Source of the DNA: Methanobrevibacter sp. YE315
GTDB lineage: Archaea > Methanobacteriota > Methanobacteria > Methanobacteriales > Methanobacteriaceae
Length of the DNA: 64,000 bases
Direction: 5' to 3'
NCBI RefSeq assembly: GCF_001548675.1
Contig: NZ_CP010834.1
Span: 1,833,501-1,897,500 of the forward strand
Below are positions 1-64,000 of this stretch, in pieces. Position 1 is the first letter of the stretch. Each line of letters opens with the position of its first letter. The notes beneath the pieces were generated by a model. The model did no database searches. It had not been told where the DNA came from and worked only from the letters and a program-made list of their open reading frames with translations. Position numbers and translations under genes: made by a program.

Positions 1-531
1 ATCAAAGTAAAAATTGTTTATTCCTGCATTTACTTTTTCCCAATCACGATTATCAATTTCCATAAAGACAAATTTATCTTCCTTAATTAAGAAAAATCCA
101 TCAATAATTGTTTCATTACCTAAATCTCTTCTAAGTAATCTATTTACTGGAATGCCGAATAAAGCAGTATCGACCACATCGTTTGTTAACTGGTGTTTTG
201 TTGTTGTCTGTTCTAATTTGTTAAATCTTTTTACACTTGTCAAAAAGTAATCTTCATCTTTAATTCCGAATTCTTCAGCAAGCTTATCATATCTTTTAAT
301 AATTTCATCATGCCTGGCTTGCCATTCTTTTTGTTTATAGGATACTCCTGCACCCCCGCCATTATTTAATTGATAACCACATTCTTTACAAAAAACAGTA
401 TTTTGACCATTTTTAGTACCGCATTTTGGACAAATGCTAGAATCGCTTTCATATTTCTCCACTTTTTCACCGCAGCTGAAGCAAAAATCAGAACCAATAA
501 CTTCTGCTCCGCATTTTTGACATTTAACCAT
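1..531 (-). CDS. Double zinc-ribbon protein, C-terminal part cut by window edge
   Basis: The reading frame is open from an ATG at 531 to the left edge (177 codons, no stop), so the gene continues outside the window. The first 55 residues hold two zinc-ribbon knuckle pairs: CQKCG/CFSCG and CPKCG/CKECG. After a Gly-rich linker a basic/acidic helical stretch (KQKEWQARHDEIIKRYDKL) leads into a domain with GIPVNRLLRRDLGNE and FFLIKEDKFVFMEID, which resembles a small PH-like or Rho-N-type fold but is not recognised with certainty. It follows the 184-residue gene by only 3 bp, so it is the third gene of a minus-strand operon starting near 1600. Function unknown; zinc binding is inferred from the cysteine spacing. 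Confidence 0.75.
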   Translation of the reverse strand, partial: MVKCQKCGAEVIGSDFCFSCGEKVEKYESDSSICPKCGTKNGQNTVFCKECGYQLNNGGGAGVSYKQKEWQARHDEIIKRYDKLAEEFGIKDEDYFLTSVKRFNKLEQTTTKHQLTNDVVDTALFGIPVNRLLRRDLGNETIIDGFFLIKEDKFVFMEIDNRDWEKVNAGINNFYFD

Positions 532-534
532 AAT

Positions 535-1089
535 TTACCCCCAGTTGTTTTGGTCAATTGACTTTCTAATCTTATTTCCCCATTTATTCTCTTCAATATC
601 ATCAACGGCAGCCTGTAAATTATTAGAAACATTAGCTATTGATGAGTTAAGTGCATTGATTTTATTATCCATAATATCAATTTCCAACTTCATGAACCCT
701 TTTTCAATATCTTTATATGTTTCGGAATTGTCTTCATTAATCTTTTCTACGCTATCCCCTTCGGTTAACATGTCCATTAACCTTAAAAATACATGTTCTT
801 GGTGTTGTTTTTCATATTCCTTAATGTCAGACACGCTGTAAATTTTATCGAGCAACATTTTAATTACATTAATAAAATCTTCCCTATCTGCATGATTATT
901 AACATTATGTGGAAGAATATCTGTTTTAAGTAAAAATACTGAATCGACTTCCCCATTTTCTTTTAATACTAGAGAATATCCTTTATTTTCAATATAAACT
1001 AAAGCGATTGATTTATTGTCATAAATTTCAATTTCCACTTTAGAAAACTCTTTTGGTATTGATAAAAAATCTAAATTACGAACTAACAT
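535..1089 (-). CDS. Hypothetical protein, coiled-coil C-terminus
   Basis: A 184-residue soluble protein that I do not recognise. The N-terminal half is beta-rich (VEIEIYDNKSIALVYIENKG, SLVLKENGEVDSVFLLKTD); the C-terminal half is helical and probably coiled-coil (IEKGFMKLEIDIMDNKINAL, SSIANVSNNLQAAVDDIEEN). There is no signal peptide or membrane segment. The ATG at 1089 has a strong AGGTGAT site 3 nt upstream, which overlaps the stop codon of the preceding gene, so the two are probably translationally coupled. It is the middle gene of a three-gene minus-strand operon with a membrane-anchored protein before it and a zinc-ribbon protein after it. Confidence 0.75.
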   Translation of the reverse strand: MLVRNLDFLSIPKEFSKVEIEIYDNKSIALVYIENKGYSLVLKENGEVDSVFLLKTDILPHNVNNHADREDFINVIKMLLDKIYSVSDIKEYEKQHQEHVFLRLMDMLTEGDSVEKINEDNSETYKDIEKGFMKLEIDIMDNKINALNSSIANVSNNLQAAVDDIEENKWGNKIRKSIDQNNWG

Positions 1090-1097
1090 TTTATCAC

Positions 1098-1568
1098 CTA
1101 TCTGAATTCAACGGAATCCGCATATTTTTTTAAATCATCGAGCTGATGTCCACCAACAAAAACAACCTCATTCCCATCCTCGCTTACTTTACCAACAAGA
1201 TAAGGAGGAACAGCATTCATCCCAAGATCATTTTTTAATATGATTAAATTTCCATCATTTTGATATACATAATACAAATACGTTTTTGTTAAAACATTGA
1301 TTGCATGCTGGTATGCATTTGATTCAGTCTCATCAATTAATGAATTATTATAATAATAAACAACGACCTCATCCCCATTAATTTCACAACCTGCATCCTT
1401 TTCCCAGTATTCGTTTTTACAGCCCAATGCTCCATTATCATGACACCACGCCACATTCCAATACTCCCGGCCAGGAGGCAAATCGATTTCAAATATGCCC
1501 TCAAAATCGTAGGTTGAATTAATGGGCATTATAAAAATTAATGCAACAGCCACCAAAATGAGAAACAA
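1098..1568 (-). CDS. Hypothetical membrane-anchored or secreted protein; start uncertain
   Basis: About 156 residues: an N-terminal hydrophobic segment (FLILVAVALIFIMPI) and a probably extracellular remainder with three cysteines, WCHDNGALGCKNEY, and a C-terminal segment VSEDGNEVVFVGGHQLDDLK. The only standard in-frame start is TTG at 1568, which has no ribosome-binding site. However, a perfect GAGGTGAT (1593-1600) lies 3 nt upstream of an in-frame ATC codon at 1587-1589, exactly the spacing that the next gene uses before its ATG; starting there would give a better signal anchor (basic INKK before the hydrophobic stretch). No family recognised. First gene of the operon, with a TATA box at 1629-1637. 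Confidence 0.65.
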   Translation of the reverse strand: MFLILVAVALIFIMPINSTYDFEGIFEIDLPPGREYWNVAWCHDNGALGCKNEYWEKDAGCEINGDEVVVYYYNNSLIDETESNAYQHAINVLTKTYLYYVYQNDGNLIILKNDLGMNAVPPYLVGKVSEDGNEVVFVGGHQLDDLKKYADSVEFR

Positions 1569-1628
1569 GACAATTATCTTTTTGTTGATTTTATCACCTC
1601 AATCGTATTGATAAATATGTTAGACACA

Positions 1629-1637
1629 TAATATAAA
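1629..1637 (-). promoter_or_regulatory. TATA box of the 1568-1 operon
   Basis: On the minus strand the sequence reads TTTATATTA, centred about 26 nt before a predicted transcript start near 1607, which would leave a very short leader carrying the GAGGTGAT site. Archaeal TATA boxes sit at this distance; assignment is by eye. Confidence 0.45.
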
Positions 1638-1644
1638 CATTGCT

Positions 1645-1658
1645 ATTAGCATGCTAAT
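1645..1658. promoter_or_regulatory. 14-bp palindrome between divergent promoters
   Basis: ATTAGCATGCTAAT is a perfect inverted repeat. It lies between the TATA box of the minus-strand operon (1629-1637) and the promoter of the winged-helix gene (TATA-like 1672-1681). A homodimeric regulator bound here could control both directions; the neighbouring winged-helix protein is the obvious candidate. Function is inferred from position only. Confidence 0.4.
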
Positions 1659-1663
1659 ATCAT

Positions 1664-1675
1664 ATAGATATCTAT
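1664..1675. promoter_or_regulatory. Palindromic operator candidate at the winged-helix promoter
   Basis: ATAGATATCTAT is a perfect 12-bp palindrome ending where the TATA-like CTATTAAATA (1672-1681) of the winged-helix gene begins. The same 12 bp recur at the promoter of the membrane-protein gene at 18822 (there extended to 16 bp, 18859-18874). The overlap with the TATA region suggests repression by blocking TBP/TFB binding. Confidence 0.45.
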
Positions 1676-1703
1676 TAAATAGCTAAAATTTAAATTCAAG
1701 AAC

Positions 1704-1982
1704 ATGGAGAAAAAAGATGATATGAGCATCATTTCCCTACTTGCACGTTCCAAAAAAAGGATAAAAGTTTTAAAGTCTTTAGAAAAAGAAAATAAGATTC
1801 CATCCAAAATCAGTAAGGATATTGATGACAATAGCAATCATGTATCAAAATATTTAAAGACATTGAAAGATGCGGAACTAGTGGAATGTCTTAATGAAAA
1901 AGATAAACGATACAGATTCTATAGCATTACAGATAAAGGCAAATATTACCTTGACAAAGTAGAAAAAGATTATAACGACTAA
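1704..1982 (+). CDS. Winged helix-turn-helix transcriptional regulator
   Basis: A 92-residue, highly charged protein consisting of one winged-helix domain: helix 1 (SIISLLARSKKRIKVLKSL), helix 2 (KIPSKISKDIDD), recognition helix (SNHVSKYLKTLKDAELVECL) and the beta-wing (KDKRYRFYSITDKGKYYLD). This is the layout of archaeal ArsR/MarR-like DNA-binding proteins; no effector domain is present. The ATG at 1704 has no Shine-Dalgarno and a TATA-like element sits about 27 nt upstream, so the message may be leaderless; an internal ATG at 1722 is the alternative. It is divergent from the 1568-1 operon and two palindromes fill the shared promoter region, so local regulation or autoregulation is likely. 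Confidence 0.85.
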   Translation: MEKKDDMSIISLLARSKKRIKVLKSLEKENKIPSKISKDIDDNSNHVSKYLKTLKDAELVECLNEKDKRYRFYSITDKGKYYLDKVEKDYND

Positions 1983-2005
1983 TTTTAAAAAAATAAAAAA
2001 AAGGG

Positions 2006-2031
2006 TTTAAACTCACATTAGTGAGTCTAAA
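2006..2031 (-). terminator. Terminator hairpin containing the permease stop codon
   Basis: Arms ACTCAC (2011-2016) and GTGAGT (2021-2026) with a 4-nt loop, extended by TTTA/TAAA across one mismatch. On the minus strand the hairpin is followed by eight T, one A and seven T. The TAG stop of the purine permease (2027-2029) lies inside the stem. Confidence 0.7.
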
Positions 2032-3364
2032 GTCCAAAGAACAGGTATATAATAAATACAATAGCCAGTACCCAAATACCCCAGCTCATTTCTTTATATT
2101 TACCTGTAGCGATTGTTGCAACAGCATATATTACGAATCCCCATGCAATACCTAATGAGATTGAATAGGATAAAATCATCATGATAATTGTCATGAAAAC
2201 TGCGGATGCAATTACTATACTGTCCCATTGTACATCTTTTAATTGACCGATCATCAAAATACCAACAATCACTAAAGCTGCTGCTGTTACAGATGATGTA
2301 AATAAAGATAATACAATTGGAGCAAAGAAAATTGAAAGTATAAATAATATACCAGTTACAACTGCTGCCAAACCGGTTTTAGCACCCATTCCAATACCTG
2401 TTGCACTTTCTACATAAGCAGTTACAGTACTTGTACCAACGACAGAACCGATGATTCCACCAACCGCATCACTTAAGAATGCTTTTTCGATACCTACAGC
2501 CTGACCGTTTTCATCGATAAATCCACATTGTCTTCCTAAGGAAATCAATGTTCCAGTAGTATCAAAGAATGTTACAAATACCAATGAGAATACCATCATG
2601 ATTAAATTCGGTATATTCGAGAACAAATGTCCGAATCCTCTTAAAAATCCTCCGAATAAGGACCAATCGAAATTAGTTGTAATTATTTGTTGAGGAATTG
2701 CTGGCATTAACATGTCTCCAGCTCCAAAACCAAATAATGACATTACCAATCCAATGAAAGCAGTTATTACCATACCGAAGAATACAGCTGCAGGCACTTT
2801 TTGAACATAGAAAATCAATGTAATCAAGATGCCTATTAAAGCTAAAAGCGCAGGAGCGGAAAGTAAGTTACCCATTGCAACTAAGGTTGAGGGATCATCA
2901 ATAATAATTCCCGCACCTTTAAGACCAAGGAATGCGAGGAAGAATCCTATAGCTGCACCGATACCAAGTTTTAAGTCAACTGGTATGATATTTAAAATAG
3001 CTTCCCTTAAACCAGAAATAGTGATTAATAAAAAGATTATACTTGAAACAAATACTGCTGCAAGTGCAGTTTCCCAAGGATTACCCATTGCCAATATAAT
3101 AGTATATGTAAACAATGCGTTAAGTCCCATACCTGGAGCTAATCCAACTGGATATTTAGCAACTAGCCCCATAATTATACAAGCGATACCTGAAGAAATA
3201 GCAGTAGCAAAGAATACGCCAGTAGCAGGCATTCCCCCATCAGCTAGCATTGTTGGGTTTACACCTAAAATATAAGCCATAGCAAGGAATGTTGTGATAC
3301 CTGCAATAACTTCAGTTTTTACATCTGTACCATTTTCCTTAAATTTGAAAATATTATCCAACAT
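2027..3364 (-). CDS. NCS2/AzgA-family purine (adenine/guanine/hypoxanthine) permease
   Basis: A 445-residue polytopic membrane protein of the AzgA/PbuG branch of nucleobase transporters, about 12-14 membrane segments. Family marks include the N-terminal TEVIAGITTFLAMAYILGVN, PVGLAPGMGLNALFTY, the central MVFSLVFVTFFDTTGTLISL with the Asp-Thr pair, and GTSTVTAYVESATGIGMGAK. It would import purine bases by proton symport; the exact base cannot be told. The start chosen is the ATG at 3364, preceded by GAGGTG; an upstream ATG at 3376 would place this site inside the coding sequence. A TATA box at 3405-3414 gives a leader of about 20 nt. It is a single-gene unit closed by the hairpin terminator at 2006-2031. 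Confidence 0.92.
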   Translation of the reverse strand: MLDNIFKFKENGTDVKTEVIAGITTFLAMAYILGVNPTMLADGGMPATGVFFATAISSGIACIIMGLVAKYPVGLAPGMGLNALFTYTIILAMGNPWETALAAVFVSSIIFLLITISGLREAILNIIPVDLKLGIGAAIGFFLAFLGLKGAGIIIDDPSTLVAMGNLLSAPALLALIGILITLIFYVQKVPAAVFFGMVITAFIGLVMSLFGFGAGDMLMPAIPQQIITTNFDWSLFGGFLRGFGHLFSNIPNLIMMVFSLVFVTFFDTTGTLISLGRQCGFIDENGQAVGIEKAFLSDAVGGIIGSVVGTSTVTAYVESATGIGMGAKTGLAAVVTGILFILSIFFAPIVLSLFTSSVTAAALVIVGILMIGQLKDVQWDSIVIASAVFMTIIMMILSYSISLGIAWGFVIYAVATIATGKYKEMSWGIWVLAIVFIIYLFFGL

Positions 3365-3775
3365 ATAACACCTCATCAGAAAAAACCTATATATCTGATA
3401 GTATTATTTATAAAAGAAAACAGTATTAAATTTAACTACACAATTTAATATTACTCAAAAACAAAGAAATAATGTAAAATTTAATTTACATTATTCCTTT
3501 AAAAAATGGCAACAAAACATAAAGTAAAATAAATTCGATTATATTGTCAAAGCATGCTTTAACAAATCGACAATATTGGATTTAAATATTATATTTATTT
3601 GCCACCAATCATGATTTTACCTTTAAATATTAATAAATAACAGGTTATATATAAAATTAACGGATAAAAAGTTAGTTTAAACTAAAAAAAGCAATATTAT
3701 TTAGTTAAACCTAAAACAAAAATAATCCATTAAAATTAAATACCTAAAATCTAAATCAGATATGAATTTAAAAAA
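3365..3775. other. Long intergenic region upstream of purine permease with palindromes
   Basis: About 410 bp without a credible gene. It holds the permease promoter (TATA 3405-3414, minus), a nested dyad at 3541-3576 (ATATTGTC ... GACAATAT flanking the perfect palindrome AAAGCATGCTTT at 3549-3560), and a perfect palindrome TTAGTTTAAACTAA (3672-3685) followed 29 bp later by the similar TTAGTTAAACCTAA (3701-3714). These look like regulator sites or structured leader elements, but no regulator is known. The short plus-strand frame at 3762 is the antisense of speB. Confidence 0.5.
3405..3414 (-). promoter_or_regulatory. TATA box of purine permease
   Basis: The minus strand reads TTTATAAATA here, about 40 nt before the chosen ATG at 3364. 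A transcript start near 3385 would leave a leader of about 20 nt with the GAGGTG site. Assigned by eye. Confidence 0.45.
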
Positions 3776-4642
3776 TTATTCAATCAATGTTAAAAAATCA
3801 TATATGAGTTTAGCGGCAACAACTGCAGTGGAATCACCCAATCTATCGCTAGCTGTTTCAACAACGTCAAAACCAACGACATCTTTACGAGTCAAATTTT
3901 CAAGAATGGTTTCAAGTTCGGATATGAACAATCCTCCAGGAGTAGGGTTTCCCACATTTGGGGCGAAAGCCGGGTCAACAACATCCATATCGATTGAAAT
4001 ATATATTGGACCTTCGATATTTGTCAAATAATACTCGATTGCATCCATATGCTTATGAACATCCTTGTTTTTGAATGTCTGAATGTTATAAGTTGATTTT
4101 ACAAACTCCTCTTCATCTTTAGAAGATGACCTTATTCCAATCTGAACCAAATCAGCACCAATTTCATGAGCTCTCCTCATTACAGATGCATGAGAATATT
4201 TTTCACCGATAAATTCAAAAGCAAGATCCCTATGGGCATCCAAGTGAATTACGGTTAATTTGCCATACTTTTCGGACAATGCTTTGATAGCTCCAATTGA
4301 TGCGGAATGTTCTCCGCCAATAATGATTGGATTAATATTTAAGTTGATTAATTCATTGACAGTTTCTTCAACAATTTCACATGTTTTTTCACAATTTCCA
4401 GGAACTACATTAATATCCCCAAAATCATAAAAAGTAGCGTTTAAATCTTTATTAAAAACAGTATTGTATTTTTCAAAACCAAATGATGCTTCCCTTACAA
4501 CAATTGGTCCTAAACGTGCACCGGAGTGATAAGAAGTAGTACTATCAAATGGAACTCCGATTATTCCAAATGAATTTTCTTTTAAATTCTCAGTTTCTTG
4601 AGAAAATGCAAATTTCCATGGTTCATATGTATTTAATAGCAT
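3776..4642 (-). CDS. speB: Agmatinase (ureohydrolase family)
   Basis: A 288-residue ureohydrolase that splits agmatine to putrescine and urea using a two-manganese centre. The metal ligands are all present: the His of IIGGEHSAS, the DAHRD of VIHLDAHRDLAFEF, and DMD plus D of SIDMDVVDPAFAP. The N-terminal FGIIGVPFDSTTSYHSGARL and the C-terminal VVGFDVVETASDRLGDSTAV are typical of archaeal agmatinases. The gene follows aIF5A after 38 bp on the same strand, and pyruvoyl-dependent arginine decarboxylase is encoded a few genes away. It may therefore serve putrescine synthesis or, as reported for haloarchaea, the agmatine route to hypusinated aIF5A. No hairpin terminator is evident after it. Confidence 0.93.
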   Translation of the reverse strand: MLLNTYEPWKFAFSQETENLKENSFGIIGVPFDSTTSYHSGARLGPIVVREASFGFEKYNTVFNKDLNATFYDFGDINVVPGNCEKTCEIVEETVNELINLNINPIIIGGEHSASIGAIKALSEKYGKLTVIHLDAHRDLAFEFIGEKYSHASVMRRAHEIGADLVQIGIRSSSKDEEEFVKSTYNIQTFKNKDVHKHMDAIEYYLTNIEGPIYISIDMDVVDPAFAPNVGNPTPGGLFISELETILENLTRKDVVGFDVVETASDRLGDSTAVVAAKLIYDFLTLIE

Positions 4643-4680
4643 AATTCATCTTAAAGGAAAATATAAGAGAAATAGAATCT

Positions 4681-5079
4681 CTAGTTAGATCCTCTAGTTC
4701 TCATTATTTTCATGTTTCCTAAAGCGACAATATATTCTACTTCAATACCTTCAACAATTGAGTCTTTTAAATCTTCAGGCATTGGTAAGTCAATAGTATC
4801 GTAATTTTCCATATCCATTAATTGAACAGTGTCGCCTTGGATAGAAATAACTTGTCCTAATCTTTTATCAATGATTGGAGTATCTACTTTACTGTCTACA
4901 GGTTTTACAAGGCTTCTTTTTTGACCATCGAAAACACCGATAGCTTCAATTCTTGCTTTTGCAGCTCCGTGTTTACCAGGAGATGAAGTAGAGTAACTTA
5001 CGATTTTACAAGCTTCTCCTCCTAAAACAATATATTTTCCAACTTTTAATGTTTTAATTTCTACAACTTTTGTTGACAT
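4681..5079 (-). CDS. eif5a: Translation initiation factor 5A (aIF5A, hypusine-containing)
   Basis: A 132-residue protein with the two-domain layout of aIF5A: an SH3-like N-terminal domain carrying the hypusination loop [13 protein letters not shown], in which Lys36 is the modified residue, and an OB-fold C-terminal domain starting near [16 protein letters not shown]. It relieves ribosome stalling and requires deoxyhypusine synthase (not in this window). The ATG at 5079 is preceded by GGAGG. A TATA box at 5141-5149 predicts a leader of about 40 nt, inside which lies the perfect palindrome TAAAAACCGGTTTTTA. Agmatinase is directly downstream, an arrangement that joins the factor to the polyamine supply for its modification. 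Confidence 0.96.
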
Positions 5080-5097
5080 TAATTTTCCTCCATAATA

Positions 5098-5113
5098 TAA
5101 AAACCGGTTTTTA
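5098..5113. promoter_or_regulatory. 16-bp palindrome in the aIF5A leader
   Basis: TAAAAACCGGTTTTTA is a perfect inverted repeat lying between the TATA box (5141-5149) and the ribosome-binding site of aIF5A, so close to the predicted transcript start near 5117. Position suits a repressor site; no known motif is recognised. Confidence 0.4.
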
Positions 5114-5140
5114 ATCTGATAATAAGGAATATTATTAGAT

Positions 5141-5149
5141 TAATATAAA
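5141..5149 (-). promoter_or_regulatory. TATA box of aIF5A-speB
   Basis: Minus strand TTTATATTA, 62-70 nt before the ATG at 5079. The expected transcript start is about 5117. Assigned by eye from spacing and composition. Confidence 0.4.
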
Positions 5150-5245
5150 TTATCTTTTCCATTTTATATAAAGTATTCGTTTAAAATAAGAATTATCAAT
5201 ATAAATTTAAAATTAATTTTAAAAAAAATTAGATGAACGGGAAAA

Positions 5246-5599
5246 TCACACTAATCCCTTGTTAAATGAATATAACCATAATGAAATGGCCGCCAATATT
5301 AAAATGAAAATAACCCAAACAACGACAAACATTTTTTTATTATCTCTTTCACCTTTCATAATATAACTTTCACCGGGCTTGTCGCTTGAATGATTGCGGG
5401 TGTTTGTATAATAATCATCATTTCTTAGATAATTATAAAAAGCACGTGCAATGAAATAGAATATTACAACAAATACCAATCCTATATATGGAATTGAACC
5501 CCCATTAAAAAACATTGCAGTAATTGAGGATATTATAAGCATCAATAACATGAAAAAACATGCGGAAATAAAGATAGATAAAGTTTTATTAAAAATCAT
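5246..5599 (-). CDS. Small membrane protein, three transmembrane segments
   Basis: About 117 residues, unrecognised. Two membrane segments lie near the N-terminus (FISACFFMLLMLIISSITAM and IPYIGLVFVVIFYFIARAF), then a polar cytoplasmic-type loop (RNDDYYTNTRNHSSDKPGES) and a third segment (FVVVWVIFILILAAISLWLY) before a short tail. The ATG at 5599 is preferred because AGGTG lies just upstream; an in-frame GTG at 5608 overlaps that site. It lies between aIF5A and the divergent arginine decarboxylase, with no evident link to either. A run of T follows the gene on its own strand. Confidence 0.7.
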   Translation of the reverse strand: MIFNKTLSIFISACFFMLLMLIISSITAMFFNGGSIPYIGLVFVVIFYFIARAFYNYLRNDDYYTNTRNHSSDKPGESYIMKGERDNKKMFVVVWVIFILILAAISLWLYSFNKGLV

Positions 5600-5682
5600 T
5601 AGGCACACCTAAATTAATTTACATTTTTATTATTTAAATATCTTTTTAAAAGATTAATTACAAATTTAAATTTAGTGATAAA

Positions 5683-6144
5683 ATGAAAATAGCTATTGTA
5701 ACTGGGAAAGATGAAGGGCCCACAAAATTAAATGCATTTGATAATGCCCTTACAGATGCCGGAATCGGAGACGTTAATTTAATAAAAGTATCCAGCATGC
5801 TTGCAGGCAATACAGAAATAAATGAATTACCTGAATTAAAATCTGGAGCCATGGTAAATTGTGTTTTATCAGAAATCACTTCAGATAACCCTGGAGACAA
5901 TATAACCGCAGTTATTGCAGTAGCTATTGGTGAAAAATTAGGTTGTGTTGTAGAAACAAACGGAATTAATGAAAACCCTGATGATTTAATCGATGAAGCG
6001 AAAATGATGGTTGAATATATGATGAATAAACGTGGCGTTGAAATAAAAGATTTAATTATTGAATCAGCCACAACTACTGTAGAAAAAATAGCATCAGTTG
6101 TTGCATCAGTAGTTTATTTGAATGATGAAATTATTGAGGGATAA
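5683..6144 (+). CDS. pdaD: Pyruvoyl-dependent arginine decarboxylase
   Basis: A 153-residue proenzyme of the PvlArgDC family, which converts arginine to agmatine. The self-cleavage site is visible as the Ser37-Ser38 pair in LIKVSSMLAG; cleavage turns the second Ser into the pyruvoyl group. The conserved Gly-rich/Glu region follows as AVAIGEKLGCVVETNG (Glu91 is a candidate catalytic residue), and length agrees with the family. The gene ends 2 bp before the NAD-kinase fusion, so they are probably co-transcribed. With agmatinase at 3776 it makes a complete arginine-to-putrescine route within 3 kb. Confidence 0.9.
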   Translation: MKIAIVTGKDEGPTKLNAFDNALTDAGIGDVNLIKVSSMLAGNTEINELPELKSGAMVNCVLSEITSDNPGDNITAVIAVAIGEKLGCVVETNGINENPDDLIDEAKMMVEYMMNKRGVEIKDLIIESATTTVEKIASVVASVVYLNDEIIEG

Positions 6145-6146
6145 AA

Positions 6147-8006
6147 ATGGATGCAAAAGACAAACAAATAGCAACAGATTTGGCTTATGAAATGATTCGT
6201 GAAGTAAGTAGAGATATCAGACCCTATGTTGGAAAACCTGAATCTGGCGAAAAGATAAAAATGGGTGCAGATGGTACTCCAACCTCATTAATTGATACAA
6301 TAGCTGAAGACAAACTTATAAATATTTTGAAAAATGCCCCAGTACTCTCATACATTGTCAGTGAAGAGATTGGGGAGTTGAAACTAGGTCGCGGAACCAA
6401 AAGAAGCATTACACTTACACAGGAATTAAGACGTGAAGATCTGGAGGAAGATGAAATTCCGAAATTCCTATTTTTAGTTGATCCTATTGATGGAACAAAT
6501 AATGCAATCAAAGAAATTCCGGCTTACGGTATTTCAATTGCTGTTGCAGGCGTGACACAAGGAAGATTAGCCACTTTAAATGATGTGGAATTAGGATTTA
6601 TAAGCAATTTTGCTAACGGTAACTTTTTTGAAGCAGAAAAAGGAAAAGGGTGCTGGTTGAATAATGAAAAAGTATCTCCAAGTAACACTATCAACATCAG
6701 CGATATGACATTGGGAGGATTTACAAAAAGCGGAACAAGCCAAGCCTCAAAATTAGTTGATAATGCAAGACGTATGAGAGTTCTTGGAAGTGTAGTGCTG
6801 GAGCTTTCATATGTTGCAAGCGGAAAATATGATGCATTTCTAGATTTGAGGGGCAGTAGAATAATAGATATTGCAGCATCAAAATTAATCCTGGAAGAAG
6901 CCGGAGGAATAATCACCAACAAATACGGTCAAAAGCTTAACAATACACTAAGCATTTATGAAAAAACTATCGTGGTTGCAGCCAACAATAAAATATTACA
7001 TAAACAAATGATTGATATTCTAAATGACAACCAGACTGATATTATCGGAAAAATCGGAGTCATTTCAAGAATTGACCAGAAAAGACCAATCTTATTGGCT
7101 GCAAAAGTAATCGAATATCTTTTGACAAGCGGCCGCGAAGTGATAATAGAAAAGCAATTAGCATATGAATTAGTTAAATTAAAGGAAAACCCTGACTTGG
7201 ACAGTATCATTCTTAAAATTAAAGAGGACTATCCTGAAACTGCGGAATTGCTTGATGACATTAACTTAAATATAGACTACAGCCAACTTTGTGAAAACCT
7301 TTTCGACTTCGACTGTGACATGGCAGTGATTTTAGGTGGAGATGGAACACTCCTTAGAGCACAATCAAAAATGAAGCCTGAAATCCCGATATTTGGAATT
7401 AACATGGGAACAGTAGGATTTTTAACAGAAATTGAAGTTGCACACACATTCGATGCATTGAATGATATTTTGAAAGGAGACTACTATAAAGAAAAAAGGA
7501 CCAGACTTGTTGTATCACATGAAAACCATCGATATACTGCAATGAATGAAGTAGTTGTTATGACTGACAAACCTGCAAAAATGCTTCATTTTGAAATTCA
7601 AGTAGATGGAGAGATTATTGAAGAAGTAAGGGCAGACGGACTGATTGTTTCAACACCTAGCGGTTCTACAGCATATGCGATGTCTGCAGGAGGACCGATT
7701 GTTGATCCGAAAGTTGCAGGATTCGTCATTATTCCAATTTGTCCATACAAACTTGGAGCAAGACCGTTTGTCGTATCCGACAATAGTGAAATAACTGTAA
7801 AATTACTTAAAAAAGGTAAACGTGCGGCATTTGTAATGGATGGTCAAATCAACGAAGTGGCAGAATATGAAGAAGAGATTAAATTCAAAAAATCTGATAA
7901 GGATGCTTATTTCATAAGAACCTCTACCAAATACTTCTACGAAAAAGTTAAAGACAAATTAAATGAAGGTGGAATACAGCACAACACTGGGTGCAACAAT
8001 GAATAA
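6147..8006 (+). CDS. nadK: Bifunctional NADP phosphatase (IMPase family) / NAD kinase fusion
   Basis: A 619-residue fusion. Residues 1 to about 285 are an inositol-monophosphatase-type domain with the metal-binding IVSEEIGE and FLVDPIDGTNNA motifs and the C-terminal IDIAASKLILEEAGG. Residues about 300 to 605 are an NAD kinase with VILGGDGTLLRA, FGINMGTVGFLTEIE and VSTPSGSTAYAMSAGG. The same fusion in Methanocaldococcus (MJ0917) has been shown to carry both NAD kinase and NADP phosphatase activity, so it can set the NAD/NADP balance in both directions. Its end overlaps the start of the F430 synthase by 8 bp, so pdaD, this gene and cfbE form one operon. Confidence 0.93.
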   Translation: MDAKDKQIATDLAYEMIREVSRDIRPYVGKPESGEKIKMGADGTPTSLIDTIAEDKLINILKNAPVLSYIVSEEIGELKLGRGTKRSITLTQELRREDLEEDEIPKFLFLVDPIDGTNNAIKEIPAYGISIAVAGVTQGRLATLNDVELGFISNFANGNFFEAEKGKGCWLNNEKVSPSNTINISDMTLGGFTKSGTSQASKLVDNARRMRVLGSVVLELSYVASGKYDAFLDLRGSRIIDIAASKLILEEAGGIITNKYGQKLNNTLSIYEKTIVVAANNKILHKQMIDILNDNQTDIIGKIGVISRIDQKRPILLAAKVIEYLLTSGREVIIEKQLAYELVKLKENPDLDSIILKIKEDYPETAELLDDINLNIDYSQLCENLFDFDCDMAVILGGDGTLLRAQSKMKPEIPIFGINMGTVGFLTEIEVAHTFDALNDILKGDYYKEKRTRLVVSHENHRYTAMNEVVVMTDKPAKMLHFEIQVDGEIIEEVRADGLIVSTPSGSTAYAMSAGGPIVDPKVAGFVIIPICPYKLGARPFVVSDNSEITVKLLKKGKRAAFVMDGQINEVAEYEEEIKFKKSDKDAYFIRTSTKYFYEKVKDKLNEGGIQHNTGCNNE

Positions 8007-9417
8007 CCTAGTAATCGATTTAACCCATGGCGGAGTGAAAATAGCTATAAGTCTAGCAAAAAAAGGAAAAAATGTCCTTGCATACGACATCTACAATACC
8101 TTAAATTCAATTGATGCAAGGATGCTGGAAATTTATAATGTTGAATTAGTTAAATTAGAAGACTTATCTAATTTCAAAGGAGATATGAACGTTATCTACC
8201 CTATACACATGCCCCTAACCTTTGAAGAAATCAAATCATATAACCCTGATTTGAATTACACTTTCCAAACCCATCATGAAATAATTAAGGAATTGCTTTC
8301 AGATTGGGGGGATGACATATTAAAAGTTGAAATTACGGGAGTGAAGGGAAAAACCTCCTCTGTTTTTATGCTTAAAGAGGTTTTAATTGAAAAAAATCCG
8401 CTGATACTCTCAAGCCTTGGCGCACTATTGTTTGAAAATGAAAACAGATACATTTTAAAACGCAATATCTCAATAACACCTGCAAACATTAAGGAAACCA
8501 TTGATTTGGCATATAAAATCGCCAATCCAGTTTGTCAGATTTCAGAGGGAATCGTGAAAAGTGAAAATCTAAGGAAATACGACAGTGCAATATTTGAATC
8601 ATCCTTAGGCGTGAGCGGTATTGGGGATGTCGGACTCCTACTCAATATTGTAGAAGACTATCCGATAGCAAAAGGTAGAAGCAGCGCATCCCAGGCCAAA
8701 AAACAAGTATTCCGATGCAATGTAGTTGTTTGTGAAAAAGAAGCATATGACAAATACTATTCAGACGTAAAACATGAAAAGACAAATACATTCTCTTTAA
8801 GTGATGAAACTGCAAATCTTTATTTGAACAATGCAAACTACACTTTAGATGAAACAACCATTGACATCACCTACAATGGCGTTAAAACAATAAATGACAA
8901 TATCATTAATGGAAAATTAACTTTAAAAACATTTGCACCCGGAAAGCATAACGTTAGCAATGTATTGGGAGTAATCCTGACTGCATTAAGTTTGGAAATT
9001 GATGCCGATACCATAATGAATGGAATTAAAAACTACAAGGGGATTCCCGGCAGAACCAATAAAAAGTTAATCGGCAATTCCATAATTATCGAGGAGATCA
9101 ATCCAGGTATAAATGTCACCGCCATAAAAGAGTCAATTAATATGATTAATAATCTGGATGACTATTACGTCGCTATTGGAGGGGATTATGGGATTACCTG
9201 TGAAGAAATTGATGAAAAGCAATTAAGTGAATTCATAGACACATTAACCTGTGACATTATACTCACTGGAGATGTTGGCCGCTCCATTTCTGAAAAGATT
9301 TCCAAGAAATGCAAACTCATCAGGAATTATGAAGATGTCTATGATATTGCTTTGGAGAATAATAAAAACCTTCTTTTTATATATCGGTCAGATTACAGAA
9401 AACTTTCACAAAGATAA
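7999..9417 (+). CDS. cfbE: Coenzyme F430 synthetase (Mur-ligase family)
   Basis: About 472 residues related to Mur ligases. The ATP-binding loop is GVKGKTSS (residues 114-121); further marks are SSLGVSGIGDVGLLLNI, KTFAPGKHNVSNVLGVIL and GIPGRTNKK with EEINPGINVTAIKESI. CfbE catalyses the ATP-dependent six-membered carbocyclic ring closure that ends synthesis of F430, the nickel tetrapyrrole of methyl-coenzyme M reductase. I start it at the ATG at 7999, which overlaps the NAD-kinase stop by 8 bp and follows a GGGTG site; the longer frame from 7963 adds 12 residues that only repeat the other gene in a second frame. hemC, another tetrapyrrole gene, is 1.3 kb downstream. Confidence 0.92.
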   Translation: MNNLVIDLTHGGVKIAISLAKKGKNVLAYDIYNTLNSIDARMLEIYNVELVKLEDLSNFKGDMNVIYPIHMPLTFEEIKSYNPDLNYTFQTHHEIIKELLSDWGDDILKVEITGVKGKTSSVFMLKEVLIEKNPLILSSLGALLFENENRYILKRNISITPANIKETIDLAYKIANPVCQISEGIVKSENLRKYDSAIFESSLGVSGIGDVGLLLNIVEDYPIAKGRSSASQAKKQVFRCNVVVCEKEAYDKYYSDVKHEKTNTFSLSDETANLYLNNANYTLDETTIDITYNGVKTINDNIINGKLTLKTFAPGKHNVSNVLGVILTALSLEIDADTIMNGIKNYKGIPGRTNKKLIGNSIIIEEINPGINVTAIKESINMINNLDDYYVAIGGDYGITCEEIDEKQLSEFIDTLTCDIILTGDVGRSISEKISKKCKLIRNYEDVYDIALENNKNLLFIYRSDYRKLSQR

Positions 9418-9561
9418 ATTTAAATATTAATTTAAAATTTTTGAAATCACAAGCTTACCGCAGTTCAAAACATTGAAGAGAATTAAAAAAAGCCTTTTTC
9501 TAAAAAAGATATAAATAGTTTTATCAACATACTTTTTAATAACAATTTTAATGAGGATATC

Positions 9562-10353
9562 ATGAATATAATAAAAATTGATGAAAATTACAATCGTATA
9601 TTAGGCCATGAACCAGCAATGAAAAACAGCAATATCATTTTCAATGGACGGAATAATGTGTTAATATGCGAAAAAAATGTTTCATTAAGAAATTCAAACT
9701 TAAAATTCCATGGAAATAACTCATTAATCTATTTAGCTCCCCAACGGTCCGGTTATTTTTTGAATATTTCTTTATTTAATAATTCTGTTTTTTTCATCGA
9801 TGAGGGTGTCTCTATGAATGGTAAACTAAATCTCCTTCTAAGTGAAGAAAAGAACATCATAATCGGTAAAGATTGTTTATTTTCATTTGGAATTTGGGTT
9901 AGGCTTGCAGATCCTCATTTGATTTTTGATATTGAAAATAAAGAAAGGATTAATGTTTCAAAAAGTGTTTACCTGGGAGACCATGTCTGGATTGGCCAGG
10001 ATGCAATGCTATTAAAAGGAACCCAAATTGGTTCTGGAAGTATTGTCGCAGCCAAATCTGTTGTTTCAAATAAAAAGATTTCATCAAATTCCATTTGGGG
10101 AGGAAATCCTGTAAAAGAAATCAAAAAAGGAATATTCTTTGATAAACTTACAGCAAACAATTTTACAAAAAAACATACTGAAAAATATATGAAATCTGAA
10201 GATGAAAAATGGATTTATTCAAATGAAGGAGAGGTCCTTAGTTTTGATGAAATTGATGAAAAATTAGCTTCAATGACTGATATTGATGATAAAATAGAGC
10301 TTATCCAAAGTATTCGAAACAATAAATCCCATAATAGGTTCTATATAGAATAA
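9562..10353 (+). CDS. Hexapeptide-repeat acyltransferase (left-handed beta-helix)
   Basis: A 263-residue protein of the galactoside/maltose O-acetyltransferase type. The C-terminal half of the fold shows VYLGDHVWIGQDAMLLKGTQ followed by IGSGSIVAAKSVVSN and IWGGNPVKEIKKG, the usual acetyl-CoA-binding beta-helix with catalytic His at DHVW. The N-terminal half is a less regular beta-helix (NNVLICEKNVSLRNSNLKFH). A C-terminal acidic helical tail ends in NNKSHNRFYIE. It is a clear paralogue of the protein at 29020-29823 in the surface-polymer locus, sharing all three parts. It sits alone between cfbE and hemC; acylation of a surface polysaccharide is a reasonable guess. Confidence 0.85.
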   Translation: MNIIKIDENYNRILGHEPAMKNSNIIFNGRNNVLICEKNVSLRNSNLKFHGNNSLIYLAPQRSGYFLNISLFNNSVFFIDEGVSMNGKLNLLLSEEKNIIIGKDCLFSFGIWVRLADPHLIFDIENKERINVSKSVYLGDHVWIGQDAMLLKGTQIGSGSIVAAKSVVSNKKISSNSIWGGNPVKEIKKGIFFDKLTANNFTKKHTEKYMKSEDEKWIYSNEGEVLSFDEIDEKLASMTDIDDKIELIQSIRNNKSHNRFYIE

Positions 10354-10701
10354 ATATTCACCTATTTTTAAAATCTATTGATTGTCCATTCTATTTTTTA
10401 ATTTAAATGATTGTAACTCTGATTTATACATTATTGAAAAATACTTAAATTAAGCGCCTGCTTAATTTATAAAATCTAACAATTGAAATGTTGATTTTTT
10501 TGGTTAATCATTTATGTAAATTCTATGAATTTAATTAATGTCAACTTACTTAAACATTAGCATGAAAAGGAAAAACTCCCACAAATAATTGAAAAAGACC
10601 AAAAATTGAAACATTTAATAAACATTAATTCAAAAGTTAATAATGTAACAAAATTTATAAGTCAAATCTTATAAAAAAATTTCAAAAATTGGAGATAATA
10701 A
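10354..10701. other. Intergenic region before hemC with hairpin and promoter dyad
   Basis: About 350 bp without a gene. A hairpin with arms TAAATTAAGC (10446-10455) and GCTTAATTTA (10460-10469) and a GCCT loop lies about 95 nt after the acyltransferase; a T7 tract follows at about 10494, so it may end that transcript. Near the hemC start, TTTATAAG (10654-10661) and CTTATAAA (10668-10675) form an 8-bp dyad over the putative TATA box. Nothing else is evident. Confidence 0.45.
10654..10675 (+). promoter_or_regulatory. hemC promoter region with 8-bp inverted repeat
   Basis: TTTATAAG-TCAAAT-CTTATAAA. The left arm doubles as a TATA box about 45 nt before the hemC ATG, and GGAG lies 8 nt before that ATG. 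The dyad could be an operator or simply the AT-rich core promoter. Confidence 0.35.
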
Positions 10702-11571
10702 ATGATTGTTGGAACACGTGGAAGTCGATTAGCTTTAGCCCAAACAAATCAGGTATGTGCTGATTTAAGCAAAATAACCGGCGAAAACATTGATGTGCAA
10801 ATTATTAAAACTAAAGGAGATAAAATCACTACTTCTCAATTATACAATATGGATTCAAAAGGATTATTTACCAAAGAACTTGATATTGCTCTTTTAGAAG
10901 AAGAAGTTGATTTTACAGTACACAGTTTTAAGGATTTGCCAACTGAATTGGATGAAGATTTAGAAGTTGTAGCGGTTCCAAAACGTGAATCTCCTCATGA
11001 AGTGCTTATCTCTTCAAAATCATGGGATGAACTTGGACCTGATTCAAAATTAGGCACTAGCAGCCTTAGAAGAGAAGCATTCTGTAATCATTACGATAAA
11101 GGTTTTGAACTCAAACCCATCAGGGGAAATATCGAAACCAGAATCAAAAAAGCATTGGAAGAGGATTTGGATGCGACAATAATGGCTGAAGCGGGCCTTA
11201 AAAGATTAAATCTTACAAAATACATCAAAAATGTATTTCCATTAGATTATATCACTCCTCCAGCAGGACAAGGTGCATTAGCTATTATTACAAGAAAAGA
11301 CTCTGATAAAAAAGAAATTATCAAAAAATTAAATGATTACATCTCAATGCAAGAAGTTTTTGCAGAAAAAAAGGTCTTGGAAGAGCTTGGTATTGGTTGC
11401 CAATGGCCAATTGGATCCATAGCTCAAATGAAAGACAAAGAATTCAATATTTATTCAATATTATTAACTAAAGAAGGAGAAATCCTTAAAAAACAAACGG
11501 AAAAAGGCTCTATAAGAGATGCGGTTGAACTTGGCAGACGTATTGGAGAGCTTTTCCAGGATTATGTTTAG
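10702..11571 (+). CDS. hemC: Hydroxymethylbilane synthase (porphobilinogen deaminase)
   Basis: A 289-residue enzyme that joins four porphobilinogen units into hydroxymethylbilane, the precursor of sirohaem, cobalamin and F430 in methanogens. The N-terminal GTRGSRLALAQTNQV, the substrate-binding VHSFKDLPTE, LGTSSLRREA and IRGNIETRIKKALE, and the dipyrromethane cofactor Cys233 in LEELGIGCQWPIG are all present. It is somewhat shorter than bacterial HemC, as usual in archaea, because the C-terminal domain is reduced. The ATG is preceded by GGAG. The Gfo/Idh gene follows after 14 bp, so hemC probably leads a three-gene operon with it and gfcR. Confidence 0.95.
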   Translation: MIVGTRGSRLALAQTNQVCADLSKITGENIDVQIIKTKGDKITTSQLYNMDSKGLFTKELDIALLEEEVDFTVHSFKDLPTELDEDLEVVAVPKRESPHEVLISSKSWDELGPDSKLGTSSLRREAFCNHYDKGFELKPIRGNIETRIKKALEEDLDATIMAEAGLKRLNLTKYIKNVFPLDYITPPAGQGALAIITRKDSDKKEIIKKLNDYISMQEVFAEKKVLEELGIGCQWPIGSIAQMKDKEFNIYSILLTKEGEILKKQTEKGSIRDAVELGRRIGELFQDYV

Positions 11572-11585
11572 ACGGAGGAATTTAA

Positions 11586-12542
11586 TTGAAGACTGTTAAC
11601 GTAGGAGTTATTGGGGTAGGTGCGATGGGTGAAAACCACGTTCGTGTCTATCACAAAATGGAAGAAGCAAATTTAGTTGCTGTAAGCGATGTAAGCGAAA
11701 GAGCACTTAAAAAAATTGAGAAAAAATATGGTGCTAAAGGTTATACCGAATACAGTGAATTACTTGAAAATGAAGAAATTGACGCTGTAAGCGTGTGTGT
11801 TCCAACTACATTCCACCATGCAGTAGTAATGGAAGCAATAAAATATGGCAAACACGTTTTAGTTGAAAAACCAATAGCATTCACATTGAAAGAAGCTGAA
11901 GAAATGATTGCAGCTGCTAAAGAAGCAAATGTTCTTCTTGCAACTGGACATGTTGAAAGATTCAATCCTGCTGTTCAAAAAGCTAAAGAACTTATTGATG
12001 ATGGAGTAATAGGCGACATTGTATCAGCATTCGCAAAAAGAGTAGGACCTCTCCCACCAAGAATAAAGGATGTTGGTGTTTCAATAGATTTAGCTATTCA
12101 CGATTTAGATATAATGAATTATTTATTTGAAGAGGAAGTTACACAAGTTTACGGAACAATGAATTCCAGCTTTGATGACAGTGAATTTGAGGACCATGCT
12201 GAAATAATGGTTAGTTTTGATAATGAATCTACTGGAATAATTGAAGTGAACTGGTTAACTCCATATAAAAGAAGAGAATTAGAGCTTACAGGTACTGCAG
12301 GAATCATTTCTGTAGACTACATCAAGCAGAGCATAGAAGTTTATGGTAAATTTGCTCAAGATATCCAAATTAAACATGAAGAACCTCTCAAAGGTGAATT
12401 AAAATCCTTCCTAAATGCAGTAGTTAATAATATGGAACCAGAAATTACTGGTGAAGATGGACTTAAAGCTCTTAAAATGGTTATTGCTGCAAATAGATCA
12501 TCCAAAGAACATAAACCAATTAGTTTTGAAGAATTATTATAA
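11586..12542 (+). CDS. Gfo/Idh/MocA-family NAD(P)-dependent oxidoreductase
   Basis: A 318-residue two-domain dehydrogenase. The N-terminal Rossmann fold has VNVGVIGVGAMGENH, SVCVPTTFHH and the family signature HVLVEKPIAFTLKEAEEM; the C-terminal domain has GDIVSAFAKRVGPLPPR and the catalytic-type DLAIHDLDIMNYLF. Such enzymes oxidise or reduce sugars, often nucleotide sugars; UDP-GlcNAc 3-dehydrogenase is a common annotation for archaeal members but cannot be settled here. The start is a TTG at 11586 with GGAGG 7 nt upstream. It lies between hemC (14 bp gap) and gfcR (12 bp gap). Confidence 0.88.
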   Translation: MKTVNVGVIGVGAMGENHVRVYHKMEEANLVAVSDVSERALKKIEKKYGAKGYTEYSELLENEEIDAVSVCVPTTFHHAVVMEAIKYGKHVLVEKPIAFTLKEAEEMIAAAKEANVLLATGHVERFNPAVQKAKELIDDGVIGDIVSAFAKRVGPLPPRIKDVGVSIDLAIHDLDIMNYLFEEEVTQVYGTMNSSFDDSEFEDHAEIMVSFDNESTGIIEVNWLTPYKRRELELTGTAGIISVDYIKQSIEVYGKFAQDIQIKHEEPLKGELKSFLNAVVNNMEPEITGEDGLKALKMVIAANRSSKEHKPISFEELL

Positions 12543-12554
12543 CTAGGTGATAAT

Positions 12555-13166
12555 GTGAAAGAAAAATTAATCGCAAAAGCACAAGAATTAAGACAACACG
12601 GATTCACAACTGGTGAAATCGCTGATGAACTTAATGTGAGTATGGATACTGCTAGATGGTTAACACTCCAAAAAGCAACTGAAGAAAAAATTGACGCCCC
12701 AGTTGACTTTGCAATTAATTGGAAAAGTATTGGTGGAAATTCCACTCGTTTAAGTTATGTTTCAGGTGCATTAAGTGATATGGCATTATCACATGGAGAT
12801 GCAGATACTGTTGTTGGTATCGCTGTTAGCGGCGTTCCATTTGCAACCGTTATGGCCGACTTTATGGAAGACATGACTGGACTTGACACATCTTTAGCTA
12901 TATTCCACCCAAATAAACACAGAAAAGACAATGACGAAACAGATGACGAAGGTACAATCAGTACTAACTTCGGAACTGTTGAAGGCAAAAAAGTTGTCAT
13001 AGTTGATGATGTTATCACCAGTGGAAAAACCGTGAAAGAAGTAATTCATACAGTTAAAGACCTGGGCGGAGAACCAACCTGTGTTACTGTATTAATCGAT
13101 AAAGCAGGACTCTCTGAAATTGAAGGAGTGCCTGTCGAATCTTTAATCAAAGTTAGTAGATTATAA
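12555..13166 (+). CDS. gfcR: GfcR-type regulator: HTH plus phosphoribosyltransferase domain
   Basis: A 203-residue protein with an N-terminal helix-turn-helix ([20 protein letters not shown]) fused to an orotate-phosphoribosyltransferase-like domain with the PRPP loop [13 protein letters not shown]. This is the PyrE-like/GfcR family; in haloarchaea GfcR is a transcription factor of sugar catabolism that senses a phosphorylated metabolite with the PRTase-like domain. The true pyrE would lack the HTH, so a regulator is the better call. The start is a GTG preceded by AGGTGAT. The stop codon lies in the loop of a palindromic terminator. Targets are unknown; carbon-metabolism genes such as pgk and tpiA are conceivable. 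Confidence 0.85.
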
Positions 13167-13173
13167 TCTACTA
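13154..13173 (+). terminator. Terminator hairpin containing the gfcR stop codon
   Basis: TAGTAGATTATAATCTACTA is a perfect 20-bp palindrome: 7-bp arms around TTATAA. The TAA stop (13164-13166) is in the loop, and a T-rich stretch with T7 and T5 runs follows on the plus strand (about 13180-13193). Confidence 0.65.
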
Positions 13174-13459
13174 CATTCTATTTTTTTATTTTTAACCATT
13201 TCAAGTAAACCTGACACCATCAATTAAATAAAATCATGCATTATTTAAAATAAAAGTTTTATTGAAAAACATGATTAAATTTAATTTTACTTTAATTATA
13301 TTAACGCATAATGATAAAATCAATAATCCATGTATTGAAATACACATGGATAAAGACATTAATATAAATTATTGCTAAAAACATCAAAAACAAGGATTAT
13401 AAGTTAGTATATTAAAAAGTAGAAAAAAAGTTAATTTGTAAAAAATGAAAAATTAAAAA
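13174..13459. other. Convergent intergenic region with an isolated hairpin
   Basis: Between the terminators of gfcR (plus) and the mtrA homologue (minus). It holds one GC-richer inverted repeat, ATCCATGT (13326-13333) and ACATGGAT (13344-13351) with a 10-nt loop, not followed by a T-tract on either strand. No open reading frame or RNA gene is recognised. Confidence 0.4.
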
Positions 13460-13482
13460 AAGCTGAAATTAATCTTCAGCTT
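13460..13482 (-). terminator. Terminator hairpin containing the mtrA stop codon
   Basis: Arms AAGCTGAA (13460-13467) and TTCAGCTT (13475-13482), 7-nt loop holding the TAA stop. On the minus strand it is followed by T6, AA, T5 and further T runs. Part of a recurring pattern in this window. Confidence 0.75.
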
Positions 13483-14029
13483 CTTCTTCAGCTTCTTGGT
13501 CAACAATTACCATTTTTTCGTTTTCTTCATCGACTTCCATTACAATTGGGTCTTCTTCTAAAGCACCAGGATCTTTTTCAACACATTCGTTGATTTTGGA
13601 TTGAATTGCACCAATATCTTCAGTATCGATTAAATCAACAATTTCAAGTTGTTGTTGGAATCTTTCAATACCTTCAAGAGGAACATTTTCAACAAATGGA
13701 ATAGCTCCAGTAGCACCGATGATTTTCTTTTTGTCCGGGTCTGCACCATTGTCATACAATGCTTGAATACTTTGACCTGTAATGTGGCCTTGTACTTCAG
13801 CACCGGCTAAAATTAAAAATCTAATATTTGGATTAGAAATGATATTTGCAACAACTTTTTCAATACCTAAGTTTTCAGTTTTACATGGTCCTGCAATTGC
13901 TGCACCGCTTAATTCAGCTTCGATATGTGATGCAAGGGTTGTTACAGCTACTGGACTTTCAGGATCCCCCACAATGTAATCTCCACTAATAACTGGCCAG
14001 CCATCTGCAGGAGCTTTTTTGTCAGCCAT
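13469..14029 (-). CDS. mtrA: MtrA homologue (cobamide-binding methyltransferase subunit) without membrane anchor
   Basis: A 186-residue homologue of subunit A of tetrahydromethanopterin S-methyltransferase. The corrinoid-binding region is intact, with [17 protein letters not shown]; His82 matches the cobalt-ligand His of canonical Mtr[21 protein letters not shown] and [20 protein letters not shown] are also family marks. Canonical MtrA ends in a C-terminal membrane helix; this protein instead ends in an acidic tail ([11 protein letters not shown]) and is predicted soluble. It stands alone, not in an mtrEDCBAFGH operon, so it is likely a second copy with a cytosolic methyl-carrier role or a partner other than MtrH. 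The ATG follows GGAGG. Confidence 0.88.
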
Positions 14030-14117
14030 GAGTAAATCCTCCTAAAATTTTGTTGATTAAAAATATATTTTAAGTATATTTAAATATTTTGAAACTGTAA
14101 TTGTGATAGCAGCATAC

Positions 14118-14126
14118 TATTTAAAT
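14118..14126 (+). promoter_or_regulatory. TATA box giving a leaderless PAP2 message
   Basis: TATTTAAAT is centred 26 nt upstream of the ATG at 14148 and no ribosome-binding site precedes that ATG, which is the spacing expected of a leaderless transcript. Confidence 0.4.
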
Positions 14127-14147
14127 TTCAAAAAATATATTATAATT

Positions 14148-14672
14148 ATGAATTTAAACTATCAATTTTTTTATTTGATAAACAATAATTTACAAAATCC
14201 GTTATTTGATTTTATAATGCCTCATCTTACCAATATCGGAGGATTTGCTGGCCTATTGGTATTATGTATCATTGCAATAATATTAACCAAATATTATAAA
14301 AAAGAAAAATACTTAAAAATAGCAAAATTATGTTTATATTCCCTCATATTATCTGGAATTATTACATTATGTTTAAAATTAGCAATTGTTGAACAAAGAC
14401 CTTTTTTAACATTAAGCAATGTTCATCAACTCGTTACACCAACAGAACCAAATTCATTTCCTTCAGGCCATGCATCATCAACATTAAGCGTTGCCACAGT
14501 TTTGATTTATGAATTCCGGAAAAATAAATTGATAGTTGCAGGTTTAGTTATTTTTAGTATATTAATTGCATTTTCAAGAGTATACTGTGGTGTTCATTAC
14601 CCATTAGATGTATTGACTGGAATGATGGTGGGTATTTTAAGTGGTGTTGTCATTTTGAAATTAAAAGTATAA
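14148..14672 (+). CDS. PAP2-family membrane phosphatase
   Basis: About 174 residues with five to six membrane segments and the three PAP2 motifs: KLAIVEQRP, PSGHASS and SRVYCGVHYPLDV. Members dephosphorylate lipid phosphates such as undecaprenyl/dolichyl pyrophosphate or phosphatidate; here lipid-carrier recycling for cell-wall or surface-polymer synthesis is a plausible role given the polymer locus that follows. The ATG at 14148 is preferred over the frame start at 14103, because a TATA box at 14118-14126 lies downstream of the latter. The 3' end overlaps the convergent gene by 12 bp. Confidence 0.88.
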   Translation: MNLNYQFFYLINNNLQNPLFDFIMPHLTNIGGFAGLLVLCIIAIILTKYYKKEKYLKIAKLCLYSLILSGIITLCLKLAIVEQRPFLTLSNVHQLVTPTEPNSFPSGHASSTLSVATVLIYEFRKNKLIVAGLVIFSILIAFSRVYCGVHYPLDVLTGMMVGILSGVVILKLKV

Positions 14673-14951
14673 TTCGGAAGGATGGCCGATATATTCAAAA
14701 TCATCCTTATTGTCAAGATATTTTACTCCAATAACCTTTCCATCAGGGAATTTTGTAACAACACTCATGCCATCATTTACATCAATGACAATTACTTTTG
14801 TATTTTTTTCGCCTTCCACTTGAATTTTAACAATGTCATCATTTTGAATTAATTCAGCATCTTCGAATTCGTTACTGATGTCTGTGGAATACCAATGCTG
14901 AGGTAATTTAAGCCTTAATCCCAAATCATCCAATAAATCTTTTACGTGCAT
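14661..14951 (-). CDS. Hypothetical small protein
   Basis: A 96-residue acidic soluble protein, unrecognised. It starts with a helix (MHVKDLLDDLGLRLKLPQHW) and continues as beta strands (IVKIQVEGEKNTKVIVIDVN, VVTKFPDGKVIGVKYLDN). The ATG has GGAG 9 nt upstream. Its last 12 bp overlap the convergent PAP2 gene. No cysteine motif, signal or membrane segment. It lies next to a nitroreductase on the same strand, 88 bp apart, with no proven link. Confidence 0.7.
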   Translation of the reverse strand: MHVKDLLDDLGLRLKLPQHWYSTDISNEFEDAELIQNDDIVKIQVEGEKNTKVIVIDVNDGMSVVTKFPDGKVIGVKYLDNKDDFEYIGHPSELYF

Positions 14952-15039
14952 CTTAAAAATCTCCTTGAATCTATTATTAAATCTAGTCTATAAAAAAATA
15001 TATTTAAAGTTATTGTAACTTTTCAAGGGTTAAAAGTAG

Positions 15040-15558
15040 CTAAACTAAAAAATGAATTTTGGACTTGTCCAATTCGGCTAATGAATGAGGCTGTGGAATA
15101 TTTTCTGAATGACCGATTGCCAAAATACCAACAATCCTATAATGTGAATCTATTTTTAAGATATCCCTAACAACCTCTTCAGAATTTTCACCATCCTTAT
15201 CCCTTAAATGAACTTGAACCCAACAACTGCCCAAATCAAGTTCAGTTGCCATCAAATGCATATATGTCAATGCAATTGAAGAGTCTTCAATCCAAGTATC
15301 CGCAATTAGAGTATCCGCAATAACAACAATGGCCTTATCGGCACCATCAATTAAATCAGCACCATGATTTTTACATTTTGACAATTCCTTTAAGGTTTCT
15401 TTCCTTTCAACAACCATGAAATTGCAAGGTTTTCTATTCATACTGGTTGGTGCAAGAAGAGCAGCCTGCAATATATTATCCAATTCATCTTTAGTTACCG
15501 GTTCATCACTAAATTTTCTAGTGCTTCTTCTTTTAAGCATTAAATCTATTAATGTCAT
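15040..15558 (-). CDS. Nitroreductase-family FMN oxidoreductase
   Basis: A 172-residue flavoprotein of the nitroreductase family. FMN-binding marks: RRSTRKFSDEPVT at the N-terminus, LLAPTSMNRKPCNFMVV, the central IALTYMHLMATELDLGSCWV and the C-terminal VGILAIGHSE. The length is typical of the compact archaeal members, which dimerise around two FMN. The substrate is unknown; flavin-dependent reduction of quinones or nitro compounds is the usual in vitro activity. A GGAG site is present but at a long distance (16 nt) from the ATG. It lies at the edge of the surface-polymer locus but is not obviously part of it. Confidence 0.87.
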   Translation of the reverse strand: MTLIDLMLKRRSTRKFSDEPVTKDELDNILQAALLAPTSMNRKPCNFMVVERKETLKELSKCKNHGADLIDGADKAIVVIADTLIADTWIEDSSIALTYMHLMATELDLGSCWVQVHLRDKDGENSEEVVRDILKIDSHYRIVGILAIGHSENIPQPHSLAELDKSKIHFLV

Positions 15559-15603
15559 GATTAAAAATAAGAATCTCCTTATATAAAAAGATTGATTTGT
15601 AAA

Positions 15604-18276
15604 TTAGTAATAATTATCAATTTTCTTAATTTCATCCAATGTACGTTTACAGTTATTTCTGTCAGTATATTCGAAAAAGTCATCAACGCGAGCTTTATAC
15701 AAATCGTCCATTTCACAATCTTTATTGACCAAATCCATTATTTTGCTTTTCAATTCATCGGGAGTAACTGTTATTGGTCCAAAGCCCATAGTATCATATT
15801 TGAAATATGCCTTGTCAAGATCAAAATGAAACTCATCTATATCATAGTGATAATAAATCAAAGGCTTTTTAAGATAAGCAAAATCAAATGCTACTGATGA
15901 AAAATCAGTGATTAACATTGAAGAATGATTAAAGATATCTGCATATGACTTATCAGTGAATTCTACCAAAGGATGCTTTGTAAAGGTATCAATGAATTTT
16001 TTTAAATTTGGATGAGGTTTAAATGCCAATTTATAACCTTTTGAATCCAGGAAATTGATTAAGCTTTCATCATTTAAAAGGCTGTTGAAGTTTTCAAAGA
16101 GTTCGGACTCCATAAATTCGCTTTCGGAAACTGCATTATACTTACGCCTCCAGGTAGGCATGATTACAATTTCTTTTTTATCTTCCAATCTCTCCAAATA
16201 ATCAAATCTTGGGAACCCGCATAGTTTAACAACATCTTCAGAATAACCGTAATTTCCATTGAAAAATGATTCTCGCTCTTTTCTAGAAACAGTTACCAAC
16301 ATTTCTAAATGTTTATCAAACCTATTAAGCCAATGGGAAACATCATGCAAAGTTACACCATGCTGTAAAAATACGGTTTTTGATCTAACAAAACCTGCCA
16401 AATGTGTGAAATTACCCCAAAATGGATAAATAATAAAATTATCTGGATGTGAAGTGATAATCAGCTCCGCATATAATGAATACAATCTGTGTTTTAAAGA
16501 TGCATAAGGAATAACCGGCCCTATCTTTTCAACTTTTTCATATTCCGGCACTGCTTTTCCAAATCCTAGCAATCTTTTAATTTTGCCAAAATCAGATAAG
16601 TAATTATATTCCTCATCTGTTTTTTGAACAACAAAATACTTTTTAACATCCGAATCATCATTATCTATGACATACTTAAATAATTTCAGTCCGTTGTCAT
16701 CTGCACTTCTAGGCAAGTCACCGAAAATCCAAATCCTCTTATTTTTAAAAAAAGGATATGCTAAAAAGTATAATATCCTTAATGGAATTGCGGTTCTCCA
16801 CCCTCTCCATTTATGGTTCCACATTGATTTTAAGGTAGCAAATTCATTTTTTAAAACAGCTCCTGTTGTTTTATTGATTACTTGAATATGGTCTTCACAG
16901 TCTATAGCCAAATAATCTTTTGATAATTTATATCTTGAAATATGTGAAATTCTAGAAGTACGATTAAAACCTATAGTTAAATCTGTTTCATTTGTTTTGA
17001 AAGATATTCTATTTGCAACAGGGATTGTAACTTCAAAACTATGATTATGAGCATAAGTTCTATTAAGAGAAACTGAATCTCTTTGAGGGAATTCAACTTC
17101 AGAAACAGGAATCTCTTCTTTATCATCTAAAACAGCGAAAATATCAGTTTCAGTATGGAAAAATGTTTTGTAGATTCCTGAAATATATATCTCATTTTCA
17201 CTTCTAAACTCAAAGAAGTCTATTCTGATTTGATTTAAGGCGAAATGTTCCAAAATTTCATCACGTAAAGAGTCCCCTATGACAAAATTGGAGAAATTCT
17301 TATTCAGATAATCCCATTTATAATGCTTAACCATCAACATGTGTGTTTTAAGTAAATCAAGACCAAATCTCATATTATAAATAACATCATCATCAACATA
17401 GGATAAAATTTCAATTAATTTATCGAATAGTATATTGAACTCTTCTTCGCTTAACAAATCATCAATAGACTTAATATTGAACATCCAATACATATCATAA
17501 GCAACCAAATGTTGAATGAACTTAGGAACTTCATCATAAAGTTCCAATGAATCCTTAATGATTCTTAAAAAATAGTTATCCATTCTTGAAGTAAAATACG
17601 ACTTTCTGTAAATAGAAGATGAAACAAGAGAAGTTTTAACATTGTTTTTCCTATAGTTATACTTACAACCAGATATAACGCCCAATTTAGGATTTTTTAG
17701 AAGGATTTGATTAATAAATAATGGATCTTCAGAAATTTCTAAAATATCATCAAATTTATGATTTTTAATTTTCGATGCCCTAAAGAAAGATGAAGCACCG
17801 GAAAGCTGAATATAATCCGGATTTTCCAATAAGTCTATAACCTGAGTTTCTTCATATTTATAATTTAAAACATGCCCTCCACTCTTATCACCGAAAAAGT
17901 AGATAGGAATGGATGCAATATCGACATCATCATGCTCTGTTAGAAAATCGTATAATGTTTTAAATGTATTTTTTGAGAGGGTATCATCACTATCTAAAAA
18001 ATTAACGTATTCCCCTTGAACTTTGGATAAACCAATATTCCTAGAACCTGCAGCTCCTTGATTAGTCTCATTATTGATTAAAATTATATTTTGAGGGTAT
18101 TTTTCTTGATAGATTTGCACAACATCACTTGTTGCATCTTGACTTGCATCATTTACAACAATGATTTGGATATTATCTTTAAAATCCAAACTCTGATTTA
18201 TAATTGAATCTAAAGCTTCACCAATTTCATTTTCAGAGTTATATGCTGCCATCACAACAGAAAATTTGAAATCCAA
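15604..18276 (-). CDS. GT2 glycosyltransferase fused to CDP-glycerol glycerophosphotransferase (TagF-like)
   Basis: An 890-residue two-enzyme protein. Residues 1 to about 230 are a GT-A family 2 glycosyltransferase: FSVVMAAYNSENEIGEALDS, IVVNDASQDATSDVV, GAAGSRNIG and the metal-binding NFLDSDDTLS. A helical and beta-rich linker region follows. About residue 520 onward is a CDP-glycerol:poly(glycerophosphate) glycerophosphotransferase domain: FLQHGVTLHDVS (catalytic-type His), LAFKPHPNLKKF and MLITDFSSVAFDFAYLKKPL. In bacteria such domains polymerise teichoic acid from CDP-glycerol or CDP-ribitol. No membrane segment; likely acts at the inner membrane face. The start is a TTG with GGGGG upstream. 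It shares its architecture with the protein at 22195-24906 and is the last gene of the locus. Confidence 0.88.
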   Translation of the reverse strand: MDFKFSVVMAAYNSENEIGEALDSIINQSLDFKDNIQIIVVNDASQDATSDVVQIYQEKYPQNIILINNETNQGAAGSRNIGLSKVQGEYVNFLDSDDTLSKNTFKTLYDFLTEHDDVDIASIPIYFFGDKSGGHVLNYKYEETQVIDLLENPDYIQLSGASSFFRASKIKNHKFDDILEISEDPLFINQILLKNPKLGVISGCKYNYRKNNVKTSLVSSSIYRKSYFTSRMDNYFLRIIKDSLELYDEVPKFIQHLVAYDMYWMFNIKSIDDLLSEEEFNILFDKLIEILSYVDDDVIYNMRFGLDLLKTHMLMVKHYKWDYLNKNFSNFVIGDSLRDEILEHFALNQIRIDFFEFRSENEIYISGIYKTFFHTETDIFAVLDDKEEIPVSEVEFPQRDSVSLNRTYAHNHSFEVTIPVANRISFKTNETDLTIGFNRTSRISHISRYKLSKDYLAIDCEDHIQVINKTTGAVLKNEFATLKSMWNHKWRGWRTAIPLRILYFLAYPFFKNKRIWIFGDLPRSADDNGLKLFKYVIDNDDSDVKKYFVVQKTDEEYNYLSDFGKIKRLLGFGKAVPEYEKVEKIGPVIPYASLKHRLYSLYAELIITSHPDNFIIYPFWGNFTHLAGFVRSKTVFLQHGVTLHDVSHWLNRFDKHLEMLVTVSRKERESFFNGNYGYSEDVVKLCGFPRFDYLERLEDKKEIVIMPTWRRKYNAVSESEFMESELFENFNSLLNDESLINFLDSKGYKLAFKPHPNLKKFIDTFTKHPLVEFTDKSYADIFNHSSMLITDFSSVAFDFAYLKKPLIYYHYDIDEFHFDLDKAYFKYDTMGFGPITVTPDELKSKIMDLVNKDCEMDDLYKARVDDFFEYTDRNNCKRTLDEIKKIDNYY

Positions 18277-18352
18277 ATTAACATAACCCCCTAAATTGAG
18301 AACCCATATAAAAATTAAAAGAAGTCATAAAAAATTTATAAAAAATAAAATA

Positions 18353-18379
18353 ATAACTTTTAAAAAAATTAAAAGTTAT
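18353..18379 (-). terminator. Terminator hairpin abutting a stop codon
   Basis: Arms ATAACTTTTAA (18353-18363) and TTAAAAGTTAT (18369-18379) with a 5-nt loop; on the minus strand it follows directly on the TGA stop (18381-18379) and leads into a T-rich stretch. Confidence 0.55.
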
Positions 18380-18822
18380 CATAAATCATTTATTATTGAT
18401 TTAACAACATCATCATTATACTTTCCTCTTATGAAGATATGATATGGTTTATTATCTTTATCAAAGAAGAAATGAGTAATCTTTGTTTTATTAGTCTTTG
18501 GATCTTTTAGTATTATTTTTGTTACTTTAGCATTACCCACCTTTTCCTCTTTTATACTTAATTCATTTTTTTTATATCTTTGAGTATACTCCTTGATAGA
18601 TTTGTCAGTATCATTATTAGTTTGATAAATAGTAATTTTAGAGTCACCATTTACTAATTTAACACCATGTTCAGATTGTTTTAATATAGCATAACCGTTA
18701 GGCACTTTGACCTGGCTAGATCCCACAGTAAAATAATTAGATGTGGTAAAAGTATAGGCAGCTACACCCGCTACCGCTATCAAACATAATAAAATTATTA
18801 AATAAATATATTTTTTTGACAT
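18379..18822 (-). CDS. Hypothetical membrane-anchored extracellular protein
   Basis: About 147 residues: a signal anchor (YIYLIILLCLIAVAGVAAYT) followed by an outside domain beginning VKVPNGYAILKQSEHGVKLV and ending HIFIRGKYNDDVVKSIINDL, with a lysine-rich middle. Such small anchored beta domains are common in Methanobrevibacter surface loci; I do not recognise the family. The ATG at 18822 has GGTG 7 nt upstream and is preferred to the in-frame TTG at 18834. Its promoter has a TATA box (18872-18880) and a 16-bp palindrome over the region where the transcript should start; the palindrome core is identical to one at the winged-helix gene at 1704. A hairpin terminator follows, so this is probably a single-gene unit inside the polymer locus. 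Confidence 0.75.
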   Translation of the reverse strand: MSKKYIYLIILLCLIAVAGVAAYTFTTSNYFTVGSSQVKVPNGYAILKQSEHGVKLVNGDSKITIYQTNNDTDKSIKEYTQRYKKNELSIKEEKVGNAKVTKIILKDPKTNKTKITHFFFDKDNKPYHIFIRGKYNDDVVKSIINDL

Positions 18823-18858
18823 AAAATGCACCAAATATTATTTTATATTTAATCTATT

Positions 18859-18874
18859 AAATAGATATCTATTT
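18859..18874. promoter_or_regulatory. 16-bp palindromic operator candidate
   Basis: AAATAGATATCTATTT is a perfect palindrome that overlaps the downstream edge of the TATA box on the minus strand. Its central 12 bp are identical to 1664-1675. A bound dimer would block transcription initiation of the gene at 18822. Confidence 0.5.
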
Positions 18875-18880
18875 TATAAA
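18872..18880 (-). promoter_or_regulatory. TATA box of the 18822 gene
   Basis: Minus strand TTTATAAAA, predicting a transcript start near 18850 and a leader of about 28 nt with a GGTG site. Assigned by eye. Confidence 0.45.
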
Positions 18881-18901
18881 CCTTCATCAAAAATTTATCA
18901 A

Positions 18902-19963
18902 TTAATCAATAAGTTCACAAATTTTATCAGCAATTCTATACATTGACCAATCAATATAATGAGATTCATCTACTGATACGCAGTCATAATCTTCTTCATC
19001 GAATAATTCAGTCTGATATAACAACTTAGTATTTTCACCGCGTTCAACTGCTTTTTCATAAACTTCACAAACATGCTTATCCAAAGCAAAATAAAGTTTT
19101 TTCTTATTAAATGATGTTGAAGTCATGAGCACAATTCTTTTATCCGGATGATGACTACGAATTCTTTTATAAAATGGTTCATACATTTCTTTAAATTCTT
19201 TCAAACTACTTGCGTTTCTGGTATAATCAATTACAATACTATGACAATTAATTTTCCCAATTGTGTCTGCAACATTTTCATTTCCTCGACAAGCTGAAGA
19301 GATAGACAAATTAATTATATCCCTATTTAACCTTTTACTTACAACATTTGGAAATGAATTCGAACTTCTGGATGCTGCTGCACCTTGAGTTACAGAATTT
19401 CCATAAAATACTACGGGTAATCTTTTTTCATCAGGATAATCAAAAGGTTCTATAGAAGAATTTTCATCTATTCCTAAGAAAAATTCTTCGATAGTATTAT
19501 AATTTGGTAAAAAGACACAAACTTGACCGCTTTTTGGAGCTCTAATTCTTTCTACAAAAATATTTTCCCCATCGTTAGGACCAAACACTCCAACATGATT
19601 ATACTTCCCATCATCACTTACTTCATAAATATCAAAACCCATTGCATTCCAATTAACTAACTTTTTATATCCCCATTTCCTACGCAACTGAATTTTAAAA
19701 GTTAACCAATTAGAATTTGTCTTAAAACGTAACCTAGTCCCTGAAGCACTATTATGGAAATCGGCCATCTCTTTAATGGCTGAATTACCAAATTTTTTAA
19801 TTTCCATATGTGTTTTAATTGGAAATTTTGAAAAATCTGTTCTTGATGAAGCAAAATTAATAGTTCCATAAATATATTCCGGGTGCTCGAAGATATCAAT
19901 ATAATCAATAGAATCCTCATTAATTTTTTCTAATTTATCATGAATTGATGTTAAATATTCCAT
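18902..19963 (-). CDS. SGNH/GDSL-type hydrolase (probable carbohydrate esterase)
   Basis: A 353-residue protein. Residues 1 to about 175 form a beta-rich N-terminal domain as in SGNH carbohydrate esterases; the catalytic domain follows. Block I is VFYGNSVTQG with nucleophile Ser190 (GNS in place of GDS), the Asn block may be YTRNAS, and block V is DESHY with Asp332 and His335, so the catalytic set is complete. The lack of a signal peptide argues for a cytoplasmic substrate, perhaps removal or transfer of acetyl groups on polymer precursors. It begins 4 bp after a second, divergent SGNH-like gene and belongs to the dehydrogenase operon. Confidence 0.82.
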   Translation of the reverse strand: MEYLTSIHDKLEKINEDSIDYIDIFEHPEYIYGTINFASSRTDFSKFPIKTHMEIKKFGNSAIKEMADFHNSASGTRLRFKTNSNWLTFKIQLRRKWGYKKLVNWNAMGFDIYEVSDDGKYNHVGVFGPNDGENIFVERIRAPKSGQVCVFLPNYNTIEEFFLGIDENSSIEPFDYPDEKRLPVVFYGNSVTQGAAASRSSNSFPNVVSKRLNRDIINLSISSACRGNENVADTIGKINCHSIVIDYTRNASSLKEFKEMYEPFYKRIRSHHPDKRIVLMTSTSFNKKKLYFALDKHVCEVYEKAVERGENTKLLYQTELFDEEDYDCVSVDESHYIDWSMYRIADKICELID

Positions 19964-19967
19964 AAAA

Positions 19968-20837
19968 TTACAACCATTTGCTTAATTTTTTATAAATAAA
20001 CACATTTGCTGTGTCATTAATAAATCTATTACTGTAAACACACATGTCAGAGTATTTATCACTATAGATGCAGGAAATATCTTCAATTATGATTTCCCCT
20101 TCATATTCTTTTAATAGTTTTCTAATCAAATCTTTTCTTGATTGCCTATTTGGGGGTAATGCATACCAACAAATTAATTTATTAACCTTTGTCTTGAAGA
20201 AATTTACAACATCAACCAAATATTTTTCAACATCTTCTTTTTTTTGAGAATAAGAATCAACTTCTAAAATGCAAATATCATGCTTTCGAAACTTTTTATC
20301 TGCTTTAAAATAATTTGAATGATATGCTTTAAGAAAATCACTTTTATTAAATGAATAATTATTAACTAGAGAATTTGTCTTTCTACCAATAATATTTGAA
20401 AATAACATGCTAGATGTTGTACAACCAATACCAAAACTATGAATTCCTCCAGCAATCATTATTTTATCTATATTATTTTCTTCAATGCTCACTATTGAAG
20501 AACCCTCTGGAACATCCAAATACAAATCAGATAAAGTTCCCAAAATTGGTGCATAAATCAACAAATCATAATACACATTGTCACCAACAAGATACTTCAT
20601 GTTAAGTACTGCTGGAGAACTTCGAGAATAAGCATTTACGGGCATCCAAGATTTATCTTCAACCCTTTTATACATGACTAAAAGGCCCTCTCTAGCAGTA
20701 ACCCCCACATGTGGGAAAGAACCCTTAACCACATGTTCCAATCCATAAAATATTTTCAGTGTAGGTGCATTTGTTCTCAATTTATATACATACGGACTCT
20801 TATCATTAACCGACTTGTAAAGAATATCTACTCTCAT
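19968..20837 (-). CDS. Divergent SGNH-like protein
   Basis: A 289-residue protein that looks like a reduced, divergent version of its downstream neighbour: a beta-rich N-terminal half (AREGLLVMYKRVEDKSWMPV), then a block-I-like KIMIAGGIHSFGIGC with Ser134, and KHDICILEVDSYS at the position of the second conserved strand. The usual Asp-x-x-His near the C-terminus is not visible (the end reads SNRFINDTANVFIYKKLSKW), so it may be inactive, use other residues, or act as a partner of the neighbour. No signal peptide. Gaps of 21 bp and 4 bp tie it into the same operon as the dehydrogenase and the SGNH hydrolase. Confidence 0.65.
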   Translation of the reverse strand: MRVDILYKSVNDKSPYVYKLRTNAPTLKIFYGLEHVVKGSFPHVGVTAREGLLVMYKRVEDKSWMPVNAYSRSSPAVLNMKYLVGDNVYYDLLIYAPILGTLSDLYLDVPEGSSIVSIEENNIDKIMIAGGIHSFGIGCTTSSMLFSNIIGRKTNSLVNNYSFNKSDFLKAYHSNYFKADKKFRKHDICILEVDSYSQKKEDVEKYLVDVVNFFKTKVNKLICWYALPPNRQSRKDLIRKLLKEYEGEIIIEDISCIYSDKYSDMCVYSNRFINDTANVFIYKKLSKWL

Positions 20838-20858
20838 TTCTCCACCCCATTTTAGAAT

Positions 20859-22148
20859 CTATAAAGACCAATATACAATATTATCTTTATTATCAAATTC
20901 TTCACGAACAGTCTCTTTTAAATCAAATAATATGATATTATTTTTAGATATATTTTCCAAATCATTTACAGCCAAATTTTGATATTCTGAATGTGCTACA
21001 CCAATTACAATCGCGTCAAACTTATTATTAAACTCATCGGATAAAGTTAGGTTATGTATTCTCTCTAACTCTTCAGGAATCGCATTAGGATCATTCAATT
21101 CAATATTCGCACCACTCTCTTCTAATTTTTTGATAATTTCAATTATCTTACTATTACGAATATCATTACAATTCTCCTTAAATGTGACACCACATACTAA
21201 TATGTCGGCTTCGTTAATGTCGATATTATTTTCCGCCAAGGTATTGACAATATTGTCATGAACATAATCAATCATGGATTCGTTGATTTTTCTACTGGTT
21301 TTCATTAAATCAGTATCACAATTCAATTTATCAGATTGATATATCAAATAATAAGGGTCAATACCAATGCAATGGCCTCCAACAAGACCTGGTTGATATT
21401 TAACGAAATTCCATTTAGTTCCTGCCGCTTCAATTACATCATTAATATTAATTCCCATTGAATTATATATTTTAGCAAGCTCATTTACCAATGCAATATT
21501 GACATCACGTTGGATATTTTCAGTTATTTTAGCGGCTTCGGCAATTTTAATAGATTTAGCCCTAAATATTCCATTATTTAAAACAGAATCATAAACATTA
21601 GCAATGATATCTAAAGATTCCTCGTCCATTCCAGATACGATTTTAGTGATATCTTCTATTTTCTGATTATTTTTACCAGGGTTTACTCTTTCAGGTGAAT
21701 ATCCGACTTTAAAGTCTTCACCACATTTAAATCCGGAACCCTCTTCAAGGATTGGAATGCAAACATCTTCTGTTACACCAGGATAAACAGTTGATTCATA
21801 TACAACAATTGAATTTTTAGGCATATTCCTAGCAACAGTTTCGGTAGATGATCTGATGAAACTTAAATCAGGTTCATTATCTTCCTTAATTGGTGTTGGA
21901 ACTGTAACTATGAAAAAATTGGCATTAGACAACTCTTTTTCATCACTAGTGAAGTGGATATCAAAATCGTTTAAATCATCACCTTCAATCATGTCAATTC
22001 CATTTTTATAACTTTCGATTTTAAATTCGCTAATATCAAAACCGATTACATCGTATTTTGAAGATAATAATTTAGCTAGTGGCAAACCAACATATCCTAG
22101 TCCCACAACCGCAATTTTTTTATTCTTATTGATTAAATCGCTGAACAT
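20859..22148 (-). CDS. UDP-N-acetylhexosamine 6-dehydrogenase (TviB/VipA-like)
   Basis: About 429 residues, the full length of the UDP-glucose/GDP-mannose dehydrogenase family. The N-terminal NAD domain has KIAVVGLGYVGLPLAKLL; the centre has VYESTVYPGVTEDVCIP and GYSPERVNPG; the catalytic Cys is in VGGHCIGIDPYYL, the form used by UDP-HexNAc enzymes rather than UDP-glucose dehydrogenase; the C-terminal domain has VTFKENCNDIRNSK, as in TviB-type enzymes. It should oxidise UDP-GlcNAc or UDP-GalNAc at C6 to a uronic acid, supplying an acidic sugar for the polymer. ATG at 22148 with GGAG upstream; the longer TTG frame would swallow this site. Confidence 0.88.
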   Translation of the reverse strand: MFSDLINKNKKIAVVGLGYVGLPLAKLLSSKYDVIGFDISEFKIESYKNGIDMIEGDDLNDFDIHFTSDEKELSNANFFIVTVPTPIKEDNEPDLSFIRSSTETVARNMPKNSIVVYESTVYPGVTEDVCIPILEEGSGFKCGEDFKVGYSPERVNPGKNNQKIEDITKIVSGMDEESLDIIANVYDSVLNNGIFRAKSIKIAEAAKITENIQRDVNIALVNELAKIYNSMGININDVIEAAGTKWNFVKYQPGLVGGHCIGIDPYYLIYQSDKLNCDTDLMKTSRKINESMIDYVHDNIVNTLAENNIDINEADILVCGVTFKENCNDIRNSKIIEIIKKLEESGANIELNDPNAIPEELERIHNLTLSDEFNNKFDAIVIGVAHSEYQNLAVNDLENISKNNIILFDLKETVREEFDNKDNIVYWSL

Positions 22149-22194
22149 TTTATAACTCCGCTTCAAATAATTTAATATCCTATTTTTAACAAAC

Positions 22195-24906
22195 TTAATG
22201 ACTATCTATCCAATCGTATACTCTTTTACAATTATTTCTGTCAATATTATCAAAAAAGTTATTGATCCTATCTTCATAAATTTGTTCAATTTTACAATCA
22301 GATTCAATATAATATTTAATTTTTGATTTTAAATCTAATAAATTTTTAGTAACTTCACCGAATCCCATAGTATTATAATCAAAATAACCACCTTTAAATG
22401 GATGATCATCATTCGGTTGATAATATATAATTGGCTTTTTCAAGTATCCGAAATCAAAGAAAACAGATGAAAAGTCAGTAATCATAATAGCTGATTCCCT
22501 AAATAGTTTTTGATAATCGCCCTCGTTAGATACCCTAATTTTATCATGAATATCGAATAAATCAATGAATCGTTCATTTGTATTTTTTATTGTTCTTTCT
22601 AAATTAGGATGAGGCTTCAATACAATTTCATATCCCTGTTTTTCAACAAAATCAATCAAATCATCATCATTCAATAACTCATTTAAAGAATTAAAGTAAG
22701 GAGATTTTAAAAATATATCTTTACTTCCCACCAAATAATTTCTCCATGTTGGAATGATGAGAATTTGTTTTTTAACATTATCATTTCTCAAATTATCAAA
22801 TCTTGGAAGACCTAAAACTTGAATCCTATCCTTATCATAACCATAACCTGCATCAAAGAATGAATCACGTTCCAATGATGAAGATGTTAATAACAAGGAT
22901 ATATTTTTATCATATTTTTTTAACCAAGTAGACATATTTCCTTGAGTTACACCATGCCTAATGTAATATTTTGGAATTTCACTAGAATTAGAATAAACTA
23001 AAGTTTTCCCTTCAACAACAAATGGGTTTACAACACCATCATCGGGATTAGATGAAATAACCTTATCTGCAAATAAGAATAGTAACTTATGTTTTAATGA
23101 AGCAAACTTAACAACATTCTTTAACTCTTTATTCACACGAGAATAATCACTGCAATCTTCAGATATTATATAATATTTATTTATATTATCATTTTGATTA
23201 AGAGCGTATCTAAACAAATGTTCCGCATTATCATCCGCTTTATCAACACGATCCATGAATAAATAAGTCTTTTTATTCCTATTTTTATATTTGAAAATTG
23301 GATATAGCAGTAATGCTAGGCCCCTTATCCATAAAATATTCATAAAATTTGGAATATTGGCTTCTTTTATTGTTTTCAAAGTATTCTTTTCATGACTAAT
23401 CATTTTAGAATATTTATAATTCTCAACATAGAACTTATTATCTTCAAAATAGACAATTTTTGAATCTTTTACGAAATAATTACAGTATTTTGAGATAGGT
23501 GAATGTCTTCTAAATCCAATGCTTAAAAATTTAGTCACCACATTTCCTTTTTTAAAATCAAGAGTATTACCATTTTTATAATACATGACTTTAATTCCAA
23601 TTTCATATTCTATATCCTCATCTAATGGAACAGAAAGATCGAAATTATACTTATATTGAATAGTTTCAGATAAAAATAAAAGATTTGATCTAGCAGTATA
23701 GTCAACTTTCTTTGCACCATAAATAAACGTATTTCCATTTTTATCCTTTCTAACAGCTTTAATAGAAATATGATCTGAGTCAAATAATGAATTTAAGGCA
23801 CCAGATATATTAAGATGATTGTCCTTTAATTCAACAATATCAATCCAAAATTGATGAGCACCCAATCTATCTAATTGTCTATTTTTACTTCGAATGAACA
23901 CATCGTGCCTTTTTAAATCAAAATCACAATGTATATCATCATTATATTTAGAAATTAAGTAATTACGAAGAGCAGGACCCCTAATCAATTTGGAGTTTAA
24001 CGCATCGATAGACAAATAACTTAAAACTTTTTTGAAATACTGCATAAATACGTCAGCTTGATATTTATAATCAAAGTTAGGTACTTCAGGAGTTACCATC
24101 CATTGTATATTATAAGCTAAAGTATATTTAATAAATTCTGGAACTTCACCTTCTTTATCCAAACAATATTGAATTAAATCCATAAAATGGTACTTTAATC
24201 TATCAGTATAAAAACCTACCATATCAATGTATGAATCAACTGAAGAAGAATTATCCATACGTTTTCTATAGTAATAAGTAGGATTTTCCAAAACACCATA
24301 TGCTTTCTTTTCTAATAAAATCCTATTAATAAAATTAGTATCTTCAGAACCTACAAGATTGGTTTTAAATCTCTGATTATTAATCGCAGAATTTTTAATA
24401 AATGAACTTGAAACGGATAACTGCGGATTCCCAGGTTCTTTTACTAAATCAATGACACGATCACATTTAAATCTGAAATTTAAAGGGTGAGCCTTAGTGC
24501 TTCTTTCAAACTCAATGATTTTAACTGTAACCACATCAATAGATTCTTCATGGAGTTTGAAAAAATTATTTACTTCTTCCAATGTGGTTTCAGATAATTT
24601 GTCGTCACTATCGAAAAAATTTACATATTTACCTTTAACATAATCTAAACCATTATTACGAGCACTAGCCTGACCTTGATTCTCTTGAGATAAAACCACA
24701 ATATTATTGGGGAATTTTTTCTGATACTCTAAAGCAATATCCAAAGAATCATCTTCGCTCCCATCATTGACAAGTACTAACTGAGTATTTTCTTTAAAAT
24801 CTAAAGATTGATAAATAATAGAGTCAATTGCTTCTTTTAAATATTCCTGCGTATTGTAAATCGCCATCACAATTGAAAAAATAAAAGAATTATCATTATC
24901 GTCCAT
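22195..24906 (-). CDS. Second GT2 glycosyltransferase - TagF-like glycerophosphotransferase fusion
   Basis: A 903-residue protein with the same order as the one at 15604-18276. GT2 domain: FSIVMAIYNTQEYLKEAIDS, LVLVNDGSEDDSLDIAL, QASARNNGLDYVKG and NFFDSDDKL. Middle region of about 300 residues with a beta-rich part. C-terminal glycerophosphotransferase domain: YYIRHGVTQGNMSTW, IVLKPHPNLERT and MITDFSSVFFDFGYLKKPI. The two copies differ throughout, so they probably add different sugars or act at different polymer positions rather than being recent duplicates. A TATA box at 24930-24937 lies 26 nt before the ATG and no ribosome-binding site is seen, which suggests a leaderless message that leads the operon down to 18902. 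Confidence 0.88.
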   Translation of the reverse strand: MDDNDNSFIFSIVMAIYNTQEYLKEAIDSIIYQSLDFKENTQLVLVNDGSEDDSLDIALEYQKKFPNNIVVLSQENQGQASARNNGLDYVKGKYVNFFDSDDKLSETTLEEVNNFFKLHEESIDVVTVKIIEFERSTKAHPLNFRFKCDRVIDLVKEPGNPQLSVSSSFIKNSAINNQRFKTNLVGSEDTNFINRILLEKKAYGVLENPTYYYRKRMDNSSSVDSYIDMVGFYTDRLKYHFMDLIQYCLDKEGEVPEFIKYTLAYNIQWMVTPEVPNFDYKYQADVFMQYFKKVLSYLSIDALNSKLIRGPALRNYLISKYNDDIHCDFDLKRHDVFIRSKNRQLDRLGAHQFWIDIVELKDNHLNISGALNSLFDSDHISIKAVRKDKNGNTFIYGAKKVDYTARSNLLFLSETIQYKYNFDLSVPLDEDIEYEIGIKVMYYKNGNTLDFKKGNVVTKFLSIGFRRHSPISKYCNYFVKDSKIVYFEDNKFYVENYKYSKMISHEKNTLKTIKEANIPNFMNILWIRGLALLLYPIFKYKNRNKKTYLFMDRVDKADDNAEHLFRYALNQNDNINKYYIISEDCSDYSRVNKELKNVVKFASLKHKLLFLFADKVISSNPDDGVVNPFVVEGKTLVYSNSSEIPKYYIRHGVTQGNMSTWLKKYDKNISLLLTSSSLERDSFFDAGYGYDKDRIQVLGLPRFDNLRNDNVKKQILIIPTWRNYLVGSKDIFLKSPYFNSLNELLNDDDLIDFVEKQGYEIVLKPHPNLERTIKNTNERFIDLFDIHDKIRVSNEGDYQKLFRESAIMITDFSSVFFDFGYLKKPIIYYQPNDDHPFKGGYFDYNTMGFGEVTKNLLDLKSKIKYYIESDCKIEQIYEDRINNFFDNIDRNNCKRVYDWIDSH

Positions 24907-24929
24907 ATAAAGATATTTAATGAATATAA

Positions 24930-24937
24930 TATATAAA
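24930..24937 (-). promoter_or_regulatory. TATA box of the polymer-synthesis operon
   Basis: Minus strand TTTATATA, centred about 27 nt from the ATG at 24906. The spacing fits a leaderless transcript. Confidence 0.45.
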
Positions 24938-25098
24938 AATTTGTATATCGAGCAATTTTAATAAAAAAAAATAAATTTAATAAAAAATTAAATTATTAAC
25001 ATTTATTTTAAAAAATATTGAAAAAAAATAAACAAAGATGGAAAAGATATAATTAGAATTAATTAAAGACGAATATTTTTAACATTCACAAAATAAAA

Positions 25099-25137
25099 AA
25101 ATATTCAAAAATAAAAAATTATCTAAATTGAATATTT
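25099..25137 (-). terminator. Terminator hairpin spanning the ABC-ATPase stop codon
   Basis: Perfect 10-bp arms AAATATTCAA (25099-25108) and TTGAATATTT (25128-25137); the 19-nt loop carries the TAA stop (25119-25121). On the minus strand the hairpin runs into a T-rich stretch. Confidence 0.6.
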
Positions 25138-26744
25138 CTTAATTGTTCTTTGCTTGCTTTTTCGGAATCTTTAAGATAATGGTTACATACTTCATTTGCA
25201 TCGCCAATTTCTCTAATCTCCCCCTTGTCAATCCAAATTGCTCTGCTACATAATGACCTAATTTGTGGAATAGAGTGAGAAACAAGTACAACTGTAGTTT
25301 TTCCATCCATTAAAGATCTGATTTTATCACTACTTTTCCTTTTAAAATTCACATCCCCAACAGATAAGATTTCATCAATGATTAAAATATCAGGATTCAC
25401 CATAGTAGCAATAGAAAACCCAAGTTTTGCAATCATACCAGATGAATAGTTTCTTATTGGAAGATCAATAAATTCTCCTAATTCAGAAAATTCAATTATT
25501 TCTGCTTCTTTTTCTTGCAAGAATTTTTTGCTATAACCCAAAACAGCACCATTTAAATAAATATTTTTTCGTCCGGAATAATTCCTATCAAAACCTGCAC
25601 CTAAAGATAGTAATGGTGAAATATTACCTCTAGTTACAACTTCACCGTTATCAGGAGTATAAATTCCAGTAATAACCCTTAATAAAGTAGATTTACCCGC
25701 ACCATTATATCCGATAATACCAATTTTTTCACCTTGATATATCTTAAAAGAAATATCATTTAAGGCTTTAAATTTGAATTTTTTAGATTTATTTCTTTTA
25801 ATTGTACGAATAAAACTTTCCTTTAATGTATCAATATTATCTGTAGCAACATCAAAACTTAAATCAACATGACTCACTTCAATGGAAACATCAGAACTAT
25901 AACCCGGAACAATACCTGAAACTATGGAATCAACATCATTTTCACTATCTTTACTTTCATCTAACGAATTAACATTATCATCATCAATATTTTGTAAAAC
26001 TTCTTTAGATTTTGGAGCATCATCTTTAGAATGTAAAAGATTGCCAAGTTTCTTTTTTAACCCTCTTTTAGGAGGAACCGGGTCATCACTCACAATATCC
26101 TTGGAACTAACATCCTTAGCAACTTCATCTTCAGAAACAACATCCTCAGAAACAACTTTCTTAGGAACAGCCTTCTTAGGAACATCCCCATCAGAAACAA
26201 CTTTCTTAGGAACAGATTTCTTAGGAACATCCCCATCAGAAACAACTTTCTTAGGAACAGATTTCTTAGGAACATCCCCATCAGAAACAACTTTCTTAGG
26301 AACAGATTTCTTAGGAACATCCCCATCAGAAACAACATCATTATTAGGTTTTCCATTAGATATTTCGGGACCTGACTTCCTAATTTTCCTAGAATCAGAA
26401 ACTTTACTCTTTTGTTCTTCTTTTTGTTTTTCCCTATCTAAAACATGTTGAGGAACGATTACATCAACATCATCATTAATTGGCTTATTCAATTTTGGAG
26501 CATTCTGTTTTTTAGTTTCAATTTTCTTATCTTCAACTTCAAGAGGCGGTTTTTGAATTTCTTCATTACGCTTATTTTCTTCCATTTTTTCAAGACGCAC
26601 TAATACCGCTTCAGCTTCTTTATCATTGATGTTATATTTATCCATTAATTTTTTTTTAATTCTTTGTCTTTGACTGTCTTGATTATTAATAGAATCTTGA
26701 TTAATTGATTTCCTAAAAGTTATATTTTTATCATCTTTATTCAT
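25119..26744 (-). CDS. Polysaccharide/teichoic-acid-type ABC exporter ATPase with repeat-rich N-terminal extension
   Basis: 541 residues. The ATPase domain (about 285-520) is of the TagH/RfbB/Wzt type: Walker A GYNGAGKSTLL at 345-355, signature YSSGMIAKLGFS, Walker B ILIIDEILSVGD and the H-loop VVLVSHS. Before it lies a roughly 285-residue hydrophilic, highly charged extension, not usual in TagH (which, if extended, is extended at the C-terminus). Residues about 137-200 are four tandem copies of a 15-residue unit built on VVSDGDVPKKSVPKK, and the flanks are Lys/Asp/Glu-rich. The stretch is predicted disordered and probably cytoplasmic. It follows the permease by 10 bp, so the two form the exporter. 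Confidence 0.9.
   Translation of the reverse strand: MNKDDKNITFRKSINQDSINNQDSQRQRIKKKLMDKYNINDKEAEAVLVRLEKMEENKRNEEIQKPPLEVEDKKIETKKQNAPKLNKPINDDVDVIVPQHVLDREKQKEEQKSKVSDSRKIRKSGPEISNGKPNNDVVSDGDVPKKSVPKKVVSDGDVPKKSVPKKVVSDGDVPKKSVPKKVVSDGDVPKKAVPKKVVSEDVVSEDEVAKDVSSKDIVSDDPVPPKRGLKKKLGNLLHSKDDAPKSKEVLQNIDDDNVNSLDESKDSENDVDSIVSGIVPGYSSDVSIEVSHVDLSFDVATDNIDTLKESFIRTIKRNKSKKFKFKALNDISFKIYQGEKIGIIGYNGAGKSTLLRVITGIYTPDNGEVVTRGNISPLLSLGAGFDRNYSGRKNIYLNGAVLGYSKKFLQEKEAEIIEFSELGEFIDLPIRNYSSGMIAKLGFSIATMVNPDILIIDEILSVGDVNFKRKSSDKIRSLMDGKTTVVLVSHSIPQIRSLCSRAIWIDKGEIREIGDANEVCNHYLKDSEKASKEQLRNIQFR
26150..26336 (-). repeat. 45-bp tandem repeats in the ABC-ATPase gene
   Basis: Units begin at 26182, 26227, 26272 and 26317 (period exactly 45 bp), nearly identical at the DNA level, with a less conserved unit before 26182. 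They encode the 15-residue repeats of the N-terminal extension. Such perfect in-frame units can expand or contract by slippage or recombination. Confidence 0.9.
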
Positions 26745-26754
26745 TTAAAACCCT

Positions 26755-27525
26755 CTAAAATTTCATTGCAACTTTGTTTTTATGTGTTTTAAAGACAATA
26801 ATTCCCAATACTAAAATTATTGAGGAAAGCAATAATGAATTAAATATGTTTAATAAGTCAGGAATAGTTCCCCAAACAGCAAAATGCCTAAATTGATCTA
26901 TAACCCAAAAGAGCGGATTAAGAATCATATATTGATGATATGGTTCTCCAATAATTTCCATTGGGTAAAACAATGCAGATGCATACATTAAAATCATGGT
27001 TACTACACTCCATAAATGTTTAACATCTGTATAATAAACATATAAAATAGATAATATAAATCCAATACCAATTGTCATCATGATTAATGAAATGACTGGT
27101 ATGATTGATAAAGGAATTGTATTGAAGTGGAAAGGTGCTTTAGTAACAATCATAACAGCAATAAGAATAATCAATGAGATAATGAAATTTAAAAATTCTG
27201 AAATAACTCCCCCCAAAACAAAAACGTTCATTGGCGCTGCAGTTCTTTCTAAAATATTTTTATTACCTCTAATAGCATTCATAGATACACCAACACCAGA
27301 AGTAAAGAAATCAAATAAACATTTACCAGATAAGTAGTATACAGGAAAGTTCTCAATTTTACGGCTAAAAACTGTAGAGAAAATTATAGTTAATATAGTC
27401 ATTACCAATAATGGCTTTAATACACTCCACATAATTCCTAAAACAGAATCTTTATATTTTGATGCGAAATTCTTTTTAACTATTTCTTCAAATAGAAAAA
27501 AATTAACTTTATTACTTAAACTCAT
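26755..27525 (-). CDS. ABC-2 type polysaccharide exporter permease (TagG-like)
   Basis: A 256-residue membrane protein of the ABC-2 transporter family, six membrane segments. Family marks: an N-terminal amphipathic stretch FASKYKDSVLGIMWSVLKPL, then TILTIIFSTVFSRKI, ERTAAPMNVFVLGGVISEFL and the C-terminal half YTDVKHLWSVVTMILMYASA with LNPLFWVIDQFRHF. It forms the membrane channel with the adjacent ATPase and would export the lipid-linked polymer made by the TagF-like proteins. The ATG has GGGCT upstream, a modest site. It is the promoter-proximal gene of the exporter operon and diverges from the hydrolase gene at 27928. Confidence 0.92.
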   Translation of the reverse strand: MSLSNKVNFFLFEEIVKKNFASKYKDSVLGIMWSVLKPLLVMTILTIIFSTVFSRKIENFPVYYLSGKCLFDFFTSGVGVSMNAIRGNKNILERTAAPMNVFVLGGVISEFLNFIISLIILIAVMIVTKAPFHFNTIPLSIIPVISLIMMTIGIGFILSILYVYYTDVKHLWSVVTMILMYASALFYPMEIIGEPYHQYMILNPLFWVIDQFRHFAVWGTIPDLLNIFNSLLLSSIILVLGIIVFKTHKNKVAMKF

Positions 27526-27927
27526 AAAAGCCCACTATTAAATATTTAATAAATAAAAATTTTGTATATCAATAATTATCTTAAATTAAATATTTAAATA
27601 TTTGTCTAATTTTATACTAATTCCTTCAAAAACACACAAATATACTTATTACATTACTAAAGTTTTAAATTGAAAAATCTATTTACAAATATTTAAATCA
27701 AAAAAAATTCATGAAAAAATAATTTAAAATTTGTGAAAAAGAATGAAAACAAAAATAAACAAACAAATTTTATAATATTTAAAAATAGTTTCCGAATTGA
27801 TTATATAGAATAATCGACATATATATTCTTAAAATATTAAATTTATTAATGCTAAAAGGGATTTTCACATGAAAACACCATTTAATTATTAACTAAATAG
27901 TGAATTAAATTAATACCGTGATAAACA
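27526..27927. other. Divergent promoter region of the polymer locus
   Basis: About 400 bp, extremely AT-rich and without a gene. It must carry the promoters for the exporter operon (minus) and the hydrolase (plus). A small inverted repeat GATTAT (27799-27804) / ATAATC (27810-27815) is the only dyad noticed. No riboswitch or RNA gene is recognised. Confidence 0.4.
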
Positions 27928-28842
27928 ATGAAAAATTTAGTCAAAAATGTTATTGAAGTAGATTTTGATGAAATTGAAACATATGATTTCCCATTAGATG
28001 AACCTTTTGGATTAGACATTAATTACAAAGGCATTAGATACTGCCTTGTTATGAGGTTATCTTCAACTAATAAAAATTTAATCTGTTGTGGACCTGGTGC
28101 ACATGGAAGAAATGTGCAGACATCAGATGGAACATATAAAAAACCACCATTTATCCAGAGATGGTCTTGGTACAAATATTTTGAAGAATCATTTATCGCT
28201 TATGCTGATCCAATCTTCTTTTATGATGAACGGATAACCTTAGGATGGTTAGTAGGTGATAAAAACCAATGGTATCTTGAAACTGTTTCGGAAATTATTA
28301 AAAAAATATGTAAAAATCAGGGAATTTATCATAGCAATATTTTATTTTACAGCAGTTCAGGAGGAGGATTTACATCAACTGGGCTTGGAACCCTTATAAA
28401 AGGATCAAAGGTGCTAGTGAATAATCCTCAAATGAATATTTTAAATTATCATGAATTCCACATTAATCATCTATTTAGAATATTATACAAGGAGTTTCCA
28501 GGTTTGACAAAATCTCAAATCATAAAAAAAATAGGTTATAGAATAGATATGATTAAATTATTCAAAAAAGAAAAATACATTCCGCCAATTACCTATTATT
28601 TGAATGTTGAATCTGATGATGATCTTTACAATCATTGCATACCATTTATCAATGATATTAAAAAATTACCTTATTTCAAAGATAATCTTATAATTCATGC
28701 GTACAGAGAAGTTAAAAGCTCACCACATGGACCTATTTCAACAGCTGAATCTGTAAGAATAATAAAAGAGTATGCAAAGCAATATTTAAATAATAATGAA
28801 GAATCAGAAGACAATCAACTCAAAAATAATTTATTAAAATAA
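27928..28842 (+). CDS. Putative alpha/beta-hydrolase-like protein of the polymer locus
   Basis: A 304-residue soluble protein not assigned to a named family. The central LFYSSSGGGFTSTGL (residues 139-153) resembles the nucleophile elbow of serine hydrolases; an acidic patch VESDDDLYNH (about 227-236) and HGP in KSSPHGPISTAES (His267) fall in the order expected for Asp and His of a triad. The N-terminal half includes GPGAHGRNVQ and a Trp-rich stretch RWSWYKYF. This could be an esterase or acyltransferase acting on the polymer; the triad is inferred only. ATG with GTGAT upstream. The lysine/asparagine-rich tail ends in LKNNLLK. Confidence 0.6.
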   Translation: MKNLVKNVIEVDFDEIETYDFPLDEPFGLDINYKGIRYCLVMRLSSTNKNLICCGPGAHGRNVQTSDGTYKKPPFIQRWSWYKYFEESFIAYADPIFFYDERITLGWLVGDKNQWYLETVSEIIKKICKNQGIYHSNILFYSSSGGGFTSTGLGTLIKGSKVLVNNPQMNILNYHEFHINHLFRILYKEFPGLTKSQIIKKIGYRIDMIKLFKKEKYIPPITYYLNVESDDDLYNHCIPFINDIKKLPYFKDNLIIHAYREVKSSPHGPISTAESVRIIKEYAKQYLNNNEESEDNQLKNNLLK

Positions 28843-29019
28843 ATTAAAAAAAATACAAATTTTTCTTATCTTAATTTTTATAACCATATTTACAGTAAGA
28901 AGTTATAAACAATTATTATCAATAGTTTAATAAATATAAAAAACTAAATAAATATTGAAATAAAGTTATTTGGTATGAAATTAATAAAAATTAATTAAAT
29001 TAAGAAGGGATATGATTAT

Positions 29020-29823
29020 ATGGAATTTGTTAGAAGTCAGGAAGATATTGTAAATTTAAAAGATAATAAAATATTCGGTGAACCCAATTTAACTAACACT
29101 ACCATCAAATTTGGTGGTGTGAATAATATTTTAGTATGTGAAGGAGATATTAATCTTACAAATGCAAATATTTCATTCAGTGGAAGTAATTCTATCATTT
29201 ATTTATCATATTCTCAACTTCATTATCGTATAACCATAGTCATAAGAAACAACTCAACATTATTTATAGGCAAAAACAATAAATTTGGTGTTTCTGAATT
29301 ATATGTTGAAGAACACCAAAATCTCATTATTGGCGATGATTGTCTTATTGGAAGCGCAGTGACTATTAAAACTAGTGAATTATACCCTGAATATGATTTA
29401 GACAGTAAAAATAGGGTTAATTTTTCAAAAAGCGTCCTTATTGGAGATCATGTCTGGATAGGTAATCAAGTATTCATTTCTAAAGGTACACAAATTGGTT
29501 CTGGAGCGATAATTGGTTCACATAGTTATATACCTCCAGCTTCAATAATCCATTCAAATACTCATGTACAAGGAAATCCGATTAGAACAATTAGAAATAA
29601 TGTATTCTTTACAAAAGACTTTTTAGGATCTTATACTGAGGAAGATACTCTTAATTATTCAACATATAAAAGCAATATATTCAAATATGAATACGTGCAG
29701 AATGAAACTTTATCATTTAATAAAATTGATGAAATATTAAATAATTTAACTGTTATTGAAAAATTAGATTTCATTAACAAATTATTTATAAAAAATAAAC
29801 GTAAAAACAGATTTTTCTATTAA
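29020..29823 (+). CDS. Hexapeptide-repeat acyltransferase, paralogue of the 9562 gene
   Basis: 267 residues with a left-handed beta-helix: SVLIGDHVWIGNQVFISKGT, IGSGAIIGSHSYIPPASI and VQGNPIRTIRNN are the catalytic-His, hexapeptide and substrate-side motifs of the O-acetyltransferase group. Like its paralogue it has an irregular N-terminal helix (NNILVCEGDINLTNANISFS) and a C-terminal helical tail ending NKRKNRFFY. Presence in the polymer locus suggests that it acetylates sugars of the exported polymer, opposite in action to the SGNH esterase. The ATG is preceded by GGGATATGAT, a moderate site. It is 177 bp downstream of the hydrolase and may have its own promoter. Confidence 0.85.
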   Translation: MEFVRSQEDIVNLKDNKIFGEPNLTNTTIKFGGVNNILVCEGDINLTNANISFSGSNSIIYLSYSQLHYRITIVIRNNSTLFIGKNNKFGVSELYVEEHQNLIIGDDCLIGSAVTIKTSELYPEYDLDSKNRVNFSKSVLIGDHVWIGNQVFISKGTQIGSGAIIGSHSYIPPASIIHSNTHVQGNPIRTIRNNVFFTKDFLGSYTEEDTLNYSTYKSNIFKYEYVQNETLSFNKIDEILNNLTVIEKLDFINKLFIKNKRKNRFFY

Positions 29824-29936
29824 ATTACAAATATCCCGTTAAAACAACCTTCACCAATATTCCTATTTTAAAAAAACTATTCAAAAAAAGACCTAATTTT
29901 ATATAATGTTTGCAATCACAACTATCAACATTTTAT

Positions 29937-30067
29937 AAAAAAATTTCAGAGCCACGGCAGCAACTCTGAAATCAAGATTTTTCACGACTTGTTAATTAGT
30001 CATTTATATATTATCCTTTCATACAATATAAATTAAATGGTTTTGATTATATCTGCTGTGAAAAATC
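29937..30067 (-). ncRNA. Candidate small non-coding RNA with terminator
   Basis: On the minus strand a 131-nt segment begins with GATTTTTCAC, whose exact complement GTGAAAAATC closes a long stem-loop 72 nt later, followed three bases on by the hairpin ATTTCAGAG / CTCTGAAAT (12-nt loop CCACGGCAGCAA in plus orientation) and T7. The GC-rich loop stands out in otherwise very AT-rich intergenic DNA. A TTTTATTTTAG element about 25 nt upstream of 30067 may be its promoter. No known RNA family is recognised and no open reading frame is present. Confidence 0.45.
29943..29972 (-). terminator. Hairpin + T7 terminator
   Basis: 9-bp perfect stem (29943-29951 with 29964-29972), 12-nt loop, followed on the minus strand by seven T. 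It lies 190 bp beyond the thioesterase stop codon, so it may belong to a separate transcript. Confidence 0.6.
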
Positions 30068-30161
30068 AAATATGAATCATGAAAAAAGACTAAAATAAAA
30101 CTTAAATCCCAAAAAAAAGATTAATAAATAAAATATGGGAATTTAAGGAATGAAACCCCAA

Positions 30162-30560
30162 TTACAACTTAAAACCAGTCCCTATAAATTGAGCAATATC
30201 CCTTCCAGTATCATCACTTACATCGATATTAACTATTGAAGAAGTGCGCCCGCTTTTTCGGCATTTTGCTCTTGCAATCAATTTATTGCCTTTTGGAGCA
30301 GAAAGATAATTAATACTTACCTGCTGAGCAACGGTTGGCTGATGAATTTGATTTGTCATTACTGCAAATGCAAAATCGGCTAAAGTGAATATTACACCAC
30401 CCATTACTCCACCATATGCATTTTTATGATCTTCAGTTAATTCTAAACTACAAACAGCCTCTTCATTTGTAAGCTCATCTAATGTTATACCTGTGGTTAC
30501 TGCGAATTTGTCTTTATAAAAAAAATCTCTTGCTTCTTCTAATGAATTAAAATTAGACAT
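30162..30560 (-). CDS. PaaI-type hotdog-fold thioesterase
   Basis: A 132-residue single hotdog domain. The active-site helix region reads NAYGGVMGGVIFTLADFAFA, with the Asp of the PaaI/YdiI group, and the strands ATGL-like VTTGITLDELTNEEAVCSLE, QQVSINYLSAPKGNKLIARA and SSIVNIDVSDDTGRDIAQFI complete the fold. It would hydrolyse an acyl- or aryl-CoA thioester; the substrate is unknown. The ATG follows AGGTAGGT. It is apparently a single gene, ended by a T9 tract about 45 bp after the stop. Confidence 0.88.
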   Translation of the reverse strand: MSNFNSLEEARDFFYKDKFAVTTGITLDELTNEEAVCSLELTEDHKNAYGGVMGGVIFTLADFAFAVMTNQIHQPTVAQQVSINYLSAPKGNKLIARAKCRKSGRTSSIVNIDVSDDTGRDIAQFIGTGFKL

Positions 30561-30681
30561 AATACCTACCTAATAATTTATTGGCGTTCATTGAATAAAA
30601 TATTTTATATTGATTTTGCAATAACTTGCACATAATAAATCAATCAGATATTAAAAGATAGCTCAAAAGACTATTCCAAAC

Positions 30682-31236
30682 TTATTGATAATTACATTCA
30701 TCAAAATGCTCTTTAACTTTAACGTAGAATTCGTCAGCAGTAAAATCAAAATCATTATTGAATGATTTATGGGCCAAGTAACAATCATTTTTCAGATTAA
30801 ATCTAAAATCAGGGCATTCGTTAAAAAATTTCTCAAAACAGATTCTGGAATATTCCGGAAATTCAACTTCCTCAAAGGATATCTTTTCAACCAGCATGTT
30901 CATGGCAAAATACAGAACGGAAAACTGAAGGACTGAAGCATAGGCATCATAATAATTCCCGTAATCCAAATTGACGTTGAAGTAAATCAGAAAGTTGATT
31001 AATACATGAGAAATCCAAACCAAGGAATTCGGCTCGAATTTTTCCAACTGCAAATCCGTGAATTTGAAAATCAACTCTTCCAAATCCCCATCATTATCCT
31101 CACAGAAACTGACAAATTCATTAAAAGAGTAATTTGTCAAATATTTAATGTATGCTTCTTTAATCTGGTCATCACAAGGGTATTTGGAAATCTTTTTTAA
31201 ATCTTTGGGTCTTAATACTTTAGGATATGTAAACAT
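30682..31236 (-). CDS. Hypothetical protein, all-helical
   Basis: A 184-residue acidic, aromatic-rich, probably all-helical soluble protein with no recognised family. Five cysteines are scattered (SKYPCDDQIK, VSFCEDNDGD, SRICFEKFFNECPDFRFN) without a metal-binding spacing. Middle helices (NSLVWISHVLINFLIYFNVN, YASVLQFSVLYFAMNMLVEK) are hydrophobic but broken by polar residues, so a membrane location is not certain. The ATG lacks a ribosome-binding site; a TATA-like GCATAAATAA about 30 nt upstream suggests a leaderless or very short leader. It stands alone between the thioesterase and the symporter. Confidence 0.7.
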   Translation of the reverse strand: MFTYPKVLRPKDLKKISKYPCDDQIKEAYIKYLTNYSFNEFVSFCEDNDGDLEELIFKFTDLQLEKFEPNSLVWISHVLINFLIYFNVNLDYGNYYDAYASVLQFSVLYFAMNMLVEKISFEEVEFPEYSRICFEKFFNECPDFRFNLKNDCYLAHKSFNNDFDFTADEFYVKVKEHFDECNYQ

Positions 31237-31365
31237 TTTAAATCATATTAATTTATAATCAATAACTTATTTATGCTTTTAAAAAAAATCGTCTGAAATT
31301 AATAGTATCTTATAAAAAAAAACTTTTATTATATTCTTTAATAATAAATCAGATGGGATGAAATC

Positions 31366-32781
31366 TCACTTCCAATAGTCCAGCGTGTCTTCATTAAGGC
31401 CTATTGATTTTGCTTTAAAAACCGGGTTTTTTCCGGCCTTTTTCTGCTTTTCATAATCTTTCATGCAGCCAATAGCAATTTTACTGAGAAGTATGCATAC
31501 CGGCAGGTTGATTACTATCATGCCACCCATACTAATATCAGCCATTGCCCAAGCAGCATCCATTGGAAGAGTAGCCCCAATAAAAATAACTAAAACACAT
31601 GCCAAATGAACTATACTCATGACTCTTTTTGAAGGTTCCTTTTCCTTATTCAAAAAAAACAAAGCACTGTCAACATAATAAAGATTTCCTATCAATGTCG
31701 TGAATGCAAACAGCACCATCGCAATTATGATAAATATGGGGCCGGCACTACCAAAAATCGTTTGAATCGAATTTTGTACATATGGTGCGCCTGCAACAGT
31801 TGAACTTCGCACCACCCCAGTGGACAGGCACATTAATGCAGTAGCCGTGGATAAAAACAATGTATCAATATACACGGATAAAATTTGAGCCAAACCCTGC
31901 TTTACAGGATGGGAAACATTCGCAGAAGCAGCGGCATTCGGTGCCGAACCGATTCCCGCTTCATTAGAGAATACACTTCGTTTGATTCCGTAAACCATAC
32001 ATGATCCAGTCACACCACCAAATATAGAATTGAAATCAAATGCATCTTGAAAAATCATGAAAAACATTGAAGGTATATTTTTAAAATTGAATAGAATTAC
32101 AATTAAACAAATAGCTACATAAGCAATACCCATAAACGGTACGATTACACTAGTAAAACTGACTATTCTTTCACCACCACCAATTATACAATATCCAGTC
32201 GAAATAGCAAGCAATGCGCCTACAATAGCCGGAGTTACAGACGGATTATAAAAGGGATAATCCATAAATGTTGATTGCAGGTTAAAAGAACATAACATAT
32301 TAAATCCAACGGCATATGTAATGATTAGAAATATGGAAAACAAAACAGCCACTCTATGTTTTTGCAAAGCATTTTCAATATAATATGCCGGACCCCCAAA
32401 GAATCGGCCTTCAGAATCTCTCCTTTTATAAATCTGGGCTAAAGTACTTTCTATAAATGCAGAGGATGCTGTGCTAATAGCGATAAACCACATCCAAAAA
32501 ACAGCTCCAGGGCCGCCAAGACAGATTGCTGTCGACACTCCTACAATATTAGCGGTTCCCACCCGTGAAGCGGTAGATACCAACATTGCCTGAAAGGAAG
32601 ATACACTACCCTCCTCTTCAGGAGGTTCCAGAAGGATTCTGAGAGATTCAACAAACAATCTAATCTGTACTCCTTTTGTCAGAACAGTAAAAAAGAAACC
32701 TACCAATATCAAGAAGACTATCAGGTAAGGGTAGTACATAAAACTATCCATTTGATTTAAAATATTAACTACATCTATCAT
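31366..32781 (-). CDS. Sodium:alanine symporter (AgcS/DAACS family)
   Basis: 471 residues, about 10-11 membrane segments, with the family marks TKGVQIRLFVESLRILLEP near the N-terminus, the GTANIVGVSTAICLGGPGAV substrate/sodium-binding loop, FFGGPAYYIENAL and SNEAGIGSAPNAAASANVSH. Members import alanine or glycine with Na+, and Methanococcus AgcS is a characterised relative. The C-terminal cytoplasmic tail (KAKSIGLNEDTLDYW) is short. The ATG is preceded by GAGATG. A single gene beside glutamate dehydrogenase, which is the other amino-nitrogen gene of the area. Confidence 0.93.
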   Translation of the reverse strand: MIDVVNILNQMDSFMYYPYLIVFLILVGFFFTVLTKGVQIRLFVESLRILLEPPEEEGSVSSFQAMLVSTASRVGTANIVGVSTAICLGGPGAVFWMWFIAISTASSAFIESTLAQIYKRRDSEGRFFGGPAYYIENALQKHRVAVLFSIFLIITYAVGFNMLCSFNLQSTFMDYPFYNPSVTPAIVGALLAISTGYCIIGGGERIVSFTSVIVPFMGIAYVAICLIVILFNFKNIPSMFFMIFQDAFDFNSIFGGVTGSCMVYGIKRSVFSNEAGIGSAPNAAASANVSHPVKQGLAQILSVYIDTLFLSTATALMCLSTGVVRSSTVAGAPYVQNSIQTIFGSAGPIFIIIAMVLFAFTTLIGNLYYVDSALFFLNKEKEPSKRVMSIVHLACVLVIFIGATLPMDAAWAMADISMGGMIVINLPVCILLSKIAIGCMKDYEKQKKAGKNPVFKAKSIGLNEDTLDYWK

Positions 32782-33050
32782 GGCATCTCAGTTTGAAAAT
32801 TCTTATACTCAACAACCTTTTTCCAAATATAATATTTAATAATGAATAATATGGGAAGTTGTAACTTAAACCATACAGTTAATGATTTAATTTTCATATT
32901 ATTAATAATTATAACAATAAATCAGACTTTTTAAATCTTTAATTTCAAGAAAATAAAGTTTTGTATTGTCTTAAACTCTAAAAAAACATCAAAAATCAAA
33001 TTAATAAATAACAAAAAAGAAACGATGATAATAAAAAAAGAAAAAAGAAA

Positions 33051-34914
<1,864 letters not shown>

Positions 34915-35166
34915 ATGATCGCCAACAAGATAACACAAACCCAATATGACGATTTAAAGAACAGCTATTTGAATAAAAATAGAACCATGCACTCATTATA
35001 TGTTGAAATAAACAAAGAAATTAGAATTAGCAAACACCTATTTTTTGAATTGATTAATAAAATCAGACAAGAAGAAGGATTAAATGATTATTACTCCTTA
35101 GGAAAACAAAAAAAGAAAAATAGTATTATAGAAAATCTGGACAAATCTCCAAATCACTATAATTAG
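34915..35166 (+). CDS. Small basic protein, possible helix-turn-helix
   Basis: 83 residues, unrecognised. Helices can be drawn for [40 protein letters not shown] and [16 protein letters not shown]; the order resembles a HTH_psq or resolvase-type HTH (helix, turn, recognition helix), and the C-terminus is Lys-rich. The ATG has GGATGAG 5 nt upstream and a TATA-like TTTTTATATACTATAA about 75 nt upstream. The last 4 bp overlap the convergent aRF1 gene. A DNA-binding role is an inference from charge and helix order; the alternative is a chance frame, made less likely by the ribosome-binding site and clean coding composition. Confidence 0.55.
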
Positions 35167-36407
35167 TAATCGACATAATATCTTAAAATTGCGGCAATTC
35201 CACCGAACGCCCTGTAAATTTGAGTTCCTTCTTCAGTTTCGGTAGAAATAAATTCAACATCAGTATTCATTTCTTCGGCAAGTTCAACAAACTCATCGGC
35301 CAGATCCATAGAAGAAGATTCTTTTAAAATCTCATTACATTTAGGGCATTTTTCATTAAGATTATCTGCTTCAGCTTGAGTTTTAACAGTTATATCTGTT
35401 TCATAACCACAATTAGAACAAGTGAATGTCTTGCGCATGCTTGTCAAATCTTCAGATAAAAGTAAAGTATCAACAGCACCCATAATCAAGTTATTCCTAA
35501 CTTGGCTTTCACCATAGGAACATAATCCCTTTTCTTTTCTTAGTTCCTGAATAAATTGCTGAACCAGTTTTTTCTCATGCATCACATCAAGGTTTTCCAA
35601 ATCATCAGCAGCTCTGGCAATAACTTCACGGATACCCTCTTCACCAGTATAAGAAGTATCTACAATAGATATAACCTTATTTTTAAGTTCATATTGAAGA
35701 TAATCCCCATCATAGAAATCTTTTTTTGTAAAACCAGGACCTCCAATAATAATTCCTTTCAAATCATCTTTTAAAGGCAGAAATGTTTCATTCATATGGT
35801 CCCCAATACGTTTTAAGAATTGGTGAGCGAGGTCTTCGATTACACGGTCAAACCTTCTTTGTGATTGTCCACCGGCCTTATGCTTACCAGGAACACCACT
35901 GGTTAGATGACCAAGAATAGTTTCCTTTTTACCTTTTAAAGTAGCATAAGTTGCTTCATTCCTATCAATAACGGCAACACCATAAACATCACGTTCTTCA
36001 ATCATGAATTCCAAAGGTTCAAGGAAAAACTCATTATTACATTTATACCAGTATGTTGTGACAGGTTCAGGAGGTTCTATAATGTATTTTTCCATTTTCT
36101 CAGTTCCCGGACCTCCTTTAGGAATCATACCAACAAACAATACCAAACCAGTTTCTGGAGGTTGTTTGTATAACTTAATACTTTCCAGTATTACTGCTAT
36201 AGCAGATTGCACATTTTTCCTTGTTTGTTTACTCTTAATGTTAGCACTCTGACCCATTTCATCTCTCATGTGCTTTCCAACATCACTCAATTGTTTAGTT
36301 GGTGGAATATAAACGGAAACAAGCTCTGTACCTCTACCTCTTTTATTTGATAATTCTTTTAATGTTTTTTTAAATTCATATAATTCTTTTGATGATACTT
36401 CAGCCAT
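35163..36407 (-). CDS. prf1: Peptide chain release factor 1 (aRF1)
   Basis: 414 residues, the archaeal eRF1-type class I factor that reads all three stop codons. Domain 1 has the NIKS motif ([13 protein letters not shown]) and the [10 protein letters not shown] stretch; domain 2 has the GGQ motif ([15 protein letters not shown]) that triggers peptide release; domain 3 has a zinc-binding mini-domain with CSNCGYET and CPKCNE. The ATG is preceded by GGGAT. It is a single gene, convergent with the small gene at 34915 and overlapping it by 4 bp, so no room is left for a separate terminator. Confidence 0.97.
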
Positions 36408-36486
36408 GTTATCCCTATAAAAATTAAATTAATATAATAGATATAGTTTTATAAATACAAATATAAATAATTAATGAAAAAAATAG

Positions 36487-37467
36487 CTATTTGGATAAAA
36501 TATTATCTCCAAATTTATTAAATAATTTCATATCCTCATCGGAAATAGTGTTTATCTCAAGCAAATCCATTCCGGTTATTTCAATTATTTCACGAGCCAA
36601 ATGAACATAAGTGTCAGGATACTCATTATAGCCAAATAAATGCCAAATAACATCCCCATTGAAAACCATTTCTAAATACCAGTCATATCCTTCCAGATCA
36701 TCCGGATCACGAGCATTGGATTTGCAGTGATACTCATCAAAAATCCACAAATAAACATGATACTTCTCCAACAGTTCCAAAATTAAGTTTTCATCATCCT
36801 CAGACAAATCCTTATCAATATATCCCTTAATGGTTTTATCTGAAAAGTTAATTATTATCCTAGGTCTCGGTATGTCATAAGGATATGCTTTATAATGACC
36901 AAATTCGATTGCTTTAAGATTTAATTTAACATCACCATCATAAACACCGTCTTTTCTAATATCATGATACAGTGGTGTGGCAAATTGCTTTTGATAGTTT
37001 AAATGCAGTACATCAAATTCAAAGAATTCTTTTAAGAGCTGTCCAAATTCAATCCAATCTTTAGGAAAATTATTTTTAAAGCTGTATTCAACAAATTCGT
37101 TTGTAGAATAAATGATAACATTACATGAATAAATCAGCTCCAATTTTTCAAAATATGTGAACTCTTCAGATTCAAAATCATCAAATAAGTTCAGTTTTTC
37201 GAATTTATAAAGAAATTCATCAGCTTTTTCATTGCTGAAATTATGAATTTTGCTGGTCATATTGCGCCTTAGGCCAACCAGAATATCAATCCATGAATCA
37301 TCACACAGTGAACTCTCTTCAAGAAACTTATCGCCACTACCCCGCTCAGAAATCTTATAATAAGCCATATTGCTACCAAAATCTATAGTAAAACATTCAT
37401 AATGACGGTTAAGGCGTTTAAAATTAAATCTTTGGGTAATTTCAATTTTTTCAATCATAAATATCAT
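36487..37467 (-). CDS. Hypothetical protein, acidic and aromatic-rich
   Basis: 326 residues, soluble, unrecognised. The N-terminal 180 residues are mixed (YECFTIDFGSNMAYYKISER, KIHNFSNEKADEFLYKFEKL), and the middle contains FSDKTIKGYIDKDLSEDDEN and YHVYLWIFDEYHCKSNARDP; the end is helical. The style resembles the large family of poorly studied Methanobrevibacter proteins with many Asp/Glu and Phe/Tyr. Two ATGs, at 37467 and 37458, are possible; neither has a ribosome-binding site and a TATA box near 37501-37510 would give a leader of only 12-21 nt. A short palindrome AAATAGCTATTT followed by T7 covers the stop codon. Confidence 0.7.
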   Translation of the reverse strand: MIFMIEKIEITQRFNFKRLNRHYECFTIDFGSNMAYYKISERGSGDKFLEESSLCDDSWIDILVGLRRNMTSKIHNFSNEKADEFLYKFEKLNLFDDFESEEFTYFEKLELIYSCNVIIYSTNEFVEYSFKNNFPKDWIEFGQLLKEFFEFDVLHLNYQKQFATPLYHDIRKDGVYDGDVKLNLKAIEFGHYKAYPYDIPRPRIIINFSDKTIKGYIDKDLSEDDENLILELLEKYHVYLWIFDEYHCKSNARDPDDLEGYDWYLEMVFNGDVIWHLFGYNEYPDTYVHLAREIIEITGMDLLEINTISDEDMKLFNKFGDNILSK

Positions 37468-37651
37468 TAATTCTCAAATAATCCGTGCTATCTAATTTGA
37501 ATATATATTAGCCCAGTCTAATATAATTATCGGGAATTATCTCATTTCAATGTAAAAAATATCTTAAAAAATTCAAAATCAATGGAGAAATACGAACTTG
37601 TAAAACAAAACTTTATTAATTATTTTTAATTAATTATAATTAAGTGATAAT

Positions 37652-38155
37652 ATGGTTTTAAGAAGATGCCCTCAATGCGGCTCAACAAGTGACGACATTT
37701 ATGGTTTTTGTATAAAATGCGGATATGAATTTACAAAAATCGAAGCGGCTAAAAACGCATGCCCCTTATGCGGATTTTCAAATCCAGATGAAGCGGACTT
37801 TTGCGTTAAATGCGGCACTCCGTTAATTTTCAAAAATCAGAAGGGGATAAATCCAGTCATAATCAGAAAAGAGAGTATTAATAATTCCTCACTTGAAAAA
37901 CCATCCCGCATGAACACTTGGTTAATATTATTCGGATACATATTCTCAATTCTAGGTGGAATTTTAGGATTAATCATTGCAATTTACCTTTCAACAAGAA
38001 AAGATCCTACAACCAAAAAACATGGCCACATACAATTGGCAATCTTTGGATTTTATATTATTCTAATTGGAATATTATTTGCTACTGGAAATATACCTGC
38101 AGAAGCGTTTACAAACTATTCACAAATGTTAGCGGGAAACTTTACCTTCCCTTAA
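37652..38155 (+). CDS. Membrane protein with two N-terminal zinc ribbons
   Basis: 167 residues. Two zinc-ribbon knuckle pairs come first: CPQCG/CIKCG (residues 6-26) and CPLCG/CVKCG (about 39-58). After a linker there are two membrane segments (TWLILFGYIFSILGGILGLI and IQLAIFGFYIILIGILFATG) and a short outside tail. The ATG has GTGAT 3 nt upstream. Such zinc-ribbon-plus-membrane proteins are frequent in archaea and of unknown role. The 3' end overlaps the convergent rimI gene by 27 bp. It shares only the zinc-ribbon feature with the protein at the left edge of the window. Confidence 0.82.
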   Translation: MVLRRCPQCGSTSDDIYGFCIKCGYEFTKIEAAKNACPLCGFSNPDEADFCVKCGTPLIFKNQKGINPVIIRKESINNSSLEKPSRMNTWLILFGYIFSILGGILGLIIAIYLSTRKDPTTKKHGHIQLAIFGFYIILIGILFATGNIPAEAFTNYSQMLAGNFTFP

Positions 38156-38581
38156 TTTCAGATACATTATTATTGCCCCGTCGCCATTTTCGTAATAGCC
38201 TGGAACAGTCCTATCTATTTTAAAATTAAAATTTTTATAGAATTCAACAGCACCGACATTATTCTCATTGACTTCAAGATATATGGTTTCTAGGTTCAGT
38301 AATGATAAAATAGCGATAGCCTTAACTAAAAGATGAGTTCCGGCACCCAAACGCCTATAATTTTTATCGACGGCTATTGAAATAATATGTCCCTGGTTTT
38401 CATATTTTATCCAAAACATCACATAACCAATTACATAGTTGTCCTCTTCAGCAACTAAAAAACCAATGCCCATCTCATATAACTGTTGAAACATGTTTAT
38501 TCCATAAGATTGGTTAAATGACATGTTTTCTATTTCAAAAACCCTTTTTAAATCTGTTGGAACAAACTTTCTAACTTTCAT
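38129..38581 (-). CDS. rimI: GNAT N-acetyltransferase, RimI-like
   Basis: About 150 residues of the GNAT fold: N-terminal VRKFVPTDLKRVFEIENMSF, the acetyl-CoA loop VDKNYRRLGAGTHLLVKAI (Q/RxxGxG/A form) and the C-terminal ETIYLEVNENNVGAVEFYKN with NFKIDRTVPGYYENGDGAI. These are the marks of RimI/Ard1, which acetylates protein N-termini. The ATG at 38581 is chosen over the frame start at 38605 because a TATA box at 38608-38616 would overlap the longer version; the message would have a leader of only a few nt. Convergent overlap of 27 bp with the zinc-ribbon gene. Confidence 0.88.
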   Translation of the reverse strand: MKVRKFVPTDLKRVFEIENMSFNQSYGINMFQQLYEMGIGFLVAEEDNYVIGYVMFWIKYENQGHIISIAVDKNYRRLGAGTHLLVKAIAILSLLNLETIYLEVNENNVGAVEFYKNFNFKIDRTVPGYYENGDGAIIMYLKLREGKVSR

Positions 38582-38607
38582 ACAAAAAAATATTATACAA
38601 AACAATG

Positions 38608-38616
38608 TATTTAATA
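38608..38616 (-). promoter_or_regulatory. TATA box of rimI
   Basis: Minus strand TATTAAATA, centred about 31 nt before the ATG at 38581. On the plus strand the same bases (TATTTAATA) lie 38 nt before the UPF0146 ATG, so the element might serve both directions. Confidence 0.35.
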
Positions 38617-38649
38617 GTTTGGATAATTAATATTAATTTGAGGAAAACT

Positions 38650-39039
38650 ATGTGGCAAGATTTCGCAGATTACATCATAAATGAAACAAAAAATCAAAAC
38701 GTGAAAATAGCTGAGATTGGTGTTGGAAAATTCAATGCGATTTCAGAAATTTTACAAAAAGAAGACAATATCACACTTATCAAAACCGATATTCAACCTG
38801 CAGACGCCACTGTAATTAAAGATGATATTACAAATCCTAATTTAGAATTATACGAGGATATGGATATTATTTATTCCATTAGACCTCCAAGTGAACTTCA
38901 ACCATACTTAGTAAAATTGGCTGAAAAAATAAACTGCCAGCTTATTATTAAGCCATTAACAAACGAAGATTTAAATACGGGTAAAGTTAAAATGAAATTA
39001 AAAAATTTCAATAAGGCAAGCTTCTATGTTTTAAGGTGA
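38650..39039 (+). CDS. UPF0146 family protein (methyltransferase-like fold)
   Basis: 130 residues matching the archaeal UPF0146 pattern: VKIAEIGVGKFNAISEIL resembles the glycine-rich first motif of SAM-dependent methyltransferases, followed by LIKTDIQPADATVIKDDITN and IIYSIRPPSELQPYLVKLAE. The protein is half the size of a complete methyltransferase, so catalytic activity is unproven. The ATG at 38650 follows GAGGAAAACT, which decides against the longer frame from 38605. The P-type ATPase begins 1 bp after its stop, and cobK follows, so this is the first of a three-gene operon. Confidence 0.85.
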   Translation: MWQDFADYIINETKNQNVKIAEIGVGKFNAISEILQKEDNITLIKTDIQPADATVIKDDITNPNLELYEDMDIIYSIRPPSELQPYLVKLAEKINCQLIIKPLTNEDLNTGKVKMKLKNFNKASFYVLR

Positions 39040-39040
39040 C

Positions 39041-41473
39041 ATGATGGGCGAAATATTATCTAGATACAACACATCTCTTAACGGGCTTAACGAAAATGAA
39101 GTCCAAAAAAGGCAGCAAAAATACGGTTTAAATGAAATAGCCGAAAAGAAGCCTACACCACTGATAATACTATTTCTATCCCAATTCATAGATATCCTGC
39201 TTGGACTTTTAATTATTGCAGCTATTGCTGCTTTTGCAATTGGAGACTACATTGATGCAGGAGTAATTATCCTTGCAGTATTGTTAAATGCCATTATGGG
39301 ATTTATCCAAGAATACAGATCACAAAAGGCAATTGAAAGTCTTAAAGGATTGATTACTAAAAAGGCTATTGTAAAAAGAGACAATGAAATTAAAGAAATT
39401 GATGCCAAATACTTAACAATAGGGGATGTTGTAATCTTAGAAGAAGGTTGCAAAGTGCCTGCTGATTCAATTTTAATTGAAACCCATCGTTTAAGCTGTG
39501 ATGAATCCCAACTTACTGGAGAGTCAGAAGCGGTTGAAAAACAAATAAACGACAAAATTTTTATGGATTCCAATATTATTTCTGGAAACGCAATTGGTAT
39601 TGTAGAAAATATTGGAATGAGGACAGAAATTGGTAAAATCGCCGACATCATCCAAGAAGACGATGAAGAGACTCCTCTTGCAAAACGTGTTGGAAAACTT
39701 GGAAAAACCCTATCTGCAATAGCAATTGTTGTGTGTATAGCTATTTTTATTTTGGAACTTTTTAAGGGCGTTGAAATTGTCGAAACATTTATGACTGCAG
39801 TTTCACTAGCTGTTGCGGCAATTCCTGAGGGGCTTCCTGCTGTTTTAACATTGACCCTTGCTTTAGGAATGTCTGAAATGGCAAAATCCCAAGCAATTGT
39901 GAGAAAACTTTTATCTGTTGAAACTTTAGGTTCATGCACAATCATTTGCAGTGATAAAACAGGCACCTTGACTGAAAATAAAATGACCGTAGTCGAGAGT
40001 TTTTATACAAATAAGGATAAAACACACTTAATCGGCAAATTATGTAACAATGCCACTATAAACAACGATAACATTATTGGAAACCAGACCGATGGTGCAA
40101 TTTTAAGGTATTGCGTAGAAAATAATTCATCACTTGAAAGGGTAGGTGAAATCCCACTTGACAGTAATCGTAAAATGATGACTACTATACATAGATTAGA
40201 TGGTGAAAATTATATTGCTTTAACAAAAGGTGCACCAGAAATAATTCTAGATAAATGCAAATACATAGATAGAGATGGAACTATTGAAATTATTGATACT
40301 GAAACAAAGGAAACGCTAGTTGAAAAAATTAGTGAAATGAGTGGGCGTGCACTAAGAGTAATCGGATTTGCATATAAAATAAATGATTGTGAAAATGCCG
40401 AATCAGACTTAACATTCACAGGACTATTGGGTTTAATAGATCCTCCAAAAAAAGATGCAAAACAATCCGTGCATGACTGCATTAATGCAGGAATTGACAT
40501 TATCATGATTACAGGAGACCATGAAAAAACAGCCTGTGCAATAGCTAAAAATTTAGGAATCCTTACAACCGGTGAAATAATAACCGGAGATGAACTGGAC
40601 AAACTTAGCGATGAGGAATATCTGGATATTGTAAAAGACATCCAAGTTTATGCAAGAGTGAAACCTAATCAAAAGATGAGAATTGTTGAAACTCTTAAAA
40701 AATTAGGAAATATTGTTGCAATGACCGGTGATGGAGTAAACGATGCTCCTGCACTTAAAAAAGCATCAATTGGGGTTGCAATGGGAAACGGGACCGATGT
40801 TGCAAAAGAAGCATCAGATATGATTTTGCAAAATAATGATTTTGCAACTATCGTAAAGGCCATTGAAGGCGGCCGTAAAATCTATGACAATATCAAAAGA
40901 TTTGTAAAATACCAAGTTTCCACCAATGTTGGAGCAATATTAACAATTATTGGAACTTCCCTTTTAAATCTGCCGCTTCCATTTAATCCGGCACAATTAT
41001 TATGGTTAAACATTGTAATGGACGGACCTCCGGCACAGATGCTGGGTATTGAAGGGGCTGAAAAGGACATCATGAAAAGACCTCCGGAAGTTGGCGACAT
41101 CCTAACCAAAAACACATTGCTTCAAATATTCATCCTAGGTCTTGTAATGGCAATTGGAACAATTTGTGTATTCAGTTATGAGATACAAAAAGGAGCTCCT
41201 ATTAAAACAGCAATGACAGTTGCATTTACATTATTTGTAGTTTATCAACTATTAAATGCATTTAATGGAAGGGCAAATTCAGAAAAATCAAGCAAATACC
41301 TATATTTAGGAATCATACTGTCATTCATACTTCAATTGTTAATAATATACATTCCACAACTACAAATAATATTCAGAACTTCAGCTATTGGATTGTTTGA
41401 TTGGATAATAATCCTAATTGTGGCTTCAACAATATTGATAGCCCAAAAAATATTAGATAAAGTGATAAAATGA
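39041..41473 (+). CDS. P-type cation-transporting ATPase (P2A, Ca2+ type)
   Basis: 810 residues with the whole P2-type set: actuator domain motif LTGESEAV (TGES at 159-162), PEGLP in membrane segment 4 (VAAIPEGLPAVLT), phosphorylation site CSDKTGTLTENKM with Asp305, nucleotide-domain KGAPE, and hinge AMTGDGVNDAPALKKA. Segment 5 has VSTNVGAIL and segment 6 has LLWLNIVMDGPPAQ, i.e. the Asn and Asp used by Ca2+/Mn2+ pumps of the PMR1/SERCA group. It lacks heavy-metal-binding CxxC domains. It probably exports Ca2+ or Mn2+. AGGTGAC precedes the tandem ATGATG start. The stop overlaps the cobK start by 4 bp (ATGA). Confidence 0.93.
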   Translation: MMGEILSRYNTSLNGLNENEVQKRQQKYGLNEIAEKKPTPLIILFLSQFIDILLGLLIIAAIAAFAIGDYIDAGVIILAVLLNAIMGFIQEYRSQKAIESLKGLITKKAIVKRDNEIKEIDAKYLTIGDVVILEEGCKVPADSILIETHRLSCDESQLTGESEAVEKQINDKIFMDSNIISGNAIGIVENIGMRTEIGKIADIIQEDDEETPLAKRVGKLGKTLSAIAIVVCIAIFILELFKGVEIVETFMTAVSLAVAAIPEGLPAVLTLTLALGMSEMAKSQAIVRKLLSVETLGSCTIICSDKTGTLTENKMTVVESFYTNKDKTHLIGKLCNNATINNDNIIGNQTDGAILRYCVENNSSLERVGEIPLDSNRKMMTTIHRLDGENYIALTKGAPEIILDKCKYIDRDGTIEIIDTETKETLVEKISEMSGRALRVIGFAYKINDCENAESDLTFTGLLGLIDPPKKDAKQSVHDCINAGIDIIMITGDHEKTACAIAKNLGILTTGEIITGDELDKLSDEEYLDIVKDIQVYARVKPNQKMRIVETLKKLGNIVAMTGDGVNDAPALKKASIGVAMGNGTDVAKEASDMILQNNDFATIVKAIEGGRKIYDNIKRFVKYQVSTNVGAILTIIGTSLLNLPLPFNPAQLLWLNIVMDGPPAQMLGIEGAEKDIMKRPPEVGDILTKNTLLQIFILGLVMAIGTICVFSYEIQKGAPIKTAMTVAFTLFVVYQLLNAFNGRANSEKSSKYLYLGIILSFILQLLIIYIPQLQIIFRTSAIGLFDWIIILIVASTILIAQKILDKVIK

Positions 41474-42255
41474 GAATATTACTATTAGGCGGCACTAAAG
41501 ACTCTATCAATATAATTCAACATGTTAAAGATAATTATGATGCATATATTCTAACAACCACAACAACAGAATATGGTGCTAAATTAGCTCGTGAGGGTGG
41601 AAGTGACAAGACAATAGCCCGTCCACTTCCAAAAGAGGAAATTATGCAAATAATAAGAGATTGTGACATTGATATTTTAATCGATGCAACACATCCTTTT
41701 GCAGAACATATTACCCAAACCAGCGCCAGCATAGCAAATGAGTTAAAAATGCCATATATTCGCTTTGAGAGACCCACCACCAACCTTGAGGATATGGATA
41801 CATCACGCATCCATTATGTAAATTCTTTTATTGATGCAGGAAAATTAATAGCCCATGAATTCAATCAAGGAAATGTATTGCATTTTGCAGGAGCCAACAC
41901 CATGGAAGACGTGCTTAAAAACGTTCCGGTTGAAAGGTTCTACCCAAGAATTTTAAAAGTAGAAAGCTCACTTGAGAAATGCGAATCATTGAATATTGAT
42001 CCGAGCCATATAATTCCAATGACCGGCGCCGCAAGTACAGAAGAGAATATCGAATTGATTGAAAAATATGATGCATCCGTTATGATTACAAAGGAAAGCG
42101 GTGAAATTGGCGGTGTAATCGATAAAATAGAAGCGGCCAATAAAAAAGATATCTCAATAATCATGATACAAAGACCACAAATAAAAGAAGTGAATAAAAA
42201 AGATATAGTATCTAATTTAGATGAATTAGATTTCAAATTAAAAAACTTTTTTTAA
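41470..42255 (+). CDS. cobK: Precorrin-6A / cobalt-precorrin-6A reductase
   Basis: 261 residues of the CobK/CbiJ family, which reduces (cobalt-)precorrin-6A with NADPH during cobalamin synthesis; methanogens use the anaerobic cobalt-early route. Marks: ILLLGGTKDSINIIQHV at the N-terminus, DIDILIDATHPFAEHITQTS, MPYIRFERPTT and the C-terminal VMITKESGEIGGVIDKIEAA. Translation is coupled to the P-type ATPase by a 4-bp ATGA overlap, although the functions have no obvious link. Corrinoid made here would serve Mtr and other methyltransferases, including the MtrA homologue at 13469. Confidence 0.92.
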   Translation: MRILLLGGTKDSINIIQHVKDNYDAYILTTTTTEYGAKLAREGGSDKTIARPLPKEEIMQIIRDCDIDILIDATHPFAEHITQTSASIANELKMPYIRFERPTTNLEDMDTSRIHYVNSFIDAGKLIAHEFNQGNVLHFAGANTMEDVLKNVPVERFYPRILKVESSLEKCESLNIDPSHIIPMTGAASTEENIELIEKYDASVMITKESGEIGGVIDKIEAANKKDISIIMIQRPQIKEVNKKDIVSNLDELDFKLKNFF

Positions 42256-42271
42256 AAAATAGATTAAATAA

Positions 42272-42355
42272 CGCCGAGACTGGGATTTGAACCCAGGCGA
42301 GGATGACCTCACAGGATTTCAAGTCCTGCGCCTTACCAGACTAGACTATCTCGGC
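42272..42355 (-). tRNA. tRNA-Ser (anticodon UGA)
   Basis: Minus strand, 84 nt. Acceptor GCCGAGA pairs with TCTCGGC plus discriminator G. Anticodon arm CAGGA-CTTGAAA-TCCTG puts TGA at the anticodon; a long variable arm (TGAGGTCATCCTC) is typical of serine tRNA; T-arm loop TTCAAAT. CCA is not encoded. It lies 36 nt after rps10 on the same strand, so it may be processed from, or protected from, the str operon transcript. Confidence 0.95.
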
Positions 42356-42366
42356 AGATGAAAAGG

Positions 42367-42392
42367 AATATTTAGAAAGGAATCTAAATATT
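42367..42392 (-). terminator. Hairpin between rps10 and tRNA-Ser
   Basis: 9-bp arms AATATTTAG (42367-42375) and CTAAATATT (42384-42392) with an 8-nt loop, beginning on the last base of the rps10 stop. On the minus strand CCTTTTC follows, a weak T-tract. It may end the str operon or mark a processing point before the tRNA. Confidence 0.45.
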
Positions 42393-42700
42393 TAACCTTT
42401 AAGTTCAATTTCAATACTTACATTATCAGGAACGTTAACTTTCATAACTTGTCTCATAGCACGTTCATCAGCTCCAATACCGATTAAACGTTTATGAATT
42501 CTGAGTTCCCATTTTTCCCAAGAAGCTTTACCTTCTCCATCAGGAGATTTCCTTGTAGGTACAACTAATTTTTTAGTAGGTAATGGAATAGGACCAGATA
42601 AGTCAACACCAGTTCTTTCAGCAATTTTTTTAAGTTGGTCACATACATATGCTAATTTTTCTGGGTCGGTTCCTGTAAGCTTAATTCTTGCTTGATTCAT
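42392..42700 (-). CDS. rps10: Ribosomal protein uS10
   Basis: 102 residues, the small-subunit head protein uS10: [20 protein letters not shown] at the N-terminus, the loop [20 protein letters not shown] and [20 protein letters not shown]. Full length for archaea. The ATG has GGAGG 8 nt upstream. It is the distal gene of the str operon, as in other methanogens and bacteria, where it is also linked to EF-Tu. A hairpin with a T-rich tail lies between tuf and this gene, so its level could be set by partial termination. Confidence 0.97.
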
Positions 42701-42728
42701 GTATTATCCTCCAAAAAAACAAAAAGAA

Positions 42729-42750
42729 AGAAAGTAAAAAATTACTTTCT
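42729..42750 (-). terminator. Hairpin with T-rich tail between tuf and rps10
   Basis: 9-bp arms AGAAAGTAA (42729-42737) and TTACTTTCT (42742-42750), 4-nt loop, starting 18 nt after the tuf stop. The minus strand continues with T runs including T5 and T7 up to the rps10 ribosome-binding site. Possible intra-operon attenuator or processing site. Confidence 0.6.
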
Positions 42751-42767
42751 AGTTATTGTTTACAAAC

Positions 42768-44009
42768 TTATTTTGCTGGGGTAACTTTAAGACATAATCC
42801 TGCAGCAACAGTTTGACCCATATCTCTGATAGCAAATCTACCCATTGGAGGAATGTTTTTAGCTTCTTCCATAACCATAGGTTTGGTAGGTTTGATTTGT
42901 ACAATAGCTGCGTCACCAGTTTTAATGAAGTCTGGTTTTTCAGCTTGAGGTTGACCAGTAGCAGGGTCTAATTTAGAAGTTAATTCTAAGAAAGTACATG
43001 CAGTTTGGGAAGTGTGACAGTGGAATACAGGAGTGTATCCAACGGTAATTACACCAGGGTGTTGTAATACAACAACTTGTGCGGTAAATTCTTTAGCTAC
43101 AGTAGGAGCATCAGCAGTGTGTCCAGCTACGTCTCCTCTTCTGATATCGTTTTTACCAACACCTCTTACGTTGAAACCGATGTTGTCACCAGGTTCAGCT
43201 ACTTCGAATACTTCGTGGTGCATTTCGATAGATTTTACTTCACCGGAAGCTCCAGCTGGTTCAAAGATAACGTTTTCACCTTTTTTCATGATACCGGTTT
43301 CTACTCTTCCTACAGGTACAGTTCCTACACCAGTAATGGAATAAACGTCTTGAATAGGAATTCTTAATGGTAAGTCTACAGGTTTTTCAGGTGGAGTTAA
43401 TTTGTCTAATTCTTCCATGAGAGTTCCGCCTTTGTACCAGGTCATGTTGTCACTTTTTTCTTTAATGTTGTCTCCTTCAAATGCGGAAAGAGGGATGAAA
43501 GGTACGGTAGCAGGATCTCTACCAATAGATTTGAGTAAAACTCCAACTTCTTCTTTAACTTCGTTGAATCTTTCTTCACTGTAATCAACCATATCCATTT
43601 TGTTGATTGCAATGATGATTTGTTTAATACCTAAAGTCATGGATAAGAACATGTGTTCTTTGGTTTGTGGCATTACACCATCTTTTGCATCTACTACTAA
43701 TACAGCAGCGTCAGCTTGGGATGCACCAGTAATCATGTTTTTAACGAAGTCTCTGTGTCCTGGACAATCTACAACAGTGTAATCGTATTTGTTAGTGGAG
43801 AATTTTTGGTGAGCTAAATCGATAGTTACTCCTCTTTCTCTTTCTTCTCCTAATTTGTCCATAACAAATCTGAATTTGTTTTCACCGTCATCTAATTGTT
43901 GTTCAGCGATTGCACCAGCTTTTAATAATAAGTGTCCAACTAAAGTGGATTTTCCGTGGTCAACGTGTCCAATAAATGCTAAGTTAAGATGTTCTTTTTC
44001 TTTTGCCAT
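42768..44009 (-). CDS. tuf: Elongation factor 1-alpha (aEF-1A)
   Basis: 413 residues, the GTPase that brings aminoacyl-tRNA to the ribosome. G1 [10 protein letters not shown]2 region [10 protein letters not shown]3 DCPGHRDF, G4 NKMD and G5 SAFEGDN are all present, with domains 2 and 3 behind ([40 protein letters not shown]). I use the ATG at 44009 ([15 protein letters not shown]), which follows GAGGTTATTATA; the longer frame adds 11 non-homologous residues. It lies in the str operon 147 bp after fusA. Confidence 0.97.
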
Positions 44010-44156
44010 TATAATAACCTCTTTTGTAATATTAACAAACAATATCTATAAGCTTAAATGATAGCTTAAATGTTACTTTTATACTTTAACATATAAATAG
44101 ATAATGTTTTTTTATAAATTTTAATAAAAAAATATAAAAATTAAAAAATTTTAATT

Positions 44157-46355
44157 TTATAAATCACCTAAGTAGTGGCTTGCAGGGAATGGTTCTGCGG
44201 ATAAGCCTTTTCTTTGTCTGATTTCTCTTACGATTTGATTTTGCATCTCACGTGGGAGCGGTTCAAATCCAGCAATCTCGGTAGACCATAAACATCTACC
44301 TTCAGCAGCAGATCTGATGTCTCCAGCGAAACCGAACATTTCAGCTACAGGCACTTTAGATTCAATTCTTGCCATGTCTCCTTCTTGACCCATGTTTACA
44401 ATTTGACCTCTTCTGTTTTGGATTTCACGAGTACATGAACCCATGTAATCATTAGGAGTGTCAATAACTACTTTTTGCATAGGTTCGAGTAATGAAGGTT
44501 CTGCAAGCATCATGGAACCTAAAATAGCGTTTCTGATTGCAGGCAATACTTGTGCAGGTCCTCTGTGAACTGCGTCTTCGTGAAGTTTTGCATCATGGAG
44601 TTTGAATTTTAATCCCATACAAATTTCTTCACCTAAAGGACCGGTTTTTAAGGTATTTTCAAATCCTTCAAGTAATAGTTCTTTTACTTCATCCAAGTAT
44701 TGAATACCACGAGTCATGTTAAGGAATATGCTTCTGTTGTGAACAGCCCATACTCTTCTAGCTTCTTCTTTATCTAAACCATGTTCCATGAAGTCGTTAG
44801 CTGATTCTTTACCTTTTACTCTACCTTCTTTAATGTCTCCTTCTTGGATTGCATTAAAGAGTTCAGGTTCAATAGGTTCAACAGTAATGTAGAATCTGTT
44901 GTGTTTGTTAGGAGATTTACCTTCAACTTGTGGAGATAATTGTCTTACAGTTTCTCTGTATACAACAATAGGTTCAGAAGTTGTGATATCTACACCTTTA
45001 TCTTTGATTCTGTAACCGATAACTTCTAAGTGAAGCTCACCCATACCGGAAACTAAGTGTTCACCAGTTTCTTCGTTAATATCGATTCTGACAGTAGGGT
45101 CTTCTTTACCGGTTTGTCTTAATACTTCAATTAATTTTGGTAAATCTTTAGTATTTTTAGCTTCTACAGCAACAGTAACTACAGGTTCAGAGATGTGTTC
45201 TAATCCTTCGAACTCTTTGATTTTGTGTTCAGGAGAACATAAGGTTTCACCAGCAATAGCTCCTTTTGCACCAGCTACATATACAATGTTACCAGCAGGA
45301 ACTTTGTCAGTGTTAACTCTTTCAGGTCCGAAGTATACACCTACTTGTTGTACTCTGGATTTACCGTGGGATCCTACCATGTAAACTTCAGTACCTTTTT
45401 CAATAGCTCCACCGTATACCCTACCAGTAGCGATTTCACCAGCGTGTTTATCTACAGATACGTTGGTAACCATTACTGCTAAAGGTCCGTCAGGGGAAGT
45501 TTTGACCATACCGTCACCAGCAGGAGATTCAATGTCTCCATCCCAGATGTTAGGTACTCTGTAAACTTGAGCTTCTTTAGGGGAAGGCAAGTGTTCTACT
45601 ACCATACCTAATAATACATCGGATAACGGTACTTTTTTAGCTAATTCTTTTTCATTGTCAGCATTACAATAATCAATAATATCTTTAAAGTTGATACCAG
45701 TTTCTTGCATGGTTGGAACATTGATAGCCCAATTGTGGTATGCTGAACCGAATGCTACACTACCATCAGTGAAATCTAATTTCCATTCATCTTTTTTGTC
45801 TTCAGGAGCCATGTTTTTGATTAATTTGTTAGCTTCCATGAAGATTTTCAAGAATCTGTTTTGTAACTCTTCAGGTTCTAATTTTAACTCGTTGATTAAT
45901 CTGTCAACTTTGTTAATGAATAAAACTGGTTTTACGTTTTCTTTTAATGCTTGTCTGAATACAGTTTCGGTTTGTGGCATGATACCTTCTACAGCACAAA
46001 CTACAACTACTGCACCATCTACAGCTCTCATAGCACGGGTTACGTCCCCACCGAAGTCAACGTGACCTGGAGTATCGATTAAGTTAATTAAGTATTCACT
46101 GTCTTTGTAATCGTGCACCATAGATACGTTAGCTGCATCGATAGTAATACCACGTGCTTGTTCTTGTTCGTCAAAATCTAAGAATCTTTGATCACCAGCA
46201 AGTTCTTCGGAAATCATTCCTGCACCTGCAAGTAAGTTATCAGATAAAGTGGTTTTACCGTGATCGATGTGAGCACAGATACCAATGTTTCTGATTTGAT
46301 CAGGTTCATACATTAATTCTTTGATTTTTGCAATCATTTTGTCTCTTCTACTCAA
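44157..46355 (-). CDS. fusA: Elongation factor 2 (aEF-2)
   Basis: About 732 residues, the translocase GTPase. G1 [10 protein letters not shown]3 DTPGHVDF, G4 NKVD; the diphthamide loop near the C-terminus is [13 protein letters not shown] with the modified His at about residue 597. The start is taken as the TTG at 46355 ([20 protein letters not shown]), which follows AGGTGG; this gives the standard archaeal N-terminus, while the frame's upstream GTG lies within the ribosome-binding site. It follows rps7 by 28 bp in the str operon. An AT-only inverted repeat lies after the stop. Confidence 0.97.
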
Positions 46356-46383
46356 AATAACCACCTAAAAAACATAAATATGA

Positions 46384-46944
46384 TTAGTGTGCTGCTTTAG
46401 CAACTCTTTCTTTCTCTTCAGCTTTTCTTAAAGCAAAACTTCTTGAATCTTCTTCGGATGCAAGAATTAATTCATCAGCTAAACATTCAGCAACAGATTT
46501 CCTGTTTTTGAATGATGATTGTAAAGTACCTCTAGTTAAGAAACCTAAGGAAAGGTCAACTCTTCTTTGTGGAGAAATATCAACAGCAACTTGGTATCCA
46601 ATACCACCGTATTTAATACGGGTAGTTTCTTCACGAGGTGCAGTGTTTTCAACTGCAGTAACTAAAACTTGAACTGGATTCTTTTTAGTTCTTTTGTTAA
46701 TGATTTCTAAAGCTTCTCTTACAATATTGTAAGCTTTATTTTTCTTACCGGAGTTGAGATGGGTTCTCATGATTTTATTCATTAATCTTTCAACAATAGA
46801 TACTTTAGATTTTGCGAATTGTCTTTTTACATGTCTACCAGAAGTATGTGGAACTAAAGTTTCATCTAAGCAGATATATTTTACTAAACCTAAGTCCTCA
46901 ACTTTTACTTCATCGAGATCCCATTTGTCAAATAATTTACTCAT
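46384..46944 (-). CDS. rps7: Ribosomal protein uS7
   Basis: About 186 residues, uS7 of the small-subunit head. Marks: PHTSGRHVKRQFAKSKVSIV, ERLMNKIMR, KKNPVQVLVTAVENTAPREE and the C-terminal LGFLTRGTLQSSFKNRKSVA. The ATG at 46944 (MSKLFDKWDLDEV) is preferred because GGTGG lies 8 nt upstream; another ATG at 46950 is too close to that site. It begins 13 bp after the rps12 stop and precedes fusA, the conserved str order. Confidence 0.97.
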   Translation of the reverse strand: MSKLFDKWDLDEVKVEDLGLVKYICLDETLVPHTSGRHVKRQFAKSKVSIVERLMNKIMRTHLNSGKKNKAYNIVREALEIINKRTKKNPVQVLVTAVENTAPREETTRIKYGGIGYQVAVDISPQRRVDLSLGFLTRGTLQSSFKNRKSVAECLADELILASEEDSRSFALRKAEEKERVAKAAH

Positions 46945-46957
46945 AAACATAACCACC

Positions 46958-47383
46958 TTATCTTACAGGTTTTTCTATTTTTCCACTTACCATTTCTGAT
47001 AAAGCTACGTTATTAACTTTGGAAACTTTCCAACGGACTCCAGGAATATCTCCCATGGATCTTCCAGATGGTCCACCAATTCCTTCAATCATTACTTCAT
47101 CGTGCTCATCAATAAAACCGATAGCTCCGTCACCTGGTGCGAAAGCAGTTAATTGTTTTCCGTTTTTAATTAATTGAACACGTACACATTTACGAATAGC
47201 AGAGTTAGGTTGTTTTGCTTCTATCCCTACTTTTTCGATTACAATACCTCTAGCTTGAGGAGCTCCTTCAAGAGGATCCGCTTTAACGTCTAATCTTAAA
47301 GCTCTTCTTTTGTAATCTACATCTTTCCACTTAAAATTTTGTCTATTTTTTTTAAGTTTTTTTGCAGCAAAAAGTCCTGGCAT
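46958..47383 (-). CDS. rps12: Ribosomal protein uS12
   Basis: 141 residues of the decoding-centre protein uS12: N-terminal [20 protein letters not shown], the conserved [40 protein letters not shown] and the C-terminal [20 protein letters not shown]. The ATG has GAGG 8 nt upstream. It is the first gene of the str operon; its promoter must lie in the 288-bp gap up to the MFS gene, where TATA-like TTTATATC and AGTATAAAT elements can be seen on the minus strand between about 47430 and 47500. Confidence 0.97.
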
Positions 47384-47659
47384 AATTTTTTCCTCGAATT
47401 TTTTGTTAAAAACATATCTAAGAATCCACCGCTGCGATTTATACTATAAGCTATAGTACAATCTAAATTCAAAGATATAAATCAGTAATAATAATTAATT
47501 AGATAAAATAATTTATCTAAATGAAGATATCTTGAAATAATTATTAAAAACAATGACAAAAAGCACACATAGTCATGTTATAAAAAAGTACAGATATCTT
47601 ATGATAATTTATATACATACCCCTTTATAAAGGTATTTATTTTTAATATAAACATGCGC

Positions 47660-47683
47660 AAAAATTCAAGATTATGAATTTTT
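47660..47683 (-). terminator. Hairpin containing the MFS transporter stop codon
   Basis: 9-bp arms AAAAATTCA (47660-47668) and TGAATTTTT (47675-47683), 6-nt loop holding most of the TAA stop (47672-47674). The 3' arm itself ends in T5 on the minus strand; no further T-tract follows. Confidence 0.45.
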
Positions 47684-49141
47684 ATTAGAGTCAATTTTAA
47701 AGTTCTTTAAAATCCAAGCAGGAAGAAACCTCTTCATTATATTAATAATTTCTGGATTTTCAGCTCTTTCAAAGTAATATTTGCTAATGCCCAATAATAT
47801 TATGCAAGATACAGACATTATCAAACAAACAAACATCATGCATCTGGAAGATTCGATTAAGCCCAGAACATTATGTGAGACTTCCATCTGACCAACAAAC
47901 AATACGCAAATAACATTAAATATTGTTGTACTGAAAAGTTTACCCATTTCTTTTACAGTTGATAAAAAGGAAGCTGCATCAGGCAAATCCTCAACATCAA
48001 CTGATGTGAGAACATATCTGTTGTTTGGTGATGAAAACAGTCCATGACCAATACCCTGAAGAATAACGCCCAAAATTATCATATAGGACGGGACATATTC
48101 TAGAAATGCGAAAATAATTAAAGAACAAGAAATTACAACCATGGCTATAGCTGAAATCACACGTGAATCATACTTATCAGACAATTTACCTGCATAAGGT
48201 GCAGCAAATACCATTAAAACGGGAGTAATAAACAATATCAAACCGGTAGCTCTGGAATCAATTCCCATAACTATCTGTAAATGCAAGCTTAAAACATAAG
48301 TTGCAATGAAAGTGACAAAATACCCTACTGCCGCAGAATAGTTGCCGATTACATATTGAACATTTCTTAAAAGCTTTAGATTATAAACAGGATGCGACCT
48401 TTTTTTCTCGAACATGACAAAAATTACCAATAAAACAACTGCCACTATCATGAACATCGCCCCTCCACTAAAAATATTTGAAAGGCCATAAATCAGGAAA
48501 ATAATCAATAATACATAAAGAATTGAACCTGCATTATCAACTGGCTTTTTCTCGGTTGTCCATTCATCTGTAAGATAGTGAGCTAAAAACAATTGCAAAA
48601 CCAATAAGGGAACAATCATTAAAAATGCGAATCTCCAAGAAAGATAATATGAAACTATCCCCGCAAGTGACGGTGCGATGGTCATACCAATATATCCTGC
48701 AGATCCGACGATACCCAATACATAACCCGTTTTATCTTCAGGTATCTCTAAAATAATCATCATGTAAATACTGAAGTACAAAATTGCACAGTTAATTCCT
48801 TGAATAACTCTAGATAGAAGAAAGATTTCAGTATTTACAGTAAATGCAGAAATCACCAAACCTAAAATCAAACCGCAAATAGCTAATTTTGTATATCTTT
48901 TAACCCCATACTGACTTATGATTTTACTAAGGGGGATGCTTACAGAAATTGATGAAATAAAAAAGATTATGGTAATCCAATTTAATGTTGAAACCGTAAT
49001 TCCCAATTCTAAAGATATCTCAGGCAATAAAACAGTACTCACATTAGTAACCATACTTGTGGATAGTTGATTTAGAGCAGCTAAAATAACAAGAATAAAT
49101 ACCTGTGATTTCCAATCAACACTTTTAAAATCCAAATTCAT
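47672..49141 (-). CDS. MFS multidrug/efflux transporter (DHA2-like, about 14 segments)
   Basis: About 489 residues, highly hydrophobic, with around 14 membrane segments, as in the DHA2 drug:H+ antiporters. Marks: an N-terminal QVFILVILAALNQLSTSMVT, the motif-C-like GIVGSAGYIGMTIAPSLAGI after segment 4-5, the loop YAGKLSDKYDSRVISAI and LQGIGHGLFSSPNNRYVLTS. The ATG at 49141 is chosen over the upstream GTG-type start. It stands between nusA and rps12, genes that are adjacent in other Methanobacteriales such as Methanothermobacter, so it appears to have been inserted there. The substrate is unknown. Confidence 0.9.
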   Translation of the reverse strand: MNLDFKSVDWKSQVFILVILAALNQLSTSMVTNVSTVLLPEISLELGITVSTLNWITIIFFISSISVSIPLSKIISQYGVKRYTKLAICGLILGLVISAFTVNTEIFLLSRVIQGINCAILYFSIYMMIILEIPEDKTGYVLGIVGSAGYIGMTIAPSLAGIVSYYLSWRFAFLMIVPLLVLQLFLAHYLTDEWTTEKKPVDNAGSILYVLLIIFLIYGLSNIFSGGAMFMIVAVVLLVIFVMFEKKRSHPVYNLKLLRNVQYVIGNYSAAVGYFVTFIATYVLSLHLQIVMGIDSRATGLILFITPVLMVFAAPYAGKLSDKYDSRVISAIAMVVISCSLIIFAFLEYVPSYMIILGVILQGIGHGLFSSPNNRYVLTSVDVEDLPDAASFLSTVKEMGKLFSTTIFNVICVLFVGQMEVSHNVLGLIESSRCMMFVCLIMSVSCIILLGISKYYFERAENPEIINIMKRFLPAWILKNFKIDSNKNS

Positions 49142-49291
49142 AAAACAAACCAATCCACTAGAAAATCAATTAAGAATAAACTCATCCCGTAATCCTTATT
49201 TATATCATATGTGGAGTAAAAATATTTAAACATTAATAGTTAATCTAAAAAAATGATATCTTACAGTTAAAAATAAAAAAAATAAATTAAA

Positions 49292-49313
49292 AAAATAGCT
49301 CGAAAGCTATTTT
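49292..49313 (-). terminator. Terminator hairpin with UUCG loop containing the nusA stop codon
   Basis: 9-bp arms AAAATAGCT (49292-49300) and AGCTATTTT (49305-49313); on the minus-strand RNA the loop is UUCG, a very stable tetraloop. The TAG stop (49307-49309) is in the 5' arm. A T-rich stretch including T5 and T8 runs follows. Confidence 0.75.
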
Positions 49314-49738
49314 AATATAATATTGTCGATATTATGTTGTCTATCTGCTAATAATTTAGCTCTTTCAATATTAATCCCATTTTTACCGATAGCAATACGC
49401 TTGTTGGTATTGTCTGCTGTAACAATAGCAATTTTTTCGCCAGACTGCTTTTGACTTACTTTAACAGATTGTAACTTTGCAGGGGATAAACAATTTTTAA
49501 TAAATTGTATTGGATCATCATCCAATTCGATAATCTCAACACCTTTATCTACAGCTCTTTGAACTTTAGATACGGAACTTCCGCCTTTTCCTATAGCAAG
49601 TCCCATGTCACCATTTTTTACAACAAAGGTAACTTTACCATGTTCATCATCGATAATGCAATCTTTAACCATTGCTCCAGTCATATTTTCGAAAAGAGCT
49701 ATGTATCTAATTTCATTTGCACTAAATTTAATAGACAC
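49307..49738 (-). CDS. nusA: NusA-like transcription factor with two KH domains
   Basis: 143 residues: two KH domains only, without the S1 and acidic repeats of bacterial NusA, as is normal in archaea. KH1 has VVKNGDMGLAIGKGGSSVSK, KH2 has NTNKRIAIGKNGINIERAKL, each with the GxxG RNA-binding loop. It is thought to modulate pausing and termination. The start is a GTG with GAGGTAGA upstream. It is the last gene of the RNA polymerase operon, 6 bp after rpl30e, and its own stop codon lies in a UUCG-capped terminator hairpin. Confidence 0.95.
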   Translation of the reverse strand: MSIKFSANEIRYIALFENMTGAMVKDCIIDDEHGKVTFVVKNGDMGLAIGKGGSSVSKVQRAVDKGVEIIELDDDPIQFIKNCLSPAKLQSVKVSQKQSGEKIAIVTADNTNKRIAIGKNGINIERAKLLADRQHNIDNIILK

Positions 49739-49744
49739 TTAAAT

Positions 49745-50041
49745 CTACCTCAAATCGTCTAATATTGTAGAATCTCCTGGATCGTTTACGATTAATGTAG
49801 CAACAGTAAATGGTTTACCACAAACAGAACCCAAATCTACACTAGTTCCATCATATACAATGGATGGAATTTCGGAAAGATTTGCATAATATTCAACATC
49901 TTCAAGAATTTCTTTAGGAGCGTTAGCAGCAACAACAACAAGTTGTCCTTTTCCTAATTTTAAAGATTGAATTGATTTTTCAGAGCCTAATGTTACATCA
50001 CCAGTGTCAACAGCAACCCTGATTCCTCTATCTACGTCCAT
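49745..50041 (-). CDS. rpl30e: Ribosomal protein eL30
   Basis: 98 residues of the L7Ae/L30e superfamily: DRGIRVAVDTGDVTLGSEKS, LGKGQLVVVAANAPKEILED and IPSIVYDGTSVDLGSVCGKP. It is the archaeal/eukaryotic large-subunit protein eL30. Two ATGs stand in tandem; the second (50041) is 7 nt from GGAGG and is chosen, the first (50044) is 4 nt from it. In archaea this gene is regularly placed between rpoA2 and nusA, as here (gaps of about 8 and 6 bp). Confidence 0.95.
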   Translation of the reverse strand: MDVDRGIRVAVDTGDVTLGSEKSIQSLKLGKGQLVVVAANAPKEILEDVEYYANLSEIPSIVYDGTSVDLGSVCGKPFTVATLIVNDPGDSTILDDLR

Positions 50042-50052
50042 CATCTAGCCTC

Positions 50053-51246
50053 CTATTCATTTTTATAATCCATTTTGACACCGACTGAACCGGTACCAAG
50101 AGGTATTGGTTGTCCAATAATAATATTTTCGATGATACCTGTTAAATCATCTACTTCCCCACGAATACTTGCACGGAGTAAATGTTTACCAGTTTCTTCA
50201 AAAGCTGCACGGGCTAAAACACTTGATTTTTCACCACTAATACCATGTCTTCCAATAGATTTAACAACACCTTCGGAAGTCATAATATCTGCAACTAACA
50301 TAATGTGTCTTACATCAACACTTAAACCTTGTTCTGAAAGAGTATTTTGAGCTTCGTTAATAATAGATTGACGAGCAGCTTCAATACCTAAAACTTCACC
50401 AATTTCATGAATGTTGTTAGTGGTAGTTCTTACATGGTCAATACCTTCCATGTCAAGAATCTCTTTGAGGTTTGACCCTTCAGTATGTATAATCCATTCT
50501 GTATCATCTTTACGAATGATAACTTTTCCTATACCTTTTATACCACTAATTTGCAAGTCACGTACTTTGTCTGCTAAAAGACGAAGTTCACGAATCACAA
50601 ACTTAGAATCAGATTTAGAATCGGATTTTTGAGATGGTATAATTATTTCATCTCCATTGATTGTAGCTTTCTTGAAAGTTTTTTCAATGATTGCATTGAT
50701 TTCTTCCCTATCAAGCCTTTTTTCTTCAATTTTTTTAGAATCTAAAACTGCTTCAACTTCCATGGTCCCATAGTTTAAGTTAAAGTCTGAAAGAATATCA
50801 TTTATAGTACTTTTACCAATCTTGTTTGCTAAAGTTCTAACAAATTCTTCATCGTTACGTCTTTCTTCATCAAAGTAAATATCCATTGTTGGAGTAGCAA
50901 TTTCTTTTCTAGCATCAACAATCTCAATAAGTCTTGGAAGACCTAAAGTTACGTTTAACTCAGTTACCCCCGCGTAGTGAAAAGTACGCATAGTCATCTG
51001 AGTACCAGGTTCTCCTACAGATTGAGCAGCTACTGTTCCAACAGCCTCGCCAGCTTCAACGTGAGCTCGGTCATAGGCCTGTTTGAGCTTCCTAATGAGT
51101 TCTTTTAATTCATCATCGGTTAACTCTCTTTGAATATATTTTTCAGCTAATTCGTCGATATAACTATCTGGAAAAGCTATATCAAGATTTTCTTCTTCGT
51201 TAAGTTGAGCAATAACCTCTTTTACTTTAATAATAACATCTTCCAT
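50053..51246 (-). CDS. rpoA2: RNA polymerase subunit A'' (Rpo1C)
   Basis: 397 residues, the C-terminal third of the largest RNA polymerase subunit. It contains the trigger-loop region [20 protein letters not shown] with [20 protein letters not shown], and the C-terminal jaw/clamp segment [40 protein letters not shown]. The natural split from A' is the archaeal norm. ATG preceded by AGGTG. It begins 8 bp after rpoA1 ends. No intein is present. Confidence 0.97.
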
Positions 51247-51254
51247 AGTTACAC

Positions 51255-54020
51255 CTACTTACCTTCCATTCCACTTTCCATTCTTATTTCACTGATAAGC
51301 TTGTCTAAGTTAGCTGGTTTACCAAAGTCAGATTTAGCTGGATCAACTCCATCTTCTCCAAACATGGTTTGGATAACATTGCCTTGGTTATCAGTTACAA
51401 GTCCGGATGGTTTAACCTGTAAATCTTGTAATGCATTAACTAATCTTCTTTGCATGTAACCTGATTGTGCTGTACGAATCGCGGTATCTACAAGACCTTC
51501 TCTTCCACCCATTGCGTGGAAGAAGAACTCAATAGGGTCAAGACCAGATTTATAACTTGAGTGTACAAATCCTTTCGCTTTAGCCCCTAACTCACCTTTC
51601 TTGAAGTGAGGTAAAGTTCTACCAAGGTATCCTCTTTCGATACGTCCACCCCTAACCGCTTGTTGTCCTACACAAGCAGTAATCTGAGTAAGGTTCAACA
51701 TGGATGCTCTTGCACCTGTACGTGCCATTACTACAGAGTGGTTTTCAACAGCCATCACATGGTCATATGGATCGTCAGGAGATTGTTTACCCATGGTAAG
51801 GTAGTTTTCTGCAATACTACCAGACATGTCCCTAGCTTCCCCGAGAACTTGCATGATTCTCATCTCTAAAGTCTCTTCGAGACTTCTACCAGGTAAAGCT
51901 TGGAGATATCCTTCTTCATAAGATTCTACAAGTTTATCTACTTCATCCATTTTCTTTTCTAAGTGCTCATTAATACGGGCTTGAGCTTCTTCCGGAATTT
52001 CTTCATCATTTAAAGAAGTAGTAATTCCGGTTTTCATGATTCCACAGATAGCTAAATCAGTGGAACGGTCTAAGAATTCTTTTGCTCTTCCAGGACCGTA
52101 TTCTTTAACAATTTTATCTAAAATTTTACCTGAGAATGAACCATAAGCAGATTCATCAATTACCCCTTGCACAAGAATACCGTTTTTAATAACAACAGTA
52201 GCATCTTCTTCAGGATATACAACAGGACATTTAGAAATTTCAGCACTGTAAGATAAGTTTAAGTCATTAGGTAATAATAAAGAGAACAATTCTTTACCAG
52301 TCCATTTCTCACCTTTTTCTTTATAAATATAAGTTTCTTCACCATAATCAGGGTCATCTTTTAAAATCCATTGGCCTGATTTGAATGTTGGTATTTTTAA
52401 GTGAGATTTTCTGATAATCTGTAAAGCTTGTTCTTCAGTGAATTCAACACCGTCACGGGTTAAAAGGTATGCACCTGAAATGTGGTCGTGAATAGCACCG
52501 ATAATTGGTCCACCGAACCTTGGGGATAAGATGTGTTCTTGAACACGCATTAATGATTTAGCTTCTGCACGAGATTCGTCAGTTTGGAATACGTGCATGT
52601 TCATTTCGTCTCCATCGAAATCCGCATTGTATGGAGGACATACACATAAGTTTAATCTGAAAGTTTTGTAAGGTAAAACTCTTACTTCGTGTGCCATCAT
52701 ACTCATTCTGTGAAGAGAAGGTTGACGATTGAATAGAACCATATCTCCATCTTTTAAATGTCTTTCGATGATGAAACCAGGTTCTAACTGTTCTAAGATT
52801 AACTCTTTAGTTTCTTCAGTGCGTACTCTGATTTTTCTTCCGTCTTTTCTGATTACATAGTTTGCACCAGGGTGAACATCAGGACCATTGATGATATATT
52901 GTTTCATTTCCTCGATGTTCCATTCATTTACATAAACCGGCACGGTTACTTCTTTTGCAATCATTTCAGGAACTCCGACCTCATTAATACTAATGTTCGG
53001 GTCAGGAGAAATTACTGTACGAGCTGAAAAGTTAACCCTTTTACCTGAAAGGTTAGAACGGAACCTTCCTTCTTTTCCTTTTAACCTTTGGGTTAAGGTT
53101 TTGAGTGGTCTTCCTGATCTGTGTCTTGCAGGTGGAACACCACTTGCCTCATTATCAAAGTAAGTTGTAACGTGATATTGTAATAATTCCCATAAGTCTT
53201 CAACGATTAATTGAGGAGCTCCAGCTTCCATGTTTTCTAACAATCTTTGGTTGATACGTAAAATATCAACTAATTTGTGAGTTAAATCGTCTTCAGATCT
53301 TTCACCAGTATCCAATGTAATGGATGGTCTTACAGTTACTGGAGGAACAGGCAATACTGTTAATACTAACCATTCTGGTCTTGCCACTTTAGGGTTTACA
53401 CCTAAAACAAAAGAATCTTCATCAGTGATTCTTTCAAGTCTTTCACGAACTTCAGAAGCTGTTAATTTGTAATCTCCTTGACGGATAGTAACTGGTTTAT
53501 CTAAACTAATAGCTTCTTGAGGTGCACCACAATGAGGACAGCAGTATTTCATATCAACTTCTTCATCCTCTTCAGGCATTGTTTTTAATTCCCTTTTAGC
53601 AACTCTGTAAACTTCTTTTAAGATATTATTAAGGCTTTCTTTGTTATCCATAGCTTCGTTGATTTTTTCAGTGAAATATGCTATTTGGTCATCATTTAAA
53701 AGAACACGACCACAATCATTACAAGTGGAACGTAAAATCTTGTGAATAACATCACCAAAACCAATATGAATAACAGGCCTTGCGAGTTCAATACTACCAA
53801 AATGTCCTTGACAGTCCCCACCTCTGAAACCACAAGTTCTACATACTAAACTTGGGTCAATAACACCTAAACGAGGATCCATTAAACCTTTTTCAATAGG
53901 GAAACCATCATCCTCATAGGTATCTGGAGTTTCAACAGTCACAACAGACATAGCACGAATATCTTCAGGAGACATTAGCCCAAAGTTAATTTGATTAATT
54001 TTTTTGATAAATCCTTTCAA
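51255..54020 (-). CDS. rpoA1: RNA polymerase subunit A' (Rpo1N)
   Basis: 921 residues, the N-terminal two thirds of the largest subunit. The clamp zinc site reads [20 protein letters not shown] with CPHCG further on; the bridge and active site include [18 protein letters not shown], whose three Asp bind catalytic Mg2+; [20 protein letters not shown] precedes it. No intein interrupts the frame. The start is a TTG with GGAG 8 nt upstream. It follows rpoB1 by 26 bp and is followed by rpoA2 after 8 bp. Confidence 0.97.
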
Positions 54021-54046
54021 TGTATTGGCTCCTTTAATAACTGTAA

Positions 54047-55852
54047 TTATGCTTTGTCTCCTAAAATTAATTTAGGGAAAATACATAAACTCTTAAGTTC
54101 GTCTAATAATAATTTAAATGCGTATGATATTTCAACTGGATATGTTTCTACATCTCCACAAATTGGACAGTATCTTTTATTTCTATTCTTATCATATACA
54201 GCTAACATACCACAATTTTCACATACAATTGCTTCATACTTGTCAGACTCATCAAGAAGTCTTTCTTTTAAGGTTAAAGCAGCACCATGTGCAATAAGGC
54301 AGTCTCTTTCCATTTCTCCGAATCTTAAACCACCTTCACGTGCCCTACCTTCAGTAGGTTGACGAGTAAGCACTTGTACAGGACCTCTTGAACGAGCGTA
54401 AACTTTATCAGTAGTCATGTGGTGTAATTTTTGATAATATGCAACACCAATGAAAATCTCAGCATCTAACCTTTCACCGGTTACACCACTATATAAGGAT
54501 TCACATCCTGCAGATTCAAATCCATTGTCAAGAAGTTGCTGTTTGATTTCATCTTCAAGATCTTGGTTGAATGGAGTTGCGTCAACACGTTCCCCTTCAA
54601 GACAACCTGCTTTACCTGCAACCATTTCAAGCACCTGACCAATAGACATCCTGGATGGAATCGCATGAGGATTAACTATTAAATCTGGAACTACACCAAA
54701 TTCTGTGAATGGAACATCTTCAGGAGATAATATTAAACCGACAACCCCTTTCTGACCGTGTCTTGATGCGAATTTGTCACCAAATTCAGGTTGTCTGGTA
54801 TCTCTTACTCTGATTTTAGCCAATCTTGAACCTTCCACAGTTTCGGATAAAAGTACTGCATCAACAATACCTTTTTCTCCGTGTCTTACGGTTACAGAAG
54901 TTTCTCTTCTTCTATCAGCAACAGTACCGAAATCTTCTTCTAAGAATCTTGGTGGTGAAGTTTTACCAATCAATACATCACCAGATTCCACATAGGATTC
55001 CGGATTTACAACACCATCATCGTCTAAGTTTCTGTAAGCTTCTTCTGATCTGTACCCTTTAATGTTCTTATCAGGCACTTCAAACTTATCAACTTGACCT
55101 CCAGCATATCTTTTTTCTGAAGTGTCGTAAGCTCTGAAGAAAGATGATCTTGCCAATCCTCTTTCTAATGCTGCTTTGTTAATAACCATTGCGTCTTCCA
55201 TGTTATATCCTTCATAAGACATTAACGCAACTACAAAGTTTTGACCAGATGGTCTTAAATCATAATTAGTTGAATCGATAATACGTGTTTTAACGATTGG
55301 AGTTTGAGGATGATGTAATAAATGAGCTCTGGTATCAGTACGTAATGCATAATTGGAAACATATAATCCTAAAGCTTGTTTTGTCATACCTGCTTCCATG
55401 GTATTCCTTGGAGAAGAGTTGTGGTCAGAGAATGGAATAATTCCGGCACAAATTCCAAGCATAGTAGCAGGGTCAATTTCTAAATGAGTATGTTCCTCAT
55501 TTACTTCAGCTAAGGACATTGCGATATATGAATTTTCTTCTTCTTCAGCATCCAAATATTCAATGAGACCGTTGTTAATTAAATCATCCCATTTATATTT
55601 GCCATTAGCTATTTTATTTAAATGTTCTTCCTTAAGGAGAGGAACTCCATCTTTAACAATGATTAATGGCCTTCTTGCTCTACCAGGATCGTTAAATATG
55701 TAAATCTCATTATTATCTTCGTAATAAGTAATATTCATTTCATGAGAGATTTCACCGTTTCTTCTTTTTTCTCTCATTTCTTGGGTAAAAGATACAGGAT
55801 CTTCACAAGACCCTAAAAGTTCACCGTTTATATAAATTTTAGATTTCTGCAA
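54047..55852 (-). CDS. rpoB1: RNA polymerase subunit B' (Rpo2C)
   Basis: 601 residues, the C-terminal part of the second largest subunit. Active-site and hybrid-binding regions: [40 protein letters not shown] and [19 protein letters not shown]; the C-terminal zinc site is [11 protein letters not shown] with CPICGD. The split of B into B'' and B' is typical of Methanobacteriales and Methanococcales and not of most other archaea. The start is a TTG with GGAGG upstream. Gap of 20 bp after rpoB2. Confidence 0.97.
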
Positions 55853-55872
55853 AAAATTTCCCTCCTAAGTAA

Positions 55873-57417
55873 CTAATCAACTAATACACCCATGCTTTCA
55901 ATAACATCTTTAATTTCTTGTTCATCAGAACCTTCGGAAATATTACACAATAAAGCTAAGTTCTTTACCAAACCACAGTTAGGTCCCTCAGGAGTTTCGT
56001 TTGGACATATTTTACCAAATTGAGTTGGGTGCAAATCTCTTGCTTCAAAGTGAGGTTGGCTTCTAGTCAATGGAGATACAACACGTCTTAAATGAGAAAG
56101 GGTTCCCATGTAACTAGTCCTATCTAATAATTGGCTTACACCAGCTCTTCCACCAACCCAGTTTCCAGTAGCGATAGCATGTTTGATATTTTCAGTTAAA
56201 ACATCACTACGAACAGCTTGTTTAATGGAAAGTTCTTTACCACGTGAAAGACTTCTTTCAAGTTGATAGCTCATATCTCTTGTCAAGTTAGTGAAAGCTA
56301 CTCTGAATAAATCTTCCATTAAGTCTCCGGATACTCTAAGTCTTTTATTAGTGTAGTGGTCCTTATCGTGAGGTTCTCTTTTTTGTTCAATAACTTCTAA
56401 TAACATTTCGGTCATTTCTGCTAAATAAATCGCTTTATCGTAACATCTGTCCTCATCAGTACCCATATGAGGTAATAAATAACGATTAATAACATCTTTA
56501 GCACGTTTTAAACGATAATCTTTAGGCATGTTTTTAGCTACTCTATTTCCTATATATTTAATAGCAGCAATTTGCATGTATTCCCTTCTTTCTTCAAAGG
56601 TCATACCGTCCATTTCATTTTGGTCTAGTTTTAAAGACTCGGATGAAACCTGAAGGTCGTCTGCAACCATCATTTGGAAATTATTATCATCGGAAATTGC
56701 AGTAATAATTTCTTCATCTGTACATAAACCAAGAGCCCTTAATAAAATAACTAATGGAATTTCACCTGGAAGGTATGGGAAAGAAATTCTTAAAAACACA
56801 CCGTTTTTACGAGGTTTTTTATATTCTAAAGTAATTCTAGCTCTGAAACCACTTTTGATAGAAGTAACGACTGCTTTTGCATGTCTGTCTTCAACATTAT
56901 CAATACGCTCAAGAATGATTTTATTCGGAGCAATTTCTTCCATTGTCACTACAGCCCTTTCAGAACCGTTGACAATAAAGTAACCACCTAAATCTTGAGG
57001 GTCTTCATGTTTTTCAATTAATTCTTCTGGACTAAGGCCGTTGAGATGGCAAATATCAGATTTGAGCATTACTGGCAATTCACCAATATAAACTTCTTCT
57101 AAAGGATTTTCTTCTCCTTCTTCATTTAATGCCATTTCAAGATACATGTCCGCAGAATAATTTAAATTTCTAAGTCTAGCTTCAGTCGGGTCAATTTCAC
57201 TACTAGAACCGTCTGCTTCTTTATTTGATGGTTTTTCAATACGTACTTTACCAGTTTTTAAAGTGTATTTACCATCATCTAAAGTAATAGGTTCAGTAAT
57301 ATCTATGATATTTTGAATCCTATTATTTACAAAATCATTGTATGATTTAATATGGTGATCCACTAAATCATATTTATCAAAAAATGCATCAACTAATTTC
57401 CAGTTATTCTCTGTCAT
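55873..57417 (-). CDS. rpoB2: RNA polymerase subunit B'' (Rpo2N)
   Basis: 514 residues, the N-terminal part of the second largest subunit. Marks: FFDKYDLVDHHIKSYNDFV near the start, GGYFIVNGSERAVVTMEEIA in the lobe/protrusion, KNMPKDYRLKRAKDVINRYL and the fork region TRSQPHFEARDLHPTQFGKI followed by CPNETPEGPNCGLVKNLAL. The ATG at 57417 (MTENNWKLVDAF) has GGAGG 6 nt upstream; the longer frame from 57504 adds a spurious hydrophobic leader. It is preceded by rpoH with a gap of 244 bp, which may contain a second promoter. Confidence 0.97.
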   Translation of the reverse strand: MTENNWKLVDAFFDKYDLVDHHIKSYNDFVNNRIQNIIDITEPITLDDGKYTLKTGKVRIEKPSNKEADGSSSEIDPTEARLRNLNYSADMYLEMALNEEGEENPLEEVYIGELPVMLKSDICHLNGLSPEELIEKHEDPQDLGGYFIVNGSERAVVTMEEIAPNKIILERIDNVEDRHAKAVVTSIKSGFRARITLEYKKPRKNGVFLRISFPYLPGEIPLVILLRALGLCTDEEIITAISDDNNFQMMVADDLQVSSESLKLDQNEMDGMTFEERREYMQIAAIKYIGNRVAKNMPKDYRLKRAKDVINRYLLPHMGTDEDRCYDKAIYLAEMTEMLLEVIEQKREPHDKDHYTNKRLRVSGDLMEDLFRVAFTNLTRDMSYQLERSLSRGKELSIKQAVRSDVLTENIKHAIATGNWVGGRAGVSQLLDRTSYMGTLSHLRRVVSPLTRSQPHFEARDLHPTQFGKICPNETPEGPNCGLVKNLALLCNISEGSDEQEIKDVIESMGVLVD

Positions 57418-57661
57418 GGACATCCTCCAATTACGTACGCAATAAAAATAATTAACTAAATAAAAATAATATAAAATAATTAGGATAACCCTAATATTAA
57501 CCAATTCATTTAATCATTATTCTTAATTTACTCCTAACTATCTCCTTTAAGATAATTCCTCTCAAACTAAGTTCAAATATTATAATGAATTTCTAAAAAG
57601 AAAAAAATACAGAAATTATACTATAATATAAATTTCACTACTCTAAAATTATATTTAAATA

Positions 57662-57895
57662 TCAGTCTTCTACAATCCTATAAGTTACAAATACTCCTGC
57701 AGTTTGACTTTCACGAGTAATTCTTAATACGTTACCCACTTCAGCACCTATGGCCTTTACAACAGGGTCATAAGATTTGATTTTAGGAAGATCTTTAAAA
57801 TCATAATCAACATCACTAAATTCTTCAGAAATTTCTTCTTCAGTCATGATTTCATGCTTTGGTACAAGCATATGGTCTTGAATATCAATTTTCAA
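57662..57895 (-). CDS. rpoH: RNA polymerase subunit H (Rpo5)
   Basis: 77 residues, the full length of archaeal subunit H, which corresponds to the C-terminal domain of eukaryotic RPB5. Typical features are the N-terminal DIQDHMLVPKHEIMTEEE and the C-terminal LPKIKSYDPVVKAIGAEVGN with VLRITRESQTAGVFVTYRIV. The ATG has GGAGG upstream. First gene of the RNA polymerase operon; tRNA-Lys ends 43 bp before it on the same strand. Confidence 0.96.
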   Translation of the reverse strand: MKIDIQDHMLVPKHEIMTEEEISEEFSDVDYDFKDLPKIKSYDPVVKAIGAEVGNVLRITRESQTAGVFVTYRIVED

Positions 57896-57937
57896 ATTTT
57901 TTCCTCCGATAGAAAAGTTAAAATATAAAATTAGAAA

Positions 57938-58011
<74 letters not shown>

Positions 58012-58039
58012 ATACGATATAAACATTTAAGCATTTAAG

Positions 58040-58111
58040 CGCCCTGGCCGGGATTTGAACCCGAGTCGCGGGCTCGACAGGCCCACATGATAGCCCCTAC
58101 ACCACCAGGGC
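58040..58111 (-). tRNA. tRNA-Asp (anticodon GUC)
   Basis: Minus strand, 72 nt. Acceptor GCCCTGG/CCAGGGC with discriminator G; anticodon arm TGGGC-CTGTCGA-GCCCG gives GTC; T-loop TTCAAAT. CCA not encoded. A TATA box (58161-58168) lies 50-57 nt upstream. Confidence 0.95.
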
Positions 58112-58160
58112 AAGGAACACTTAAATAAATATACACTATCAATTACTATAATTTTAATCA

Positions 58161-58168
58161 TATATAAA
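58161..58168 (-). promoter_or_regulatory. TATA box of tRNA-Asp (and Lys)
   Basis: Minus strand TTTATATA inside ACATTTATATATG. The same ACATTTATATAT string stands upstream of tRNA-Pro, with almost the same distance to the tRNA (leader about 27-29 nt). Confidence 0.5.
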
Positions 58169-58229
58169 TGTTTTGGAAAATTGGCATATTTTCAGAAAAT
58201 ACATATGATTTCAAATAAATAAATTGAAA

Positions 58230-58303
<74 letters not shown>

Positions 58304-58307
58304 AAAA

Positions 58308-58382
<75 letters not shown>

Positions 58383-58410
58383 ACATACAAAAAGTATGTA
58401 GATAACATAC
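58383..58410 (-). repeat. Alternating complementary hexamers in the tRNA-Pro leader
   Basis: ACATAC (58383-58388), GTATGT (58394-58399) and ACATAC (58405-58410), each 5 nt apart. The middle copy can pair with either neighbour. The element runs from the predicted transcript start to the first base of the tRNA. Confidence 0.6.
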
Positions 58411-58433
58411 TAATAGAAATATGTCTTAACCAA

Positions 58434-58441
58434 TATATAAA
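58434..58441 (-). promoter_or_regulatory. TATA box of tRNA-Pro/Tyr
   Basis: Minus strand TTTATATA in ACATTTATATATT. Predicted transcript start near 58411, giving a 28-nt leader before tRNA-Pro. Confidence 0.5.
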
Positions 58442-58497
58442 TGTTACTATAATTCAGACAATATTAAAAAAAATTCATATTAAAAATACAAATTAAA

Positions 58498-58571
<74 letters not shown>

Positions 58572-58687
58572 AAAAGTTGATATTATAGAACAAAATTAAA
58601 TATGTTACAAGTCACTTAAATACTTTACTATAAATAAAGGAAATCAATATTAAAATATAAATATCAACAATTTTATAATTAATAATC

Positions 58688-59554
58688 ATGACAAATGCTG
58701 AAGATGAATTACTTGGAAAAATCAATGAAACTCTAAAAAACATCAAAGAAAAGAATGCATTAACTCATTGTATAACAAATTCCGTTACTATCAACGATTG
58801 TGCAAATGCAGTTCTTGCAATTGGAGGATCTCCCTTCATGGCAGAGGATGCAGAAGAACTTGAAGAAGTTGTAACAATAGCGGATGCATTAGTAATAAAC
58901 ATAGGAAAATTAAGTAAGGAACAAATCAACGCCATGAAAATAAGCTGTAAAAAAGCAGATGAAACAAACACCCCTATTGTTTTAGATCCTGTTGGAGTCG
59001 GAGTAACAAAACTTAGAAATAACACAACATTAGATTTAATTAATAAGTATAATATTACTGCAATTCGAGGAAATATAAGTGAAATTAAAGCTATCGCCAA
59101 ATTAGTGGGAGTTCTAGATGAAAGCAACACCGCTAAAGGTGTAGATGTCAATGCAGATGACCTCATTACAAAAGAAAATCTAAAAGCAAATGGAGAATTA
59201 ATCTGCAAATTAGCCTCCAAATTAAATACAGTGATATTAGCCAGCGGCCCTATTGATATCTTAACAGATGGCGAAACTACAATAGCTATCGATAACGGAG
59301 ATGATATGATGCCTTTAATAACTGGCAGCGGCTGTATGCTATCATCAATAGTCGGAAGCTGCATTGGGGGTTCAACACCATTAGAAGGAACTCTTGTGGC
59401 AATTTTGGCAATGACCATTGCTGGTGAAAAAGCAAGAGCGAAAGTGGAAGAAAATGACGAAGGAACAGGTTCATTCAGAACTTACCTAATTGATTATCTT
59501 TACAAAACCGACAGTGAAACTTTAATAAATGAATCAAACATTATGATATTATGA
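58688..59554 (+). CDS. thiM: Hydroxyethylthiazole kinase
   Basis: 288 residues of the ribokinase-like ThiM family, which phosphorylates the thiazole alcohol in thiamine salvage. Marks: ALTHCITNSVTINDCANAVL, GGSPFMAEDAEELEEV, IVLDPVGVGVTKLRNN, the substrate/anion region NITAIRGNISEIKAI and the catalytic ITGSGCMLSSIVGSCIG, with the GSGC Cys. Its stop overlaps the thiE start by 4 bp (ATGA), so the two are coupled. A TATA-like AAATATAAATA lies about 30 nt before the ATG. No TPP riboswitch is seen upstream. Confidence 0.95.
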   Translation: MTNAEDELLGKINETLKNIKEKNALTHCITNSVTINDCANAVLAIGGSPFMAEDAEELEEVVTIADALVINIGKLSKEQINAMKISCKKADETNTPIVLDPVGVGVTKLRNNTTLDLINKYNITAIRGNISEIKAIAKLVGVLDESNTAKGVDVNADDLITKENLKANGELICKLASKLNTVILASGPIDILTDGETTIAIDNGDDMMPLITGSGCMLSSIVGSCIGGSTPLEGTLVAILAMTIAGEKARAKVEENDEGTGSFRTYLIDYLYKTDSETLINESNIMIL

Positions 59555-60171
59555 AAGACATAGATTTATCCCTTTATCTCGTTACTGACAAAAGTGACGA
59601 TGTAGACAAATTCTTAAAAACAATTGAAGAAGCAATAAAAGGCGGAGTAAGCGTTGTACAAATCAGAGAAAAGACAGCGGAGACTTTAGACTTTTATAAT
59701 TTAGCATTAAAGGTAAAAGAAATTACAACAAAATATGATGTCCCGTTAATAATCAATGACAGGGTTGATGTGGCATTAGCAATCGATGCAGATGGAGTCC
59801 ATGTCGGACAGTCCGACATGCCATGCGACGTTACAAGAAAATTAATAGGGCATGATAAAATTTTAGGCGTTTCTGCAGCCACCATCAAAGAAGCTAAAAA
59901 AGCTCAGGAAGATGGGGCTGACTATATAGGAACTGGAGCAGTATTTCCAACTGCAACTAAAGATGATGCTCCTAAAATTACAAAAAAAGATCTAAAAGAA
60001 ATTGTTGATTCAATTGAAATTCCAGTTGTGGCAATCGGGGGAATTACATTGGATAATGCTTCTGAATTACTGGATACTGGAATTGCAGGATTATCTGTTG
60101 TAAGTGCAATAATGAGTTCCGATAATCCGAAAAAATCATCCGAAGAGCTATTAAAAATATTTAATAGCTAA
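59551..60171 (+). CDS. thiE: Thiamine-phosphate synthase
   Basis: 206 residues, a TIM barrel that joins hydroxymethylpyrimidine pyrophosphate and thiazole phosphate. Marks: LYLVTDKSDD, GGVSVVQIREKTAETLDFY, PLIINDRVDVALAIDADGVH, VGQSDMPCDVTRKLIG, GADYIGTGAVFPTATKDD and PVVAIGGITLDNASELLDTG. Complete active site. It overlaps thiM by 4 bp. Convergent with pgk, 44 bp apart; an AT-rich stretch with T8 on the plus strand and A9 (T9 on the minus strand) serves both ends. Confidence 0.95.
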   Translation: MKDIDLSLYLVTDKSDDVDKFLKTIEEAIKGGVSVVQIREKTAETLDFYNLALKVKEITTKYDVPLIINDRVDVALAIDADGVHVGQSDMPCDVTRKLIGHDKILGVSAATIKEAKKAQEDGADYIGTGAVFPTATKDDAPKITKKDLKEIVDSIEIPVVAIGGITLDNASELLDTGIAGLSVVSAIMSSDNPKKSSEELLKIFNS

Positions 60172-60202
60172 TTATTATTTTTTTAAAATAAAAAAAAAGA
60201 TA

Positions 60203-60224
60203 AAAAAGTAAGAAATTACTTTTT
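60203..60224 (-). terminator. Terminator hairpin containing the pgk stop codon
   Basis: 9-bp arms AAAAAGTAA (60203-60211) and TTACTTTTT (60216-60224), loop GAAA in plus orientation. The TAA stop (60216-60218) is in the stem. On the minus strand TATC and then nine T follow. Confidence 0.7.
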
Positions 60225-61430
60225 ACTATTTTTCAAAGCTTCTACAGCAGCTAACTTTTTACCGGCAAGCATGCTAATACAAGCTCCACCACCACTACTT
60301 AAATGTCCCATTTGATCTTCTAGGCCAAGACCGGCGGTAGCAGCAGCAATATGCCCTCCTCCGATTAATGTAAAACCTTCGGAGTTTGCCATTGCATTGA
60401 TTAAATCTTCTGTTCCCATTGCAAATTTAGGATCTTCAAATACTCCGGCAGGACCATTGGCAAATATGTATTTAGCATCCCTAATCTCATTTGCATACAT
60501 TGCAATTGTATTGACACCAATATCAAAAATAGCTTCATTAGGAATTTCACCAACATCAATATCTACACGTTCACCGTCGATTTCACATGCAACATCAATA
60601 GGATATTTAACCTTGTCTCCAAATCTTTCAATGAGATCTTTTGATTTTTCAACCATGTCTGCATAACCCTTATTGGTAATGAATTCACGATTGACTTCAC
60701 CTATATCTGCACCTGAAGCCCATAAAACAATGTTTCCAACAATACCTGTGGTTAAAATAGAATCTGCAGTTCCATTGCTTAAAACATTTTCCATTACATC
60801 AATTGAATCATCAGGTTTCATTCCACCAAGCAAAAATACGCAAGGATGTTCAACATCATCCAATGCACTTTGAATAACTGTCAATTCTTTTTCCATGACA
60901 CGGCCGGCGGCGGAAGGAGTATCTACTGTAAAACCCACTAAGGAAGCCTGAGACCTGTGGGCCGCTGCAAATGCATCATTAACAAAGTAATCAACAAATG
61001 GAGACAAGTTTCTTACAAGCAATGTTTTAGATTGCTCTTCCGGAGTTCTGGAAAGTGATTCTTCTGAAAAGAAACGTGCATTTTCGAGTAAAAGAATTTC
61101 ATGTGGTTTTAAGGATTGGATTGCCTCTTTTGCAGAATTAGAAAATAGTGAATCAATATATTTCACTCTTAAATTTAAAATATCTGATAATGCTTCGGCA
61201 TGTTGTGATAAAGTTGTAAAATCATTTTTTCCAGGACGGCTTTGATGCGCAAGAAGAACTACTTTAGCCCCTTTAACAGATAATTCTTTAATTGTTTGAG
61301 CATGTAACTTTAATCTGGTATCATCTAAAATAAGTCCAGAACTAGGATCTACCGGTGAGTTAATATCAACTCTAACAAGCACTGTTTTATTTTCAACATC
61401 AAAATCATCAATTGTATTAAATTCCGCCAT
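60216..61430 (-). CDS. pgk: Phosphoglycerate kinase
   Basis: 404 residues, standard length. N-terminal domain: TVLVRVDINSPVDPSSGLIL, LLAHQSRPGKNDFTTLSQHA, LLLENARFFSEE and YFVNDAFAAAHRSQASLVGF; hinge GRVMEKEL; C-terminal nucleotide domain: VFLLGGMKPDDSI, IFANGPAGVFEDPKFAMGTE and FTLIGGGHIAAATAGLGLED. It interconverts 1,3-bisphosphoglycerate and 3-phosphoglycerate, mostly in the gluconeogenic direction in methanogens. 18 bp after tpiA, so one operon. Ended by a hairpin terminator over the stop codon. Confidence 0.96.
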   Translation of the reverse strand: MAEFNTIDDFDVENKTVLVRVDINSPVDPSSGLILDDTRLKLHAQTIKELSVKGAKVVLLAHQSRPGKNDFTTLSQHAEALSDILNLRVKYIDSLFSNSAKEAIQSLKPHEILLLENARFFSEESLSRTPEEQSKTLLVRNLSPFVDYFVNDAFAAAHRSQASLVGFTVDTPSAAGRVMEKELTVIQSALDDVEHPCVFLLGGMKPDDSIDVMENVLSNGTADSILTTGIVGNIVLWASGADIGEVNREFITNKGYADMVEKSKDLIERFGDKVKYPIDVACEIDGERVDIDVGEIPNEAIFDIGVNTIAMYANEIRDAKYIFANGPAGVFEDPKFAMGTEDLINAMANSEGFTLIGGGHIAAATAGLGLEDQMGHLSSGGGACISMLAGKKLAAVEALKNSKK

Positions 61431-61448
61431 ATTCTCACTCAGAAACGT

Positions 61449-62117
61449 TTATAATTTGCTTACTAAATCAAGTAATGCGTCTTTTGGACTTTCTGCCTTA
61501 ATGATTCCGGATGCAAGCAACACTCCATCAGCACCCAAATCCATAGCAGCTTTCATATCATCACCAGTTGTAATTCCCGCACCGCATAAAACTTTAACTT
61601 TTTTACTGATTTCCTTAACTTCTTTAACAGTGTCTTCAACAACTTCCGGTTGAGCTTGGGATACTGGTATTCCTGTACCAATAAGTTCAGGAGGTTCAAC
61701 TGCCACTGCAGTAGGTGCAAGAGTGGCGACCGCTTTTGAAGTTTCAATATTATTTGTACATACGCAAGATTCGATTTCATTTGCCTTGCATTGTTTAATC
61801 ACTTCATCAATATCGGCCAATTTCATTCTATTTTCTGAATGATTAATTAATGAACCGCTTATTCCTGCATCGATTAATGTATTAATTAGGTTAGAACCTG
61901 TATGTCCTCCTGGAGAGATTGGATCAATATGCTGTGCAAAAATAGGAAGAGATGTTTCTTCGCTAATTCTATAAATATCTGCTGCCTGAGGAGCTGCAAC
62001 CATTGTAATTCCAGATTCGCTAGCAGCACTTTCCAAGTCATGTGCAAGTTCTAAAGCGTTTATACCACTTGATTCTAAATAAGTTTTATAATTCAATATC
62101 ACAATTGGTGTGTCCAT
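61449..62117 (-). CDS. tpiA: Triosephosphate isomerase (short archaeal type)
   Basis: About 222 residues, the compact archaeal TIM that lacks part of the bacterial helices. Marks: IVILNYKTYLESSG with the substrate Lys position near the N-terminus, FAQHIDPISPGGHTG, LINHSENRMKLADIDEVIKQ (catalytic His), VAVEPPELIGTGIPVS (catalytic Glu) and VLCGAGITTGDDMKAAMDLG. The ATG at 62117 (MDTPIVILNYKTY) is chosen because the longer frame adds six unrelated residues. First gene of tpiA-pgk. Confidence 0.95.
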   Translation of the reverse strand: MDTPIVILNYKTYLESSGINALELAHDLESAASESGITMVAAPQAADIYRISEETSLPIFAQHIDPISPGGHTGSNLINTLIDAGISGSLINHSENRMKLADIDEVIKQCKANEIESCVCTNNIETSKAVATLAPTAVAVEPPELIGTGIPVSQAQPEVVEDTVKEVKEISKKVKVLCGAGITTGDDMKAAMDLGADGVLLASGIIKAESPKDALLDLVSKL

Positions 62118-62268
62118 AATAATCCCACAAATCACTCTTTAATTATATTATTTGAATAACATTATTAAATAAATTTTTGATTAAAACTGATAAGAACTCG
62201 ATTTTTGCCTAATACATTTCTGATAAAAATATGTATATATCATCAAAATCAAAATTTTAAATGGTTTT

Positions 62269-63186
62269 ATGTCATTCAATAAAAATCAAATAGCAAAACT
62301 GGAAAAAAGCGGATATAGGTTTGTGGGCAAACACGGTCATGCTGCAGTTAAAACCTGCCATTGGACTCGGCAAAGTATTGTAGACAAGGGAGTTTGCTAT
62401 AAAGAAAAATTCTATGGTATTCAATCACATAGATGTCTCCAGATGTCCCCTGCAGTCCCAAATTGCCAACAGGAATGCGAATTCTGTTGGAGGGATTTGA
62501 CATATACCCAAACAACATGGGAAGATGAGGAATATGATGACCCAAAAACCATAGTCGACGAAGCCATTAAAGCTCAAAACAATTTGTTATGTGGTTTTTA
62601 TGGAAACAGCAAAGCAAACAGAAAGAAATTGGAGGAACTTAAAAACCCGACCAATGCCGCTATTTCGCTTGCTGGAGAACCTACCCTTTATCCTAAAATC
62701 GATGAACTGATTGGGGAATTTAACAGAAGGGATTTTACAACATTCGTGGTGAGCAATGGCCAATGTGTGGACAGGCTAAGAAACCTTGAAAATGATCCAT
62801 ACCAGTTATATCTTTCCTTGGATGCTCCAAGTGAGAAAATATTTAATAATGTATGCAGGCCAAGAATAGACAATGCCTGGAACAATTTAAACGAATCACT
62901 TGAAACATTAGCTAGTTTTAACTCCCGCACATGTATAAGGAATACCTGTGTTCGTGGAAAGAATATGGAAAATCCCGAAGGTTATGCCAAATTAATTGAA
63001 AAAGCAGACCCTGATTTTGTAGAAGTTAAAGCATATATGTGCGTTGGTTCATCTCGCGAAAGGCTAACTATGGACAATATGCCTTTATTTGATGAGGTTA
63101 AGGAATTTGCAAAAAAAATAGGTGAAGGGTGTGGCAAAGAAATAGTCAATGAATCTGAAATCAGTCGTGTTGTTCTGCTTGAATAG
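62269..63186 (+). CDS. taw1: 4-demethylwyosine synthase (Taw1/TYW1, radical SAM)
   Basis: 305 residues of the archaeal TYW1 family, which builds the tricyclic imidazopurine of wyosine at G37 of tRNA-Phe from pyruvate. The radical-SAM cluster is CQQECEFCWRD; a second cysteine set (CHW, CYKEKFYGIQSHRCLQMSP) fits the extra iron-sulfur cluster known in this family. LAGEPTLYPKIDELIGEF, TFVVSNGQCVDRL and LYLSLDAPSEKIFNNVCRP are further marks. TATA-like TATGTATATAT near 62230. Its last 26 bp overlap the convergent flavoprotein gene. Confidence 0.95.
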   Translation: MSFNKNQIAKLEKSGYRFVGKHGHAAVKTCHWTRQSIVDKGVCYKEKFYGIQSHRCLQMSPAVPNCQQECEFCWRDLTYTQTTWEDEEYDDPKTIVDEAIKAQNNLLCGFYGNSKANRKKLEELKNPTNAAISLAGEPTLYPKIDELIGEFNRRDFTTFVVSNGQCVDRLRNLENDPYQLYLSLDAPSEKIFNNVCRPRIDNAWNNLNESLETLASFNSRTCIRNTCVRGKNMENPEGYAKLIEKADPDFVEVKAYMCVGSSRERLTMDNMPLFDEVKEFAKKIGEGCGKEIVNESEISRVVLLE

Positions 63187-63823
63187 CTATTTTTTTACCA
63201 ATTTCAAATGCACTTTCTAAATCTTTAGGAAAACGAGTTTTTCGAATTTGTCTTCTTTCTTTTTCATCGAAAGCATCTGAAACATATTTTGAATAGTCCT
63301 TGAATTGATAAGTCTCATAAACATATAAATGTTCGGGTTTGGTAAATACCATGCTTAAACCCATTTCAAAGTGATTATGAAGGTCATGATAACCAATTTG
63401 ATGTGAAACTTCTTCAGATGCATTCATGGTGTAAATGTAAGCTATCGGCATTTTCTTATGTTCAACAGTTTCAATTTTACTATAAGCAACAAATGGAAAC
63501 ATGAATCTTTCCAAAAAGCATCTCATATTTCCAGTTACATCACTAAAGTAAATTGGTGAACCTAATATAACGCCATCAGCTTCAACAATTTCATCTAGAA
63601 TAGGTTTTAAATCATCATTTTGAACACATCTGCCATAATGCTTCCCGTTGACTATTTTACATGCAAAGCAACTCTTACAGCCATGAAACGGAAAATCATA
63701 TAGGTTAATCCTTTCTGCATCTGCATCGGGAAATACTGATTTAACGCCTTCCAAAGCTTTATCCAAAAGCTGTGCTGTATTACATTTAGGTCTTGGAGAA
63801 CCATTAATAGCAAAAAATTTCAT
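63161..63823 (-). CDS. Iron-sulfur flavoprotein / NADPH-dependent FMN reductase family
   Basis: 220 residues. The flavodoxin-like fold is visible from MKFFAINGSPRPKCNTAQLL (FMN phosphate loop SPRPKCNT), with the compact cysteine motif HGCKSCFACK of the iron-sulfur flavoprotein group and VILGSPIYFSDVTGNMRCFL as the second flavin-contact loop. Such proteins are abundant in methanogens and pass electrons from ferredoxin; the partner is unknown. The ATG shares one base with the stop of sucC (TAATG), so translation is coupled. The 3' end overlaps taw1 convergently by 26 bp. Confidence 0.88.
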   Translation of the reverse strand: MKFFAINGSPRPKCNTAQLLDKALEGVKSVFPDADAERINLYDFPFHGCKSCFACKIVNGKHYGRCVQNDDLKPILDEIVEADGVILGSPIYFSDVTGNMRCFLERFMFPFVAYSKIETVEHKKMPIAYIYTMNASEEVSHQIGYHDLHNHFEMGLSMVFTKPEHLYVYETYQFKDYSKYVSDAFDEKERRQIRKTRFPKDLESAFEIGKKIAIQAEQHD

Positions 63824-64000
63824 TATTTACCTGCTGCTTTTAATTCATTACAAAGATCAACTGCCTTTTTAGCGGCTTTTTCCATGGAAGTTTCATATGG
63901 GATTCCAGCTTCTTCCAATATTCTTTGGCCTTCCGCTTCATTAGTACCAGTTAATCTGATTACAATAGGAACATCACGTTCAACGTTTTCTAAAGCTTTA
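63823..64000 (-). CDS. sucC: Succinyl-CoA synthetase beta subunit, C-terminal end (partial)
   Basis: The last 58 codons of a gene that enters from the right edge. The translation contains VPIVIRLTGTNEAEGQRILE and ends EAGIPYETSMEKAAKKAVDL followed by CNELKAAGK, the typical C-terminus of SucC (ligase domain TGTN-E-G segment). With the alpha subunit it interconverts succinate and succinyl-CoA in the incomplete reductive citrate branch of methanogens. The stop codon TAA overlaps the ATG of the flavoprotein by one base. Confidence 0.85.
   Translation of the reverse strand, partial: KALENVERDVPIVIRLTGTNEAEGQRILEEAGIPYETSMEKAAKKAVDLCNELKAAGK

Follow-up and report, generated by a model that had tools for sequence, protein, structure and literature searches.

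The gene block at 15604–29823 of the window, by which we mean the whole 64,000-nucleotide stretch analysed, raises the question of whether a methanogen makes a teichoic-acid-like polymer and, if so, from which phosphate donor. The host genome, from the Methanobacteriaceae, is complete and carries the pseudomurein gene PmurB. The initial annotation proposed that the block makes, decorates and exports a glycerol- or polyol-phosphate-containing glycopolymer with an acidic sugar. The genes present and their intact TagF histidines support an archaeal locus that would make and export a phosphate-containing glycopolymer. As to the donor, we read 15604–27525, with a probability of roughly 0.6, as encoding the synthesis of an anionic teichoic-acid-class glycan with phosphodiester linkages, built by two GgaB-like GT-A/TagF polymerases from a sugar-phosphate donor.

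Organization of the locus

According to the ORF list, eight co-directional genes are clustered on the minus strand at 15604–27525, and two divergent genes lie beyond them at 27928–29823 (Table 1); all genes listed for the block are intact ORFs. The eight genes probably constitute an operon, in which the permease gene is probably the first. A sigma-70 promoter scan, using a model unsuited to archaea, gave a result at chance level. The GC content was 28.5% in the probable operon and 26% in the divergent genes, against 33.4% in the remaining window.

Table 1. Genes of the block and one paralogue elsewhere in the window, with the basis of each assignment.
Feature	Position	Strand	Basis
ABC-2 type exporter permease (TagG/KpsM-like)	26755..27525	-	PF01061 3.2e-16; KpsM 56 bits, below cut-off
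Exporter ATPase (TagH/Wzt-like) with ~290-aa low-complexity N-terminal extension	25119..26744	-	TagH model 214 bits
GT2(GT-A)-TagF bifunctional polymerase, GgaB-like, copy 2	22195..24906	-	PF00535 + PF04464
UDP-HexNAc-type 6-dehydrogenase (acidic sugar nucleotide)	20859..22166	-	TIGR03026 388.8 bits; PDB 4r16 1e-57
Catalytically degenerate GxDLY-SGNH paralogue (pseudo-esterase), partner of the SGNH esterase	19968..20837	-	family alignment, motif columns, fold match
GxDLY-SGNH esterase/acyltransferase, GNSVTQ Ser + DESH His	18902..19963	-	PF14606 1.7e-26, PF14607 6.8e-14
Small single-TM protein of a multicopy Methanobacteriaceae family	18379..18834	-	family search, hydropathy
GT2(GT-A)-TagF bifunctional polymerase, GgaB-like, copy 1	15604..18276	-	PF00535 + PF04464
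Putative alpha/beta-hydrolase-like protein, divergent	27928..28842	+	weak XcbB/CpsF similarity
Left-handed beta-helix (hexapeptide) O-acyltransferase	29020..29823	+	PF00132 3.2e-11
Paralogous hexapeptide acyltransferase outside the block	9562..10353	+	homologues flank the SGNH pair in L111, L113

The two GT2-TagF polymerases

Both fusions named in the initial annotation were recovered by Pfam as GT2 plus Glyphos_transf (PF04464) proteins of 890 and 903 aa (E 2.6e-42 and 5.3e-41; 145.6 and 141.2 bits for PF04464 against a 22.1-bit cut-off). In copy 2, the DxD motif occupies residues 99–101 and the TagF histidines are H651 and H766; copy 1 likewise keeps the DxD and both histidines. The DxD reads DSD in both copies and is kept in 40/40 bacterial fusions, while the two catalytic histidines are invariant in all 101 GT2-TagF fusions examined. 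H766 aligns to the Staphylococcus epidermidis TagF residue changed in structure 3l7m, and the HG histidine is marked by the structure pair 3l7i/3l7j. Among the matches listed in a phage search, all were partial, at the glycosyltransferase end, and none covered 80% of the query.

The motifs around the HG histidine are QHGVT and RHGVT, that is, of HG[VI] type; the HGTP motif of the CDP-polyol-using TagF/TarF type, common to TarF, S. epidermidis TagF and Cps3D, is absent from both window copies. An HG[VI]-like motif was present in 97 of the 101 fusions, with the other four unclassified, in a sample that is biased because its loci were mostly fetched by a GT2-TagF query. HGTP sequences group together in the domain tree, as a single starred set of 20 rows from which the fusions are separate.

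The closest parallel considered was the tag/tar-gga locus of the Bacillus subtilis group, whose GgaA/GgaB system makes the minor wall teichoic acid, poly(GlcGalNAc 1-P) (PMC11841062). The 900-aa protein at the GgaB position of Bacillus inaquosorum is collinear with copy 2 over its full length (1–900) at 35% identity, and in both organisms a GT2-TagF polymerase of about 900 aa stands beside TagG/TagH-type exporter genes; the Bacillus tar locus runs TarJ-TarI ... TagD-TarF-GgaA-GgaB-TagG-TagH by position. The window differs in having two GgaB-like copies without a separate GgaA (no stand-alone GT2 gene of ~445 aa was found in 15604–29823), in adding the dehydrogenase and the SGNH pair, and in its archaeal envelope. 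The Cps1B-type capsule polymerases of Gram-negative group 2 capsules likewise combine an N-terminal GT-A domain with DxD, a TagF-like domain with two catalytic histidines and ABC export, a likeness to our archaeal proteins that rests on the published description (PMC5974469). The Cps3D/TarF-type CDP-glycerol enzymes share the PF04464 superfamily, whereas the window proteins carry HG[VI] and branch elsewhere in the tree.

TagF-like domains transfer either glycerol-phosphate or hexose-phosphate (PMC5974469), and the order of domains is informative: a GT-A/TagF architecture predicts a poly(oligosaccharide phosphate), and TagF/GT-B a poly(glycosylpolyol phosphate) (PMC5974469; PMC8262930). Since the GT-A/TagF architecture, the HG[VI] motif and the domain tree all group the polymerases of the window with GgaB of Bacillus, a sugar-phosphate polymer appears likelier than the polyol-phosphate one initially proposed, which is not the best reading of these enzymes. 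In this reading, the GT2 domain would contribute a beta-linked sugar and the TagF domain a residue joined through phosphate, for which a hexose- or HexNAc-phosphate taken from a UDP-sugar is the likeliest choice. The product would be a poly(oligosaccharide phosphate), as it is with GgaB of B. subtilis.

Putative acidic sugar and O-acylation genes

The dehydrogenase, initially annotated as acting on a UDP-HexNAc, scored above the TIGR03026 cut-off, and its closest PDB chains are the UDP-ManNAc dehydrogenases 4r16 and Cap5O (2.6e-53), with UDP-Glc dehydrogenases ranking behind them; it would supply the acidic sugar. Table 1 also upholds the calls of an SGNH esterase and a hexapeptide acyltransferase. 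The esterase combines GxDLY and Lipase_GDSL_3 domains with the catalytic Ser, Asp and His all present.

The neighbouring protein, called divergent SGNH-like from its letters, has no Pfam match when searched alone, and the call was borne out by its family. The GxDLY domain was found in 16/18 family members, hhalign matches the family to that of the esterase (95.6%, E 1.2e-8), and the protein matches PDB 4lhs both by sequence (1.7e-7) and as a model of moderate quality (pLDDT 67; E 1.6e-12, TM 0.62 to this SGNH structure). The catalytic Ser column holds S in only 3/18 members and the His column F or Y in 18/18; judged from these columns, the protein is a catalytically degenerate paralogue of the esterase. 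The SGNH-like protein always stands beside the esterase: in 21 of 22 entries the pair is directly adjacent and in order, with gaps of −26 to +4 nt, and the remaining entry shares its SGNH gene with a neighbouring one. A genome search found the SGNH-like protein in 10/120 family genomes; a scan of genome contigs with the 289-aa protein yielded no relative. By hydropathy, both SGNH proteins lack a signal peptide and TM segments. A cytosolic esterase/acyltransferase, its degenerate partner and the hexapeptide transferases may thus together set O-acylation of the polymer. Homologues of the hexapeptide transferase at 29020..29823 occur near GT2-TagF genes at five other loci.

Two further genes are less easily placed. 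For the putative hydrolase at 27928–28842, the ORF is intact and L060 has a homologue upstream of an exporter operon; the functional label is weakly supported, with 18 bits (E 0.0014) to XcbB/CpsF, far below the cut-off, and an unusable structure model (pLDDT 39). PDB matches to TAL repeat proteins were spurious and were set aside because no single stretch passed. The small TM protein was rejected as an operon-specific part, as its family is multicopy in Methanobacteriaceae; its similarity to the positional counterpart in L024 is marginal (E 0.001 over 34 residues).

Export and attachment

The TagG/TagH-type exporter of the initial annotation holds at the level of domains (ABC2_membrane and ABC_tran), and the label denotes the best match, with scores below curated cut-offs: the nearest NCBIfam for the permease is KpsM (cut-off 300), and the TagH model covers residues 285–537 of the ATPase (cut-off 320). 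The N-terminal extension of the ATPase contains a 45-bp tandem repeat in 4.2 copies. The arrangement of exporter plus GT2-TagF is repeated elsewhere in this genome (L024) and at six loci of relatives. Export of the completed, lipid-linked polymer would fall to this ABC exporter of the TagGH/KpsMT type.

How the polymer would be held at the surface is a separate question from its donor. Profile searches of this genome gave no match to the LCP wall ligase (PF03816) or to the linkage-unit enzyme TagA/TarA (PF03808), in contrast to the GgaA/GgaB system and with B. subtilis controls positive; across the phylum, LCP was above cut-off in 8/132 genomes, though TagF genes occur in 116. Together with a permease nearest to KpsM, a capsule exporter, and with the capsule reported for Methanobrevibacter ruminantium in PMC2812497, these data give just short of an even chance that the product, with either donor, is a loosely bound capsule or a surface glycan with a lipid anchor rather than a wall-linked polymer. 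Archaea may, however, employ another ligase, and the phosphate-rich wall preparations of M. ruminantium described in the same paper would fit a wall-linked polymer in that species.

Alternative donors and a second candidate locus

The search for CDP-polyol synthesis and a lipid-carrier initiating transferase that the initial annotation called for found both encoded outside the window. Two TarI copies and GpsA were above cut-off in the profile search (TarI NF001183 371 bits, cut-off 166), and TarI and the TarJ-like protein are 58% and 49% identical to the B. inaquosorum pair. A TagD domain fused to Gfo/Idh is 56% identical to Bacillus TagD, with TIGR01518 at 116 bits, below its cut-off of 165; a lipid-carrier glucose phosphotransferase was above cut-off in L021. 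Because the TagF histidines are kept and CDP-polyol synthesis is encoded, the grounds named initially against such a locus do not hold.

The window polymerases might then draw on CDP-glycerol or CDP-ribitol supplied by these distant genes to give a poly(glycosylpolyol phosphate) teichoic acid. TagD directly adjoins GT2-TagF in L079 and L096, the latter a Blautia locus with no other TagF in the stretch, and in three Methanosphaera loci the SGNH pair has a weak TarI relative next to it. We nevertheless regard this donor as rather unlikely, given the grouping with GgaB. In this genome, hundreds of kilobases separate the CDP-polyol genes from the window, and all bacterial GT2-TagF loci with CDP-polyol genes except L096 also hold an HGTP or TarB/L-type TagF, which could be the CDP-polyol user.

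A better candidate source of a glycerol-phosphate polymer, as far as gene content can tell, is the separate locus L022, in which GpsA and a nucleotidyltransferase accompany an HGTP-type TagF-GT4 protein. L022 matches the Cps3D structure 8qoy at 5.9e-34, and the module recurs across Methanobacteriaceae, including M. ruminantium M1.

Distribution and origin

On the fusion tree, archaeal sequences make up a single starred clade distinct from the bacterial sequences; the one exception is probably mis-binned. Therefore, the polymerases are not recent bacterial imports, and the tree gives no support to such an import of the whole locus. That the locus is decayed or newly acquired and non-functional, as its low GC content and the patchy SGNH pair might suggest, is very improbable given its intact ORFs, its retained catalytic residues and this separate clustering.

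The kind of locus is already known, because Leahy et al. described teichoic-acid gene homologues from M. ruminantium in 2010 (PMC2812497). Strain M1 has six PF04464 matches of the same family, but the genome search did not find the SGNH-like protein in it; the available part of that report names no polymer, donor or locus structure. The initial remark that archaeal walls are not generally described as carrying teichoic acids thus stands in part, qualified by these homologues and by the phosphate-rich walls.

Implications for methanogen envelopes

The envelope, whose glycopolymers are chemically undefined, is the surface by which gut and rumen methanogens meet their hosts, viruses and vaccine-raised antibodies. 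The present analysis turns the 2010 remark on homologues into two separable predictions with named genes: a sugar-phosphate polymer from the window and a glycerol-phosphate polymer from the GpsA module.

More tentatively, Methanobacteriaceae may make two teichoic-acid-class polymers, the sugar-phosphate one from window-like loci and the other from bacterial-type sn-glycerol-3-phosphate supplied by GpsA, both fixed by a non-LCP ligase, with the SGNH pair as an enzyme/pseudoenzyme unit controlling O-acylation. In the literature consulted, GpsA in Methanobacteria is discussed solely in relation to membrane lipids (PMC5059525). Under this scheme, it would serve a surface polymer and not a membrane lipid, a role that offers a possible reason for the presence of GpsA in Methanobacteria.

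Genomic Setting and Distribution

The window spans G000:C1:1833501-1897500 of a single-contig genome of 2.27 Mb that is 99.96% complete. We regard the host as an archaeon with pseudomurein, since PmurB scored 332.7 bits, above the curated cut-off. All ORFs of the locus were intact (Table), and the gaps of 4 to 212 bases between the eight minus-strand genes, as calculated from ORF coordinates, would fit a single operon. The GC content was 28.5% in the eight-gene block and 26% in the two divergent genes versus 33.4% in the remaining window; the lower GC of the block alone does not show recent import. The nearest polymerases among named loci were from Methanobacteriaceae, chiefly Methanobrevibacter and Methanosphaera, and PF04464 was found in 74 of the 83 genomes from the family and in 116 of the 132 from the phylum. 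A 45-bp tandem repeat (4.2 copies, 97% match) codes for a repetitive segment in the exporter ATPase, within its N-terminal extension. A small single-TM protein within the block belongs to a family that is multicopy in Methanobacteriaceae (matches in 50/120 genomes, some within proteins of about 600 aa).

Table. Features of the locus and of related loci (window positions unless prefixed).
Feature	Position	Strand or taxon
Eight-gene block	15604-27525	minus
Two further genes	27928-29823	plus
Single-TM protein	18379-18834	
45-bp tandem repeat	26146-26336	
GpsA/nucleotidyltransferase/HGTP TagF module	L022:10637-17261 = G000:C1 about 1117636-1124260	own genome
Same module, other genomes	L147-L149, L153-L155, L159, L161	Methanobacteriaceae
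GT2-TagF paralogue, MSE for DxD	L024:9841-12387	own genome
GT2-TagF paralogue, LPI for DxD	L023:2679-5291	own genome
TagD-type-Gfo/Idh/MocA fusion	L026:5653-6981	own genome
582-aa ORF	L126:1468-3216	

Polymerases and Likely Donor

The initial annotation had read the region as a teichoic-acid-like phosphopolymer locus, and sequence comparison did not refute this reading, because the catalytic TagF histidines are kept and CDP-polyol genes are encoded. Both histidines, equated with those of S. epidermidis TagF by alignments to 3l7i/3l7j/3l7m and of the own-genome TagF domains, were invariant in 101 aligned GT2-TagF fusions, including both window copies. For CDP-ribitol, the genome encodes two TarI-type cytidylyltransferases (371 and 220 bits; cut-off 166), the former directly followed by a TarJ-like reductase, and this pair shares 58% and 49% identity with TarI and TarJ from the tar locus of Bacillus inaquosorum. 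L021 encodes an initiating transferase for the lipid carrier (TIGR03023: 479 bits, cut-off 411). For CDP-glycerol, the genome has GpsA, above its cut-off, and a TagD domain fused to a Gfo/Idh dehydrogenase (TIGR01518, 116 bits, below the cut-off of 165). Two LicD genes and the second TarI lie near this TagD-type fusion.

Among the TagF-like domains of the fetched loci, from which motif classes were read, an HG[VI]-like motif occurred in 97 of 101 GT2-TagF fusions, the remainder being unassigned by pattern, and the HGTP motif occurred in the B. inaquosorum TarF-position protein, S. epidermidis TagF, and Cps3D. In a FastTree tree of 154 TagF domains, built with several long-branch warnings, the HGTP rows and one other row formed a starred set of 20, and the window copies fell within starred sets of HG[VI] rows. 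The B. inaquosorum locus runs TarJ, TarI, TagD, TarF-like protein, a 445-aa GT2 (GgaA position), a 900-aa GT2-TagF (GgaB position), a 275-aa protein (TagG position), and TagH. The window polymerases have the GT-A/TagF architecture; for capsule enzymes, PMC5974469 predicts by architecture that GT-A/TagF yields poly(oligosaccharide phosphate) and TagF/GT-B yields poly(glycosylpolyol phosphate). On the basis of motif class, tree, GgaB position, and architecture, the window polymerases are more likely to transfer sugar-phosphate, from a donor that we infer. Polyol-phosphate transfer, to which a TagD gene adjoining a lone GT2-TagF (L096) and a weak TarI relative next to the SGNH pair in three Methanosphaera-type stretches would point, is less likely.

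Two own-genome GT2-TagF paralogues have lost the GT-A DxD and kept both TagF histidines; fusions lacking this DxD numbered 12 of 56 archaeal ones from other genomes versus 0 of 40 bacterial ones.

When TagF domains from 97 fusions were placed on a tree, the archaeal rows formed one starred set of 61, so exchange of fusions between archaea and bacteria appears old or rare within this sample. The set includes one bacterial-labelled contig (L038, uncultured Bacillales), whose gene order and GT2-TagF sequence are almost the same as those of an archaeal contig (L037); L038 is probably a mis-binned MAG contig.

The Paired SGNH Proteins

The 289-aa protein was found in 10 of 120 family genomes, namely two of the window's genus, its own included, and eight of one other genus. 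It lay directly adjacent to the GxDLY-SGNH esterase, in unchanged order and at a distance of -26 to +4 nt, in 21 of 22 entries; in the last, L126, it lies next to the esterase gene that belongs to L129. The 22 entries would represent 20 distinct places, since L039 and L101 seem to duplicate L119 and L116 (matching gene lengths and identities). A 582-aa ORF in L126, which directly follows an SGNH pair, combines a degenerate SGNH-like domain with a different N-terminal region.

Profile and fold comparison identified the 289-aa family as a paralogue of the esterase family. The catalytic Ser is kept in 16 of 18 esterases; in the 289-aa family, Ser occupies this column in 3 of 18, and the His column holds F or Y in all. 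As a hydropathy scan detected no signal peptide or TM segment in either protein, both probably act in the cytoplasm, before the putative polymer would be exported to the surface. A fold match to SsfX3, an acyltransferase, would fit either hydrolysis or transfer; the O-acylation and its direction are presumed.

Possible Attachment and Glycerol-Phosphate Supply

Neither LCP nor TagA had a match in the window's genome, and across the phylum 8 of 132 genomes carry an LCP match above its cut-off; any attachment of the polymer in this genome would not follow the known bacterial route.

Elsewhere in the genome, a bacterial-type GpsA, a nucleotidyltransferase, and two TagF-GT4 proteins of the HGTP class are consecutive (L022), and the L022 TagF domain matched Cps3D (8qoy) at 5.9e-34. 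In 20 stretches around strong PF04464 matches from other genomes, a sampling that addresses association of TagF with GpsA and not the reverse, GpsA occurred in nine and the nucleotidyltransferase in 11; both stood with an HGTP TagF no more than two genes apart in eight. One of these eight is M. ruminantium M1, from a species in which teichoic-acid homologues and wall phosphate were already known, the walls being described as phosphate-rich in PMC2812497. Archaeal GpsA is known from few groups, including Methanobacteria, and has been considered in the context of membrane lipids (PMC5059525). The conserved module suggests that, in Methanobacteriaceae, sn-glycerol-3-phosphate may be destined for a surface polymer.
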